Positions 1-64,000 of a stretch of 64,000 nt of DNA are shown here, one piece after another. Origin of the DNA: Dacryopinax spathularia (taxonomy: Eukaryota > Basidiomycota > Dacrymycetes > Dacrymycetales > Dacrymycetaceae). Both the position numbers and the translations under genes were made by a program. The stretch spans positions 1,860,001 through 1,924,000 of the forward strand of contig JBBPFI010000002.1 of the NCBI GenBank assembly GCA_037974965.1, in the 5' to 3' direction. The notes beneath the pieces were generated by a model. That model had not been told where the DNA came from, did no database searches, and was given only the letters and a program-made list of their open reading frames with translations. Position 1 is the stretch's first letter; each line of letters begins with the position of its first letter.

Positions 1-164
1 ATCTGGAAGATATCTCTCCTTGGGATCGACGTCCTTCAGGTTTTGCGACTTCGACAACGCAGACGACGATCGCAACGAGCAGGTGTAGAGGACTAATACA
101 TGCTACTGGTCAGAAAGAACCCGAAAGCCCATGTCCGAAGGTGAATAGGATCGCATTCTTACAT
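1..164. other. Left flank of the Plavaka element; nothing recognised
   Basis: The stretch lacks the GGTAACGC motif. Read on the minus strand it does not continue the F-box/LRR protein that the right end interrupts, so either the 3' part of that gene was lost or the left boundary is different. No gene is supported. Confidence 0.4.
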
Positions 165-204
165 CAGGAAAAACCCTGGGCGGCAACCCTACTTAGTGGG
201 GTAT

Positions 205-257
205 GCCGCTTCAGGCGCGCGGGAGGTAACACCATGCGTTACCTCCCGTTACCTCCC
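205..257. repeat. GC-rich subterminal inverted repeat (left end)
   Basis: GCGCGCGGGAGGTAAC is followed a few bases later by its reverse complement GTTACCTCCCGCGCGC, with a second GTTACCTCCC copy between the arms. The arms contain the element's GGTAAC core. It lies about 40-90 bp inside the left terminus, where CMC elements usually place transposase-binding subterminal repeats. Confidence 0.6.
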
Positions 258-399
258 GCGCGCTGCCGCCCCGGACACTTTCGTAGTTATTAGTTACACG
301 AATTGTATTATGGTAGCTACTTCCTAATGAAAAAAAATTATGAACAAATTCAATTTTTGTTTGAGAGGGGGAAAAGAAATTTGCTGGAAACGAGTTAAG

Positions 400-2884
400 C
401 TAACACCAGTGCTGGTGTAACACCAGTGCTGGTGTATCCGCAAAGTCGTCTGGCGAGTCGGCCCGGTTGAGGGCAATGAAAGCCGTTACCCCCGCTTTAT
501 ACTCGTGCAGCCAGCGGCGCTCCATCCGATCCTTGACCACCCGCAACCAGCCGTTTACATCTTCCAGGAGCTCTTCTCCACGCTTAACGCTTCGGGGACC
601 GGGTTCACTTAATGCGATTTGCCGTCTCTCGGTTTCCAGAAGGCGTTTCGAAGCCCCCCAGAATCGCAAGTCGTAGAAGCGCCAGGTAACGTGTACTGAC
701 GCTTCGAAAGTCAGTACACAATGAATCAGCCCGGGAGGCATGATCCATGAACCGTTACGTCGGTCAGGCGTTACCAGCACGTGCTGGAGATCTTCCAGGT
801 AACGCAGCACGAGGCTGCTCAGTGCTGGCTCGCGTCCGGATGGTTGGAAGTGCGCCATGATGCGCATGTTGCGAGGTGTAGGGGGAGCCATCAGCCAGAG
901 CTTGCGAGGACCTCTTCCCCCGGTAGAGTCCAAATGGATGACGCCATAGAGGGCTGACCAGCCATCCCGATGGCAGTCGCTAACGCCTCCAGCCGGGAAA
1001 TGATGGGCATAGACATGCACCGTGTGGTTGGGGCCAAGGTCCTCATACGAACCCGTTACCTCGCGCCAATCCTTCGTATAGTCCTCCGGGAGGCGATATT
1101 GGACTCGACCGAGTCCATGAGGCTTGGAAGGCACGTCGGTAACGCCTAACCAATCGATAGGGCTGGCCGGATTATAGCCCTCTGCATGGACGAGCATCGA
1201 AGCCATGATGTACGACGCTCCATGGGTAACGGCTTCGCCCGTGGCCAAGTTGACTCCGGGCAGGTTGATTCCTCGGTAGCGGCGGAGGTCGTCGATCGCC
1301 AGTGTCAGATCGCCTCCATACACTCGTCCCGGACAGCCGATATATGGCGTTTCCGGCCCCGTTGGACCGAATGTTGGGATGGCGTAGGGTAACGCCATCA
1401 GCTCCTCCAGGATTTGCTTCCCCTCGACGACGCAGGTCGCCAGCATGTTGAAGCGCCTCGTCCATTCCTCGTGGAGAGGGATCAGCCAGGCGTTACCCAC
1501 CGCCGTGGCGTTGGCTTGCAGCTCGTCCAGCGTGAGATTGAGGGTGGGCGGCGCGGTGAACAAGAGACGAGTCGTCTCATCCTCGATGAGCGGGTCGAGA
1601 TCGATCGGTTCCGGCGTGGAAGCCGGGTTACCATCTTGGAGCGGCTGAGCAGGCGGTGTGGGTTGGCGGACAGGGCTCCCAAGCTCAGGCGAAGGCCGAT
1701 ATTCATCAGCGTTACCCGGCAGATCGACGTCCATGAGGGTGTCGTCCATGGCGCCCTGACCCCATCCAACCTCCTCCAGTATGTTCATATCGATGTCCTC
1801 AGCCGTACTTGTGGGCTGAAGACGGGCGGCAGTACGCGTTACCGAAGGTGGGGGGGACGCTTCAGTCGTAATGTTGCTCCGGCCAGACCGCTTGATGATC
1901 ACCTTGAGCGGATTATGTTCTTCTATAGAGTAAACGTTAGTCACTATGCCTATGTCTGAAAAGCCAACCACAGCTTACCTCGCACGATCGTAAACTTCTC
2001 TCCTTGAGACGCGTTACCAGCTCGCTCCTTCTCTTCATCCGTTACCCCCGCCCCCTCCTCTGACTCCAACTCATCGGTAGGGATGCGCACTCTTCCCTTC
2101 CCCTTCCCCTTCCCCTTCCCCTTCCCCTTCTCCTTCTTCTTCTCCTGCTTCTTCTCCTTCTTCTTCTCCTTCTTCTTCTTCTCCTCCAGGCGCTCGGCGG
2201 GCCCTTCTTCCTTATCCGTTATCAGCTCGCCATCAGAGTCGAGCCGGTAGGTCTCCATCTGGTCCGCCTCGGGCTCAGAGTCGCTGGTAACGGTCGTCTC
2301 CTCGATCTCATCCGTTTCGTCCGAATCGATGTGGGCGATGTTGGCGAGAGGGTCACGAGCCGGGCGTTTAGTACGAGAACCTAGATTCAAAAGATCGTGT
2401 TAATCGCTTAGACGGATGAGGAGATATCACACTTACGAGATGGGGTAACGGGTGACGAGTTACCCGTTATCCCTGCCTTGCGACGCGCCTTGAGTCGCGC
2501 CTGTCTCACAGCACCGGGCTTGGCCCAACGAATGCCATCTTCCACATAGATGCGGAAGTCCTTGAAGGCGTTCTCGCCAGGCCGGAATCGAGGGGCATGA
2601 CGGCCCACCAAGGCGATCTTGACCTCCTCCCAACCGTTATCCGTCTTGAGGGCGACCTGTTTCGCGCCCCAAACGATATGTGCAAGGTCACCAACCTCAC
2701 CCACATCGTCAGGGGGAAGAGTCTTGCCCGAACCAGTTGTCGTCCACAGGGCGTATTCGACTTGTTCAAGGCCATTGGGCGTTTGGGCCTGAAGAGTCTT
2801 GATGGTTGGCGTCCCTATATGCGTCACCCGTTAGCGTTATCCCGACCACGCTGGCCCAAACGACTTACAATTGACCTTAGGCAT
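400..2884 (-). CDS. JmjC-like 2-oxoglutarate/Fe(II) dioxygenase carried by the Plavaka element
   Basis: The model has four exons on the complement: 2884-2869, 2814-2437, 2380-1979 and 1922-400. Each junction has GT-AG ends and keeps frame, giving 772 aa. The ATG at 2884 begins MPKVN and splices into WTPTIKTLQAQ. Residues about 130-265 are acidic and then lysine-rich with a KGKGKG run, which looks disordered and DNA- or chromatin-associating. The C-terminal half carries a JmjC-like fold signature. CHRDGW supplies the metal-binding H583-x-D585, LWLMAPP is the following strand, and MPPGLIHCVLT supplies the second metal histidine, H666. A lysine in RKLW could bind 2-oxoglutarate. In JmjC proteins this H-x-D...H triad binds Fe(II) for lysine demethylation or protein hydroxylation. 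Substrate here is unknown. The gene lies 3' of the transposase on the same strand and is full of the element's GTTACC motif, so it belongs to the element. The JmjC call rests on motif order, not a profile search. Confidence 0.7.
403..436. repeat. Tandem pair of short palindromes at the 3' end of the JmjC-like gene
   Basis: ACACCAGTGCTGGTGT occurs twice in a row with one A between copies. Each copy has 7-bp complementary arms around TG. The pair covers the last codons and stop of the JmjC-like gene. It might form a hairpin at the 3' end or be a simple duplication. Confidence 0.55.
2094..2190. repeat. CCTTCC/CTTCTT low-complexity tract coding a Lys/Gly-Lys run
   Basis: The plus strand shows repeated CCCTTC units followed by CTTCTT units. 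On the coding minus strand these give a charged EEKKKKEKKK segment and a KGKGKGKG segment in the JmjC-like protein. The tract is probably length-variable through slippage. The frame stays open. Confidence 0.7.
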
Positions 2885-3432
2885 CTTGATACCGACTCTG
2901 AAGGGGGAGAGGTTTTATTTGAGCGAGAGGGGAAGAGAGGTAAGTGGTAATTGAAGGCGTTAGCGGTGTTGAAGGACTTTACGCGTCACCCTGTGCCCGT
3001 GCTTCTCATCTTCTCGTGCATAAGCTTCTTCATAGCCACTAGTCCCTTGTGCAAGCATCGTCTTCTTTGTAGGGTCCTAGACACAGCCCATCATTAGAAG
3101 CATCATCAAAGGGCGCGTCAATGCGGGGTAGGACCCTATTTACCCGTTATGGTCGGGGTTACCCGTCATCCGCCTAAGTCCCTCATTGGCCTCCTCCTCC
3201 TAGGGGTGCTCCTCCTCCTCCTCCTCCTCCTCCTCCTCGTTCTCCTCCTGATCCTCCTCATCATGATGCCCATCACCATGAAGCTCGTCATCCTCCTCAC
3301 CCTCATCGTTGTCGTCCTCCTCCTCCTCCTACCCCTCATCATCCTCATCGGCCTCGTCATCCTCATCCTCATCCTCATCCTCATCCTCATCCTCATCCTC
3401 ATCCTCCTTCTCGTGCTCGTATTACCTTGTCG
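2885..3432. other. Intergenic spacer with a CTC/CCTCAT microsatellite
   Basis: This lies between the start of the JmjC-like gene and the end of the transposase gene, both on the minus strand. From 3187 to about 3240 and from 3288 to 3415 it consists of CTC and CCTCAT repeats. Long open frames on either strand code only Leu/Ile or Arg/Met runs and are not genes. TTACCCGTTATGG at about 3140 and further GTTACC sites show that the spacer belongs to the element. It should contain the promoter of the JmjC-like gene. Confidence 0.6.
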
Positions 3433-6419
3433 TTAGGATAGGACAAGGTGATTAAACATATGATGGTCGATATAGGGATTGATGACGAACGCGTTACCTT
3501 GATCCAATACCGACTCTGGGCCCCAATGTGTGGGCACATTGGGGCCCATGATCGGGATAAGATGACAAGAGCGTATGATCGATCCGAGAGGGATGACTTC
3601 CCCTTGGGGGAGGCCATCCACTAGTGGCATCTTCGTCACCTCAGCCAGTCGAGCCGCGTTACCGCCCGCTCGAGGGTTTCTGAACCACTCCACATATGCC
3701 AGAAGCAATGTGGGTAGTTCGTCCGTCACTGGCACACGAAAGACACAGCGCAGGCGGCCAACAGAGAGACCTTTGAGTCCCCCTGAGCGACCTGTTGCGC
3801 CAGTGTCAATCAGGACCGTGTCGAACTGGGGTACAGCGGATGGCCCTCGGGTAACGCGTTCACAGGCGGGTCGGCAGCGAATCACATTGCGCCCAGGCGT
3901 ATCTTGACCATGCAGCAGCGATAAGGTGACGACCAACTTGACAAAACAGTCAAAGCGTGTATCGGAGTCAGGTCGCCACAAGGTTTTCGGATAGGCCTGG
4001 TCCAGATAAGCGCAGAGCTTGCCCACCAGATCGGGCACATGGAACATGTGCTGGATCTGTTCCACTTTCAAGGCTGGGAAGGGTGAGAATTGGGCCACGG
4101 AATGCTTGGGTATGGGTGGGCTCTGTGTCGGCACAGAATCGGAGGTAACGCCTTGGGTAACGCTTGGGTTATACCATCGCAGAAACGCGTCAAACTTGGC
4201 GACACGCTCCCTCCTATCCAGCCAAGTCGTCATGTGGGCTATGTAGTCTTTGCGATTACCAGCACGATAACCCATCTTGACATAGTTGATGTGCAGCCGC
4301 TCGGGCAGCTCGGTGTCGAAGTTGTCGGGGGCACCCAACCGTCGGATGGTGGCCATGTAGTGCTGGAGCTTGTGGAGCTTAGGGATGCCATCGAATCCCT
4401 TACAGCTCTCCGCCGCGAGCAAGGCGTCCTTATTGGAGTGGAACTCTTGAAGCAGGTGCTCCATTCGATTGAGGCTGTCTTCAGTGGGCCAAGGCAAATG
4501 CGCCAAATATATGAAGTCGAGTAACGCCTTGGCCGCTCGAAGGACTGAGGCGTTGCACCGACCTGGATTGCCGAGCAGTAGGGGTACAAACACTTTCTCC
4601 ATATTCTTGTGCTCCGTACCTGTGGTTTGACTCAGTCCCGAAATGCCTTTAGAGAAGGCGCGGGTTTCGAAATGGGGTGGGGTAACGCGGTAACGCTCGT
4701 CGAGTTCTTCTCTTCCCACCAGGTCCAGACACCACTCGACCAGGTGATCCTTGAAGACGCCTTTGTGGAGCTCATGCAAGCCGTCCGGGGTGAGACAGGC
4801 GAAGATGTCGGTGTGTGGCAGTCCGACCCAGAACGGCTTCATGATGGGCAACATGCCGATCGGTTGGACCTGCCTCTTGAACTCGGTAACGGCCTTACGA
4901 GGTCCATGGGAAGCGGCGTGCGCTTCGGTCTGGGTGACGATCTTCTCAAAATCGGCCTGGCGACGCAAGCGGGGAAAACCCAGAGAGCCCTTTTCCTCCG
5001 GCTCGACCAGGCACATGGGACATCTCTGGCTCTTGCAGCAGGCTACGAGGCACTGCTCTGGATAGTCGGCACTGTACGCAGCCAAGATGGGGAAGATTTG
5101 GCGGACGTTACCATCGCCACAGGTCATGGTAACGCCTGTCCGTCCTGCTTCCCCGAGCGGTTCGAGCACATCGGCCATGCACTGGTGGAACAATTGTCGT
5201 TCCAGTAGGGACTTCCGGGCTTGTGAGACACCGACAACCTTCTGTGTGGGCAAGTACGCCAGGAGCATCATGGCGTGCTCGCTCGGCTTGCGACGCTGAC
5301 TCTTGCAAATGTTGCCAATCGACAAGTAAACTGGATACGCCGCTGTGTGGCTGGTGAAGTGGCTCAGCTGGGTCTTATCGCTCGCCAAAATGACAGGACA
5401 TATGGTGGCTGCATCGCCCAGGTGTGCCTAGCGAGTACGAGGGATGAGTAACGCGTCTGAGGTACCGGTAACGCATGGGTTACCTGTAGCTCACGCCACC
5501 AGTCCCCATCTGCCATCTCCGCATACACTCTCGCCCTCCCATCCGAATGAAGAGTGGTCTGCCGAGGTCGATAAGCCATTCGAGACGCGAAATGGGGATT
5601 CCCCATCAGTTCTCGGACCAGTTCCACAGGATTTCGGAACCACATCTCGACTGCCTGGGGAGCTGTCTGTCCAGGGACGGGGTCGATTGAATATGATCGA
5701 CAATGCCAAGGAGGCGTTCGAGGCAGACTGTCTACGGTCTGCAGCATTCCTCTGCTCTTATCGAACACACTGTGTTCCCGTGTGAGCATCTGCAAATAGG
5801 CGTTACCAATCCGTGAGCGACTACACAGCACAGTTAGACGTACCACTTGTGTTCTCAGCAGCTCATCGAGCTTATTACGACTAACTCCTGCATTGATCGC
5901 CCAACGCACCCATTCCCATTCCTGAAACGAACCGAATGGTCCCCAATTCGATGCGTTACCTGCTTGCTGTGCTGCTTCCAGGGCCGTCTTCCATTGCTGG
6001 AACTCGTGACTCTGCTTGCCCAGACTACTTCCACCTGGAAGAGGCTCATAAAGAGGGCGTTGGGAGGCATTGATTGGGGTCGTGGCGGCCTGTGTAGGGA
6101 ACGCGTTACCATGACTCGGCGGGTGACGGGGAAACTCACCATCCCAGTCCGTGCCTAACTCCCCTTGCTCCTCTCTCCAGCCGGCAGGGGGCTCATCGTC
6201 GACTCCTACATCCCAGTCATGCGCTGCATAACGGCCCCCCCTCCTTTCGGCCAATCGCTGACGGGCATGTTCCAGTCCAGCCATGCGGCACGGCAGTGAT
6301 GCGGCGGCATGTTTCCGCCTAGCATCGCTGGTTTTGAAGCGTTTCGGACACCAGAGGCAGTGGAGCTGGTCTCTAGCGCGGTATGATTTGGGTGACAAAG
6401 GCCTGGAGACCGGTGTCAT
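3433..6419 (-). CDS. Plavaka-family transposase
   Basis: Two exons on the complement, 6419-5484 and 5427-3433, join in phase 0 across a 56-bp intron to give 976 aa, within the usual range for Plavaka transposases. The N-terminus has a C2H2-like finger (LHCLWCPKRFKTSDARRKH). The splice joins WWRELQ to AHLGDAATICPVILASDKTQ, and the run into YPVYLSIGNICKSQRRKPS is the most conserved block of the family. Further family marks are CLVEPEEKG, the LTPDGLHELHKGVFKDHLVEWC block (with the conserved ELHKG), and a C-terminal FVINPYIDHHMF. These belong to the DDE/RNase-H-like core that cuts and joins transposon ends. The intron itself carries a GGTAAC and two GCGTTAC sites. No internal stop is seen, so it may be active. 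The very 3' end could include one more small exon, but a stop at 3433 is simplest. Confidence 0.9.
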
Positions 6420-6749
6420 AGAGGGAAAATCAGGCAGAGGTCGTGCTCACTGGAACCGTTATCCGTTACCCAGGCCCCCTTTTTGACCTGCTTGCCCTTT
6501 CTGCCTCGCTGCAGTGTGTGTTACCGCCAATGATATATCCTTCCAGAGGCCTTTGTTTATCTCGTTGAGTCGATTTGGCCCTACAGTTCTGCGGTGCAAC
6601 AAGCAGAACGCCTAACCAGCAGGTGGCCTGTCGTTACGGCCTCATCTCCAGGGGAGTAACAGGTAATGTTTGTAGCCCTCCTAAGGCCCATGACTGCGTT
6701 GTGAGGGGTTCTAACCACTGGTATGTGCTGCCCGGCCATGTGGAAACAT

Positions 6750-6806
6750 CTAATTAGCGGAGGAATGACGGAACGTTACCGGGTAACGCTAATCCGGTCA
6801 CGTGAC
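6750..6806. repeat. 57-bp direct repeat, copy 1
   Basis: It matches 8592-8648 in the same orientation with only a handful of differences. Shared blocks are CTAATTAGCGGAGGAATG, CGGAAC, CGGGTAACGCTAA and GGTCAC(G/A)TGAC. The weaker similarity extends upstream to GGTAATGTTTGTAGCCCT at about 6662, matching 8492. The two copies bracket the motif-free island. Confidence 0.8.
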
Positions 6807-6807
6807 C
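6796..6807. promoter_or_regulatory. Perfect E-box palindrome GGTCACGTGACC
   Basis: This 12-bp perfect palindrome is centred on CACGTG, the usual site of bHLH factors such as Cbf1 or Pho4. It closes the repeated 57-bp block. The second copy has CACATG instead, so only one of the two promoters has the full site. Function is inferred from sequence only. Confidence 0.4.
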
Positions 6808-6896
6808 TCCCCACGTACTATCGCTGGGACGCCATACCCCTGCGTTCCGCCCAATCACGTCACAGCGTTTCTGATCCCTGAAGGCAGGCTAAGCAG

Positions 6897-7145
6897 GCAT
6901 GCCAGCATCTCCTGTGAGCTCTGTTACAGCTATCGACCCATAGGTGCTCCAATCGCCGGAGAGCTAGCTTGTCTGCTGTCCCCTGTATGTGCTTGTGTTA
7001 TAGCTATTGACCCATCACTGCTCCAATCGCTGGTGAGCTAGCTTGTCTGCTGTCCCCTGTATGTGCTTGTGTTATAGCTATTGACCCATCACTGCTCCAA
7101 TCGCTGGTGAGCTAGCTTGTCATGCTGTCCCCTATATGTACTTCT
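6897..7145. repeat. 74-bp tandem repeat, about three copies
   Basis: The unit starting GAGCTAGCTTGTCTGCTGTC begins at 6961, 7035 and 7109, so the period is 74 bp. The first two units are nearly identical and the third breaks off after about 35 bp. A more diverged unit precedes them from about 6897 (ATCGACCCATAGGTGCTCC). No GGTAACGC motif lies in the array. Confidence 0.9.
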
Positions 7146-7209
7146 GCCACCCAGTCAGAGTTGCCCATCTCTGATCAAGCAGACAATTGACCAGGAGAGG
7201 CCTATCTGG

Positions 7210-7467
7210 ATGCGCCGTGTCACCACCATACCCTTGACGGTGGTGACACGGCTTTTCTTTTCTTTCGGCAGACACTATCCTTGTCCCACCATTGCAAAAG
7301 GTGGTTCATGCGACCGGACATTCACCCGCAGAGGGGATGCACTCCGACACGGTAGGTCGGCCCATTTCATGGTCGACCTAATGAAATGCCATATTTGTGG
7401 CCATGCGTTCACTCGGAGGGATGGTATCATGCTTCATTTGAAATTAAACAGATGTTTGAAGATGTAG
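7210..7467 (+). CDS. Small C2H2-type zinc-finger protein
   Basis: The open frame from ATG 7210 gives 85 aa. It ends with two tandem zinc-finger-like modules. The first reads CDRTFTRRGDALRH with a second histidine in GRSAH and a preceding Cys eight residues upstream. The second reads CHICGHAFTRRDGIMLH and ends in Cys instead of the last His. The FTRRD pattern is typical of basidiomycete nucleic-acid-binding fingers. The first third of the frame may be an intron or UTR, since a pyrimidine tract and CAG precede ACACTATCC at 7271. The gene sits in the motif-free island between the transposase and DUF6532-like genes. It may be an accessory gene of the element or a captured host fragment. Confidence 0.5.
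   Translation: MRRVTTIPLTVVTRLFFSFGRHYPCPTIAKGGSCDRTFTRRGDALRHGRSAHFMVDLMKCHICGHAFTRRDGIMLHLKLNRCLKM
7218..7251. repeat. Inverted repeat GTGTCACCACC ... GGTGGTGACAC
   Basis: Eleven-base arms are separated by about 11 bases and form a strong hairpin just 5' of the zinc-finger coding region. It could act in the transcript or be a binding site. Confidence 0.7.
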
Positions 7468-7873
7468 GGGCGCCCAAGGGCGCAGAAGGCAGCGAAGGGC
7501 CAAAAAGTGGGGAAGGAGTGAGGTGCTGAGGGACGGGCTTGAGACGCTAAGGGAACGAGAAGCGTCTGCGTTGGTCAACCATTCTTCTAGGATGAAGGCA
7601 TCGATTGACCTGGAGAAAGTCGAGGATCAGGCTTTCAAGCAGAAGAATATGAGAAGTTAGCACCACTCCCTTTCATGATTCTTCCGTGCACTCAGGGGTC
7701 ACCCAGTTCTTCCAAGGAAGGTGGAAAACAACCCGCTTCATAAGGTGGAGGGAGTAAAGGGGGGCAGTAGCCTCTCTACATTGAAGTGCCCACCTTGTTG
7801 GATTCGCCACGCTTCAGTGGCATCACTGAAACCACCAGTGCTTAGGCAGAACAGACAATGCCGCACGCCTTCG
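7468..7873. other. Spacer after the zinc-finger gene
   Basis: No coding region or known RNA is recognised. The stretch lacks the GGTAACGC motif, like the rest of the island. Confidence 0.4.
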
Positions 7874-8191
7874 TTCTCTCCATTACCATCATGGCGCCTA
7901 ATCGTCAAGCTATCTCCAGTTTGCCCTCCAGGCAATGATCTCGCTCACCCGGGGATGCAAGGAGTGAATATCAACCCGACTCCGACGATCCGACTACCGA
8001 TGCCATAGCACTTTTGTAACTCTAATAGGTTGTTCTCTCCATTACCATCATGGCGCCTAATCGTCACGCTATCTCCAGTTTGCCCTCCAGGCAATGATCT
8101 CGCTCACCCGGGGATGCAAGGAGTGAATATCAACCCGACTCCGACGATCCGACTACCGATGCCATAGCACTTTTGTAACTCTAATAGGTTG
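7874..8191. repeat. 159-bp direct tandem duplication
   Basis: The unit starting TTCTCTCCATTACCATCATG at 7874 is repeated immediately at 8033 and ends with CTCTAATAGGTTGT in both copies. By eye the copies differ at about one base (CGTCAAGC against CGTCACGC). Such near identity points to a very recent duplication. Confidence 0.93.
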
Positions 8192-8591
8192 TCAACCATA
8201 TGCATACACGTTGAACAGAATACTGAGATGCTCGAGACCAATCAAGCGACCACACTGCACTCACCTCCTCTCAAGCTGGATGCTCGCCATCCTGATGTGT
8301 CCTCCCACCGGCCCTTCTCTCCATCAAGGGTATTGCAAGTGACCAGCTTATGGCGGAAGCACATGATCAGGCAGACAAGTACCCTCCCCATGCCATGTTT
8401 TGCCATGTTACACTCAATGGTAAGGCAAGCTCCTCAAACCAAAAGTGCCATCCTTATCCCACCATAAGTTGCCACTGCTGCCTCTTGCCAAATGGTAATG
8501 TTGTAGCCCTGCAAAGCCCCATGGGGGCGTGTGGAGCGCTCCAAGCGTCATGCCATGCGCATATGGACCCTTATTGTGTTATTTCAGACAA
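8192..8591. other. Right part of the motif-free island
   Basis: No gene is supported. GGTAATGTTGTAGCCCT at about 8492 matches the sequence before the first 57-bp repeat copy, so the last 100 bp belong to the duplicated promoter-like block. Confidence 0.4.
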
Positions 8592-8648
8592 CTAATTAGC
8601 GGAGGAATGCCGGAACTTTTTCGGGTAACGCTAACGGGGTCACATGAC
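8592..8648. repeat. 57-bp direct repeat, copy 2
   Basis: This is the partner of 6750-6806. It lies about 110 bp before the start of the DUF6532-like gene and includes CGGGTAACGCTAACGGGG and CACATGAC. It probably serves as a promoter element for that gene. Confidence 0.8.
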
Positions 8649-8759
8649 AACAATATTTACAATGGTCTTGATGCCGTGCACCAGGTTTAAATGGAAGCGG
8701 ACCCACTTACATCGTCCATCACCCTCATCCACTTCCTTGAGTTACCCTCCACCTTTCCC

Positions 8760-10411
8760 ATGGCACGTCCCCGCACGCGCACCAATGACCTCAGAGGCGT
8801 TACCTCCGCTGGGAACCGCCGAGGGGCCCTCACCCGTCAGCACCAGTTGAATTAGCCTGTTTTACCCATCGCTGACGCTTTGGAAGCCATCATAGCCGCC
8901 CCACCCAATCGACACAGAGGCACGGTTCGGCTGCGGGAGGCCCCAGGTGACCTCTTCGGCCCTACCCCTGATGGGTCGCCTGATGAACTAGTTCTTCCAG
9001 CTCAACCGTTCCTTTCCGAAGGAGAAGAGTCTGATTATGCTCCTCATAACGCGGCCAGCGATGCTGAAGACTCTGAAGGAGAAGGACCTGTGGTGACGGG
9101 AGAAGGGGGTAGAAGCCTCCAGCCGGTGCGATTCTACGCTGCGCACGTGCCTTTAAGTCAGCTGGATGCTAACGCGCAGGACAGCCATGGACTTCCCAGC
9201 CTACCCCGACTATACCGCGTCCTGGATACACTAGCAGCTCAGGTACGACTTCATTCATCCTGGTAACGCCTTGGGTAACGCCTTGGGTTCAGGTACTCCG
9301 TCATCCCCCTGGACCTCTGAAGCCGATCTGGGTGCTGTGGGAGGTATCAAGCGCAAGAGAAAAGCTCGAGGGGAGGGAATGATGGGCGGGTATGGTGGTG
9401 GGAAGATCCGTGCGTGTGATCATGCCCCTGCCGAGCAAGCGTTGCTCGGTGATGCCAAAGCAATATACTGGGCAACGTTGGGTGCCGTCAACCCATATGC
9501 TGAGGATGATGAGAAGGAGGACCTCATTGACCAGTCCCTTCGGGAGGCTGCAGATACGCGAAGAGTGCAGTTGGTCCTCCGAGATACCCATCGGAAATAT
9601 GTGAGTGAGCCTGTGGTAACGCCCCCGTTCACAGGGCATCTGACACACTTCCAGTTAAGAGAATGCACTTCCAAGTTTCGTTCTCGCGTCGTTGAAGCCG
9701 CTCGGATGGCTGTGAAGGCTCATTTTATCACTCCCATGATCACCAAACACGTCACTAACGGACAGTGCATCCATGACCCCGCGTTTCAAGCGACACTTGG
9801 CTCCGAGGTTCGAAACCTTATTGATGAGAACTTGTATATCTACCAGGTGAGTTCCAGCCAATCTTAGGTTCCATGGCTAACCTGTTTTGGGCTGACCAGT
9901 GCCCGGAAGCGCGACGTTTGGCATACCGATCCGCAGCGATTACAGAGGTGATCACCACGGCGTGGTTCAAGGATAAGGAGTCCCTAGCGATCACGGTCAA
10001 GAGGCTCTACAATCCTGTACCCTTCCCCACCATTGCGTTGGCCGCTGCTGCTGTGAGTACACTTTCTCGAGCGGGTAACGCATTGGGTAACGCTTTCTCC
10101 CAGGTCGAGTTTTGCCTCGAGGAGTGGAAGAGCGGCAAACAGGCCACCCAGCCATGGCGAACATCGGAGAAATGGCGTTACCTGGACCACATGGAGGGAT
10201 TGCAGCTATTCCAGCAAGGCCAACCGGCCGCGGTCGGTCGTCTGCAGGAGTGGTTCTATGAACAAGGCTGGTATGTGTTGATTTCTGGTAGAAGGGGCCC
10301 CTACTGATGAGAAACAGCTTGCACGCCGGTGTAGCACCTAAAGAAGATCCCAAGCGACGACCACGGTTGACTACGGCCTCGTTTGCCAATGAGGAGGTTG
10401 CAGACGGGTAA
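8760..10411 (+). CDS. DUF6532-like protein carried by the Plavaka element
   Basis: Likely exons are 8760-8835 (MARPRTRTNDLRG), 8887-9242, about 9293-9846, 9900-10050, about 10104-10273 and a last exon ending at the TAA at 10409-10411. The N-terminal half is acidic and disordered (SEGEESDYAP). The C-terminal half begins FRSRVVEAARMAV and continues through AYRSAAITEVITTAWF to PFPTIALAAAA. This resembles the DUF6532 domain, common in Agaricomycetes and of unknown function. Two introns each carry a pair of GGTAACGC motifs, and the stop codon lies inside a GGGTAACGC motif. The joint between the second and third exons leaves a one-base phase problem in my reading, so that splice site is unresolved or the copy is shifted there. 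Divergent from the transposase. Confidence 0.6.
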
Positions 10412-10766
10412 CGCGCAGGGTAACGCTTGCTTGCCTTGCTCTTGTGCACGCCCCGGGCCAGTCTGAATTTGTGTAATAATAATAATATTAATGTATCTAT
10501 TTACCTATCTATTTAAGTACGTAGAGAGCGCGCTACAGCGCTCTCTAGTCACTATGCCGCTGCCGGCGAGGTAACGGCGGCGGGCTGCCTTGACCACGCC
10601 ACCGCCCTGACCTCTCCCACAGGCGGCAGGCGCCCCTATAGCCGCTCTGCCGCGAGGCGGGCATGATATCCCGTCCGCACCCCGCGGCAGAGAGGGGGGG
10701 GTGGCTGCCAGGCGGCAGTGACGGTACCGCCGTCACCGCCCTCTGCCGCCAGCTCGGTTTTCCCTG
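10412..10766. other. Right subterminal region of the Plavaka element
   Basis: After the last gene come an AT-rich stretch with TAATAATAATAATATTAATG, a perfect hairpin at 10522-10547, and about 220 bp of GC-rich inverted repeats. These include CTCTGCCGCG with CGCGGCAGAG, and GTGACGG with CCGTCAC. The terminal GGTTTTCCCTG follows. A GGTAACGG motif lies at 10571. Confidence 0.6.
10522..10547. repeat. Perfect 10-bp stem hairpin TAGAGAGCGC ... GCGCTCTCTA
   Basis: The arms are fully complementary and enclose a 6-base loop GCTACA. It lies between the end of the DUF6532-like gene and the GC-rich terminus. It could aid 3' end formation or be a protein-binding palindrome. Confidence 0.8.
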
Positions 10767-10770
10767 ATGA

Positions 10771-12107
10771 AGCTTGCGTATAGTAGACGTATGGCCTGCA
10801 TCCGGGGCTTGTCCAGGCGCTGCTTGCAGAAGCCCAACAACATCGCCCAAAGTTGTCCAGTTCAGCGGCCATTCATCCGGAGCGATTCTATGATACAACT
10901 CCATCGCGAGCACTTCCAGATTCGGTGCGACCAAGCTGCCGAAAAGCAGACCTCGCTGTGGCTCGTGGAGGCCGATGTGCATCAGGCGCAGGTGGGGTAG
11001 CGCCACGGTTTTAGAGAGCAATACCAGATCTTGCCTGGGAATTCGCTCAAGGGGACCACGCACCACGATATGCAGTTCTTCTAGCAGCGGCGTGCGGTCG
11101 AGCAGGGAAAGCAGGCCGGCAGGCGGAGTCGGGTTCGACCAGTCAAATTCCTCAGCCAGGTCGATCTGGAGCGAGCGGCACCGGAGGAGTCCTGGAGGCA
11201 TTGTGTCCAGGGTTAAGGGAAATAGCACCTGCTTCAGCTCTAGCGTTAAGAGCCTAGGAAATTCCAGGGCAAATAGAACCTTCAAGACGGTGGAACAAGC
11301 TGCAACGCACTCGTCCCGCGGTTGTTCCCGCTCGGGGAAGGCGATGTGAAGGCTGCGCAAGGTGCTCTGGGAACTTGAGATGCATCGCTCCAGAGATTCG
11401 AGAACGGTGGAGTTCAGAGTGTGAACGCCGAGAATGAGCTGGACGACTCTCGAAGGGCAGATGCGAGTCTGGTACTCGTCGATTACTCTGGGCAGCGCCG
11501 GTCTGCTTCCAAGCGCCACTTCGACTGTGAGGGGGACGGTCTTTGACCGAGCGAGAGCGGACAAGGATCCGCGACCGTAAATGTGTCGGTCCAAATACCA
11601 TGGATGGACCGCCTCGAGGGACTCGGTTGCCTCCTCTTCCGGTGGGAACTTTGGGTTATGGAAAAGCGCGCCATTCCAAAGGTTGGCCGTGTCCAGGGCC
11701 ACAGCCCTCCATCGTCTTGACGTTTGCGAAAGGTGAGAACCTACTTCTTGATCGTGCCCGGCGGTGAACGAGGGCAATCGGTACTCTTGAAAATACGTAT
11801 GCTCCTCGAGCCACCGTTGGTGTGCTTCCACAAAGATCAAGCGGAGGATATCGTCTGGAAGGCGCGATACGGGCGATAGGACGATATTTCGCTTCTCAAT
11901 CACATCTTGTATCCGTTCATGCAGTATATCCTCCAGTTCATGCATATGCACGACTTGCTTGAGCGTGTCCGAGAAGAGGGAGTCCGCCGATCGGGCGAAC
12001 CGGGACGGTCCAATTCGGGCCAAAGTGTCTCGGAGCTCCTCGCATTGGCGTATAGCTTGACTCAGCAGCTCAGCCCGTTCGGAAGCGTTGTAGAGGTCCT
12101 CAGACAT
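10771..12107 (-). pseudogene. F-box/LRR-like gene truncated by the Plavaka right end
   Basis: From ATG 12107 (MSEDLYNASERAELL) the frame reads about 445 aa like its two paralogues in this window. An N-terminal helical segment (ELRDTLARIGPSRFARSADS) is followed by the F-box core LSPVSRLPDDILRLIF at about residues 75-90, then a SRRWRAVALDTANLW block and leucine-rich repeats. The similarity ends at TSTIRKL, exactly where CATCAGGGAAAACC, the transposon terminus, begins. The frame stays open into the transposon and stops at 10545-10547, giving a chimeric tail of about 75 residues. The lost C-terminus includes the conserved ALTEMAARRSAAG segment of the paralogues. F-box proteins recruit substrates to SCF ubiquitin ligases; this copy has probably lost its substrate-binding end. 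Confidence 0.82.
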
Positions 12108-12950
12108 GTTGTAGGTGTTCACAAAGATGGATCGAGGGCAAGTTTGTGCAGTTCAGAGTCGAACTGCAAGAGCAGGTCCTGTACAGCCTGGACGGTAACG
12201 GAAGCAGAAGAGCACGTGCTGACAATGAGGCGGCACTGGCAAGGGCGGTTTAAGGAGAAGACGGCTAGTTATACTGACATTCTCAATCGGTGCAAGGCGA
12301 TTGTCAGGACTAGGGAACTATAGCATCAAGGATATGCCATACCCAAGAAGAAGGACGTTCATACCTGCGACGGATGCGTTGTGATGGATTGGGCAATTGA
12401 AACCCACGCAAAAGGCCCGCGTCCTACATGTAGCGAATTTGTACGAGGACAAGGAAGACAAGGCGCTCCCGTCCTGATAGCATATTTCCAACGAAAAGCT
12501 GGACATTCAGAAGGAGATCCACGCCCTTTATGCTAGTTATACAACAGCGCTAGCAGTCTTGTAGCAGCGGCAATCGCGCCTCAGCTCAGGCTGTATCGGT
12601 CCTAACGTCTCCGTCTCCACAAACCGTCAAACGCCGGCCCGGGGTTGGTGGGGTATTATCAGTCACCTCTCGATCTCGCATGGCAAGTCAGCTTGCTGGA
12701 GTGCATGGAGGCGGGAGAAGCGCGACATCCAACGAGGGGCCCGTACAGCTTCTCGTGTCGTCGGAGTAAGCTGCCATAGGGAGGGTTACATGTAGCAGAA
12801 TCAAGGTCGGTTCCCGCACAGACACGCCCGAGTACTGCACAGCATGAGGCAGCAAGTAACGCAGGTCGGCGGAGAAAGGCATACCAAAGAGCCCCAGGAA
12901 TGTCTTCCTCATTAGACTGTGGTCCTAATTGGGGGCATTGCCTAGCCTCC
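12108..12950. other. Intergenic region upstream of the truncated F-box gene
   Basis: No gene is recognised. Short open frames on both strands have no recognisable motif. The right part approaches the outer limit of the large inverted repeat. Confidence 0.4.
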
Positions 12951-15900
12951 GAGCATTCCGCCTTGTTCTTCAGGTAGAGGCAATTCGGGGCTGGAGCTGA
13001 TTTCATGAGCACAGACAGTGCCTTCCATCGGAATGACCAGCCACGGCCGAATAGAGCTCCGTCTTACAAGTCCGGCATCACTCTCAGCCTTCGCGGAGGC
13101 TCTGGTAGATATCTCACCTTTGAAAATATTAGACAAAATCAAACATGCTGCACGCCTCTGCAGATATTCTCCACCCTGGCCTCGGAGGGTGCCAGTGCCA
13201 CAGCTACGCAGCCATGCCGAGGATGGCGATCGAGCTTGTGAGCCCACAGGGATGGGCCACGCAGTAGTTGATGGGGATTTGCCACGGCTTTCGTTTTTCG
13301 GGTGTGAGACCTCGAACTGGTTCGGCAGAAGAGCGAGCCTTTCCTGTTTGAAAGAGTATTAGAAGCAGTCTAGCCATGTCAGTTTCTGGCACATCCGAAA
13401 ACTAAGCGTGAGAAGCGACGATGACCAGGGGATACAGGTTCTGTCAGTTCTGCGCACTTCGCCGAGCACCAACATATTGTGCGTTATCGTGCACAGTGCG
13501 CTACCAGTCTGCCGAAGAGAAGCTACCGCCGGTGCATAGTCGCCTGAGAAAGCAGCGACAAAAAGAAACGCCGAACCGGGAGCCCCTATGTAGCCAAAAG
13601 CGCAGCAGCATCGCCTTTCCTAGCGCGGGCTATTGGAGCAGCAGAGATAAGCAGAAGATAATCATCACTACGCGACACAGAGGGCGAACTCGTGCCGAGC
13701 GAGCGGAGAACGTCTGTGGCTCGAACGGCCAGTCTCCCGCTTTCGGCTTGTCCACTCGTTCGGCACCTCCCGAATTTAAGGTTATCAGAAGATATTGAGT
13801 ATCAGAAGTCAGGAACCGCTCGAGATCGGAGAGGGTGACGTGTTTTGTCCATGTTCGTGACCGGGAAAAGGGATTGGGTACTGCCTTCAGGGTGAGAAGA
13901 AGAAGGGAAGAGGTGGGCTGTGCGCTTAAGAGGGCTTGCCGACCGCAGGGAACGGTGCCGAACTCGGTCCGGCCGAGGACGGCACACGTGTCGCGACTTT
14001 CGGAGACGGGTGGTCGTATGACGCGGGCGAGGAGAGCAGAACGACAGCGAAGGAGAGTGAGGCGGAGAAGTCGGTACCGACGAATGAGGCAGGAGGACGA
14101 GGCGTGGGGCTGTCCGTGGGGTGGCTGGCTAGCTGCTGCCATCTCTTTTGAGAACTTTTCCCCCAGCTGCTGGATTGATGTAACCGCAAGCAGCCAGAGG
14201 AAGGCAGGTGCCCACCGAGGGTGAGGGAAAGCCCATCGGGTTCCTAGCGCAGATCCAGTCCATGAACGGAAGCTCAAGGCCCTGAAGCAGAATTTTCATG
14301 CATGATCGAGCGGGCCACCAGGAAATCCACTCTTTAAGGAAAGCTTCTTTTCTGTCGGACGGCCGGCGATCCGCGTTCAGGTTCTTCGATATGCCCTGAG
14401 CCAACCGGATGCTGCTATCCGTCCATCTGGCGCGAATCAGAAACTCCGACGTGATCTTGTTCAGAACCGGCAAGTCGCCAGCTATAGATAGATAAAGCCT
14501 TGAATTTTTGGCCGCTACCGTCGTGTAGGAGGTTTGCCATATAGAGCCAGCGAGTGGCAAGCGGACGGCGGCGGTCCCGAGCGAACAACGTGTCCCATCC
14601 TGCTCGAAAAGGGCGCTACCGCTCGGAGTCGCACCGATCCCGCCGCAGCCTGCGGATCCGAAGTTCCTCCTAGTCTTTTGTGGCACTTTTCCGTCAGGAT
14701 GGATTGACCCTATTTCTGAGAGGCAGCAGTAAGAATCCAGTTTGGGCGAGAAGCTAGTAGCCATAGCGCGGCATGTGGCGGGTGGGAACTGCGCGCAGCG
14801 CGTAGAAGGACTTGGGGGGAAGGAAGGAGCAGCATGTTGTCCACGGCTCGCGTCGCCATATACCGATCCAATTGCTTTCCAAGACCATATGCAGACGAGG
14901 AGAGCATTTGCAAGCAAGCGAGAGAACGCAGAAAACGTCATGCCTCGCTCTCCTTAGCAAGCCAAGCCAACGGATAGCGGGCAAACCGCAGGTTCATGTC
15001 CATAATTGCCGGCACACGGGCCTCAGGCCATCCTTTATTTGCGGACCCAGCGATCTGAGCGTCCCCGCAGGGCGAGTTCAAGCCCAAGTCTTCCGAGGAG
15101 GACGCGCCGTACCGAAGTGTCGGGTGGTCGCCGGGGCAAGGGACCTTCGCGACGGGAAGCCTTTGCGCGCCGCGCAGCTCACGGGGCGAAAGCGGCGATA
15201 ACGAGCCAAAAAATCGGATATAACGCTCAGGGTCTCTCGGCGATGGAAAGCGAGCCCTTATGGCCGAGAAGTTAGCCGACGAAAAGCGTCATAACGCGGT
15301 GCGTCTGATGGGGGGCGCCACAGGCCCGTTATTTTCCCACCGCCACCGACCAACCGGTTACACCAGGGGCCGTCTCCCACTCGAACTCCGTGTGGACGCG
15401 CTGGGAGAGGCGTCCACCCGAATGCCGCCAAAAGGGCGCCCTGACCAGACGCGGATCCGCATATGTGGAGAGCTCGAGGACGGAAAGGGTCTTGTTCTTG
15501 GGTCTGTCTAGATGGGGAGGGGTCTGGCTGGCTAGCATTATCACCGGTCCTAAAATGCTGATAATAGTATATATTAGCAATCTATTCTATCACATTCCAC
15601 TATCCTATGCTGCCTACCAATACTGGAGATGATAAGCCCCTAACATATTTGTGAGCAAAGAAATGCGGCATGAGTGTTGCACTTACATGGTGGTGGGGAG
15701 GAGCGTCGCACAGATCACGTGTGTCTTGATTTTGCGGGTCTGGCCTGGGTCTTCAACCCTTTTCGCCAAACCTCGAAGACCCTAACCCTCCGAGCGGAAA
15801 CCGGCTGGACCGTCCATGCCGGAACCGTAGACAGCCCATCCGTGCGGAGTCCTGTCGGAACTTGGCTGGCGGTGTACTTGCCTCGGGGGCTCGACCAGCG

Positions 15901-16505
15901 CTCGTTTTGGCCTGCTACTTTGCGGCTGCATAGGCACGGATAATCCTTGGGGTATCTATGCTGCTTGCTGCGTAATCCGCCTTGGGTCGTTAATGAAGAT
16001 ATTGTCATTTTTTAACGGCTAGACGGCGTAATCGGTACGGAGACGGGCAACCTCCGGTGAGTCAACTTTTTTATTGCTCGTCGCTCCTGGTGTGCGCGGG
16101 TGGTGCGGCGTACCGGGGCCGTGAGCCCCCGCGAGGGGCGCGGGAAAACTCCTACCCAGGGAGAGGTTCGGCAGATGTGGTAGGGTGATCGAACCCGGGT
16201 ATGCCGAGGTATATTTGGGTGGTTACAAGGGTACGACGGGCGGCTAGGAGCCACTTTGAGCTAACGGGCCTGCGGATGACGCTTTGCATGCGTATTTTGT
16301 GGTTGGAACGACCGAAGAATGGCAGGAAATTGTCATACCTTGGCTGGCATGGGTCGCAAGCCGAGATATGGAGAAAGATGGCTTGTTTCGGCACGAAAAG
16401 ATGCAGATGATCTCTGTCGTTGCCTCGTAACACACGCATCATCCATCTCGCTCTGGCACGCATCGGGCGGCATCGGCAGCAACTGCAAGAACAAGGACGA
16501 ACTTG
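12950..16505. repeat. Left arm of a large inverted repeat
   Basis: The plus strand here matches the reverse complement of 21532-26450 (without the MULE at 24095-25982). Identity looks about 90 percent over 14950-15360 and 15900-16270. It drops towards the outer end, where blocks such as ATCCTCGGCATGGCTGCGTA match only about 70 percent. Matching landmarks include CTTTATTT(G/C)CGGACCCAGCG, AACGGGCCTGCG(G/C)ATGACGC and CCTTTCCTAGCGCGGGCTA. No intact gene is recognised. Open frames present in both arms show many amino-acid changes and no clear constraint. Confidence 0.85.
15361..15875. mobile_element. About 510-bp insertion present only in the left arm
   Basis: In the right arm, CCAACCGGTTAC runs straight into TTGGCTCGGGGC. 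In the left arm, the same flanks are separated by about 510 bp beginning ACACCAGGGG and ending GCGGTGT. The ends share only ACACC inverted, and no clear target duplication is seen. It is therefore an indel of unknown type, possibly a small non-autonomous element. The centre is AT-rich (around 15540-15640). Confidence 0.55.
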
Positions 16506-17613
16506 GCGCAAGCATGAACATCAGCATCGATGTGCCGATGTCGGCAGTGCAGCACACAGAGCGCCTACCGCTCCCGTGGATCCAGGGGTCAGCGTGTGAG
16601 AGCGCTGTCCCACGGTGCGTTCTAGTTCAGGCAAAGCCTTGCGCTAATCTGGCGTCCTCCTTTTTTCTCTCAGTGTTGTTGTGGCGTGCGTTCGAGGTTG
16701 GTCTGATAGTCCCGGATACCGGGTTGGACCGAGTGATTGATACGTGCGGGTGGATGATATCTGTTGATTGCGTACGCTTGTGATGGCTGATGGAGTGATG
16801 GGTGATTAGAAGGAGCGAGTCGAGTCGAGTCGGAATCGAACATGACCCGGTGGGACCGCGAGTCATTCAGCATACTGGAGACGCCAAGGTGCCTGAGACA
16901 TGAGACAGACAGACGAAAGGCGGCTGGTCGACCGCGTGCGTCCCCCCTCGCGCTCGGGAGAGACGAGACATATTCCCTTCTAGTCTGGGTTTTTAGCCAG
17001 GGCGTACGGTAGAGCGCCGGATTACGCTCGAAGCCCTCGGACAACCTCCTTGCTCCGGGTGGGGAGTGTAAGGCAGAAGATGGCAGCATCGTTCCGAGTC
17101 CTGCTCCTTGCCCACAGGAGGGAATTGACGTCATCAACGCTCGAGCGAGCACATTGCGAGCTGCACTGCACCCAGCAGCTAGTAAGGCGACAGGTCCTCT
17201 TTCTGGCATCCCTTCTGCAGACTAGTGTCCTGCCTTTGGTAGGTTCAGGCGTTCGTGGGTGTTCGGAAATGTTCATCGCGGGAGGGTATATCAGGCCGCG
17301 TGTTTCAGCCTCGAGCATTGTATCCCAGACACCAGACCGACTTGGCAGACATCCCGCTCACCCACCGAACCGCCTGTCGCTGCCTCACACGCTGCCTCAC
17401 AAGTACTTTGCCGACCCGAGCTTGACTTGCGAGCCTGGACCCGCCACATAGCTGAACGAGCCAGCCAGCCTTCAGCCGCGTCACACCCTCTTTGTCTAAC
17501 AAGGGCCGTCTGACTCACAGCCAGCCCTGAACCCGAACCCGGCTCTAGACAGAGACAGCAGCACACGCCCGCTCCGAGGGCTGCTAAAACTCGTAATTGA
17601 ATTTGAGCGAAAG
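16506..17613. other. Upstream region of the Zn2Cys6 gene
   Basis: This is the left part of the inverted-repeat spacer. It holds no convincing gene and should contain the promoter and a long 5' leader. The short open frames here lack family motifs. Confidence 0.4.
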
Positions 17614-20600
17614 ATGATTGACATTGGCAGCGGACCTGCTTTCTTCCCCCTTGGACCCGCCGCGCCTGCCCCGCAATATTCGCACCCCAACTTCGCACAC
17701 GCGTACGGGTACGCGCACGAGCAAGGCGATCGATACGGTGATCGTCGTGGTCAGCAGCACGCTGCGGCGTACACGTACTTTCCCGAAGTGTCAGCGTCGT
17801 TGGTGGGCGTGAAGATGGCGGAAGAAGAAGTTGGAGCTGGCGACGCGCCCGGGATGATGATACCCCTTCCAATCCCGTCGTCGCAACAACAACCCCAAGC
17901 CCTGGCAGCTGTCACAATCAACGGCGAGTTGCCGCCGGGATTGCAGGACGGATCAGCGGTTGCGCTCGCGGTGAATGTTGCCCGATGGGATGGTACCCAC
18001 CAGGGTCAAGGGTACGAATTCGCAGGAGGAGGGGAAGGTCGACGCTGTGATTCCTCGGTCCCCACAACTTGGCATTCCCATCCGCCCACGCCGAGCGCGC
18101 AGGGTCCTCCCGCTCCTTCTGTTACGGCCTCCAACGGCTTCGCATATTCGCACGCACACACGGCACCGACGGTCTCTCATTCCCATTCAAAACGACCATC
18201 CCCAACTGGTCAACACTTCTCCACCGACGGGGTTAGGAACCATATCAACCATATCCACCAACAGGCAAACTCGGATTACTCTAACAACTCTGGCGACTCT
18301 ACCTCAGCTGGTTCCACCTCTCCGCCCATGGGCACCTTCGTCGCTCACGACTACCCATCCTACCAGTTCATGACCGACAACACCTGGTCATCTTCACCCC
18401 TCTTCAACCCATCAGGAGCACCGATATCAGCTCCGGCACCCTTCGCGGACATCGATTCCCTCACAGCATCAATGTCGACCCCGGGCCATTCCCCACACTC
18501 GTCTTCCGCCGCATACCATCAGCCGGCGGCAGGTCAGGCGCCACAGGGCTCCTCCGAATGGCCCTATCTGCCCTCCTCCTCCCCGTCGACTGTAGCGACC
18601 GACTCGTCCCGTATCCGTCCGAGTCATTCTAGTACTTCTTCACCCCCTTCGGCATCGGTAGGGTCGGGCTCCCGATCGGGCCAATCGGTCTCTCCCACCG
18701 CACCGACTGGACAGTTCCCTCCGACTTCTTCCTCTGGCCCTGAGTCGGCAGAAGACCCAGCCCACCCGAGGATCCCTATCGCCTGTTCGACATGCCGGAA
18801 GAGGAAGACGAAATGCGATGGTACACGACCGCAGTGCGCCAACTGCCGAAGAAGGGGCGACGAGTGTGAGTACGAGCTAGTCCCGAAACGGAGAGGACCG
18901 GACAGGAAACCGGGGACGAGGGTGAGGTCGGTGTTTAGTAAGAGGCTGGCTATGGAACGGGGGTGGATTCCACCTGTGGTAGAGAAGAAACGGAGAAGGA
19001 GGGAGGATGCCAAAGCTGCTGTTGAGAGGCAGGCTGTTCGCTTGTCGGTATTCGGGGATGGCGGTGGGGATCCGAAAGAGGAGAGACCGGTTATCAAGAT
19101 GGAGGTATGCGGACCGCTGCCCTATCTCATCGTAGCTAGTGCCTAACAGTCCCGTCAGTGGGATCCATCGGCGGAGCTGTTCCCCTTGTCCGCGGAACCG
19201 CCTATGCGGCCCGTCAAGGCCGAGCCTACGCAGCTGCAGATCACACCCCAATCGGCGTACATCAGCGAGCTGTCCGACTTCTCCGACGACGGCTGGACTC
19301 AGCTGCAGATAGATGAGGAGGGCGAGGCCGGGCTGGTACGGCAGCCAAGTGTGGACTTTGCTAGAAAGACGTGGTGGGACAATCTGCTGGACATGTATAC
19401 TGGTAGCAGAGAGACATCGTACGCAGTCTTTTAGACTTTTCTTTTCTATGATAATCCACCGTGTGCTAATATCCGACCCTTTTTTTGGCGCAGGTACAAA
19501 CAAATCCGGAACGACATCGCCTACGTCTTCTCACTCTCGCCGTACTTTATCTCATTCATCAACGTCCCCCTGTTCTGGCAGACGTTCCACTCCCCTCAAA
19601 AGCGAGACTCCTTCCAGCCATCCCTCATCCTCTCCTTCCTCGCCCTAGCGACATTCATGCGCTCCTCCGAAGTCGGCATGGGCCTCCCGGGCCGCCAACG
19701 AGCACTCCAAATAGCAGAGATCGCTCGTGCGTACTACCAATCCTCGATCGACTCCGGCTGGATCGGACCCGGTCTCGCACAAGCAGCATTCATGCTCACG
19801 CTATTCGAGATGTGCCCCCACCCGCAATACAGCTCCCAGCGGCTCGCATCGAGCTTCTGGACACTGGACGGTATGCTCGCTGCCTTGGGGTTGCCAGGGA
19901 TGGACGCACACGATGACGACGCAGCCATCTTCGCTCCCGGATTCGTGCCGAGTCTCTCGCAGCACGCGCACGGCCTTTCGCATACTCCCCCAGCACCGAG
20001 GATCTCCATCAGCGGGCACGATCCCAAAGTACCAGAATGTTCCTGCCCCAAGTTCTCGCTAATCGCTTCGTCCGACTCGGCGCAGCGCGTCACCCCACTC
20101 TGGGCAGAAACGCCCGCCTGGGATCCAGACTGGTCCGAAGCCGAAACAAAAAAGGAAGAATGCCGCCGGCTCGTCTGGAACTCTTTGAACCTTATGTCCG
20201 GTCATACGAGCATGACACTAGCCGCGGGACAAGGAGCGGCGGATTACCAGTGCACGCGTCCGGAGAACTTTGCGCTGCTCTTCCCGGGAGAGACGTTACT
20301 GAGGTCGGAGAGGTGGAGAGGGTTGTTTGGGGGACAGCATCCGAGGGACTCGATATGGGGTGTGTATGGGCGGTTGGCGCTGCTGTACGGTGCTTGTTGG
20401 CGCTACTTCAGCCCACACAGCAGTGCTTCGTCGTCGAGGCCGCTCAGTGCCGGCGGCGGCGGCTCGGCCATGGCGCATGCGACGTACCCGCCTGTCCCGG
20501 ATTGGCTTATGCAGCCTCCTAGGACGGAGAGCGACAAAGCGGAGTTTGCGTACCGGGCGTATGTGGAGACCCTAGAGCTGGAGGAGATTTTGAACCAGCA

Positions 20601-21183
20601 CGCTTGTGCGGGGGAGAGGAGCACGCTTTTCCAAGGGAGGGAGTTCTTGTTCAAGATAAGGGTCATCATCAGCCAGGATTACACGAAGCATTTCCCTTTC
20701 CCCGAGACGTACGTCTTCCTTCCTTGCCTTGTTCAGAAAAGAGAAGATGCTGATGGATGAAATAGTGGCATCGACCTCACCTTCCATAAACGCAAAGCCG
20801 AGCAATGGCTCACGCATCAGATGAACCTCGCCCAGCGCCTCATGGGCGGCCTGAACGCCGTAACAGGCATGAACGCGAACGACCTCCGTCTCCGGCCCTT
20901 CCTTCTGTGGTACTTCACCCTTCAAAGTCAACGCTGCCTCCAGTTCCACACCATCGATCCCTCCCTTACCGTCGCCCTCGACGTCGCGGACGCATGGATG
21001 ATGCCGGTGGACTATTTGGTTCAAATCTGGCCATGTGCGAATATGGAGCCGTACTTTGACGATCTGCGGCAGAAGATTCTTGAAGCTCGCTTGGCCGCGG
21101 GCATGACCCCATTCCTCCCAAGGGGAAAGCCGATGGAGTTTGTCAATCCTATGCTGTCCGCCTCGGCTGTTGTCGTCGAGTAA
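17614..21183 (+). CDS. Zn2Cys6 fungal-type transcription factor
   Basis: Exons 17614-19104, 19159-19418, 19494-20708 and 20766-21183 keep frame across GT-AG introns and give 1127 aa. The first 385 residues are low-complexity, rich in Ser, Pro and His, and likely disordered. The zinc cluster begins at C391: CSTCRKRKTKCDG, then CANCRRRGDEC, the standard six-cysteine spacing (2-6-6-2-6). A basic linker (KRRGPDRKPGTRVRS) follows. The C-terminal 600 residues, with FSLSPYFISFINVPLFWQTF, ARAYYQSSIDSGW and a QRLMGGLNAVTG segment, look like the fungal-specific transcription factor (middle homology) region. It should act in the nucleus as a DNA-binding regulator; target genes cannot be inferred. It is the only intact gene in the spacer of the large inverted repeat. 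Confidence 0.9.
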
Positions 21184-21531
21184 ACACTTCAAAACACGCA
21201 TTCATCTCCGTCATCGTCCTCTGTTTCACTGGCTTCTGGTTTTGTTGCATTTGCTTCCTTACATCGCTTGTACAGTATCTGGACGCTGCATAACCTGCTG
21301 TGGATGCGCACACACGGCCATGGTTTCTTTCCTTCATGACTGTCTATCTCTATCACTACTTTATGTCTACTTCAAATGTCCTGGTCGGTCTCTGTAACAA
21401 TGAATTTGTATGTAACAACGTCCTGGTCTTGGTATGGACATTTCTGGGCACTCCTTGCTTCCCTGTCTTTTTCAGTCTCATCTCCTACAAGGCACGGCCG
21501 CCATCCACACACCGATGATGCGATACTTCAG
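21184..21531. other. 3' region of the Zn2Cys6 gene
   Basis: This is the stretch from the stop codon to the inner edge of the right inverted-repeat arm. It is T-rich and compatible with a 3' UTR. No other feature is seen. Confidence 0.4.
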
Positions 21532-24085
21532 TCACTTTCGTCCTGTTCTTGCCGTTCCTGTCGCTGTGGCCGATTGCGCGAAGGAGGGGAGAAGGTAGAT
21601 GCATGCCGTACGAGGCAACGATAGGGCTCATCTGCCTCTTCCCTGGAAAAAGAATCCAAAGAATCCCTCTTTCTCCTTATCTCCTCTCGCATTCTCCTTG
21701 ACATCTTGGTGAAATTTGCGACATTGTTCGACCACACAACACGCATGCAAAGCGTCATGCGCAGGCCCGTTAGCTCAAAATGGCTCCTAGCCGCGCACCC
21801 GTCGTCCTCTCGCAACCACCCAAATATACCTCGGCATACCCGGGTTCGATCACCCTACCACATCTGCCGTATCTCTCCCTGGGTAGGAGTTTTCAGGCAC
21901 TCCTCGCGGGTCTCACGGTCCCGGTACACCGCAGCACGAGCGGCGACGTGCAATAAGAAACCTGACTCGCCGGAGGTTCAACTTCTCCGTACTGTTTACG
22001 CCGTCTAGCCGTCAAAAAATGACAATATCCTCATTAACGATCCGAGGCGGATTACGCAGCAGCAGCAGCGGCATAGATACCCCAAGGATTATCCGTGCCT
22101 ATGCATAGGCAGTGGCCAAAACGAGCGGTGGGTCGAGCCCCGAGCCAAGTAACCGGTTGGTCGGTGGCGGTCGGAAAATAACGCCCCCATCAGACGCACC
22201 GCGTTATGACGCTTTTCGTCGGCTAACTTCTCGGCCATAAGGGCTCCCCCCATCGCCGAGAGACCCTGAGTGTTATATCCGATTTTGGGGCTCGTTATCG
22301 CCGCTTTCGCCCCGTGCCTGCGCGGCGCGCAAAGGCTTCCCGTCGCGAAGGGCCCTTGCCCCGGCAACCACCCGACACTTCAGTTACGGCGCGTCCTCCT
22401 CGGAAGACTTTGGCTTGAACTCGCCCTGCGGGGACGCTCAGATCGCTGGGTCCGGAAATAAAGGATGGCCTGAGGCCCGGTATGCCGGCAACCATGGACA
22501 TGGACATCCGGTTTGCCCGCTATCAGCAGGCCTAACTTGCCAACTAGACCAAGGCATGACGTTTTCGTGGCGTTCTCTCGCTTGCTTGCAATTGTTCTCT
22601 TGGTCTACATATGGTCTCAGGAGGCACTTTGAACGGGTCATGCCAACGCGGGCCATAGACAAGTATAGAACATGCTGCATCTTCTGCACTCCAAGTCCTT
22701 CTCCGTGCTGTGCGCAGTTCCCACCCGCTACATGCCGCGCCATGGCTAGCTTCTCGCCCGAACTGGATTCTTACTGCTGCCTCTCAGAAAGCGGGTCAAC
22801 CCATCCTGACGGAAAAGTGCCACAAAAGACTAGGAGGAACTTCGGATCCGCAGGCCGCGGCGGGGCGGTCACGGCTCCGAGCGGTAGCGCCCTTTTCGAG
22901 CAGGATGAGACACGTTGACCGTTGCCCGCGCGGGACCGCCGCTCGTTCACATGCTCGCTGGCTCTATATGGAGAACCTCCTACACGACGGTAGCGGGCAA
23001 AAATTGGACGCTTTATCTATCTATAGCTGGCGACTTTCCGGTTCTGAACGTCATCAAGCACGCCAGATGGGCGGATAGCGGCATCCGGTTGACTCAGGGC
23101 ATATCGAAGAACCTGAACGCGGATCGCCGGCCGTCCGACAGAAAAGAAGCTTTCCTAAAAGAGTGGATTTCCTGGTGGCGCGCTCAATCATGTATGAAAA
23201 TACGGCTTCAGGGCCGTGAGCTTCCGTACATGGACCGGATCTGCGCTAGGAACCCGATGAGCTTGCCTCCTTTCTCGGTGCGCACCTGCCCTCCTCTGGC
23301 TGCTTTAGGTCACATCAGTCCAGCAGTTGGGGTAAAGTTCTGAAAAGAGATGGCAGCAGCTAACCAGCCACCCCACGGACAGCCCCACGCCTCGTCCTTC
23401 TGCCTCACTCGTCGGTACCGACTTCTCCGCCTCACCCCCCTTCCCTGGCGTTCTGCCCTCCTCGCCCGCGTCATACGACCACCCCTCTCCGAAAGTCGCC
23501 ACACGTGTGCCGTCCTCGGCCGGACCGAATTCGGCACCGTTCCCTGCGGTCGGCAAACCCTCTTAAGCGCACAGCCCGCCTCTTCCCTTCCTCCCCTCAC
23601 CCTGAAGGCAGTACCCAATCCCTTTTTCCGGTCACGAACATGCACAAAACACCTCACCCTCTCCGATCTCGAGCGGTTCCTGACTTCTGATACTTCTCAC
23701 CTTCTGATAACCTCAAATTCGGGACCTGCCGAGCGAATGGACAAGCCGAAAGCGGGAGACCAGCCGTTCGAGCCACAGACGTTCTCCACTCGCTCGGCAC
23801 GAGTTCGCCCTCTGTCACGTCGTGACCATTATCTTCTGCTTATCGCTGCTGCTCAAGTAGCCCGCGCTAGGAAAGGCGATGCTGCTGCGCTTCTGGCTAT
23901 ACAGGGGCTCCCGGTTCGGCGTTTCTTTTTGTCGCTGCTTTCCCAGGCGACTAAGTACCGGGCGTAGCTTCTCTTCGGCAGACTGGTAGCGCGCTGCGCA
24001 CAGTAACGCACGATAACCTGGAGCTCGGAGAAAGCGAAACGGCCAGAACTCTCAGAAACTATAGTCGCTATTCATCGTCGGTTCT

Positions 24086-24094
24086 CACGCTCAG
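24086..24094. repeat. MULE target-site duplication, left copy
   Basis: CACGCTCAG here is identical to 25983-25991. Nine-base duplications are the hallmark of Mutator-like transposition. Confidence 0.93.
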
Positions 24095-25982
24095 TGACTT
24101 ATCATCCAGAATACCCTCAGGGATCTGCCTATATTCCTGAATACCCCGCCTTCCCAAAAATCTTAAATGCCCCCCCCAGGGATGTTTACAGAACGCGTCA
24201 GAATACCTCCGAAGACGCGACATGCACCCCTCTCCCTCAACCATCATGACCCAAGTACTCCGAGGGCAGAGATTTTCCTCTCTCGCCGATGCTGTCATTG
24301 CTTTAATTGACCATTCCAAGAACCAAGGGGCTTCACATCGAGTCGAAGATAAGACACCTCAGCTGTTAGTTGTGAAGTGTAATGTGGAGAGCTGTGCGTT
24401 CCGGGCACGAGTTGCTGGTCAAGAAGGGGAGTTCACTGTACGCCGTATCATTCCAACACATACCTGTCAAGTTTTTGCTCCCAAGTCTCGAGCAGCAACA
24501 AGTCGAGTCGCCTATCTTATTCCAGTCATCAAGAAAGCTCTCAATGTCACTCCGGATGTGACTGTTTCGATGATACTTGCGGCATTACGACGTGAAAGCA
24601 TATCTGTCACAAAGCAGCAAGCATACCGAGCAAAAAAGAAGATCCTTGGTGATACGGTCAAACAGCAAATTGAGGAATTCCAGAAGTTGCCTGCATATGC
24701 AAGTCTCCTTCGAGCGCGTGATCCTGGAGCAACCATTCAGCTTACCTTTGGTCCAAACAACACATTCCGCTCGCTTTTCATCTGCCCTTCAGCAGCGAAG
24801 AACGCATGGCGGTCAGTCCGACGCTATGTGGCTGTTGATGGTGCTTTTACCAAGACTGCCTTCAACTATGTCCTTCTTCTTGCTGTCACGTACGATGCAG
24901 AAGATAAGCTCGTCATGCTCGCTTGGGCCCTTGCACCAAAGGAAGATACCGAGACGTGGTCAAATTTCTTTCGATGGCTTCGAGAATCGCTTCCTGGATT
25001 CGACTCCCCAGCAACTGTCCTTATCTCGGATCGGCAAAAAGGCCTCCTGAAGGCAATTGAAGAAGAACTTCCGCTTATCGATGATTCCTATTGTGCACGA
25101 CACCTCTGTGCAAATGTTGTCGACAAGTTTGGACCTGTTATTGAAGGCTACTTCTGGGCTCTCGTTAATGCCCAGACCGAGAAGGAGTTTCGGGAAGGGA
25201 TGGATCGCATCGGCACGGAAATTGGAGAGGAAGCAGTTCGGTATCTCAGCGACCTAAATCCGGCATCTTGGGCAAAATACGCTTTCAATGCACCCCGCTT
25301 CGAACGAGTCACATCAAATGCGGCTGAAGTCATGAATAGTGTCTTCGTTGCAGCCCGTGGCTTCCCGGTTCTACATTTCCTTGACGCAATCTGGAACCAT
25401 CAAATGGTGCGCTTTTGCGAGCTGTACGAAGCAGCAACACACCTTCCAGATGGTCTGGTTCCACATCGACAAAGACAGCTTGCTGAAGCATGTACAGCAG
25501 CCCGGCAGTATATGGTTCTATCCTCTCAGCGCACGTCAGCACTTGTTCGATCCAGTCTCGACCCAGATGGAGATCAACATGAAGTCACGCTTGACCCAGA
25601 ACTGTGCGAAGGATATTGCACCTGTCGGAAGTTTCAGCAAACACTATTCCCCTGCACTCATGCGATCGCACTCTGCCTGCGATGGGGCATGGATCCAGGT
25701 CTTTACATCGACAAGTCGTACCTCACAACAACCCTTCGGCAGACCTATAGCGTTCCTCACCCGCCAATCCGCCTTGTTGACCTGGAAGCACATGCAGAGG
25801 TGAATGCACCACCGCTCAAACGACAACGAGGTCGTCCAGTCACCAAACGTAGGGAAAGGGGAGTTAGACCGCCTAAAGCAACCAATTAGTCAGCTTGTAG
25901 GAGCAGTATTGTAGATTATCGCTCGAACAAGGGTACTCTGGAAATTTGACGCGTTCTTGGAGGGTATTCTAGAGGATAAGTC
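24095..25982. mobile_element. Complete Mutator-like element (MULE)
   Basis: The ends carry inverted repeats: GACTTATCATCCAGAATACC at 24096 and, on the reverse strand from 25982, GACTTATCCTCTAGAATACC, both followed by CTC. Perfect 9-bp duplications CACGCTCAG flank the element at 24086-24094 and 25983-25991. GAATACC recurs at about 24140 and 24211, inside the left end, as possible subterminal sites. The element encodes one intact transposase. The opposite arm of the inverted repeat retains the unoccupied site (CACGCTTAG, reverse strand near 13404), so insertion postdates the duplication. The perfect duplication suggests a young insertion. Confidence 0.93.
24222..25889 (+). CDS. MULE transposase (MuDR-like, SWIM zinc finger)
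   Basis: This is a single-exon 555-aa frame starting at ATG 24222; an in-frame Met nine codons on is an alternative start. Residues 1-90 form the N-terminal DNA-binding region, with a CNVESCAFRARV zinc-binding pattern. The catalytic DDE core shows VAVDGAF (D206), LISDRQKGL (D270) and TSNAAEVMNS (E369). A SWIM finger follows, CTCRKFQQTLFPCTH (C466, C468, C478, H480). The tail is basic (KRQRGRPVTKRRERG) and could be a nuclear signal with an AT-hook-like GRP. The protein would bind the terminal repeats and catalyse cut-and-paste movement. No stop or frameshift is seen, so the copy may be autonomous. Confidence 0.95.
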   Translation: MHPSPSTIMTQVLRGQRFSSLADAVIALIDHSKNQGASHRVEDKTPQLLVVKCNVESCAFRARVAGQEGEFTVRRIIPTHTCQVFAPKSRAATSRVAYLIPVIKKALNVTPDVTVSMILAALRRESISVTKQQAYRAKKKILGDTVKQQIEEFQKLPAYASLLRARDPGATIQLTFGPNNTFRSLFICPSAAKNAWRSVRRYVAVDGAFTKTAFNYVLLLAVTYDAEDKLVMLAWALAPKEDTETWSNFFRWLRESLPGFDSPATVLISDRQKGLLKAIEEELPLIDDSYCARHLCANVVDKFGPVIEGYFWALVNAQTEKEFREGMDRIGTEIGEEAVRYLSDLNPASWAKYAFNAPRFERVTSNAAEVMNSVFVAARGFPVLHFLDAIWNHQMVRFCELYEAATHLPDGLVPHRQRQLAEACTAARQYMVLSSQRTSALVRSSLDPDGDQHEVTLDPELCEGYCTCRKFQQTLFPCTHAIALCLRWGMDPGLYIDKSYLTTTLRQTYSVPHPPIRLVDLEAHAEVNAPPLKRQRGRPVTKRRERGVRPPKATN

Positions 25983-25991
25983 CACGCTCAG
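25983..25991. repeat. MULE target-site duplication, right copy
   Basis: CACGCTCAG, identical to 24086-24094. Confidence 0.93.
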
Positions 25992-26450
25992 TTTTCGGAC
26001 TATGCAAGAACAGGACAATGTTAGACTGCTTCTGGTACTCTCACCAAGAGGAGAGACCCGCTCTTCCGCCGAAGGACTCTACGCTGTCACACACGAGAAA
26101 GAAAAGCTGTAGCAGAGCGTCATCGACTATTGTGTGGCTCATAAGTGTGGCGCACAATACCTCGATCATTATGCTCGGCATCATCATGGCTGCATCGCTC
26201 TGGCTCACTTTTCGCCCGACCGTCACTGGAGAATGTCCTCGGATTTGGCATCCCCTGACCTCTCCTTTTGTTGTCCAGTCATTTCAAAGAAGAGAAGTTC
26301 TACAAGTGCGTCCGAAGACGATGTAAACTCTTTCTAAAACTGAGGATGCACCTCTAAGCATAGCACTCTGCTCGGAAGCTCTGTTCGGCCCTGGTCTAGT
26401 CACCCCGATCGAAGCCGCTGTGTGCAGTCATCAGTTTGAGTTCTCGCTTC

Positions 26451-27135
26451 AGGCAGGGTCTTTATTCAGAGAGGTGCACGAAATAGGCGGAACTGGGGTG
26501 ATGCAAGGGCTCACCGCCATAGTTTGACGATGGCGGCAAGTGCGTTCATGTCTCTTCTTCGGCTGTTTCTCCGCCGGCTGTCTCTTGTCTCTCACTCTCA
26601 CACTGCAGCCGAATAATGCCTTCGGACGGGTCAAGTACAGTAATACTCCCAGGGCACAAAATTGACGAGTGTACTGATTCTTTCTTCTACCCAGCTAGCA
26701 CCGAGGCTGTATGCCTTGCGAGTGAGCATGAGAGTGCGCTGTCCTCCTCCCTGTGCGCATTCCGAAGGGCCTCGCATATGATGCTGCCAGCATGAAAGGG
26801 GCTCTTCTAGTAACAATCGCGATGCGCTCCGTGTTGTTCGATTTCGACCGTCTGCGGCTCATAAGACATGGTAGTTTTCGCAGATGATGAGTCGATACTT
26901 CTTGATCAATATCCTGTTCTTCGATATTGTCGTTATCTGACACGGCGGAAGTCACCATCAGGGTACGCGACTGTTTTCATTACGCGACGCGTCTTTGATG
27001 AAAGATCCCTGACTTCCTAGAAGCGCACGGGGTTCCCATCACCCGCAGTCCGCTTTAGAAAGGCGGTTTCTGTCCGCTTTCCTTCCCCCACTTACCCTCT
27101 CCTTTCTTCTGCTTGATACCCCTCTGAGATACCTG
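26451..27135. other. Intergenic region before the uracil-DNA glycosylase gene
   Basis: No gene is supported. The last 150 bp, rich in pyrimidine (CTTTCCTTCCCCCAC), is likely promoter and 5' UTR of the following gene. Confidence 0.4.
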
Positions 27136-28632
27136 ATGTCTGCTACCGCTAGCGAGCTGAAAGAGAACCCACCTCCTTCTCCCGTTCTGGACGACTTTCT
27201 GGAGGACGACGCGCCTTCCAAACCGGCTTCCATATTAGACGGCGCAGTATACTTCGATGACCCCCTACCCTCTGTATCGCCCGCGATGCAAGCTTCCAAC
27301 GTCGTCAAAAGCGTCGCCAAAACGGCAGTGAACAAGCTTCAGGCTGTGGAGAAGAAAGCTGCTGCGAGCGCAGCAGGGGCGGACCTGAAGCGTCAGAGGA
27401 GCCTGGTGGACATGTTTGGCGGAGGGGGAAAACGGGCAAAGGTGGAAACTACCACGAGCAAGACCACTACGACCACCACGACAGTAGTGCAGAAGAGGAC
27501 GGTGGTGACCGGGAATGGGAAGACGTTGAACTCGATCCCCTTTTCGCTTAATGCGTACAAGGCGGAGTTGAGCCCGGAGGAGAGGGAGTATCTGGCGCTG
27601 GAATGTGAGACGATGGGTATGAGCTGGTACGCGAGCGTCATTTGTCGATGTTGTATTGTACTGATCGTGGGATAGGTTAAAGGTGTTGAAGGACGAGATT
27701 CGGAAGCCGTACTTTATCAAGCTCAAGAAGTTCCTCGCTTCGGAAGGCGTGAAGGGAGCAGACTCGAACTGCAAGAAAGTCTTTCCACAAGGTCCGCTAC
27801 AGTATCTGGCATAACTCATAGCACATTCTGATTTCTGGGTAGCGAAAGACATTTACTCTTGGTCGCGACATACTCCGCTAGGCAAGGTTCGGGTCGTCAT
27901 CATTGGCCAGGACCCGTACCACGGTATTGGCCAGGCGCATGGGCTCTGCTTCTCGGTCCAGCCAGGCGTGCAAACACCACCTTCGCTGCGTAACGTGCGT
28001 GCAGGCTATCTTCGCCCTGTATTATGCTGACAGCAGGACAGATCTATCAAGAAATCGCCTCCTCGTACCCCGACTTCACTCCCCCAAAACACGGCCACCT
28101 CATCTCCTGGGCCCGCTCCGGCGTCCTCCTCCTCAACACATCCCTCACCGTCCGAGCACACGAAGCCGGTTCGCATGCGAACAAAGGCTGGGAGACCTTT
28201 GTAGGAGAGGTGATCAAGGCTGTCGATATGTGGGGAGGGGCGAATATCGGCCAGGCGGGCGGGAAGGGACGGGGGGTCGTGTTTATGGCTTGGGGCGCTT
28301 GGGCGCAGAAGAGGGTTGCAGGGTTGGATAAGAAGAGACATTGTATTCTCACTTCTGCGGTAAGCTCCCCTGCACTCTGGATGGCCGAAGTTGGCTGACA
28401 ATAGGCGCAGCATCCGTCGCCCTTATCGGCACATCGCGGATTCTTTGGCAATGGTCACTTCCTAAAAGCGAACGAATGGTTGAGGGAGCGATATGGCCCA
28501 GAAGGCGAAGTTGACTGGTGCAACCTCTCCGTTGACGGCGAAAAGCCAAAAGATGACAGCTCTCCATCCGGGTCGCAGGAGACTGCGGTGAGGGAGGTCG
28601 TCAGCTCCCAGGAGGAGAGCGCAGAATCTTGA
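27136..28632 (+). CDS. UNG1: Uracil-DNA glycosylase, family 1
   Basis: Exons 27136-27626, 27676-27791, 27843-27994, 28042-28359 and 28411-28632 give 432 aa in frame. The enzyme removes uracil from DNA to start base-excision repair. Family signatures are present: [18 protein letters not shown] with the catalytic Asp, [18 protein letters not shown], and [13 protein letters not shown] for DNA intercalation and the catalytic His. The long N-terminal extension (about 150 residues) holds QRSLVDMF at residues 87-94. This resembles the PCNA-binding PIP box found near the start of nuclear UNG2. KRAK a few residues later could serve as a nuclear signal. The protein runs past the usual end with an acidic Ser-rich tail (QEESAES). 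No bipartite mitochondrial leader is obvious. Confidence 0.96.
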
Positions 28633-28784
28633 TTCTTACCAGCATTCTGTCTCGAATACCCCATTGTCGTGTTCATGGTCCATATGATAGACGATCATCT
28701 GTAATATAACTTACATTCTACCACTGCCGCTTTCCTACAAGCGTGTTTCCGCAAATACAGACCTGATCTAAACCAACAGCAGCC

Positions 28785-30626
28785 TCATGGCATCCAAGCT
28801 GGGAATGCCTCCAACTGCTCGTCTAAAGCCTCCAAGAACCTCACATCACGTATTCTAGCCCCGGAGCTCTTGCGCATCCACCGTCCCCCATCGGTCCAGT
28901 CCCAGATATACGAGCCGCACTCCAAGACGTCCACTTCTCGCGCAAGCGCCCGCTCCAGCTCGTACTGTTCTGCCGGACCGGCCGGCATGGACTCCATGCC
29001 GTTCTCCATCTGGCGCGAGACGATCCAGTCTCCGGGCCAGCCTCCCAACTTGAGGTGCGGGAGTCGGCATCCGGCCGCCGAACGGCGGGCCGCCATTTGG
29101 GTGAGGGGACGAATATGCGCGGGAGTGGCCCAGGCGACAGAGTCCAGCGACTGGAGCATGGGACAGAGATATCGCGCCCGGGTCGGTGTTAGCTCTTGAC
29201 CATCCGTTTCCATGTCCTGGGTGGACGGCGGGTCGGACGAGATCGGCAGACCGAGGTTCTCCACCAGAGCAACATATTCCGTCTCATCACCGACATTCCA
29301 ATGTCGCTCAAACGTCAGCTGGAGCGTCTTTAGCTCCGGCAGACGTCGCAAGATGGTGTCGATGCTGCTGACGATACCGCCCTTAAGGGAAAGATTTTGG
29401 ATCGGCGGCTGATCGCGGTCGGGCCCTTTCGCGGCATCCAGCAAGTTTAGGAGATCGGTCGTGTAGACATCCCGACGGTCCACATTAGGCGTTCGAGACA
29501 TGACGTCCACAGCCAGTTGGTCGAGCTTCGGCGCGATGAGTTGTGAGAAAGGAAGGTGAGGCGAGGTGGTCGAATAGGTGCACTGGAGGCGTCTCAGCTC
29601 CGGTAAAAGAAGGCGCAGGGAGAAATCCTCCTCGGCGAAGTTTCCCTGCTGCGGTAGGAGCATGATGTGAAGTTCTTCTACCGCAGGTGCACATTTGAGC
29701 AGTGCGAGGAGCCGAGCAGGTGCGTAGCGACTCGCATGCGTTATCGTGAGGTGGAGATGGCGACAATGCAGGAGGGCGGTATATCGTGATTCGAACGATG
29801 TTGGTAGAGGTACAGAGTGCAAATCGACCTCGGAGAGGCGGGGCAAGTCCAGGGAGAGCAATGAGTCGACGATTGGACTTGGATTGTCCTGCGTCGAGGT
29901 ATGTTGCAGGCTGAGGTGGAGCCGACGCAGGACCGCTTTGGTGTTGGCGACGCACTGCACGACTGCATCATATTCGGCTGATCGCAGAGGTACAGAGAGA
30001 ACCAGCTGTTCCACTCTTTCCGGACAGAGGCGCAGGTAATCTTTGAGCATAGTACGGCCTCCTGGAAGACGTGGTAGATGAAGGTCGACGCTTAGTAGTG
30101 CCTGCTTCGACCTTGCAAGGTTGGTCGCGTGCACCCTACTAAGCGATCTGGCGCTGCCGTACCAAGGGTGAATCGGACGAAAATCGGCGTCGGCAAGGTA
30201 CTTCGGCGAACGAAACCGCAGGTAAGTCCAGAGTGTGGCCGTATCGAGAGCAACTCTCCTCCATCGTCGCGAAACGCAAGAGATATCGCGAGAAAAGGCA
30301 TTCGCAATGGTGAGTACACGGTGCTCCAGCAGCTGGTTGTGGTGTCCCTGTTGGAAGATGAGACGAAGCAGGTCGTCCGGTAATCGAGATATCGGAGAAA
30401 GAACTGTATTTCTCTTCTCGTTCACTTCTTGTAGACGGCGTTGCAGGTTCTCTTCTAGGCCATGCACTTCTTTGATTGTTTTGTCATCTTCGGCGGACAC
30501 GTAATCGCTCGACCACGTAAATCGGGACGGGCCAATGCGATCCAAAGTGTCTCGCAATTGGCCACAGAGATGTAAAGCATGAGATAGCAAAGCGGCTCTT
30601 CCTGAGGGCGTATGATCGGCACCCAT
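28785..30626 (-). CDS. F-box/LRR-like protein, second paralogue
   Basis: This is a single exon from ATG 30626 (MGADHTPSGRAALL), giving about 613 aa. The start was chosen because it aligns with the starts of the two paralogues; the frame remains open a little further upstream without an ATG. The N-terminal helical segment LRDTLDRIGPSRFTWSSDY precedes the F-box LSPISRLPDDLLRLIF, then SRRWRRVALDTATLW. Several leucine-rich units follow, with a conserved C-terminal ALTQMAARRSAAG-like block (read as PLTQMAARRSAAGCRL) and LECGSYIWDW near the end. F-box proteins act as substrate adaptors of SCF ubiquitin ligases. The family is expanded in Agaricomycetes. It is full length compared with the truncated copy at 10771-12107. 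Confidence 0.88.
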   Translation of the reverse strand: MGADHTPSGRAALLSHALHLCGQLRDTLDRIGPSRFTWSSDYVSAEDDKTIKEVHGLEENLQRRLQEVNEKRNTVLSPISRLPDDLLRLIFQQGHHNQLLEHRVLTIANAFSRDISCVSRRWRRVALDTATLWTYLRFRSPKYLADADFRPIHPWYGSARSLSRVHATNLARSKQALLSVDLHLPRLPGGRTMLKDYLRLCPERVEQLVLSVPLRSAEYDAVVQCVANTKAVLRRLHLSLQHTSTQDNPSPIVDSLLSLDLPRLSEVDLHSVPLPTSFESRYTALLHCRHLHLTITHASRYAPARLLALLKCAPAVEELHIMLLPQQGNFAEEDFSLRLLLPELRRLQCTYSTTSPHLPFSQLIAPKLDQLAVDVMSRTPNVDRRDVYTTDLLNLLDAAKGPDRDQPPIQNLSLKGGIVSSIDTILRRLPELKTLQLTFERHWNVGDETEYVALVENLGLPISSDPPSTQDMETDGQELTPTRARYLCPMLQSLDSVAWATPAHIRPLTQMAARRSAAGCRLPHLKLGGWPGDWIVSRQMENGMESMPAGPAEQYELERALAREVDVLECGSYIWDWTDGGRWMRKSSGARIRDVRFLEALDEQLEAFPAWMP

Positions 30627-33600
30627 TAACGGCCAGAGATTTGAAAGACCGAGACAGAACAAAAGAATAGAGAAGTTCAATGAGCGTCAGCACAGGCGCC
30701 TGATTGTACAGAGCGGAGGCAGAATTTACTGAGCTGACCAATCAGAAGCAGCCAAATCAATCATCTTCATCACGACCACCTTGATCGAGGTCAGTGCATT
30801 GGACGGTTGGCTTCCATGGACTTCATCGGGGAACAATTCTCGGATCTATGTATTCAAGCTCAGTCCCACGAGAAAATCGCCATCATCGTCGTAGTTGGTC
30901 ACGCTCTCACTACCGAAGCTGTCCGCTGATGAAGCGACAGTTGAGTTCGAAGATAAAAGTGATTGTCTCTTGCTCTTCAGCATGCATGATGATGAAGCTA
31001 TAGAGATTAAAAGGTGTCTTTGAAGCATTTGTAAAGTTTAAGGGTGCACACGACACGGTCCGAAGACATAAAAGGCATTTCGGTTGACGATGGTCACGTG
31101 CTCCCTCAGCCACCACGTTCGTCGTCTTTGCTTTTACGGCTGTGCTTTCCATCAGAGCAGAAGTGATGAGGTGGCGAAAACTTGAGGCCTCCTCTTTTTG
31201 AGCACCAACAGAAAGCGGGGCTCCCAGTTGGACTTTGGGTTTCGCCACAACTTCAATGCAAGAGGCATGTCATTATCCTGTCGGGCCCTCATAAACCTGC
31301 CGGTTCTGTGCTTCAGCGTCTCGTCATGATGGCTTTGTGGCCAGGGATATGGAGAGGTATGAGATAGCTGCTGGATCATGACGTAGTGCTGAGAGACGAG
31401 GTGGTGAGTAAGGTGCGCCCCACCCCCTGCCGTGGCCACTGTCTCCTCTCACTGTCTCACAATAGTTGCGCCTCATCTCAAGTGCTCCAATACCTCCATC
31501 CCTATTATGAGGGTCTTGATATCACTTAGAACAACCAAAACCGCCGCCGCAACCCGAGCTCCGCTTGACTCGTCACCGGCCCATCTCGTGGCCGCGAGAA
31601 TTTCAGGATCATCCTTACGAGGCTCCCAGAGCCATGGTATGCGTGGCGCCGACCGTCTACAGTTCTACCGGTCACCGTGGAAGCTGAGGGTCTGGCTCTT
31701 CTGTGCGAAACTACAATCTAGAGCGCAGGTGCAAAGGCTTACTCGAGGGCCGCCGATGCCGGCGACCTTCTACGGTATCTGCAAGCATGTCACTGCCTTT
31801 CGGCTGCAAGCCTACCCGAGTTGCACTTAGCCATGTGCACTTCATGCTCGCGGCTCGCCAGCCAAGACCGACCTTCAACCCAGCCTCTAAGAGCATAGCA
31901 GGAGGCATTCAAGGTTATCCGAGACGGACTAGCAACACTTAGTGGTGGGGATCGGTGAGCTGCTTCCCAATTCCTCGCCAACAGTACCGCTGAGTTTGGC
32001 CGATTAATGGAGCCTCTGCCTTGGGGATCAGTCACGAAGCTGGAGACTTCCACTGTGCGATGTTATGGGGTGCTTAGATTTGAGGCATGAATATGTATCT
32101 TGACTCCAATGGAGCAGCACTTGGCTGTCCGGTGCATGCCTTCGAACAACCTGACGCACCCCGGCCTCCGCAATACTGGAAAAAATGTTGCCCAATGTAC
32201 TGCCTGGCGACTGCACACCGACTGCAGCACTCACGCCCAAGTAATTCGGTGAAGAGCGAGAACGGACTACTTTTTACCCCACCCTGCGCCACCGAAGCAT
32301 TCTGTTTCTCGCACACTTGTTTTCTACTGTGGCCCGTTCCCCTCGTACGAGCTTCAACGAGCCGAAACAACCCTAGTCGGCCTGCCTTTGTGAAACCGTT
32401 CACTTCCCGGGTCGAGACATCCATTGTGGCCCGAGTCACGAGACGCCCCCAAGAAAGGCATAGACAGGATTGCGTGCTCAGCTTGAGCTGATGAATAATC
32501 AAGAGACGATACTCATCACAACGAGTGCAGACTCGTCAGGGGCGCACAGAACACCCTAGCTCGATCCCTCCCCCGCCTTCATATATTTTTAGCACTCAAT
32601 AGGGTTCGCACGTTCGGCCTGGACGAGAATGCGTTGGTCTTCCCTCCGTTCCCCTAAGGGTCACTGACGGGATCGGGGCGTCGGAGGGTGTTCGGCTCGA
32701 GGGTTGCTGTTGGAGGTGGACCTGAGAGTATGTGCGAGCGGACCGGAGCTGTGGGGCCAGTCCGTCCGCGAGCGGAAATTTTGCAATCTGCAAGGGAGAC
32801 GTGTGGCGATCTGTGCAACATATGCTGCGTCCATTGCGGGAGACAGCGCAAGTCACAGCCGGGAAACCGACCTAGGAACTAACCGCGTTGTCCAGAATAG
32901 GCGAATTTGGGAGCAGGCGACACTATGCGGGAGATCGTGCCTTCCCTCCATGTGCTGCGTTCAAGCCGCCGGATACCTCAGGGTACCCGACCATAGAGGC
33001 GATGAACCCCTTCCCCTACTGCCGACGCCCGTCCGTCGGTCCCCGACGTTGCACGAGGTACGCAGATCCAAATACAAGGTTCCGCATGTGCTCGATTGAT
33101 GAAATTATCAGTGAGGGAAAGGTGAGCACAGCGGACCGGGAGTAGGATCGACAGCGGGTGACAGGAGGTCGATGGGAGCGTGTGGACACCCCGATGAGGG
33201 GGCCTGTCGACCTTGTGCTGCTCGGACGGTATTCGTGCGGGCCGGCTTCGGCCGTCGAGCATCGGTCTCAGTCAACCCCCTGACCGGGCCAAAAAGTCAC
33301 CAGTTCTAGACGCAGCAAAGATCGATTGTGGGCATGTCACCTTCGGCGGCGTCCAATGCCAGAGAAGGCGATATTCTGGTCTATTCGAAGGGTTCAAGAT
33401 TCTGTGGATCGCGACAGGATAAGAAGCAGACTGATGGCTGTGCGCCACCGTGTCACGCTCTCCTGTCGATGAGGTGGATCGCCCTTCTCTTGATGGACGG
33501 CGGCTTCTCAGCGGTCGCCAGCATTGGTGTGGAGGGAGCAGAATAGGCATTTCGTCTAGCAGAGCGCGCGGCGGCATCAGAGGATTGATTGAACAAGGCC

Positions 33601-34250
33601 GGGGCAGGGCACAGCGGAGGAGCTGTCGCGCGATGAGGCAGACAGGGGATCGGCACGTCAATTGCGGGCCCCAGGCGTGCATCGGCGCATGCCACGCTCT
33701 CGCCGGCGCACGAAGTGAGGGACGCACGTTCGTTCGCTCCGCTTTCTGGTCGGCCAGTCCTTGCGCACTTTATACGGTCCTCCGGCCCCGCTAGTTTCGT
33801 GTTTGTATGTCAGTCTGCGCCTATCAGACGGGCAGGGGGGGAGCCAACAAGATAGTCTAACGTCGTCAGTTCAATGTCGTCGTTGTGCGTTAGTGGCGTG
33901 TTCGAACCCCCTTCGCATTCGCCCGATTTCGCTCAGGGACTGATGGGGAGTCCGATGGAAGGGCCATGCGAGGCATCGGTGTTGGCGCGCGGTATGCCGC
34001 TTGCGTCAAGCATGACGAAACGAGAATCAAAGTCTGGGCGTTGACAACGGTCAGTGATTGCTTGGCACCAACGCACATTTGCAACTGGGCTAACGGGTTT
34101 GTAGGGGATCCCGGGAAGCAAGCATGAGGTCCAGGAGTGCCTTGTGCTTCAACAAGCGCAAGGGACGGGGCAACGGAGCCAAAGCTTGGGAGTGGGGAGG
34201 CTGTTCACCCAGATGGAATCAATCGGAATCAATTCATTTCTTTGGGTGAG
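30627..34250. other. Gene-poor stretch of about 3.6 kb
   Basis: No frame of more than about 140 residues has a recognisable motif on either strand, and frames overlap at random. There is no match to the repeats found elsewhere in the window. It may hold decayed sequence, UTRs or non-coding transcripts; I see no support for any particular gene. Confidence 0.45.
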
Positions 34251-34266
34251 GGGGAGCGATTGAGCC

Positions 34267-34286
34267 GCGCACGTTCGCGCACGTTC
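34267..34286. promoter_or_regulatory. Tandem GCGCACGTTC sites upstream of the phosphate transporter
   Basis: The 10-bp unit GCGCACGTTC occurs twice in direct tandem, about 490 bp upstream of the transporter start. Each contains CACGTT, one of the two core sites of the yeast phosphate regulator Pho4 (CACGTG or CACGTT). Use of this pathway here is inferred from position and core sequence. Confidence 0.35.
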
Positions 34287-34777
34287 GTTGACTGTGGTCC
34301 CTGACTGGCTGGTTGGCTGAAGGGGCGCTCCACACGGCTGGGACGTTATTGGGGCGGCGCTTGGCCGCATTCGGTAATGTCGCTTTCGCAGTTTTCAATT
34401 TCCGGGTTGAGCGCCGCACTGTACACTCCCACACGACTTACCACACCATCCATCGCTATTTTCTGCATCCTTCTCACTCTTCTCATCCTTTAGACGCCTG
34501 GACGCTATTCGCATCATACACTACTGCACCCGCTTCCAATACCTCCAACTCAATCCACGCTTAGACGATATAAAATCCCCCACCCAAGCACGGACTAGAC
34601 GACTCCTCAAGCTTCGCTCTTTCCCCCCCTCCTCCACCGCCAGCAAGGCGCCAGCAACTCGACCCTCTGTTCGCTGTCAGGCCCTGCCAAGCCAGTTGAC
34701 CACACCATTTAGAGGTCGCACGACCATCCCCCGCGAACAACCAAGACCCTTTCTCCCCCACGTCTTCATTTCCCACT

Positions 34778-36574
34778 ATGTCGGTCTACGAGAAGAGGGG
34801 AAACAACGACCCTCAGGAGCTCAAGGGCGGCCTGGAGGACTTTGAACGGGATGACCTGTCCAAGCCCCCGTTCATCCTCAACTGGACCGAACTCAAGATT
34901 CTTGGAATCGCCGGTGTCGGTTTCTTCCTCGATGGTGAGTTCGTATGGCCGGTGTACGCGACCTGATGGCTGACTTGTCTTCGTAGCCTACGATCTTTTC
35001 ATCATCAACCAAGTCACATCCATGCTTCAATGGCGATTCTACGGCGGCAAGGCCTTACCGTCCACCCTCTCCGGTTTGGTCAAGGCTGCCGCCAACATCG
35101 GCTCCGTCATCGGCCAGATCTCGTTCGGTTTCATGGGTGACTACTTCGGTCGCAAGGCCGTCTACGGCAAGGAGCTCATGATCATCATCTTCGCCACCAT
35201 CCTTTGTATCTCCGCCCCTTCATCCGTCGGTGGCGATGGTGTCCTCGTCTGGCTCACTGTCTGGCGTATCATCCTCGGTATCGGTGTGGGTGCCGACTAC
35301 CCCTTGTCCGCCAGTGTCACCGGTGACCGCGCGCTCATCCGCAAGCGCGGCACGATGCTCTGCTACATCTTCGCCAACCAGGGCTGGGGCTCCTTCGTCG
35401 GTTCCCTCGTCACCATGATCGTCCTTGCGTGCTACAGGGGCGTGCTGGATAACAACGACTCGCACAACTGGTCGAAGACGGACGGGATCTGGCGTATCAT
35501 CGTCGGTCTCGCCCTCATTCCCGCGTTCGGCACTCTCTACCAGCGGCTGACTCTCCCCGAGTCCGTCCGGTATAAGCGAGCGGTGGCTGGCGAGCTCCCA
35601 CCGGTCGACGCCGAGCTGAAGAAGCAGTACTCGGCTGAAGGGTCAATGGAGACCGGCACCGCCACTGGGGGTCCGGTTAACGGGAACGGATTGCCGGACA
35701 ACCGCCCAGGGTTCAAGCAGCAATACGATGCTGAGGGCAACCCTCTCCCTCGTCCAAACCCCGATGTCGTCGCTGCTGAGGAGGTCGACCCCAGCCAGAT
35801 GCCCAAGCAGGTCATCACTGCTGTCAAGCGCCAGAACTTCAGGGACTTCCGCCGTTACTTCGGTCAGTGGCGCCATGCAAAGGTTCTCATTGGCACCGCA
35901 CTCTCCTGGTTCCTTCTCGATATCGTACGTGCATTCTTTTTCCGGCATTGCTTCAATGTACTGACTGAATGGTTTAGGCTTTCTACGGCATCAACCTGAA
36001 CACCAACATCATCCTGACCGCCATGGGCTTCGCCGGGTCGTCCGGTACCGCCTGGGAACGTCTCTTCCAAGTCGCCACCGGTAACCTGATCATCACCGCT
36101 CTCGGCTTCGTCCCCGGCTACTACGTCTCCGTCCTCACGATCGAGTACATCGGCCGCAAGCCTATCCAGATCATGGGCTTCGCCATGACCGCGCTCATGC
36201 TCGCTCTCCTTGCCGGTCTCTTCCCGCGACTCAACCACGGCGGCTTCATCGCCCTCTTCACCTTCCTCCAGTTCTTCTTCAACTTCGGCGCCAACACGAC
36301 CACGTTCATCTACCCGATCGAGGTCTTCCCGACAAAGTACCGCGCGACAGCACACGGTGTATCCGCCGCCTGTGGAAAGTGCGGCGCTATCATCGCTTCC
36401 TTCGGGTTCAACTCGCTCGTCGGCCCGATCGGCACGGCCAACGTCCTCTGGATCTTCTTCGGCGTGTCCATCCTCGGCATTCCATTCACCCTCCTCCTGC
36501 CCGAGACGAAGGACCGCGATCCCGATATCGTCCTCGCCGAGGAGGAGAAGGCCGGTCTTGCCCCGGTTAGCTGA
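34778..36574 (+). CDS. PHO84: High-affinity inorganic phosphate transporter (Pho84-like, MFS)
   Basis: Exons 34778-34934, 34987-35924 and 35978-36574 give 563 aa. The protein is a 12-helix major-facilitator of the phosphate:H+ symporter family. Marks in order are AYDLFIINQVTSML in helix 1, GDYFGRKAVYGKEL in the first loop, RIILGIGVGADYPLSASVT in helix 4, RLTLPESVRY after helix 6, a long hydrophilic central loop, AFYGINLNTNIIL in helix 7, EYIGRKPIQIMGF, and FPTKYRATAHGVSAACGKCGAI. GADYPLSA and the central Asp in AYDLF are typical of Pho84/PiPT. It should work at the plasma membrane in phosphate uptake and is probably induced by phosphate starvation. Confidence 0.95.
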
Positions 36575-37449
36575 ACGCTCTCCTTCCACCTCCTGCTCCC
36601 ACCACGACCACATAATCCGCCGCGCTCACGCGCGCCCGACTGACGACTTCCCTACCCACGAAAAAGCGAGTTGATGTGTCCTCGTCGAAGGAAAACCCCA
36701 TGTAACATCCCATTTTTATCCGTGTATGAGCGAGTATCCGCTAGTGTTCGCGAGTCTTGAGATAGAGTAAGAAAGCAAGTGTACCAAAGACATCTACTGA
36801 AGTGTAGATGAAAATGATACATTGTCTTAATGATCGTTTCTTGAGAGTGACTGTTGTTGCGATGTCACGAGTGGGGGTCGAGTGCCGTTTATTGTGAGAA
36901 GAGGTACGGCAGCGCTCTGCAGTATCTACAGCGGCTCCCCTGGATAACAATTCGGCGAATTAGCGAGTACGCCGAGGTAATGATTGCAATGTCTTGTGAT
37001 GGACTTAAGAGATACTAAGAGGGCTTACCTGATAGCAATGGCCCCATCAACGATAGCGGTCGCTTTGTAACGCAGAGCTGCCTATATGTGCTCGTGAAGA
37101 AGGGACTCACCGAGAGACACTTACAATGCTTCTAGGTTGCTCCATCTGCTTGAGAAATAGAGTATAAGCGTGCTTCCACCCTTGCCTCAAGAGACTGCGG
37201 TGTTAAGGAGCACGGTTCCCCTCCACGGAAACCATCATTGCTCGGGGAAGCACCTCTAATAAGTTCTGGTTAGGGGTACAAAAGTGCGGACAGACACTGG
37301 AAAAATAACTGAATCACTGAAGGTATCGAGTGTTTTGAAAAGAGCAAGTCCGCGCATTCCGGTGTCTTCTTGTTACACATGATGACTACCCCTCGCGATC
37401 ACGTTGTCATAACTTCGTTTGCCTCCGCACGACGTTTATCGGCCCATGA
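36575..37449. other. Intergenic region between the phosphate transporter and the foldback element
   Basis: The first 150 bp are likely 3' UTR. The remainder has no coding region and no repeat that I could match elsewhere in the window. Confidence 0.4.
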
Positions 37450-37455
37450 GATATC

Positions 37456-38014
37456 GTCTCGGATGACCGCCTGGGATCAAATTTCGTCCCAAATGACCGC
37501 TGCGTCTAGAATGACCGGCGCTTAAGGTGTATGTCCGTGCATATACCAATAATTGTGTACATAATTTCCCACAATACATTGTTGTGATTTAACAGCAATG
37601 TCTATCTCTTGTGCCTGCCAATATGATGAGTAAATGCATATATGGTGACTTAAACTTTTTAATTCGTTATTTCTTTTCCTGTGATTAGATAAGTAGCTGG
37701 ACAAATCAGCTGAGTTAAGGTAGAATTACTGCTTATGTTAGAGCTTTAAGCACCGCAAATAAGGCGATTATAAAGATATGCTGCCCACATATGGTTAGAC
37801 ATAAAGAGTAGGCTTTCCTCTGATTTTAAGTTGCATTTACTCATCATAACAGCAGCCACCAGAGATAGACAGCGCTGTTAAAACACAACAAGGTATTGTG
37901 GGAAATTATGTACACAATTATTGGTATATGCACGGACATACACCTTAAGCGCCGGTCATTCTAGACGCAGCGGTCATTTGGGACGAAATTTGATCCCAGG
38001 CGGTCATCCGAGAC
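37456..38014. mobile_element. Foldback/MITE-like element with long inverted arms
   Basis: The outer about 130 bp of each end are near-perfect inverted copies, beginning GTCTCGGATGACCGCCTGGG at 37456 and, on the reverse strand, at 38014. Weaker inverted similarity continues to about 37655 and 37815 (ATGATGAGTAAATGC in both arms). Three imperfect units GTC(T/C)NNNATGACCG lie head to tail inside each end and may be transposase sites. GATATC flanks both ends (37450-37455 and 38015-38020). It could be a 6-bp target duplication, but because it is palindromic it may instead be part of the inverted repeat. There is no coding capacity. The right end lies about 55 bp before the start codon of the next F-box gene. 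Confidence 0.88.
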
Positions 38015-38071
38015 GATATCTCGCAGTCCAACGTCCACCTTTCCTCGAATCACCGCGTCTTTGCTCTGACC

Positions 38072-39892
38072 ATGACTGGCAATAATGGCGCTCCAGGGAG
38101 AGCCGCTATGCTTGCGCGGGCAATCGACCTTTGTACCGAGCTCCGAGACATGGTGGATCAGATCGCACCATCTCGCTTTACCCGCTCGTCTGACTACGTC
38201 GCTGTCGATGACTACGAGGCCATTCAACAAGTATTCGAGCTAGAAAATCTTCTGCAAAGGAGGTTACAAGAGCTTAACGGCAAGAGAAACGCTGCTCTAT
38301 CGCCGGTATCGCGTTTGACCGACGATGTCCTCCGCCTCATCTTCCGGTATGCGCACGAAAGCCGGCGCGCAGACAAGAGCGCCCAGCACATGAGATGCGA
38401 CTACGATGTTCCCATCGCCCTATCACACGTCTCACAGCGATGGAGGACTCTCGCGCTGAACATGGCGGTATTATGGACGTACCTGCGCTTCGGGTATCGA
38501 AGAAACCGCTCCTACGGTCAACGGAGCTTCGCCGAGTCTCCTCCCTCCGCACCTGAGCGCTCGCTCACCAAGCTATATCTTTCGAATCTCGCCAGAGCCA
38601 AAATGGCACCTCTGATCGTCTACCTCAAGCTCAGGCCATGGTCTGGTCTCTCGACGGTGATGAAAGATTATTCCAGCATATGTTCAGACAGGGTCACGGA
38701 GCTCACCATTTCCGTTGAACCATACAAGGTAGACGTCCTGGCCCCCCTCGCAAAGTGTATCGCGGACACCAGAGTCAGTCTCCGTCGACTCACTATCCGT
38801 GTGAAAGGATTTGGAGGCCACGAGGTGGACCCAGCAAAGACGCTCGAATCAGTGCTGTCTCTTGACATGCCGCAATTGGAAGTGGTCGAGCTCAGCAACG
38901 TTTCGCTACCTACAGCGGCCAACGCTTCTTTCGTGGGTCTCTCCCAGTGCCGGTCCCTGTATCTCTCCCCGGTCTACGGACAAAGCCCATTTGAGTTCGG
39001 TCCTCTGGTCAATCTTCTGCGCTGCATGCCATTGTTGGAAGAGCTTCGATTGTCGCATAGGGGTGTCGCCCAATCTGCTCCTATGCCCCTAGCACGCCTC
39101 TCCATTCCCACTCTGCGCCGACTCTGTTGCCCATTTACCTCCACGGAGAGCGGCGGAGCGTTTGGACATCTCGCAGTGCCCAATCTTGAAAAGCTTGCGA
39201 TAGACAACTTCAACAGAATGTACTCGAGCACGGCTAATGATCCGAACACGTCATATCTTCAGAACATCTTCGGATTTCTGAGAGCTTCTTCGACAGTTCC
39301 TCATGCATCACCCAAGATACGGGAGCTTTCGATCACAATCGGAACGTTGATCGAGGCCACGGAGCTGCTGCGCCAATTTCCGTCACTAGAGAAACTAATC
39401 GTGGCCCCAGAAGGACTCCAGGGGCGACATCTTGCGTACGTCGACCTCCTCAAAGGCATGGGTAAGCCATACAATAGCTTGTCGTCGTGCAAGTCGGAAG
39501 TTTCAGGACAGTCCGCATTGCTCTGCCCAAAGCTGCACACGCTCAGCATCCGCAGCTGCGCAACCGCCCCGCACGTCCGAGCGCTGACCGAAATGGCAGC
39601 TCGGCGCTCTGCAGCCGGCTTCCGCTTAGGTTGTATCAAGCTCCAGGGATGGGTAGGAGATGAGTCGGACGACTCCGAGCTGGCGTATGATGCGACCGGC
39701 CCACCGACAAGAGCTCTCCCGCCTAAAGAGCAGCGTGCATTGGAATGTGCGCTTGCACGAGAAGTGGACAGTCTGGAATGTGGTGGATACAGATGGGATT
39801 GGTCGGAAGGCGGAATTTGGCGTCGCAAAGGCCCTGCGTCAGATGGAATATTGGACCCGGCTGACTGGTTGCAGTCAACGTTTTGGCGCTAG
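38072..39892 (+). CDS. F-box/LRR-like protein, third paralogue
   Basis: A single exon starting at ATG 38072 (MTGNNGAPGRAAML) gives 606 aa. LRDMVDQIAPSRFTRSSDY is followed by the F-box LSPVSRLTDDVLRLIF at about residues 70-85, then SQRWRTLALNMAVLW. Leucine-rich units and the conserved RALTEMAARRSAAGF segment follow, with a C-terminal LECGGYRWDWSEGG. In the F-box the usual Pro of LPDD is Thr here. The foldback element directly upstream must have changed or supplied part of the promoter. The role is inferred to be substrate recognition in an SCF ubiquitin ligase. Confidence 0.88.
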   Translation: MTGNNGAPGRAAMLARAIDLCTELRDMVDQIAPSRFTRSSDYVAVDDYEAIQQVFELENLLQRRLQELNGKRNAALSPVSRLTDDVLRLIFRYAHESRRADKSAQHMRCDYDVPIALSHVSQRWRTLALNMAVLWTYLRFGYRRNRSYGQRSFAESPPSAPERSLTKLYLSNLARAKMAPLIVYLKLRPWSGLSTVMKDYSSICSDRVTELTISVEPYKVDVLAPLAKCIADTRVSLRRLTIRVKGFGGHEVDPAKTLESVLSLDMPQLEVVELSNVSLPTAANASFVGLSQCRSLYLSPVYGQSPFEFGPLVNLLRCMPLLEELRLSHRGVAQSAPMPLARLSIPTLRRLCCPFTSTESGGAFGHLAVPNLEKLAIDNFNRMYSSTANDPNTSYLQNIFGFLRASSTVPHASPKIRELSITIGTLIEATELLRQFPSLEKLIVAPEGLQGRHLAYVDLLKGMGKPYNSLSSCKSEVSGQSALLCPKLHTLSIRSCATAPHVRALTEMAARRSAAGFRLGCIKLQGWVGDESDDSELAYDATGPPTRALPPKEQRALECALAREVDSLECGGYRWDWSEGGIWRRKGPASDGILDPADWLQSTFWR

Positions 39893-40154
39893 TGGAGCGG
39901 TATGTCAAATAGGTAGCCTTTTACATGTACTGTGCCTAGTTGGTGGATTTCCCGGTTAGTCATAGCGAGCCGTAGTGGCTGTGCCTTTCCAGCAGAATGT
40001 ACAGTAAAGTAGGCGCCCAGCAAGACTTCATGTAACAGAGACCATAGTTACTTACTCGAGGTCTTGTGTAGTCCCAGCATATACCCGACCCCTCTTGCAT
40101 ACCGTTATCTCCGTAGTGGTATCTTGAGCCCGAGGCCGCCGATCGAGATCCAGA

Positions 40155-41158
40155 ATGGTACTTTTCTTCACGTCGACCGGTAAGCGCCTGCTGAGCACGT
40201 ACCATACACGTCATTGAGCCTGCCCCAAGCGGTCAACCCGCCTGCAACGATCTACATGGGCAAAGACAAGGTCGAGAGTGCGTTGCCGCCCTTTTCTACG
40301 GAGGACATTGCTGATGCGGTCACTGGACAGATGAGGACCTCATCAAGTATGGCACTTCGCGGGATGTATGGTTCCATGTCGACAAGCTGTCGTCTGCGCA
40401 CGTCTACCTACGATTACCGGAGGGTATGAGCTGGGAGGAGATACCAGAGGCGCTCTTGAAGGACTGTGCGCAGCTTGTGAAGGCGAATTCGATACAAGGT
40501 GCGTTCTGCTGGCATCTATGGCGCATAATGTCGGATGCTGATGCTTGGTCTACTAGGCAACAAGCTGAATGACCAGACGGTCATCTATACCCCGTGGGAC
40601 AATCTAAAGGTGTACCACAATGTGCTGCTGTGGTTGTAAATGGATCGTTCAACTGCATTTAGAAAACAGGCGACATGGCCGTCGGACAAGTCTCCTTCCA
40701 CCAGCCGAAGCGGGTCAAGCGGGGTATGTCTTCGCTTCTCGTAAGCGACGAGCATCACCTCATTCTCCATCTCTTTGCATAGTACACGTTCCAACACGTG
40801 AGAATGCCATCGTCAACCGGTTAAACAAGACGAAGGTCGAGAAGGAGGTGGACCACGAAGCGGAGCGGCAAGCGCGGCTCAAGGCCGAGGGTCAGGCACG
40901 CAAGGCCGCTGCACAAGAGAAGGTGTGTGCATCCCCGTCCGTCAGCCACGTTGTGCTCATGTTCTTGCAGAAAAAGCAAGAAGAAGCGCTAGCGAAGAAG
41001 CGGGCCGAAGAGAAGCAGGCGAAGAGCTACGATTCGTTATTTACGGAGGAATCTGGATATGGGGTGAACAAGGAAGGGTATGATCCCGAGGAGGACTTCA
41101 TGGTGCGCTTTTGTCTCGTATCGCCGGATCTTGCTGTGTTCTGAAAGTGTTACAGTGA
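40155..41158 (+). CDS. JLP2: CCDC25/Jlp2-like NFACT-R domain protein
   Basis: Eight exons (40155-40179, 40230-40277, 40331-40498, 40557-40609, 40663-40723, 40783-40922, 40971-41102, 41156-41158) give 209 aa, the same size as human CCDC25. The NFACT-R domain fills the first 125 residues: [70 protein letters not shown] and [15 protein letters not shown]. It is followed by a charged coiled coil ([22 protein letters not shown]) and a C-terminal [10 protein letters not shown]. The last exon consists of the stop codon only, reached after EDFM. Family members relate to the RQC2/NEMF domain of ribosome quality control. The molecular role of the stand-alone protein in fungi is not settled. Confidence 0.95.
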
Positions 41159-41661
41159 TGCCGGTGATCGTGCTCGCGACAAGGGAGATTGGGTGGTGTT
41201 AACGACGCCAGAGGAATGGTAGTGACCCGAGGGAAGGGAAGAGGAGAGACGGAATCGGGAGTCAGCTCGATATGCAAGCACGCTGTGCGAGGTAACGGGG
41301 ATCGAGATCGGGAGTGAGATCGGGAGAGGGTTGATCGGTGGCTATCTCAGGGCAACGTGGAGAACCCCGGGTCTTCGCCTTCCGCCGTACACCTGGTAGA
41401 CGGTGGTCTGTGTCGAAGACCGCCGTCGGTGAACAGCTCGGTGTCTGCCATCTGCGCCATGTGCTGAACGGGAGGCAGCCGGTCCGCGATCAAAGATGTG
41501 TGATTCTGCACGATGCCGATGCTACTGTATGTGACAAGAACATGCGCTCTACCCTAATCCGATGTCCAGCAGTTGCTAGCCAGAATGAGATGACGATACC
41601 CGGTGGTATACCCAATGATTGTGTAAAGAAATCAAGCCGGTTTGAATGAGCAGTTTGAGCT
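41159..41661. other. Convergent intergenic region
   Basis: It lies between the 3' ends of the CCDC25-like gene and the hydrolase-like gene. It includes GATCGGGAGTGAGATCGGGA repeats around 41301. No gene is seen. Confidence 0.4.
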
Positions 41662-43564
41662 TCAGAGCAAGTCCCTCAGACGGTCGGTGATCATGGAGAG
41701 GTCGTGGTCCTCCTCGACCGCTTTATTAACGGGCACCTCGGCCTTGGCGACTTCTTCCTCAGACTTGTGCACCACGGAGACTTGGATAACAAGGGAGGCG
41801 TTCGAGCTAGCGCGCTGGCGATGCTGCTCATGATACCGATCGGAGAACCTGTACCCCGGTACGCGTTAGCCACATTCCATAAAACACGCATTAGTTCGAA
41901 GGAAGAAGAACGGACGAACCTCCGTGGCGGCTCGCCATTCGGCCCAACGGGGTTAAATCCGCGTTTCTGCGCCTCGGTCGCGATCGCATAGATGTGTTTA
42001 CGCTGCTCGAGCACGTCCTGCGGTACGCGGGAGAAAGACATCGATCGGGTTGGGTCGCGTTTCTCCAGCTCGGGGTCCTTGGACAGCTTGGCGAGAATGG
42101 ACAGAGCGGCTTTGAGATCTGTAGGGACGACGACTTGTGGCTTGTCGTTCACTTTCTCGATAAATTCGAGCAAGGCAGAGGCGAACACGTCGGCATAACG
42201 AGGGATGTACCACGCTTCCGAAGGGGCGCCATCTATCATGGATAAACAGAGGAAGCAAGAAGCAGCGTGAGTATTCGCGTGGTTCAATTCATATCAGACG
42301 AGAAGCCAAAGAAGACGTACCCGGTAGAATTTGCAGGACCGCGCCTCCGGGGACGCCGGTGAGCCGTTTTTGGAGCGCTTCGGCAACTTGGACCGTATCG
42401 ACCAGATTATCTGCCTGCCGACCGTTCTCAGCATTCGGGCCTCGTGGGCGGAAAAGATAGGTGGAAAACTTACGCCGAACAGGAGGACGGGGAGGTTGAT
42501 AAGAGCCGCTTCTTCGTCCGTTAGGGGGATACGCTGTGCCGAAAAAAGACCGCAATCAGTCAAGGTTCTGTTCTCAACTTCCTCCGAGACCGTCTCCGCC
42601 GCGAGTGCGAAAGCGACGCGATTACGGCAGCCGCACACCCGACGAGCCAGATTCGGCCGTGGAATGTGGCGGCGGAAGAGTGCGAGCCTCGGAGCCCGAA
42701 TAGGAAGGAAGGAAGGAGGGACTCACGTTGCCGAATATGGCGTTGCCGAACTCCATCCCTCTGCACAACCTCGTCGGCGGGTACTGAGTCTCCAGGTAAA
42801 GAGCGACTTCGTCTTTTTGTTCCTCGGTTAGATGCTGTTCGTGTGCTTCGTTAGAATAAGGAATGAAAGTGGAAAGAACAGGCTCACATCGCCGAACAGA
42901 TACGGGAATACTTCCACCAAGTAGTCTTCCATCGTCTCGATATCCTTCGACGTAGCGAGGAGTGTGAGCAGTTCCTTACAGATCTCCTCCAATTCGCGCA
43001 TCCTATAGTCCCCCAATCAGCATCCCCCCAGTCCCACATCCTCACAGCGCACGAAAAAGGAGAAACGCACGTCTCGTCCCTCCCCCTCTCAATCGGCCCC
43101 GCAGTGATACTCAGCAGCCTGCCCGGGAAAAGGATGGCCGCTCTCCAAGCGGAATGATAGGTGTACCAGGTGCCTGCAAAGAGGTGCACTTGCTCCAGAC
43201 CGGCTTTGTCGAGCAGCTTTATGAGCTCGACTGCGTCGGTCCATGCGTCTCGGCGCGGCTCGGGGTCGGAGATGGTTTGACCTTGGGAACGGCCGTCGAA
43301 GGCGATGAGGTTGTATTTGCTTGAGAGACGGGGTTCGGTGAGGAGGGGCTGGAAGGAGGTGGTGTCGAATATTGCGCCTATAGTAAGTGGTCAGTATATG
43401 ACTGCTGCCTAGAAGGCCGGAAAAGGTTATGTGGCGAGTGACGCACCTAAGGTGAAGACGATCGTCTGCTTGGTCGTATCGAGGTACTTGACCGATCCGT
43501 CCTCAGGCAGGTTAGATCGATAGAAGTAGGACACCTCGTCCTCCGGTAGTTCAAGATACGGCAT
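41662..43564 (-). CDS. Alpha/beta-hydrolase-fold protein, possibly catalytically altered
   Basis: The gene starts at ATG 43564 (MPYLELPEDEVSYFYRSN) and ends at 41662 (ITDRLRDLL). Several introns interrupt it; the last two exons, 42229-41920 and 41848-41662, were checked for frame. The N-terminal part reads TKQTIVFTLGAIFDTTSFQP, then KYNLIAFDGRSQGQT, the usual strand 3-4 region of alpha/beta-hydrolases. At the expected nucleophile elbow the reading is VHLFAGTWYTYHSAW, which lacks G-x-S-x-G. LPVLLFGG-DNLVDTV and a SEAWYIPRYADVF segment occupy the acid and His regions. The last 100 residues (SRVPQDVLEQRK to the end) are an extension with no recognised domain. The family is known for esterases and related enzymes; loss of the serine suggests a non-catalytic or different function. 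Middle exon boundaries are approximate. Confidence 0.65.
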
Positions 43565-45215
43565 GCGGGGCAAGAGCGGAGAGGTAGCCAAGAGGGAGGG
43601 ACAAGGGACAAACAGGGACAAGGGGCGAAACTCAGTTTATAGGGAAATAGGATGGGGGATCGGGCTAGATATAGGGCGAGCGACCCGACTCTGGGAAGGG
43701 GGGAAGGCGATACGGTGTAACGGTCCAGTTCAGGTGGTACGGCCTCCGATAGACTGGAGGGGCGAGAAGCCAATATCAATGCCGTAGAACGGTAGAAGTC
43801 GAGAAGCTCAGAAGCGGGGACTTGGCCGCCGCCGGCTCGGCTTGGATGTGTGGTGGGTGGGAGGACGATCCTTGGGTTGTCACCCGGTGAAGGGATGGGA
43901 TTGGAGAACCGACTGGGATATGTGGGTGTGCGGGAATGTTCGATAGTGTGTGGGAGACGGGCGGTGCGTGCCGGAAGTCGGGAGTGCAGGGCGGGAGTGT
44001 TCCGCTCTTCTGGGAATGGGAGAAGCAGGGAAGGTGAGCGCCGATGGTGACGACGGGTGAGGGAGAAGCAGGAAGAGAAAGGGGAGAGGGGAGAGGGGCA
44101 GGACGGTTCCTCTCTCTCACCCTTTTGGGGAGATAGGAGGCGGCCAAGACGCACCGGCAGCATGAATTGAAAGCATTGATGGGCTTCTGTGAAGATGGAG
44201 AAGACAGAGAAGCAGGAAAATGACGGGAGGCCGCGCCCAGGCCGGCGAAAAGTGGTGGGAGACCCTGGGGTGCGGGCTAATCCTGTCCGCCGTTGAATTG
44301 CGAGTTGTTGCGAGGTTCCGACCATTCAATTACCGCCTTTTGCGCCTATTTCGCGCGAGTTGTTGTGTGGCGAGTGAGAAAGGCGGAGATAAGGAGGGAC
44401 ATGGACGGAGGATGCCTTATTTGCGTTGTCCGGGACCGGACGTGCCGGATTGGAAGCTGGGGGGAGGGTCAACGTACATAGCGACCGAAAACGGCATCAG
44501 CGCCATCCATATCGCGACATGCGCTTCTCTCGGCAGGGCCGTACCAGAAGATTGGGTGATGAATTGATCTTGTGAATTAAGGCCTGGGCGGGGAAAAAGC
44601 GGGTTTCTGGAAAGTGCAATTTCCGGACGGACAGCTGGTCAGACTGTATTTAGGATGCCTGCGAGCTGCAGTCCGAGCGGAAATGTGATGTCCGAGAGGG
44701 AGTGGAGGGTAATATGATGACTGAGAAGCTTGATCCTCTTGCTCCTGCGGGGACAAGGCGGCCCGCAGAGGAGTCAAAAGGCCTCACCCTTTTGCCCGTG
44801 CATACGCTCGCAGCGCGTCAAGCGGCGTGAAAGGAAGCACCAACGGCCACAACACTCACACTTTGCTCCCTATGACAACCCTCTTACGTAACCCCGTTAC
44901 TCCCACCATTTGCGGGAGTTTTTGTCTTTGGCCCCGAGAGCGGCTGTGTAGCGGAGGCAGTTGTGGCCTGTTTTCGCGCGTGACGCCACTGCCCCGTCGC
45001 CCGCAGCCCCTCACCACCGCCCTATATTCCGTCCGTTGTCTTCGCTGTCGACCCGTTCCTTGTAACCTCAGCATCAATCAACGCCTTCTCCAAAGCGTCT
45101 ATACCGTACCATCTCTCCCCTCCTCATCCTCATCTCATCTCTGCAGCTTCATACCGCGTTCCTTTCCCCTTCACTCATTCAAAACACCTACAAACGCGCT
45201 CGTGACCGGAACAAG
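43565..45215. other. Divergent intergenic region, about 1.65 kb
   Basis: It separates the hydrolase-like gene (minus) and ROT1 (plus). Long frames here, including the minus-strand frame over 43447-44325, are composition artefacts of pyrimidine-rich DNA. It probably contains both promoters and the long 5' leader of ROT1. Confidence 0.45.
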
Positions 45216-46103
45216 ATGCACCCAAGCCGGCCAGCGCAACTCTTCTCCGCCCTTCTCGCGCTATTGTCTGCCTCGCCCGCATTGGCCCAGGATGTACAAT
45301 ACGACTCGACACACAATATCACCGATCTCGAGGGGACTTGGGCGTCGGGCTCGGGTCATGTCCAGACTGGTATCGTACGTCCTCTTGCCTGTTGCTATGC
45401 TGAATGAGGAGGCTGATGGGAGAGAACAGAACTTTGCAAACCCGGTAACGGCAACTTTCAACGCGCCTACAACGTCTGGTATCTCCTATTCCTTGTGCGT
45501 AATATCTGCCCAGCGTGACGAGAGCATGGCTGACCTGGACGCAGCACAAACGATGGACACTTCGAAGAGGCTCAATACCGTTTCGGTTCGAACGGCTCCG
45601 CACCAAACTGCATCACCGCCGTCCTGATCTACCAACACGGGACGTACGAGCTCCTCCCTAACGGGTCCATGATCCTCACCCCGTTCGGCTCCGACGGCCG
45701 CATGCAGCTGCAAGACGCCTGCGGCGCCGTCACGAACCAGATCATGCTGTACAACACTACGGAGCTGATGATGCAGTGGAGGATCTTTGACGGCCCGACG
45801 CTCCAGCTGTACCAGTTTGACGGGAGCATGCTGCCCCCCATGGCGTTGTACTACAAGCCGCCGAACATGCTCCCCACGTACCCGCTGACCAACTTCTCCG
45901 ATCCGGACATTACGGGCGAGGGGATCCCGATCCAGAGGAGGTCGCATATCTTCGAGCCGCTCGAGGAGAGGCATTTGCAGGAAGAACACATCCAGTTCAA
46001 GCGGAGCGCGGCGAGCAGGCTTGGAGGGAAGGGGGCGGGCGACGCGCTGGCGCTCGCTGCTGCTACTGTGGCCGTTGTGGCTGGTGCTTGGCTCGCACTG
46101 TGA
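45216..46103 (+). CDS. ROT1: Rot1-like ER membrane chaperone
   Basis: Exons 45216-45374, 45430-45494 and 45545-46103 give 260 aa. A signal peptide (SALLALLSASPALAQ) precedes the Rot1 domain: LEGTWASGSGHVQTG, FNAPTTSGISYSFTNDGHFEEAQYRF, VLIYQHGTYELLPNGSM, LTPFGSDGR, LYNTTELM and YQFDGSMLPPMALYYKPPNM. The C-terminus has a hydrophobic anchor (AAATVAVVAGAWLAL). Several N-x-S/T sites are present. In yeast Rot1 is an essential ER protein that aids protein folding, O-mannosylation and beta-1,6-glucan formation in the cell wall; the same role is likely here. Confidence 0.95.
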
Positions 46104-46483
46104 GGTCGAGTTGACGGCGGGTGGATGACATAGATACCTTTTGTTTCGCGGACTTCTCGTCTCTTTATTATTGTTACCTTTTGCTGCATCTTTCTTTTAC
46201 TTTTGCACGCTAGTACGCGCCTCCTTTTGCTCGAACAGCATCATGTATGAACTGCATTACCGAATGGATGGACATTCATCGCACGCCCGCCCAATGGTTG
46301 TGCCAGCAATTTGGTTGTCTCCTGCTTCGCGACGGTGGATCACTCGAGCAGGTCGAGGTAGTGTAGGTAGGATGGAAACGATGATTGGGAAAGATTATGG
46401 ATTTTTGCACCGCGCTATACACATCCCCACCGCATTTTCTCCATTCTACCACCTCTACTCCTCCGCTCCTACCCTTACTCCAT

Positions 46484-47026
46484 CTAATGCGCCTTGTTCT
46501 TATGGTGCCCTACAAAAAGAAACCATCAGTACCCCACACCCCAAGTCCAAACCACACCAGCGTACTCAGATGCACTACACCCTTGTCAGCCACCCTACCA
46601 CAAAAGAGAGAGAGAGAAACAAGGACGCACTAAAGTAATCCAACGTATACCCAAACAGCATCAACCCGCCAATAGCGCCATATATCGGTTTCCCGCTCGC
46701 GTTCTTCCCGTCCCAGTACTTGGCCTTTATCCCCGAGGACATGGGCGGAGCGGGGCCTTTGGGGAGTTTGCTGTAGAAGTCGATCACGTTGGCCATTTGG
46801 GCGCCGACGGAGCCGCCGGACTGTGCGAGCGTGAGCGTTAGTGAGCACCAATGCGGACAGGACAGGGAGCAGGGAAAGGAAGAGTGAGGAGGCGAGAAGT
46901 GGGAGAGTGGGAGAAAGCAGGATGGTTGGTGGATGGGATTGGAGGCGGACGTACGACAGATGAGGGAGTGGCGACTTTGGGCGGGACGAGCCCGTCGAGC
47001 GCGCGGCGGATGAGCGTGGCACGCAT
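46484..47026 (-). CDS. ATP17: Mitochondrial F1Fo ATP synthase subunit f
   Basis: Exons 47026-46955, 46820-46631 and 46509-46484 give 95 aa. MRATLIRRALDGLVPPKVATP matches the start of yeast Atp17. ANVIDFYSKLPKGPAPPM and IKAKYWDGKNASGKP are the conserved core, IYGAIGGLMLFGYTLDYF is the single membrane helix, and the last exon adds RHHKNKAH. The protein is part of the membrane Fo sector at the peripheral stalk base. The short last exon (26 nt) is easy to miss; reading through the intron instead gives an unrelated tail. Confidence 0.93.
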
Positions 47027-47398
47027 TGTTGACGATGAGCAGGAGTAGTGAGACGACGACGACGGCGAGGACGATGATGAGGAGCACTGCAGGCGGTGGT
47101 TAGGGTGATGACGGAAAGAGGAAGGAGAGCGGGAGCTTTTCGGGGGGATTGGTTCCGTTTGGGTTGGGTTACTTCGGGTTGGCGCCTTCGGGTTTCCGGG
47201 GACGTGAACACAATCTAAGTATATAGAGTGTTCGAAATGGACTAGACGAGCAGATGACTTGGAATGATCGAAACTCGAATCTCATCAACTAATGTACAAC
47301 ATAGTACGGCAAGAAGGATGAATGAAGTAGATGAACTCGCGCGCAGCACAATATCGAAAACGAAACCACAGTCCATCCGCAACTGCGAGATGCCGCGT

Positions 47399-50300
47399 CT
47401 ACTCGCCAGCGAACAGGCGCACGATGAGGTATGTCGTCGACCCAAGGAAGCGGAACACTATTTCGCACATCAGTGTCAGGAAAGTAAAGAGATGGTGTAG
47501 GGGACGTACGAGCTAGACCGGCGACGGAGAAGAGCACAAATGCCATGTAGCCGTTTACGGTTGCGCTGCCGGTTTGGGTGTCGATCGAGATCGTTCCTGT
47601 TGCATTCGTGATGACCACTGCGAGAGCCGCGTTTGAAAGCACCCAGACGAGCAGTACCTACGCCAGAGGGTCAGGAAGGCGGCAAATATATAAGGGAGGC
47701 ACTGCACTCACGTTCGTTCGGAAAGACTTGTACCAATCTTCCTGCTGCGTCGCCGCGTCCACCTTTTTCACCTCGGGCGGCGGCTTGTTCCCTAGCACGT
47801 GCAACGCATCCTCATACGCGGCATTGATATCTTTCTCCGTCGTTGGGATCTCGATCTCGACTTCCTTCGAGTCCGTCTTGGCCTTAACGACACCGAGATC
47901 GGTGTTGATCTTGTTGTCGCCCTTGGTGCCCCAGGTGACGTCGTGTACGTTGGAGAAGGCGTAGACGTTGAGGACGTTAATGTAGGAGGGAGCGAGGAGG
48001 AGGTATTGAACGAAGGAGGTGAACATGTGCCAGGGCTCGAACTACAGAATCTTGTCAGCCTCCGTCTATCCCCTCAAAGACGAGATCGACTCACAAACAT
48101 GATAGACGCGATGAGATACAAACCAGTCGTCGCAAGAAGGGAGAGCACGATATTCCGGAAGATCGAGTTGGTGAAGAAATCCGTCAAACTCAAAACGCCC
48201 TGATTAGCGTTCTGCGCCGCAGCCTCAATTCCCTTCACGGCCAACAAGATAGCCGCAGTCTACACCACCATCAGATTTCAGCTAGCAGCAAGGGAATACA
48301 GAGAGGACATACGGTCATGTACACCGTAATGAGCGCAAAGCCGACCATGGCGACCGTATAAGCTACGTTTGCACCTTGCGGCCTGTTACCGAGGGAAAGG
48401 ATGAAGCACATGATGAGGAGGCCGAGGTAGAGGTAATGCAGTACAATGTTGAGGATATGGATGCCCTGGATGTTGAAGTCTTCCATCGACTGGGTGAGGA
48501 TGATCTGCACACGCCGCGTCAGTCCCATGGCCATCGGATTTGGGAGGTGAGAGGCGCGTACGAAAGAGATATAGTAGTTCGCCAGCGCGAACCAAGAGAA
48601 GATCAAGTTGAACGTCTGGTACACCATCTCGATATGCACCCACGCCTTCTGGAAAAACGAGTGGCTCGAGCGATATATATACCCGAAATGCCACGTCGCA
48701 TGTATAGCAGCGAAGAACGAGCCGTTCAGCCAGCGCCTGCGCTGCGAGATGAGCTCGGGCACGCGATCGGGCACGTCGGTCGTTGCGTAGGCCGATTTGA
48801 CGTAGTGCAGTATCCAGGAACAGTCGCGTTTTGTCACGAGCTCCCAGCAGAGAATACGATCTTCGGCGAGGTACATGTTTGCTTCGAAGATTCCGGCACC
48901 GGAACCATGCTGCACACAAATTTGTCAGCTTATCTCGACCTTTATCGTATTTCAAGGGAGCTTACCAGCTTCTCACCCAAGAAGTACTTCTGCAACGGTC
49001 CCTGCCCCATCAGATCGTTCTGCAGCGCGATATACCGATACGCCGAGAACGCTCCAGGCAACACGGTAATATACCCAAACACGCTCTCAAGCGGCTTGTC
49101 CAGAATATTGCTCATCTTATACTCAAAGTTCTGCGCCGCGACCAGCGGGTTGATCAGCAGCTCGTAGTATTTCCCTTTACGGGCGACGATCTCCCCGCAC
49201 GCGCCAGCAACGTTCGAGTTGATGTCGAACGCTTTCCATAAGTGGTAGATTGATGTCGGGCCCGGCATCGTCCCCACGTCTAGGAGGACACAGACGTTCG
49301 GGTTTAGCACTGGGCCGAAGGCGTTGAAGAACCACCGGTGGGAGTTGATCTTCTTCTGGTTTTGCTCTTTGAGGCAGAAGATGATTTGGACGGGGACGGA
49401 CTTCTCGGAGCCTTGGAAGCGGCAGTCTTGGGAGATGTAGACTGGTACAACGGGTTAGCATATGCGTTCAACCTCCCGGCAAGCGAGAGGGACATACTCT
49501 GGCTGGTGTACTCGTATATATGCGCCGTGACAGCCTTGTCCTTGACGAAGTTCTGGACGCACATTCAGCATATACCCAACTAACTAGTGAGAGCCAGGCT
49601 GACCTTGGCCACACCAGACTGGTAGCACCCCATAGCGGCAATAGCGCTCAGCGTACGCGAGTTGATCTTCTGCCGCCCATCGCTCACAATACACACCACG
49701 ACCTTCTTCCACCCGTCCCGGCCCCACGTCTTACTCCTCTCCCTCGTACACAGATGCGCGATGTTCTTCAGCACGCCGTTCATACTAAGCGCGAAGAGTT
49801 CCTCGTCCTCGTTGTACATCGTCATGACGATGAAGAGCTCTGTCCTGCGCGGAGGGTCGTATAGGACTTGCCGGAGGGAATAGCTTTCTTCTTTGAATTT
49901 GTCCGGGTCGCAGGTCGCGGCTGTATAGCGCATGAAGGTCATTTCCCGGTCGGTACGATTGGAGCACATGTCGAGCAGTTTTGTCGGAACGGGACAGTCA
50001 ATGACCAAGTTACCCTTTGTCAGTCTGCGCAAAACATATAAATATTTGGCCAATCCTTTTGGGGGGAGAGGAACGGCACTCACTCGACTTTCTTGATAGT
50101 CTTATACCGCCTCGGCACCCTCTGCGGGATCCGCCCATATCGTATCGTCCCCTCCTCATCCTCGTCCTCCCCAGGTGCGGGTCCTCCAGGCATGCTGAAT
50201 CCCCCAATGAAACCCTGCCCAGGAGGAGGCCCATAGCTCCCTTCTCTCCTGAGAAGCGGGACTTCACCCTCGAAGCTCGCGTCTGGTGAGGGACCGCGAG

Positions 50301-50858
50301 GCGGCTCACCGGCAAAAGGGTCGGAGAGGGAGTAAGTCGATTGGGTGTATGGACCGCCGTGCACGCCGACGTACTCTTGCTGCGGTGTCAACGGGCGACC
50401 AGCAGCAGCGGGGGAGAGGTAAGGTTGAGCAGCTGTGGTCGAGTAGGCCGTTTGACGCCCATCCAGTGGGTTGGGGGTGTACCCAGGACCAGGAGAAAAG
50501 TTCGACCCGGGTGTGGGCATGCGTGGCGGAGGACCGGGTACGATACTCCCAGGGTGGTTGAATGGGTCTTGGATATGGGGGGACTGGATCCTCACTCCCG
50601 GCGTACCGGGGCCTGGACCAGGACCTGGAGATGACGGAGGAGGTCCGTACGGATTCGAGTACTGGGGTTGAGGCGCTGGGAGAGGAGGTCCGGGCTGGGA
50701 GGTGTAGGACGGGCGGTCGGAGAGTTCGTAGCGCTGGACGTTGCCTGGCGGGCGAGGGGAGAAACGCTGGGCTTCGTCGGCCTGTATGCGGAGGTGAGTT
50801 TCTCTGACGCGGGGAGCAGAGCGAGGGGAATGAGCACCTCAGGTGGATAGCGCGACAT
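47399..50858 (-). CDS. Chitin synthase, division 1
   Basis: The gene starts at ATG 50858 (MSRYPPE) and ends at 47399 (RLFAGE), with about ten exons. The first 250 residues are Pro/Gly/Ser-rich and disordered. The GT2 catalytic part shows [94 protein letters not shown] and the QRRRW product-binding motif. Hydrophobic helices follow, including [20 protein letters not shown], then a conserved tail helix ([16 protein letters not shown]). It makes chitin from UDP-GlcNAc at the plasma membrane. Class within I-III is not assigned from sight. Confidence 0.95.
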
Positions 50859-51831
50859 GTTAATAGTTGTCGCCCTTCAAGCGAGGTTCAGGAGGTATGC
50901 GTGTCGGCGTCAACAAGCGCGACACCTCTCAACAAGAACAAGTCGCCTCAACAGGCTAAATGAACAAAAGACAATGATCGATGACCGACAGAGCAAGGAG
51001 CGAAGGAGAGAAAAGGGTCGAAAGGCGTGATCAGTGCGATCAGCCGGACTGATAAGTTCTTGAGAGGGTTGACAACGACTGTGCGGTTGTGTTGGTTGCA
51101 CAGGACGACCGGAGCACCGAAGAGAACGGAAGGGAACGGTGTCAGGGCGTAAGGGCACGCGTTTACGACAGAGTTTGGCAGCGTCCCCTGAGGCGATGCG
51201 CTGTATGCCTGCGGCCTGTGCGCTGAGCGGCTTGGCGCTTTCCCGGTCTTCAGCTTAGACCGCACAGGTTCAACGACTCGACTTGGGGTTTGTACTACTG
51301 TCTGGAGTCCTGTCAAGAGGGGTTTGTGCTGCTATGAGCTCATTTGAGGTGTGGGGCGCGGCCGGGTGAGCGCATTTCCGGCCAGGGGCGCAGGGAGATG
51401 GGATGCGTCATTTTCCGGACTGGGCGATTGTTGGGATGCGCAACCTGCGGCTCCGACCGGCTTCTTCAACGACTCCAGATTTGCTTGCCTTTTACGCTAT
51501 CTCTGGACGAACTCGTACAACAGCTGGAAATAGCGCAGTTGGGGGTTTGACACGTGTCTGTCGCCGTCTGGACTTGCTTGCTTGCTTCGCGTCTTCTGGT
51601 CTTCTTCTCGTCGACTTATCGCCGCCCGAGTTTGATACGCGTCCCTCTTGCCACTTTCCGCTTTGTACCTTGTATGGCTATCAGAGGTTACCTAGAGAGG
51701 AGTGGCGACAACCTTACAGAGATGGCTAGTCCACATCTGATAATTCGCTGGCGACTCGCCACTGCTGGCTATCTTGACGTCGCTTGTGCACTGTCAACTT
51801 GTTTTGACTTGATACCGTCTGCGCGGAGGGG
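50859..51831. other. Divergent intergenic region between chitin synthase and the SET-domain gene
   Basis: No gene is supported. The promoters of both divergent genes should lie here. Short frames lack motifs. Confidence 0.4.
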
Positions 51832-52919
51832 ATGCGTCGAGGTTTTCTACTGCATGCTGAGCGTACTCGCCTCAACCATGGCGCGCCTAGCAGTCGTCAA
51901 GATAAACCACCACAACCAAAGCGGGACATCGACTGCTCTCCCAAAAACGCTGTGCCTCAGGCTCCCCGGCAATCAGCACTGTCTGGCGGACCATCGTCAC
52001 ATCCACTCTCCAACCCTTACGTGGGACCATCGTCGACCTCAAGAGTGACCTCCAACCGCGATACAGCGGAGGAAAACGACCCGCTACACTCCACCATCTC
52101 CCTACTCCCGTTTGGCGGCCCAACTTGCTCAACCATCCAAACCCTCGTAATCTCCCACCTCCCCACCCTCGCTCTCCTCGCCCGACATCCAACCGCCGAC
52201 ATCGCCCTTCCCTCCTCCCACTCCCTCGTCCGCCTCGTTCCTATGCCACGGAAGGGTCTAGGACTCGTCACGACCCGCCCTATACAGGCTGGCGAGGTAC
52301 TCGTCTGCGAGAGGCCATTGCTTGTGTTGCCTAGCGTGGTGAGACAAGATGTCCTTCTTCAGCTTCCGGAGCTAGTAAGGCACCTACCTGAGGAGAGAAG
52401 GAAGGCGCTGGAGAGGATGTACAACCCTTGGCCGGGGACGGGGGTAGAGGGCGTACATAGGGGAAACTGTGTTTCGCTCGACTTGACGGAGGCGCTTGAG
52501 GAATGCCAAGCTGCTACGCAGGAAGGGCGGGGCGATGGGAGGGAGGAAATCGGAAATGTGGATGGTATGGAGCATACGGCTACATATGAGTGGATTGGGA
52601 GGGCGAACCATTCTTGTGCGCCGAATGCTAGGGTGGGATTTGATGGGTGCGTCTTTTCCCGTCCTTTCTGTTCCTTATCGTGGTTGGTCTGTGCTCTCCT
52701 TATACTGTTCACAATATGGTCATCGACCACGAGCTCATATATTGTAGGAAAACGTTTCAAGGCACGCTTAAGGCACTAAGTCCGCTGACGGAGGGAGAAG
52801 AAGTGTGTATCTCTTATCTGAGCGATGACGAGCTGCACCTCGCAACGGCGGAAAGGCGAGCGCGATTGCTGGAAGGGTGGGCCTTCCTCTGTCAATGCGA
52901 GCGCTGTGCTCTAGAATAA
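51832..52919 (+). CDS. SET-domain protein (SMYD-like lysine methyltransferase family)
   Basis: Exons 51832-52646 and 52748-52919 join in frame (FDG-KTFQGTL) to give about 328 aa. The N-terminal 90 residues are low-complexity and the start may lie at another upstream or downstream ATG. The SET domain begins with KGLGLVTTRPIQAGEVLVCERPL. It contains WIGRANHSCAPNAR, the conserved NHSC motif that binds S-adenosylmethionine, and LTEGEEVCISYL with the catalytic-region tyrosine. A post-SET FLCQCERC zinc motif ends the protein. The substrate is unknown. Absence of a MYND finger insert separates it from full SMYD proteins. Confidence 0.82.
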
Positions 52920-53585
52920 CTCCGCTAGCGAATGCAATGTCCCGACGTAAAGGGTATGCCAGCAACCTTCCTTCCCAACGAAAGGGAAGGCGAAAAAGAG
53001 CCGGGTTATCTACCCCGCGTTGATCCCTTACCCCGCATAATTCGCCGTTTGCTGGCTGCTCGATGACTTCTGCTTGGAACGTGAATCCCTTCATATAATG
53101 ATATGAGTAAAACGCCACGTTATCGCCGCTTTCACCAACATCAGCCCCCACATCTTCTCCCAACAACTGTTTGTGTACTCACGTAACCCCCTTCTCCGAG
53201 ACCCTTTGATCCTCCCCCCTTTCGGTTTCTTCCCCGACCAAGCGGGATCATTCCCCCGCAAAGGGCTTGGCAACCTTGAGCACCGCCACACAGCTTCCTT
53301 TCTGCGCTCTGGGCCCTCCCACCTTCCCTTTTGGTCGTCTGATCCCGCCTGACTTGACTCTGCGAAAGGCGGGCGGTCGTCCGCTCGCGTCGGTCCATCA
53401 GCTGCTCAACGGCCTTCGTTGGGTCATCACCGCCTGCGCTCTTCACCTGCCCTCAGCACTTCGTCATCCTCTCCTTTCTTTCACTGCTGTCGACAACGAG
53501 AGAATAGACAGCGAGCAAGCGAGCGGATACCCCTTCTGCCACTGCCGGTGTATACACGACACGCCGCAGGCAAGACGATCGATGT
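52920..53585. other. Intergenic region before the aspartic protease gene
   Basis: No motif-bearing frame is seen. An upstream exon carrying a signal peptide for the protease may be hidden here, since the annotated start lacks one. Confidence 0.4.
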
Positions 53586-56353
53586 ATGGCTCCCCCGCAC
53601 GGGCGTGAGCCCGCCCCCCTCAGCAACTCAAATCGACGACGGCGTCTTCCTCGCTCGCCCTCATCGGTATCATATTCATCTGAGGCGGAGGCGAGGAATG
53701 TGAGGAGACGAAGGCCGAGGGAGAGGAAGAGGGATTATGGGGATGGTGGGGCGGAGGGGATCGTGCTTTCTTTGGAGTTGAGCGAGGATTATCCGTATGA
53801 TGCGTGCGTCGTTTTTGTTCCCTTGCTTACAGAGAGAAGAGCTGACGGTGGTGTAGAGTGTATACCGTCAATGGGAAGATTGGGGGACAAGTGTTACCCC
53901 TGCAAGTTGATACCGGTTCTGCCGACCTTGTAAGTACAAGTTGACTATTTTAAGGGCTTCAGCTGACATTTCTTTAGTGGGTCGCATCAACCTCCTGCAG
54001 CAGCCAAGCCTGCTCCGGTGCATCCCTCTACGACCCCTCCACCTCCTCTCTCCCCACTAACAAAACCTTCACCATGCAATACCTGCAAGGCAAAGTCTCC
54101 GGCCCCGTAGTCTGGGACGACGTGAGCATCGGATCATATAACATCCCTTCCCAAGCTTTGGCCTCCGCTTCTTCCGTCTCGTCCGAGCGTCTCGCGGCAG
54201 ATACGTTCTCTGGCGTGCTTGGACTCGCCCCGGCGCTGGATAGCAAGATTGCGCAGCTTATTCCGCCTGTGGTGGGGAACGACCCTGATGGTGCTGCCTG
54301 GACGTCGAACTTGTACGGCAGCGACACCCCACCACCTCCGTTCTTCTCTCTCCTCCTCGAGAGACCCGAAGACCCAGATACAGTCAGCACCCTGGGCATT
54401 GGCGCGCATCCGCTCCGGGACACACCGTCCAACTTTACCCCCTCAGCGCTAGACTGGACACCCGTAGTGACGTCGAACGACGGCGCCCTGTACTGGCGCG
54501 TGCCCATAACGGACATAAGCGTGCAGATAAATGGGCAGTCAAGTAGTCTGCAGTTGGGGAAGAGTAATGCCGTTCCGGCTAGTGCGAGGCCCGTGGCGGT
54601 GATCGATTCGGGGACACCGTTGATACTTGCTGCTCCGCAGGTGGCGGACGCGTTCTGGGGCGCGTTTGGGGTCAACCCGGCGGCGGATGGGAACTGTGCG
54701 TCTCTCCTTCTCTTGTTTCATGTCCACGGAAGTGGCTGACGGTTGCTGGGATAGTCTACCCGCTATGCACGTTGATGGTGAATGCGACGATCACGATAGG
54801 CAACACGGTCTACCCTCTCCATCCGCTCGACATGTCCGTCCCTGCTTCGAACGACCCCACATCAACAAACTGCGTAGGCGGGCTGCAGAGCGTCACAGGC
54901 CAAACTGCAGGCGACATGTACGTTAATCTCTTCACCCTGTATGACCACCTACTCATAGCATACATGCAGCATCCTAGGCGCCGCCTTCCTCAAGAACGTC
55001 TACTCCGTCTACACCGCCAACGCCTCCATCTACTCTCCCTCCTCGACGCTCTACCCCAACCCTAACATCCCTCCACCAGAACCCGACCTCCCGCACGTGG
55101 GCCTCTACCCACTCACAAACGCCCAACAAGCGGCCGAAGCGTTCCGCACCGTCAGGATAAACAACCAAGCCATCACCCCAACTACCACTGCTTCCCCCTC
55201 TGCCGGTGCAGGGCAGCTCAACATTCCGAGCGTGAACACTTCTTCGAACCTCAAGATCCCCCTACCGGTAGTGATAATTCTAGCCGTCGTGGGGTTTATA
55301 GCCCTAGTCGTATCCCTCTACCTCCTCCGAGGCTGCCTCTACCGCCGCCGTCGGGAACGCGAACTCGCCGCCGCCGCCGCAGCCGGAGCAGGCGGAGAAG
55401 GTGACGAGAGCTTCACGTTCTCCAACGGGAAGCCTGTCCCCGGCAGTGGCGAGTATGGCGGGTACGACGAAGCGCTCCTGTTTATGGGTGCGTTGAAGAA
55501 GCGGAGTTTTAGGAGTATGTCGGATGGGACTACCGGGACGGGAGGGACGGAGGGGACCGAAGGCACGGCCACTACGGGCCAGACTGGTGCGGGCGGAGAA
55601 GCGGAGCTGGGACGGATCGCCAGCCGGACCACTGGAGCACCCGGTGTGGGGGAGGGAAGCGACCGCTCGACCCCTCTGACCGAACTTCCAGAATCATACC
55701 TCTCGCTCGTGCCCACCTTAGCACATTCAGGAGGGAGGTACCCAAGTCCCGTCCGGACGAGCAGAGTGGAGATCCCGATGCCTGTGAGGAGGGAGAGCGC
55801 TTCTTACCCCTCTCCCTCAGCAGACGGGAGCGGGATGTCGAGGGAAGAAAGAGAGGAGAGGGAGGAGAGGGAAAGGTTTAGGTCGGGGCTGAGGAGGGGG
55901 TTGCAGGCTCTCAGTATCCCCATTACGTTTGCTGCTCCTGCCGCCGCCACGGCGGCGGGTGGAGGAGCGCAACGAGGGAGCCAGAGCGGGAGTGGGAGGG
56001 ATCGGGGGAGGGGAAGTTCGTTATCGGGGGAACCGCTCATCCCGGACTTGGACTCGCCGGTGCAGGAAGTACAGGTGCATGTACCTGTCTCCTTGCCTTC
56101 TGAGCCGGCGCTCTCGCATGATCACGAGCATGAAGACGGCCGGGATGGCGCACAGGGGCTGGCTGTGCAGGAAAGGGAGGGAGAAGAGGGCGAGCCGAAG
56201 AGCTCTGGACCACTCTTGGGGCGGTTCAGCGCTGCTCTGTGGGACGCTCCGGCCGGGCAGCAGACGGAGGCGCAACACCGACTGCCAACTATCCCTGCGA
56301 GCCCGAGGCGGAAACCGGTGCCTGACTCTGCCTCTGATGATGATGAAAGTTGA
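53586..56353 (+). CDS. Membrane-anchored A1 aspartic protease
   Basis: Exons 53586-53803, 53857-53929, 53978-54695, 54755-54917 and 54970-56353 give 851 aa. The two catalytic motifs are VDTGSADLW (D91) and VIDSGTPL (D307), with YTVNGKIGGQVLPLQ before the first and ILGAAFLKNVYSVY near the end of the protease fold. A single transmembrane helix at about residues 486-510 (PLPVVIILAVVGFIALVV) is followed by RRRRER and a long cytosolic Ser/Gly/Glu-rich tail of about 340 residues. This layout fits a pepsin-like protease at the cell surface or in the secretory route. The given start lacks a signal peptide, so a true first exon may be upstream. Confidence 0.86.
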
Positions 56354-56809
56354 CCTGGCCTGGTTTCGAATTTTACGACTTCCCTGTTTTGATTTCTCCA
56401 CATTGCTCATATTGATATCCGTTCGAACACTCATTCGCTCTCCTTGCTCTCCTCTCTCTGATCTCTCTGGCTCTTCGTCATCGTCGCTCGCTGTCATCAC
56501 ACGTCCTTATCTTCACCTTTCTTGGATTTCGTCTCTCTTTCTCTTTCATGAATCATTGGCACTCATTTTAGGACTTGTCGCACGGCTCTTGTGCTTGTAC
56601 TGCTTGTATTATCTAACTATCGGACACTTGGCAAACACATAATGATGATCCTATCAATCGTTCCCCACCATCGCCATCGCCATCTCTTCTTCCGCACTAT
56701 TCAGGTTCGTTCACCTTGCGCCCAGTTTCCGCCCTGCGACATCCAACACTGACCTAGGATACCCAATTCTAGACCATCGCTATCCCACGTCAACCCAGGC
56801 TAGCCTACC
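56354..56809. other. Convergent 3' region
   Basis: A T/C-rich stretch follows the protease stop, compatible with 3' UTRs of the two convergent genes. No other feature is seen. Confidence 0.4.
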
Positions 56810-58014
56810 TCAGTCGAAATTGACGACGTCCAGAGCCACAGGCAACGCCATCAAGCCGAACACGAAACCCGGCACAGAGCTCTCCGCCACCAGCTGCAGA
56901 CGCATGTCTCCGGCGCGGATGAAGGCGGACACATCCAGAGGTTGATGAGTGTTGCTGCTGTTCCATGTTCTGGACGCTCTGCTTATGGGATGCAGTTGAC
57001 CTGAAAGGGGCTCACACCAGGATAGGTTGAAGGATATGCGGATGCCAGCTGGCCACGACAGGGGCACACCTGACATCGGTATCTTTGACGCCTGGGCATG
57101 GACGAAGTCTTCAAGTGCATGCGCAACGAGCTGATAGCACAGCCCAACGTTCTGGGTATTGCTGCACAATGGAATCAGCGAACGAACATGCTGACGCGGG
57201 ACAAGAAGGGACATCACCTGCGGGGACGGTTGAGGGACACCTGCCACCAACGGGCAGCCGCCTCCGCTTGTCCCTCCGTCACTTGGAAGCTCAAACTCCC
57301 GAGGCCCAGCCTAGGTCCGTGAAGAAAGCCGACAACTGTGGGATCCCGGCGGGTTTCAGCAGAAATCCACGGCATTTGAAAATGGGCTGTGCCCCGGAAG
57401 TCCGGAACCACGGCGGGCGCTAACCCTACCGATCGCGGAAAATATCGGTGGAGAGAGCGGGCGGTCACATTCTGCTGAGGGGAAGGGACCGAAGGAGAAG
57501 GAGGGACAGTGGTCGCCGGAAATGGCGGAGAAGGGCTGCTGCTTCCGGACAATCCCGAGGACGGGGGACTCAGGATGGGCGTGTCATCGCCAGAGGTCGC
57601 CAGCGGAGATCCCGCGTCCTCCGGTAACCTCAAGATATATCCAGGTATGCAAATGCGACTGATGGGTCCGACAAGGTCCTCCCGGAAAGCAAGAAGCACT
57701 GGTAACTCGCTGCCCCTTTGGCCCCTCTGGGACCCGTGGGCTGCAAGGAGAAGCGACGCGACTTGAGGGGAACGTGCCAGCACGAAAGCCGCGCTAACCC
57801 CAGGAGCAAAGCAAGACTGCGGGACACCACAGGGAACGATGTCGCGCCTAGCAAAATCAATCAGTGAGCAATCAGAGCGGCGAGAAGATAGGGCGTACAC
57901 GGCATCTGGGAGTAACCGGTTCAAGACCCCCTTCAAATTATTGGCAGAACAAGAGACAGACGTGAATGCGAGGAGCACGGATGCCAGCCCCACAGTCTTG
58001 CGGGACGCAGACAT
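56810..58014 (-). CDS. Predicted secreted protein of unknown family
   Basis: The first exon runs from ATG 58014 to about 57241 and starts with a clear signal peptide (VGLASVLLAFTSVSCSA). A Pro/Ser-rich stretch (SGSSSPSPPFPATTVPPSPS) lies in the middle. A 49-bp GT-AG intron then leads to HVRSLIPLCSNTQNVGLCYQLVAHALEDF. A further short intron near 57000 leads to NSSNTHQPLDVSAFIRAGDM and a stop at 56810. The second intron would be only about 36 bp, so that junction is uncertain. I do not recognise the family. The cysteines and signal peptide suggest an extracellular or wall protein. Confidence 0.55.
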
Positions 58015-58773
58015 CGTTCGCAGGGAAGCCTGGAGGGGGTAGCGAGGCGCCTTTTCATCTCACCCTCCCATCGCCCTTTTGAGTGAAAATCAAGCAGTCA
58101 CTGTATCGAAACGCATCTCGGCGGTCAACATAGACCCAAGCGGGTTCAGATTTACTTCGCCGTTTTGGCTTGCTTCTGTTGTGGCAGGATCCCCAATATT
58201 CACCCGCGAGAGTACCTTATAAGGATGCAATCGGGATGCGAGCGACTCCACTTGGTGTTGATAGGAGACAAGACGAACGGCGAACGTATCAAGGTAGTCG
58301 AGTGCTTCCGGGTTGTGAACCTTCTGCCGCGAGAAGCACGCACCTAACACGAGCAGCAAGTCCAGAACGGGGCCTCCGTGTCAGCCTCGCTCAGGTACTT
58401 AGACTGAGGAGATCAGGCCCGAACTTGAGGGCCTCCAAGCCCGTGGTGCCCAACAGCAGAGTGACTTGCTACCTGAAGGACATTCACATGTTGGCACCTG
58501 GTGTAGAATGTTATTGCATATCACGACGGACCCTTTCCCTAGCCCTAACCCAATGCAGTGCAGTCCAGTCATCAAGAAGGAAAGAAGACTGTCCTTGTGA
58601 TATGGTTGGGGATGCACACTATCAATGCGCAGTTAATCTTCCGCATCAATTGCTCTATCAGCCGGTTTGTGCCAATGAGACATGAGAATAATACACAAGT
58701 TACACATCACAAAGACATAAACATCATCGAAGAAGTACAGGATGCTAAAAATACAGTCTGATCCGTTCATCCA
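58015..58773. other. Region with an unassigned minus-strand frame
   Basis: A minus-strand frame at 58359-58090 reads LDYLDTFAVRLVSYQHQVES and ends TAEMRFDTVTA. It could be the last exon of a small gene, but I found neither a convincing first exon nor a family. The rest shows nothing. Confidence 0.3.
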
Positions 58774-61700
58774 TTACTTACTACCCTCAATATCCAACAA
58801 GTCATTAGACGCCCAGCACACATGTCCGCACCCAGCCACGCATGGATGCCCTGTCAAAACCTTCCGACCCACCCGCCGTTTTCGCTCCCAAAAGCGGCCC
58901 TTCTGTGCCTCATCGTCTGTGTCATCCGCCGCCTCCACAGGGTGCACGCGACCGGGACCTCGTCGCAACCGTTTCGGATTCGTCGCTCGGCCACTGCGAT
59001 CGTCTTCTTCCGTTACCGTAGAGTCGGTAATCGATACGGAGTGCCGAGAGCCACGCAGTGTGTGTGGAGGGAGAACAGGAGTAGCCTGTGGAAAGACGGG
59101 AACGAAATCCATCGGGTGCGACAGATAGTAACTTCGGTAGCACTCGCCATGCCCACCGTGCCCACAAGTGGGACACAGGAAGAACAGTCCCTTGGATGGT
59201 AGATGACAGATAGCGCACCGCGACGCGACGCGCTTGCAGTTCTTGCAATATGTATGGTGCCCGGATTGGCCTGAATTCCCCGCAGACGACGGATCCCCGC
59301 GGAGAGCTTTTCGACATCGTGCACAGCTAGCATCAAATTGGGCGCCCGTCTGTGAGCGGAGGACCTCAAGGCGGCTCGAGGCTCTGTGGCTGTCGCTATC
59401 TTGCACTTGTGGCGCGCGGAAGTACTTACGCACTTCGGCGGCAGCAGTATAGAGCTGTAATCGCGATAGAAGATCTGGGACAGTAACTCAGCCGAGGAGC
59501 CCAATCGACGGGAAGCGAATTTACCTAGATATGCCATGACCACGTCCACAACCCTCGGCCGATCGTCCACCAGTTCGGTCCCCGTAACGATTCCCATGAC
59601 TGCGCACGTCTGCACATCCCCTTCCAGCATCATGCCTTCGAATATTGTGCGCATAACCTGCCAGCCCTTCTGTCGTATTCGCTCCTCGGCCTCCACCACT
59701 TCCCGCCGTGATCTTCTTGGCTTCAGCTTGAGAGCAGCCTCTTCACCCGGCTCCATCGGGGCGGGTGAGGTGGAAAGCTTCTTTGCTACGCGAGCTTGAC
59801 GAGACGGCGGGTTGATTTGTGTACTCCCGCTGCCATTCGAAGTCGTCTTTCGATGTCCACGAACGAAACTGCCGTTCGCGTTGTCGCTCTCCATGCTGTT
59901 TCTCCTTGTCCCGTGCGAAGAATGGAACTGACCATAATGTCGGGTGACGATCCTGTTGGCGGGCTTACCGCGCCGCAGCATCAGTCCACCTTCAGCAGCG
60001 GAGCTGGAAGATCCGGGTTCGTTCTCATTCCCCGCCTCATCATCAGTTTGGCCGTCTACCGAACCGATGCCTTCGGTTTCGCCACCAGCATTCTCCTCGT
60101 CGTCCTCCGTCATCTCGCTAAGCCGTCGAAGGGAGGAAACCCCAAGAGTGTCCGCCGTCACGGGTGTGCGTGATAGCGGCGAGCGCATGCTGTTCCCGAT
60201 TCCGCCACTAGAAACCGAACTCTCCGAATGGTGGTTGCGAGTATGGCCTCTAGAGGCTGCGCCGGTGGTGAACGAGGCGTCTTCTGCAGATGCTCTCGTC
60301 TCTACCGGTGAGACCGGGACGTCTGATCCCTCTGGATCCCTTTCATCCCCCGCGTCACCCTCGCTGTCCGAATCCTCCAGCGCACCTTCGCCATGTCGCT
60401 GGGCTGCTTCCCTGTTCGATGCGGTCTCGGTGGCATCAGCAGCCACAGTCGCTCGTCTTGGCGCACGCGGCCGAGCGAGCTGGCGGGAACTGGGACCTCG
60501 TTTCGATCTCGGTCGCGGACCAGCGGATGTTGCTCGGCGTGAGCCACCAGACAAAGGCGAATAGGAGAACTTGCTGCTCCTCTGACCTGGAGTGGTAGCC
60601 ATGGGACTGGGGCTGCGAGACGGCAGTGGTATAGGAACAAGGAGCGAATAGAGCATCTGCCAGGCCTGTGCAGCTTGAATGTTTCCGGCTTCACGGGCAA
60701 CCTTCGCGTTAGCTGCGCAAAGCTCGTGTTGTTCCGCGCCGTCGAGTACGTAACCGCGAGCCATACGGCAGAAAGCGTCCGCATCAGTGCCTGGCACGAG
60801 TATTCCCGCCGCGACTTGATTAGTCGGGGCAAAACGAGGTCCACGGACATTATGCTCCTTCCCGCTCGGCAGTCGAAGCCGCGTATGCGCATCGTATGGC
60901 CTGGAATTTCCCACACGTCAGCTCTAAGCACCTCAAAGAGGAGGACGGAGACGAACGGCTCGTCGAAAGGGATCTCTTTCGCTTGCTTGTCCTCCGCTGC
61001 GAACGCCAGCCGACCACTCCCATCCCAGCTCAGCGCACCCCGTGGTAGCACGGTGATGGGGGTAGTATGATGTCGGAAGTCGTGCTGCACCACGTAGGAG
61101 TTGTGGTACGTTGCGATGAGCGCGTCCGGTTCGCTTTCGAAGAAAAGGACATCTGTATAGCGATTAGCTTTCAGCTCTGGGAATTCAGGCCGTGTGCGTA
61201 CCTCGCGGCGCTCCAGTACCGCCGTGCAGTATGTACTTGGGCACGTAATTCCTCCTCACGTCCCAGACAGCAATCCTCGCCTCTTCAGGTATGCTGTCCC
61301 CCTCCTCGTCCGCCTCCGCTACGCCGTACTTGCTATACGGAACAACAACCAACTCCGTATCTACACCTGGTCTCCAGCAGACCCGGCGATTCGGCGTCGG
61401 TGTACGCAGAACCTGCTTAGGCTTGTTGTACGGCACACCCGTGCTGGCGTTCGAGCTCGAAGCGACGGAAGCTGAAGAGAGCGCGCTACCCGAAGAGTAG
61501 CTCGCCATGCTTGCCGTAGCCGTGCTTGTAGTAGCGAAAGAGCCGTACGAATTTCCACCAGGTGCGCCGGTCAAGGAGGGGGTGTTGGAGGCAGGGTCCA
61601 TGTCCCAGACTTTGACGAGCGTGTCCATCCCGCAGGAGGCCAGCCAGGTGCCGGAGTCGTCTGCTGAGGTGGTGGAGGAGTCTCGCCATTTCAGGTCTTG

Positions 61701-62983
61701 TACTGCTCCGGAGTGAGCAGACGATACCCAGTCGACCATCCCTTTGTCGCCCTGATGATGTCTATTAGCATGTATGCCTCACAGGAGAACGGAAGACGCA
61801 CCATTCGGTAGTCGAACCGTTGTATCGCTCCATTCCCTAGGCCAGCGACGAAATCGCTGCTCCCTTGTACAGGGGAGAAACAGATCGATGAGACAGCAGC
61901 GTTGCACCGGAAGGTGCTCACACTGTTCATCGGCTTTCTCAGATCCTATCATCGGCCTCATCAGAAGTTCTCATCGACGGGTGATGCCAAGACGCCTTAC
62001 CCAGAGCTTGCAAGTTCCATCAATGCTGCCACTCAACACGAGCTGAGAGCTTCTTGGAGAGAACTCGACCCGCACAACTCCACGACCTCGTGCATGCTCG
62101 TGGAGAAAGGTCTCGACCTTGCTGCCGGTCTTCTGTAGATCCCAGAGGATACAGTCTCCCTGCACATGGGCAGTAACGAGTTTCTCCGAATAGTCTGCGT
62201 TTCGTCAGCTAGTGCAGCAGCACATACGTTGTGTGAAACACATACTTTGATGTCCCCAGGCAACATCCTGCAGTCCATGTACTAGACTGAGCTTGCTCCC
62301 ACTCCATACATTCAGCACTTCCTCCGCGGTGCTCCCACCGGGACCAACGACTTTGCTCTTCCCACGGCGGGAATGACCGCGGTCAGAGAGGGATCGCTGG
62401 ACGGGTTGAGGGGGTACGAGGTTGCTGGTCGGGGTTGATGGTGGCGGAGAGGAGGGAGACGAAGGGATCGGAGTAGCTGGGATACGGTTCGTGAATTTGA
62501 TGATCTTCAGCACTATATACAATGGTCAGATCAGTATGTCATTAGCGCGTTCAGAATGGTGAGGCGACGCACCATCTTTGCCACCTACAGCCACTCGTCC
62601 TCCTTCGCCCGCAGCAAGGACATCCGCACACCCCACACCTTGCTGAACGATCTTCAGCCTCACATATCGTGTATGCGGTGCATTAGCATTGACAAGCGCG
62701 CGACTGGGCGTATTCTGCGCATCGACAATGCGGCTGGCCAGCGTTGCCGAGAAAGAATAAGTCGCTGATGCTGGAGCGGGATAGGCATATACTGCGTGGG
62801 TTCCGTGTGCGTAGGCTGACGAGGTGGACGCTCCAACTTGAGAGGCTGCTGAACCTGGTGATGGAAGGAAAGGGCTGCCAAGCTTAGGAGTGAGCGGCGA
62901 GGTCACCGCGTCGTCGCTGTAGCATACATCAGTCCTATTTCCATAGTTGCCCTTTGAAGAACGACGCACCGTTGCCAGGCCAT
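58774..62983 (-). CDS. RTC1: WD40-RING protein, SEA/GATOR2 subunit (WDR24/Rtc1-like)
   Basis: A mini first exon at 62983 (MAWQR) splices into DDAVTSPLTPKLGS; about ten exons follow to the stop at 58774. The N-terminal half is a WD40 propeller with repeats such as ADVLAAGEGGRVAVGGKD, CILWDLQK, LVLSGSIDGTCKLW, FVAGLGNGAIQRFDYR and WLASCGMDTLVKVWDMD. A very long Ser/Glu-rich region follows. Then come GDVQTCAVMGIVTG, of the alpha-solenoid type seen in WDR24, and a C-terminal zinc module: CARCRKAL, CKNCKRVASRCAICHLP, GLFFLCPTCGHGGHGECYRSYY and CGHVCW. In yeast Rtc1/Sea2 is part of the SEA complex, which controls TORC1 in amino-acid signalling at the vacuole. Middle exon edges are approximate. Confidence 0.86.
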
Positions 62984-63402
62984 ATTCTGGTCGGCACTTA
63001 GCTTATTGATGTATTCGCATCATGCGACACGATAATGCGCTCCTGATCAGCCTTCCACAACGATTCAGTGCGAGCGCCCTGATCTTCAAGGGACACGACA
63101 AGAATGGATGATCACGTGCACCAACGACGACCACGGTGGCGGTCCCATCACACAAATGTATCGGCAAAAAGCCTCGACGAAGGGTAAGAACTGTAGGGGA
63201 GCAACGGTATGGATACATTAGTTATTATGCTACAGGTAAGTTAATAGGGCCCGGAGGCCGCTACAGCAATTTTGGGTTTTTTCGTTTTGAGCGCCAGGAA
63301 GGCGTAGTACAAAAGCAATCCGCTTTTGGGCGGAACATGGAGTATGCAGAAAAAGATCCTCAACAGAGAGGTAAGATAGAGTAATGTAAGAACGGTGTAG
63401 TC
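62984..63402. other. Intergenic region
   Basis: It lies between the WD40-RING gene start and the 3' end of the last gene, both on the minus strand. It should contain the WD40 gene promoter. Nothing else is seen. Confidence 0.4.
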
Positions 63403-64000
63403 TCAAGGCAGCTGGACCTTCCCCAGCCTGACTTGCCCCTTGCTCAGCGTGTACCGCCGAGTGCAGCCGCCCTGGTCGTTCAGGTCCCAGCCGTGCTTGC
63501 ACCTCTCCACCACGCACCGGCCAGCCTCGCATCTGGCGCTCACGGCGCCTCGGACGTTCGAGCAGTCGGTGCCAGTAAATGCGCGGAAAGAGGTAGGTGA
63601 AGATGCAGAGAAAGAGCATCCGCCGCAATGCTGCGTATCGGTTTGTGGGTCGACGCAGATGAATCGCGGATCTGGCTGGGCAGGCCGGCGTGATTTACTG
63701 GAGCCGGAGCCGAGAAGCGCCGCGGCGGGGTTGTTGAGGGGAGGAGGGAAGGGGAAGGTGCGCTTGTCGAGCTGAGATTGCGACCGGACGGGCTCGGCAG
63801 GGCAGGCGATATAGTCCTTTGCGCACTTATGCTGCGGAGGGTAGACCAGCGCGGGTGATGCTGGCTTTGGCTGCTCGACGGTTTCGGGTGATAGCTTGAC
63901 AGGTGCCGGGGAAGGAGAAGGTACGGTGCACTCCCCTGTTGGCACACAGCGGCCCTCACATGCCTCATAGCCGGCTTCGCAGACCCATCCACAGACATCT
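63403..64000 (-). CDS. CPL1-like secreted cysteine-rich protein, 3' part
   Basis: The frame runs off the window edge at 64000, so the start and signal peptide are not seen. The visible 198 residues include CEAGYEACEGRCVPTGEC near the edge, a Pro-rich linker, then a C-terminal cysteine module: RFICVDPQTDTQHCGGCSFS, GTDCSNVRGAVSARCEAGRC and VERCKHGWDLNDQGGC. The CGGC ... DCS ... C-x4-C ... GW order matches the C-terminal domain of CPL1/PriA-type secreted proteins common in basidiomycetes. The assignment rests on the cysteine pattern. Confidence 0.65.
   Translation of the reverse strand, partial: DVCGWVCEAGYEACEGRCVPTGECTVPSPSPAPVKLSPETVEQPKPASPALVYPPQHKCAKDYIACPAEPVRSQSQLDKRTFPFPPPLNNPAAALLGSGSSKSRRPAQPDPRFICVDPQTDTQHCGGCSFSASSPTSFRAFTGTDCSNVRGAVSARCEAGRCVVERCKHGWDLNDQGGCTRRYTLSKGQVRLGKVQLP

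What the first reader, a model, noticed from the sequence alone, without database searches (positions are those of the whole stretch)
205..10580. A GGTAACGC motif is scattered at very high density across the whole Plavaka element
Seen: the core GGTAAC/GTTACC, mostly as GGTAACGC or GGTAACGG, occurs well over fifty times by eye between 205 and 10580 on both strands. It lies in exons of all three main genes, in introns and between genes. A random 6-mer on both strands would be expected about five times in 10.6 kb. Outside the element it is rare (for example 12195, 41291, 45450). Established: CMC/EnSpm transposases bind short repeats, but these normally cluster near the ends, and plant VANDAL elements carry motifs bound by their own anti-silencing protein VANC. 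Inference: the whole element is coated by a self-encoded or host DNA-binding protein, for end recognition, self-marking or anti-silencing. Because GG-TAA-CGC would be a stop, the motif can occupy only five of six coding frames.
Basis: partly seen in the sequence, partly recalled or inferred. Interest (0 to 1): 0.86.

Follow-up and report, generated by a model that had tools for sequence, protein, structure and literature searches.

The report
Motif-coated fungal transposons sharing address words
A fungal DNA transposon carries about 45 copies of one short DNA word along its whole length and keeps them under selection, and an unrelated retrotransposon carries the same word while that retrotransposon's nearest relative found carries the word of a different transposon, which suggests that mobile elements share protein-binding address labels, perhaps to escape silencing.

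Summary
Confirmed and extended. The window's PlavakaB-type element (162-10769) holds 45 GGTAACG; the other 53 kb holds 4; dinucleotide shuffles give 0.7. Codon-preserving shuffles do not reproduce it. Against a second copy (94% identical) motif columns changed at 1.2% versus 5.8%, and 4-fold sites at 1 of 58 versus 115 of 854: selection acts on DNA.

The word is not private. A Ty3/gypsy retrotransposon carries 54 GGTAAC with the same extended consensus (GGTAACGCnT). Its closest relative found (73% protein identity) lacks it in the 2 kb read and carries TCGGAAGC, the dispersed word of another Plavaka element. A third Plavaka-like element carries GTCATGAC. Seventeen of 18 other Plavaka loci sampled (3.4-4.0 kb each) show no such word.

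Best reading: dispersed sites for a sequence-specific DNA-binding protein that coats the element, probably anti-silencing as in plant VANDAL/VANC, with retrotransposons free-riding. Two of the three Plavaka-type elements encode JmjC-fold proteins, a plausible effector; binder and effect are unproven. Differences from VANC: fungal, unrelated proteins, sites inside coding exons, address words shared across transposon classes.

The parts
162..10769 (.). PlavakaB-type DNA transposon, full length (10,608 bp), ends CATCAGG...CTGATG
   Evidence: boundaries from alignment with the C9 copy and terminal sequence; PF18759 Plavaka hits
237..10576 (.). 45 dispersed GGTAACG/CGTTACC sites (25 +, 20 -), first 237, last 10570-10576
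400..2887 (-). JmjC-like gene, four exons inferred from GT-AG and frame: ATG about 2887, N-terminal 'VGDL-GW' domain in 2439-2812, 1984-2379, JmjC fold in 403-1920
   Evidence: sequence, homologues, fold, Fe ligands HxD...H and K present
3433..6446 (-). Plavaka transposase, two ORFs (5364-6446 and 3433-5427) that read as exons
   Evidence: PF18759 E 5e-21 and 2.5e-86; intact in the C9 copy
7111..7467 (+). small C2H2 zinc-finger ORF, poorly kept in the C9 copy (two frames, second finger altered)
   Evidence: PF00096 E 1.4e-7
8856..10307 (+). DUF6532 gene in several exons
   Evidence: PF20149 E 8e-6 and 4e-17
6789..8623 (.). stretch without GGTAACG, holding 74-bp and 159-bp tandem repeats

Best explanation
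Each motif is a binding site for a sequence-specific DNA-binding protein. The 40 to 50 dispersed sites let the protein coat the whole element. Shown: density, dispersal, constraint at DNA level, sharing of the word and its flanking preferences with a Ty3 retrotransposon, other words in other elements. Inferred: that a protein binds; that it is made by the Plavaka-type element (candidates: the JmjC-like protein with its N-terminal domain, the transposase's zinc-finger end, DUF6532) and works in trans; that coating counters silencing (chromatin or CpG methylation), with the JmjC protein as effector; and that Ty3 elements free-ride by evolving the same word, changing words when they change partner. 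My odds: DNA-level selection 0.95, protein binding 0.85, anti-silencing 0.5, JmjC protein involved 0.4.
For: Density far above shuffles in A, Ty3, B and C elements. C2 against C9: 4 of 332 motif columns changed versus 541 of 9320 others, Fisher p 2.6e-5; non-coding 1 of 98 versus 229 of 3422; 4-fold sites 1 of 58 versus 115 of 854. Ty3 copies: 1 of 129 substitutions falls in 330 motif columns (0.30% versus 2.19% outside). Same extended word in A (n=52) and Ty3 (n=47): G at +6, C at +7, T at +9. Sister Ty3: 0 of 11 aligned sites shared, but TCGGAAGC 5 in 2 kb versus 0.16 expected, above 400 codon-preserving shuffles; 4 of 9 genome-wide inverted TCGGAAG pairs lie in it. JmjC fold, relatives in the GTCATGAC-dense C14 element. 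In the broken C8 copy only 13 of 27 sites are kept (random 7-mers 54%), 9 of 14 losses being CpG transitions.
Against: No binding, expression or methylation data. The Ty3 element and, in the 14 kb read, the C5 Plavaka element show no JmjC-like gene, so the JmjC protein is not a constant partner. In C14 the word is not clearly above codon shuffles in the three JmjC ORFs (2, 4, 2 versus 1.2, 1.9, 1.2), so it is mainly non-coding there. Conservation in Ty3 is modest by site (54 of 54 GGTAAC p 0.002 one way, 54 of 55 p 0.013 the other; GGTAACG 33 of 34 p 0.064). In Ty3, 49 of 54 sites share one orientation, which a symmetric coat does not predict. The LTR element X has related words but weak conservation. 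Direct-repeat pairs of the C word are not above control in the genome and the outward inverted pair search found none in the C5 or C14 elements. The 5' fragment on C8 keeps 12 of 17 sites (random 49%), more than pure decay would.
Confidence: 0.5

Rival explanations
1. Host DNA-binding proteins (for example general regulatory factors of the Myb/Reb1 kind, recalled, not tested) read the words; elements evolved sites to recruit them for nucleosome exclusion, transcription, boundary function or replication.
For: Ty3 encodes no evident binder (gag and pol domains only); words are shared across transposon classes.
Against: GGTAACGC is not enriched genome-wide: 641 against 866 for the word read backwards. 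At least three different words occur in three Plavaka-type elements, with cross-counts of 0 to 2, which would need several host proteins each adopted by one element lineage.
Confidence: 0.3
2. Transposase-binding sites for end recognition or transpososome assembly, as subterminal repeats of CACTA elements (recalled).
For: The motif also lies near both ends (237, 10570); the transposase has a zinc-finger-like N-terminus (E 0.18-0.26, weak).
Against: Sites are spread evenly over the body (variance to mean 1.18 in 500-bp bins) and occur in a retrotransposon that needs no such transposase; 17 of 18 other Plavaka loci sampled have no such word.
Confidence: 0.06
3. RNA-level signal (splicing, export, small-RNA evasion).
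For: 49 of 54 Ty3 sites share one orientation.
Against: In A both strands are used: 25 + and 20 -, and 17 forward and 15 reverse in coding segments; sites also lie outside genes.
Confidence: 0.05
4. Compositional, codon-usage or mutational artefact.
For: Part of the count follows from amino-acid content (Ty3 pol shuffles give 6.7 GGTAAC).
Against: Dinucleotide and codon-preserving shuffles; CpG-containing sites kept at 46 of 47 against 509 of 601 CpG elsewhere; changes seen between copies are point substitutions, not insertions.
Confidence: 0.02

Closest known systems
VANDAL transposons and VANC anti-silencing proteins of Arabidopsis (PMC5735166, PMC10398659; passages read)
   Same: Element-specific 8-9 base words; related elements use different words; VANC6 words also occur in the unrelated element AT9TSD1; likely whole-element effect.
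   Different: Here fungal Plavaka and Ty3 elements; in A and C sites are dispersed through coding exons, whereas VANC21 sits in non-coding regions with tandem repeats; protein and effect unknown; two transposon classes share a word.
PlavakaB DNA transposons (Kojima 2025, PMC12730594; abstract, two sections and passages read)
   Same: Transposase family PF18759, termini CATCA..TGATG, 2-bp duplication in the C9 copy.
   Different: Carries a JmjC-fold protein where some PlavakaB families carry TET/JBP; dispersed motif, on which the passages found by the words motif and binding site say nothing.
JmjC proteins of the KDM7/PHF8/PHF2 group and fission yeast Epe1 (PMC7192584; passages read)
   Same: Predicted fold and metal ligands; Epe1 is an anti-silencing JmjC protein.
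   Different: 12-16% identity in the fold alignments; transposon-encoded; extra N-terminal domain; no activity data; metal ligands lost in 7 of 13 aligned paralogues.
CACTA/Spm TnpA subterminal repeats (recalled, not looked up successfully)
   Same: Same broad transposase clade, self-encoded motif binder with epigenetic effect.
   Different: Subterminal clusters there, whole body here.

Membership tests
Plavaka (PlavakaB) | Plavaka transposase domain PF18759 | tested here: met
   E 2.5e-86 and 5.2e-21
Plavaka (PlavakaB) | termini CATCA..TGATG | tested here: met
   both C2 and C9 copies; criterion from PMC12730594 section read
Plavaka (PlavakaB) | 2 or 3 bp target-site duplication | tested here: inconclusive
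   GA on both sides in C9; none clear in C2
VANDAL/VANC-type anti-silencing | family-specific short word enriched through the element | tested here: met
VANDAL/VANC-type anti-silencing | word in non-coding tandem repeats | tested here: not met
   A: 32 of 45 in coding segments, no tandem array of the word apart from 12-bp doublets; C7 JmjC element does show tandem clusters
VANDAL/VANC-type anti-silencing | VANC protein homologue | not tested
   only Pfam scans of the ORFs were made
VANDAL/VANC-type anti-silencing | binding of the word and loss of methylation | not testable with these tools
   needs experiments
JmjC dioxygenase | JmjC fold | tested here: met
   Foldseek E 6.5e-11 to PHF2, but TM only 0.33 (query) / 0.44 (target) and rmsd 13 on a model of pLDDT 64; no Pfam match
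JmjC dioxygenase | HxD...H and lysine | tested here: met
   window protein and 5 of 12 other rows
TET/JBP dioxygenase | TET/JBP fold as best match | tested here: not met
   none among the 50 best listed of 979 fold matches
Ty3/gypsy chromodomain retrotransposon (L039) | gag, protease, RT, RNase H, integrase, chromodomain, LTRs | tested here: met

The most novel reading that the evidence does not exclude
Transposons of one fungal genome form guilds defined by an address word: a Plavaka-type element makes a coating, anti-silencing protein for its own word, and retrotransposons join a guild by evolving dozens of copies of that word, even at the cost of protein changes, and can switch guild, as two sister Ty3 elements show.
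Probability: 0.35. Interest if true: 0.95.

Novelty: new variant of a known kind. Interest (0 to 1): 0.85.

Why it matters
If true, sequence-specific anti-silencing arose independently in fungi and works as a common good that other transposon classes exploit. It would make the evolution of such address codes testable from sequence alone, explain why coding exons of a transposon can be saturated with one DNA word, and give a handle on proteins that could direct chromatin effects to chosen DNA.

Tried and rejected
Codon or composition artefact: rejected. Insertion or slippage as origin of sites: differences between copies are point changes. The C2H2 ORF as the essential binder: poorly kept in C9 and broken in C8. 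N-terminal domain structure: model too poor (pLDDT 56), no fold match at E <= 0.001. Relatives in viral contigs: none. Word of L051-L053 as a dispersed motif: mostly tandem repeats. LTR element X as a full member: words enriched but GGTAACG not conserved between copies (4 of 70 versus 275 of 5580, p 0.74) and TAMCGC only weakly (p 0.04). A one-clade origin of the habit: by BLAST identity the A transposase is nearer to word-less L025 (48% over 135 residues) than to C5 (29% over 190); no tree was built. A fitted motif model did not converge to a sharp motif for C5 and X.

Literature: searches, of which only the listed rows were seen, showed no report of dispersed words in fungal transposons; this is not proof of absence.

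Full report
Observation. GGTAACG occurs 49 times in the window, 45 of them before 10600; GGTAACGC 32 of 32. The element is a Plavaka transposon (PF18759) of 10,608 bp at 162-10769 with ends CATCAGG...CTGATG, the PlavakaB signature given in PMC12730594 (section read). Dinucleotide shuffles give 0.7 GGTAACG, maximum 3 of 60. Shuffling synonymous codons within each ORF gives, for example, 0.87 (maximum 5 of 300) against 11 in the JmjC exon and 1.0 (maximum 4) against 10 in the main transposase ORF; one DUF6532 segment (3 against 0.99, maximum 3) is not above its shuffles. Coding density (5.17/kb) is higher than non-coding (2.94/kb).

Constraint. A full-length copy on C9 and a broken, split copy on C8 exist. 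C9 keeps 44 of 45 window sites and the window keeps 44 of 47 C9 sites, against 65% for other 7-mers. In 9652 well-aligned columns (local identity at least 80%), 4 of 332 motif columns differ against 541 of 9320 others (p 2.6e-5); coding 3 of 234 against 312 of 5898; non-coding 1 of 98 against 229 of 3422; the 12-bp flanks differ at 6.8%; 4-fold degenerate sites 1 of 58 against 115 of 854 (p 0.003). So selection acts on the DNA word and not only on protein. The 3' part on C8 keeps 13 of 27 (random 54%), and 9 of 14 losses are CpG transitions; its 5' part, 40 kb away, keeps 12 of 17 (random 49%), with 4 of 5 losses CpG transitions, so decay there is less clear. The C8 transposase has stops and its JmjC N-terminal exon has one.

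Who has the word. GGTAACGC is not enriched in the genome (641 against 866 for the reversed word). In 18 other Plavaka loci fetched (3.4-4.0 kb each) GGTAACG occurs 0 or 1 time. A Ty3/gypsy element with chromodomain, 100% identical LTRs and 5-bp duplications, at C2:467.5-473.7k and C2:1990.8-1997.0k, has 54 GGTAAC and 34 GGTAACG in 6.2 kb; pol has 35 GGTAAC against 6.7 (maximum 12 of 200) in codon shuffles. Between its two copies (97.9% identical, 129 substitutions, codon positions 17/12/49 in pol) one substitution falls in 330 motif columns; by site the support is modest (p 0.002 to 0.064). A and Ty3 share preferences beyond the core: G at +6 (87% and 64%), C at +7 (75% and 55%) and T at +9 (58% and 60%). 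They have no detectable DNA similarity, so the word was gained independently, most simply for one and the same binder.

Switch in a sister. The closest Ty3 relative found (C14:241k, 73% protein identity over the query) was read over 2 kb. None of the 11 comparable Ty3-A sites is present, and the codons read differ in amino acids at 8 of 11. Instead it has TCGGAAGC 5 times (0.16 expected; none of 400 codon shuffles reaches 5). That is the word of the C5 Plavaka element: 39 in 12.5 kb against 0.6 in shuffles, also above codon shuffles in two ORFs. Genome-wide, 4 of the 9 distinct inverted TCGGAAG pairs lie at C14:238.7-244.4k, two of them identical and 5.7 kb apart as in LTRs. Direct pairs and outward pairs of this word show no excess.

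A third word. The C14:789-808k Plavaka-like element has GTCATGA 79 times and the palindrome GTCATGAC 35 times in the 16.5 kb read (both orders of a palindrome counted in the former), against 4.0 and 0.5, with consensus AACCGTCATGACGGTT. It is mostly outside the ORFs tested (10 of 79 in four ORFs). Further pairs lie at C4:523-539k, C11:394-410k and C1:2148k, beside JmjC relatives. Words are private: cross-counts of GGTAACG, GTCATGA and TCGGAAGC between A, Ty3, B and C elements are 0 to 2. The LTR element X has 17 GGTAACG and 93 TAMCGC but little conservation.

Possible machinery. The window's first gene is a JmjC-like protein: predicted fold nearest PHF2, PHF8 and KIAA1718 (E to 6.5e-11, though TM-scores are low and the model is only fair); HxD, lysine and distal H are intact in 6 of 13 aligned rows. 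It has an N-terminal domain kept in relatives with no known fold found. Relatives occur three times in the C14 element but were not found in Ty3 or near the C5 element, so the JmjC protein is a plausible but not constant partner.

Reading. The simplest account is dispersed sites for a sequence-specific binder coating each element, working like VANC in Arabidopsis, where related proteins bind element-specific words and an unrelated element shares VANC6 words (PMC5735166, passages). It is not filed as a member of that system: the non-coding tandem-repeat feature is not met in A, homology of proteins was not tested, and binding cannot be tested here. All comparisons rest on one genome and on one or two copies per element.

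Noticed in passing
C8:753.8-756.2k and C8:796.1-803.9k (L050, L043, L044): A copy of the window element is split into two parts 40 kb apart; motif losses are mainly CpG transitions, hinting at CpG methylation of dead copies.
   Followed up: partly
L061/L062 (C14:787-805.5k): Three JmjC-like genes in one Plavaka-like element; two have lost the metal ligands, like pseudo-enzymes.
   Followed up: partly
L051, L052, L053, L066 (C7:365k, C7:964k, C2:1748k): JmjC-like genes flanked by clusters of CAAGTACCGAG in tandem repeats, closer to the VANDAL pattern.
   Followed up: partly
L046/L047 (C13:310.3-321.0k), copies on C15 and C18: 10.7 kb LTR element with dense TAMCGC/CGKTAMCG words, weakly conserved.
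   Followed up: partly
L064/L063 (C5:1599-1601.5k): 787-residue glutamine-rich ORF in the TCGGAAGC element, no family known to me from these calls.
   Followed up: no
window 6922-7143 and 7873-8192: 74-bp and 159-bp tandem repeats inside the stretch without motifs.
   Followed up: no
window 10545-12152: F-box-like ORF on the minus strand runs into the right end of the element, so the element may have inserted in its 3' part.
   Followed up: no
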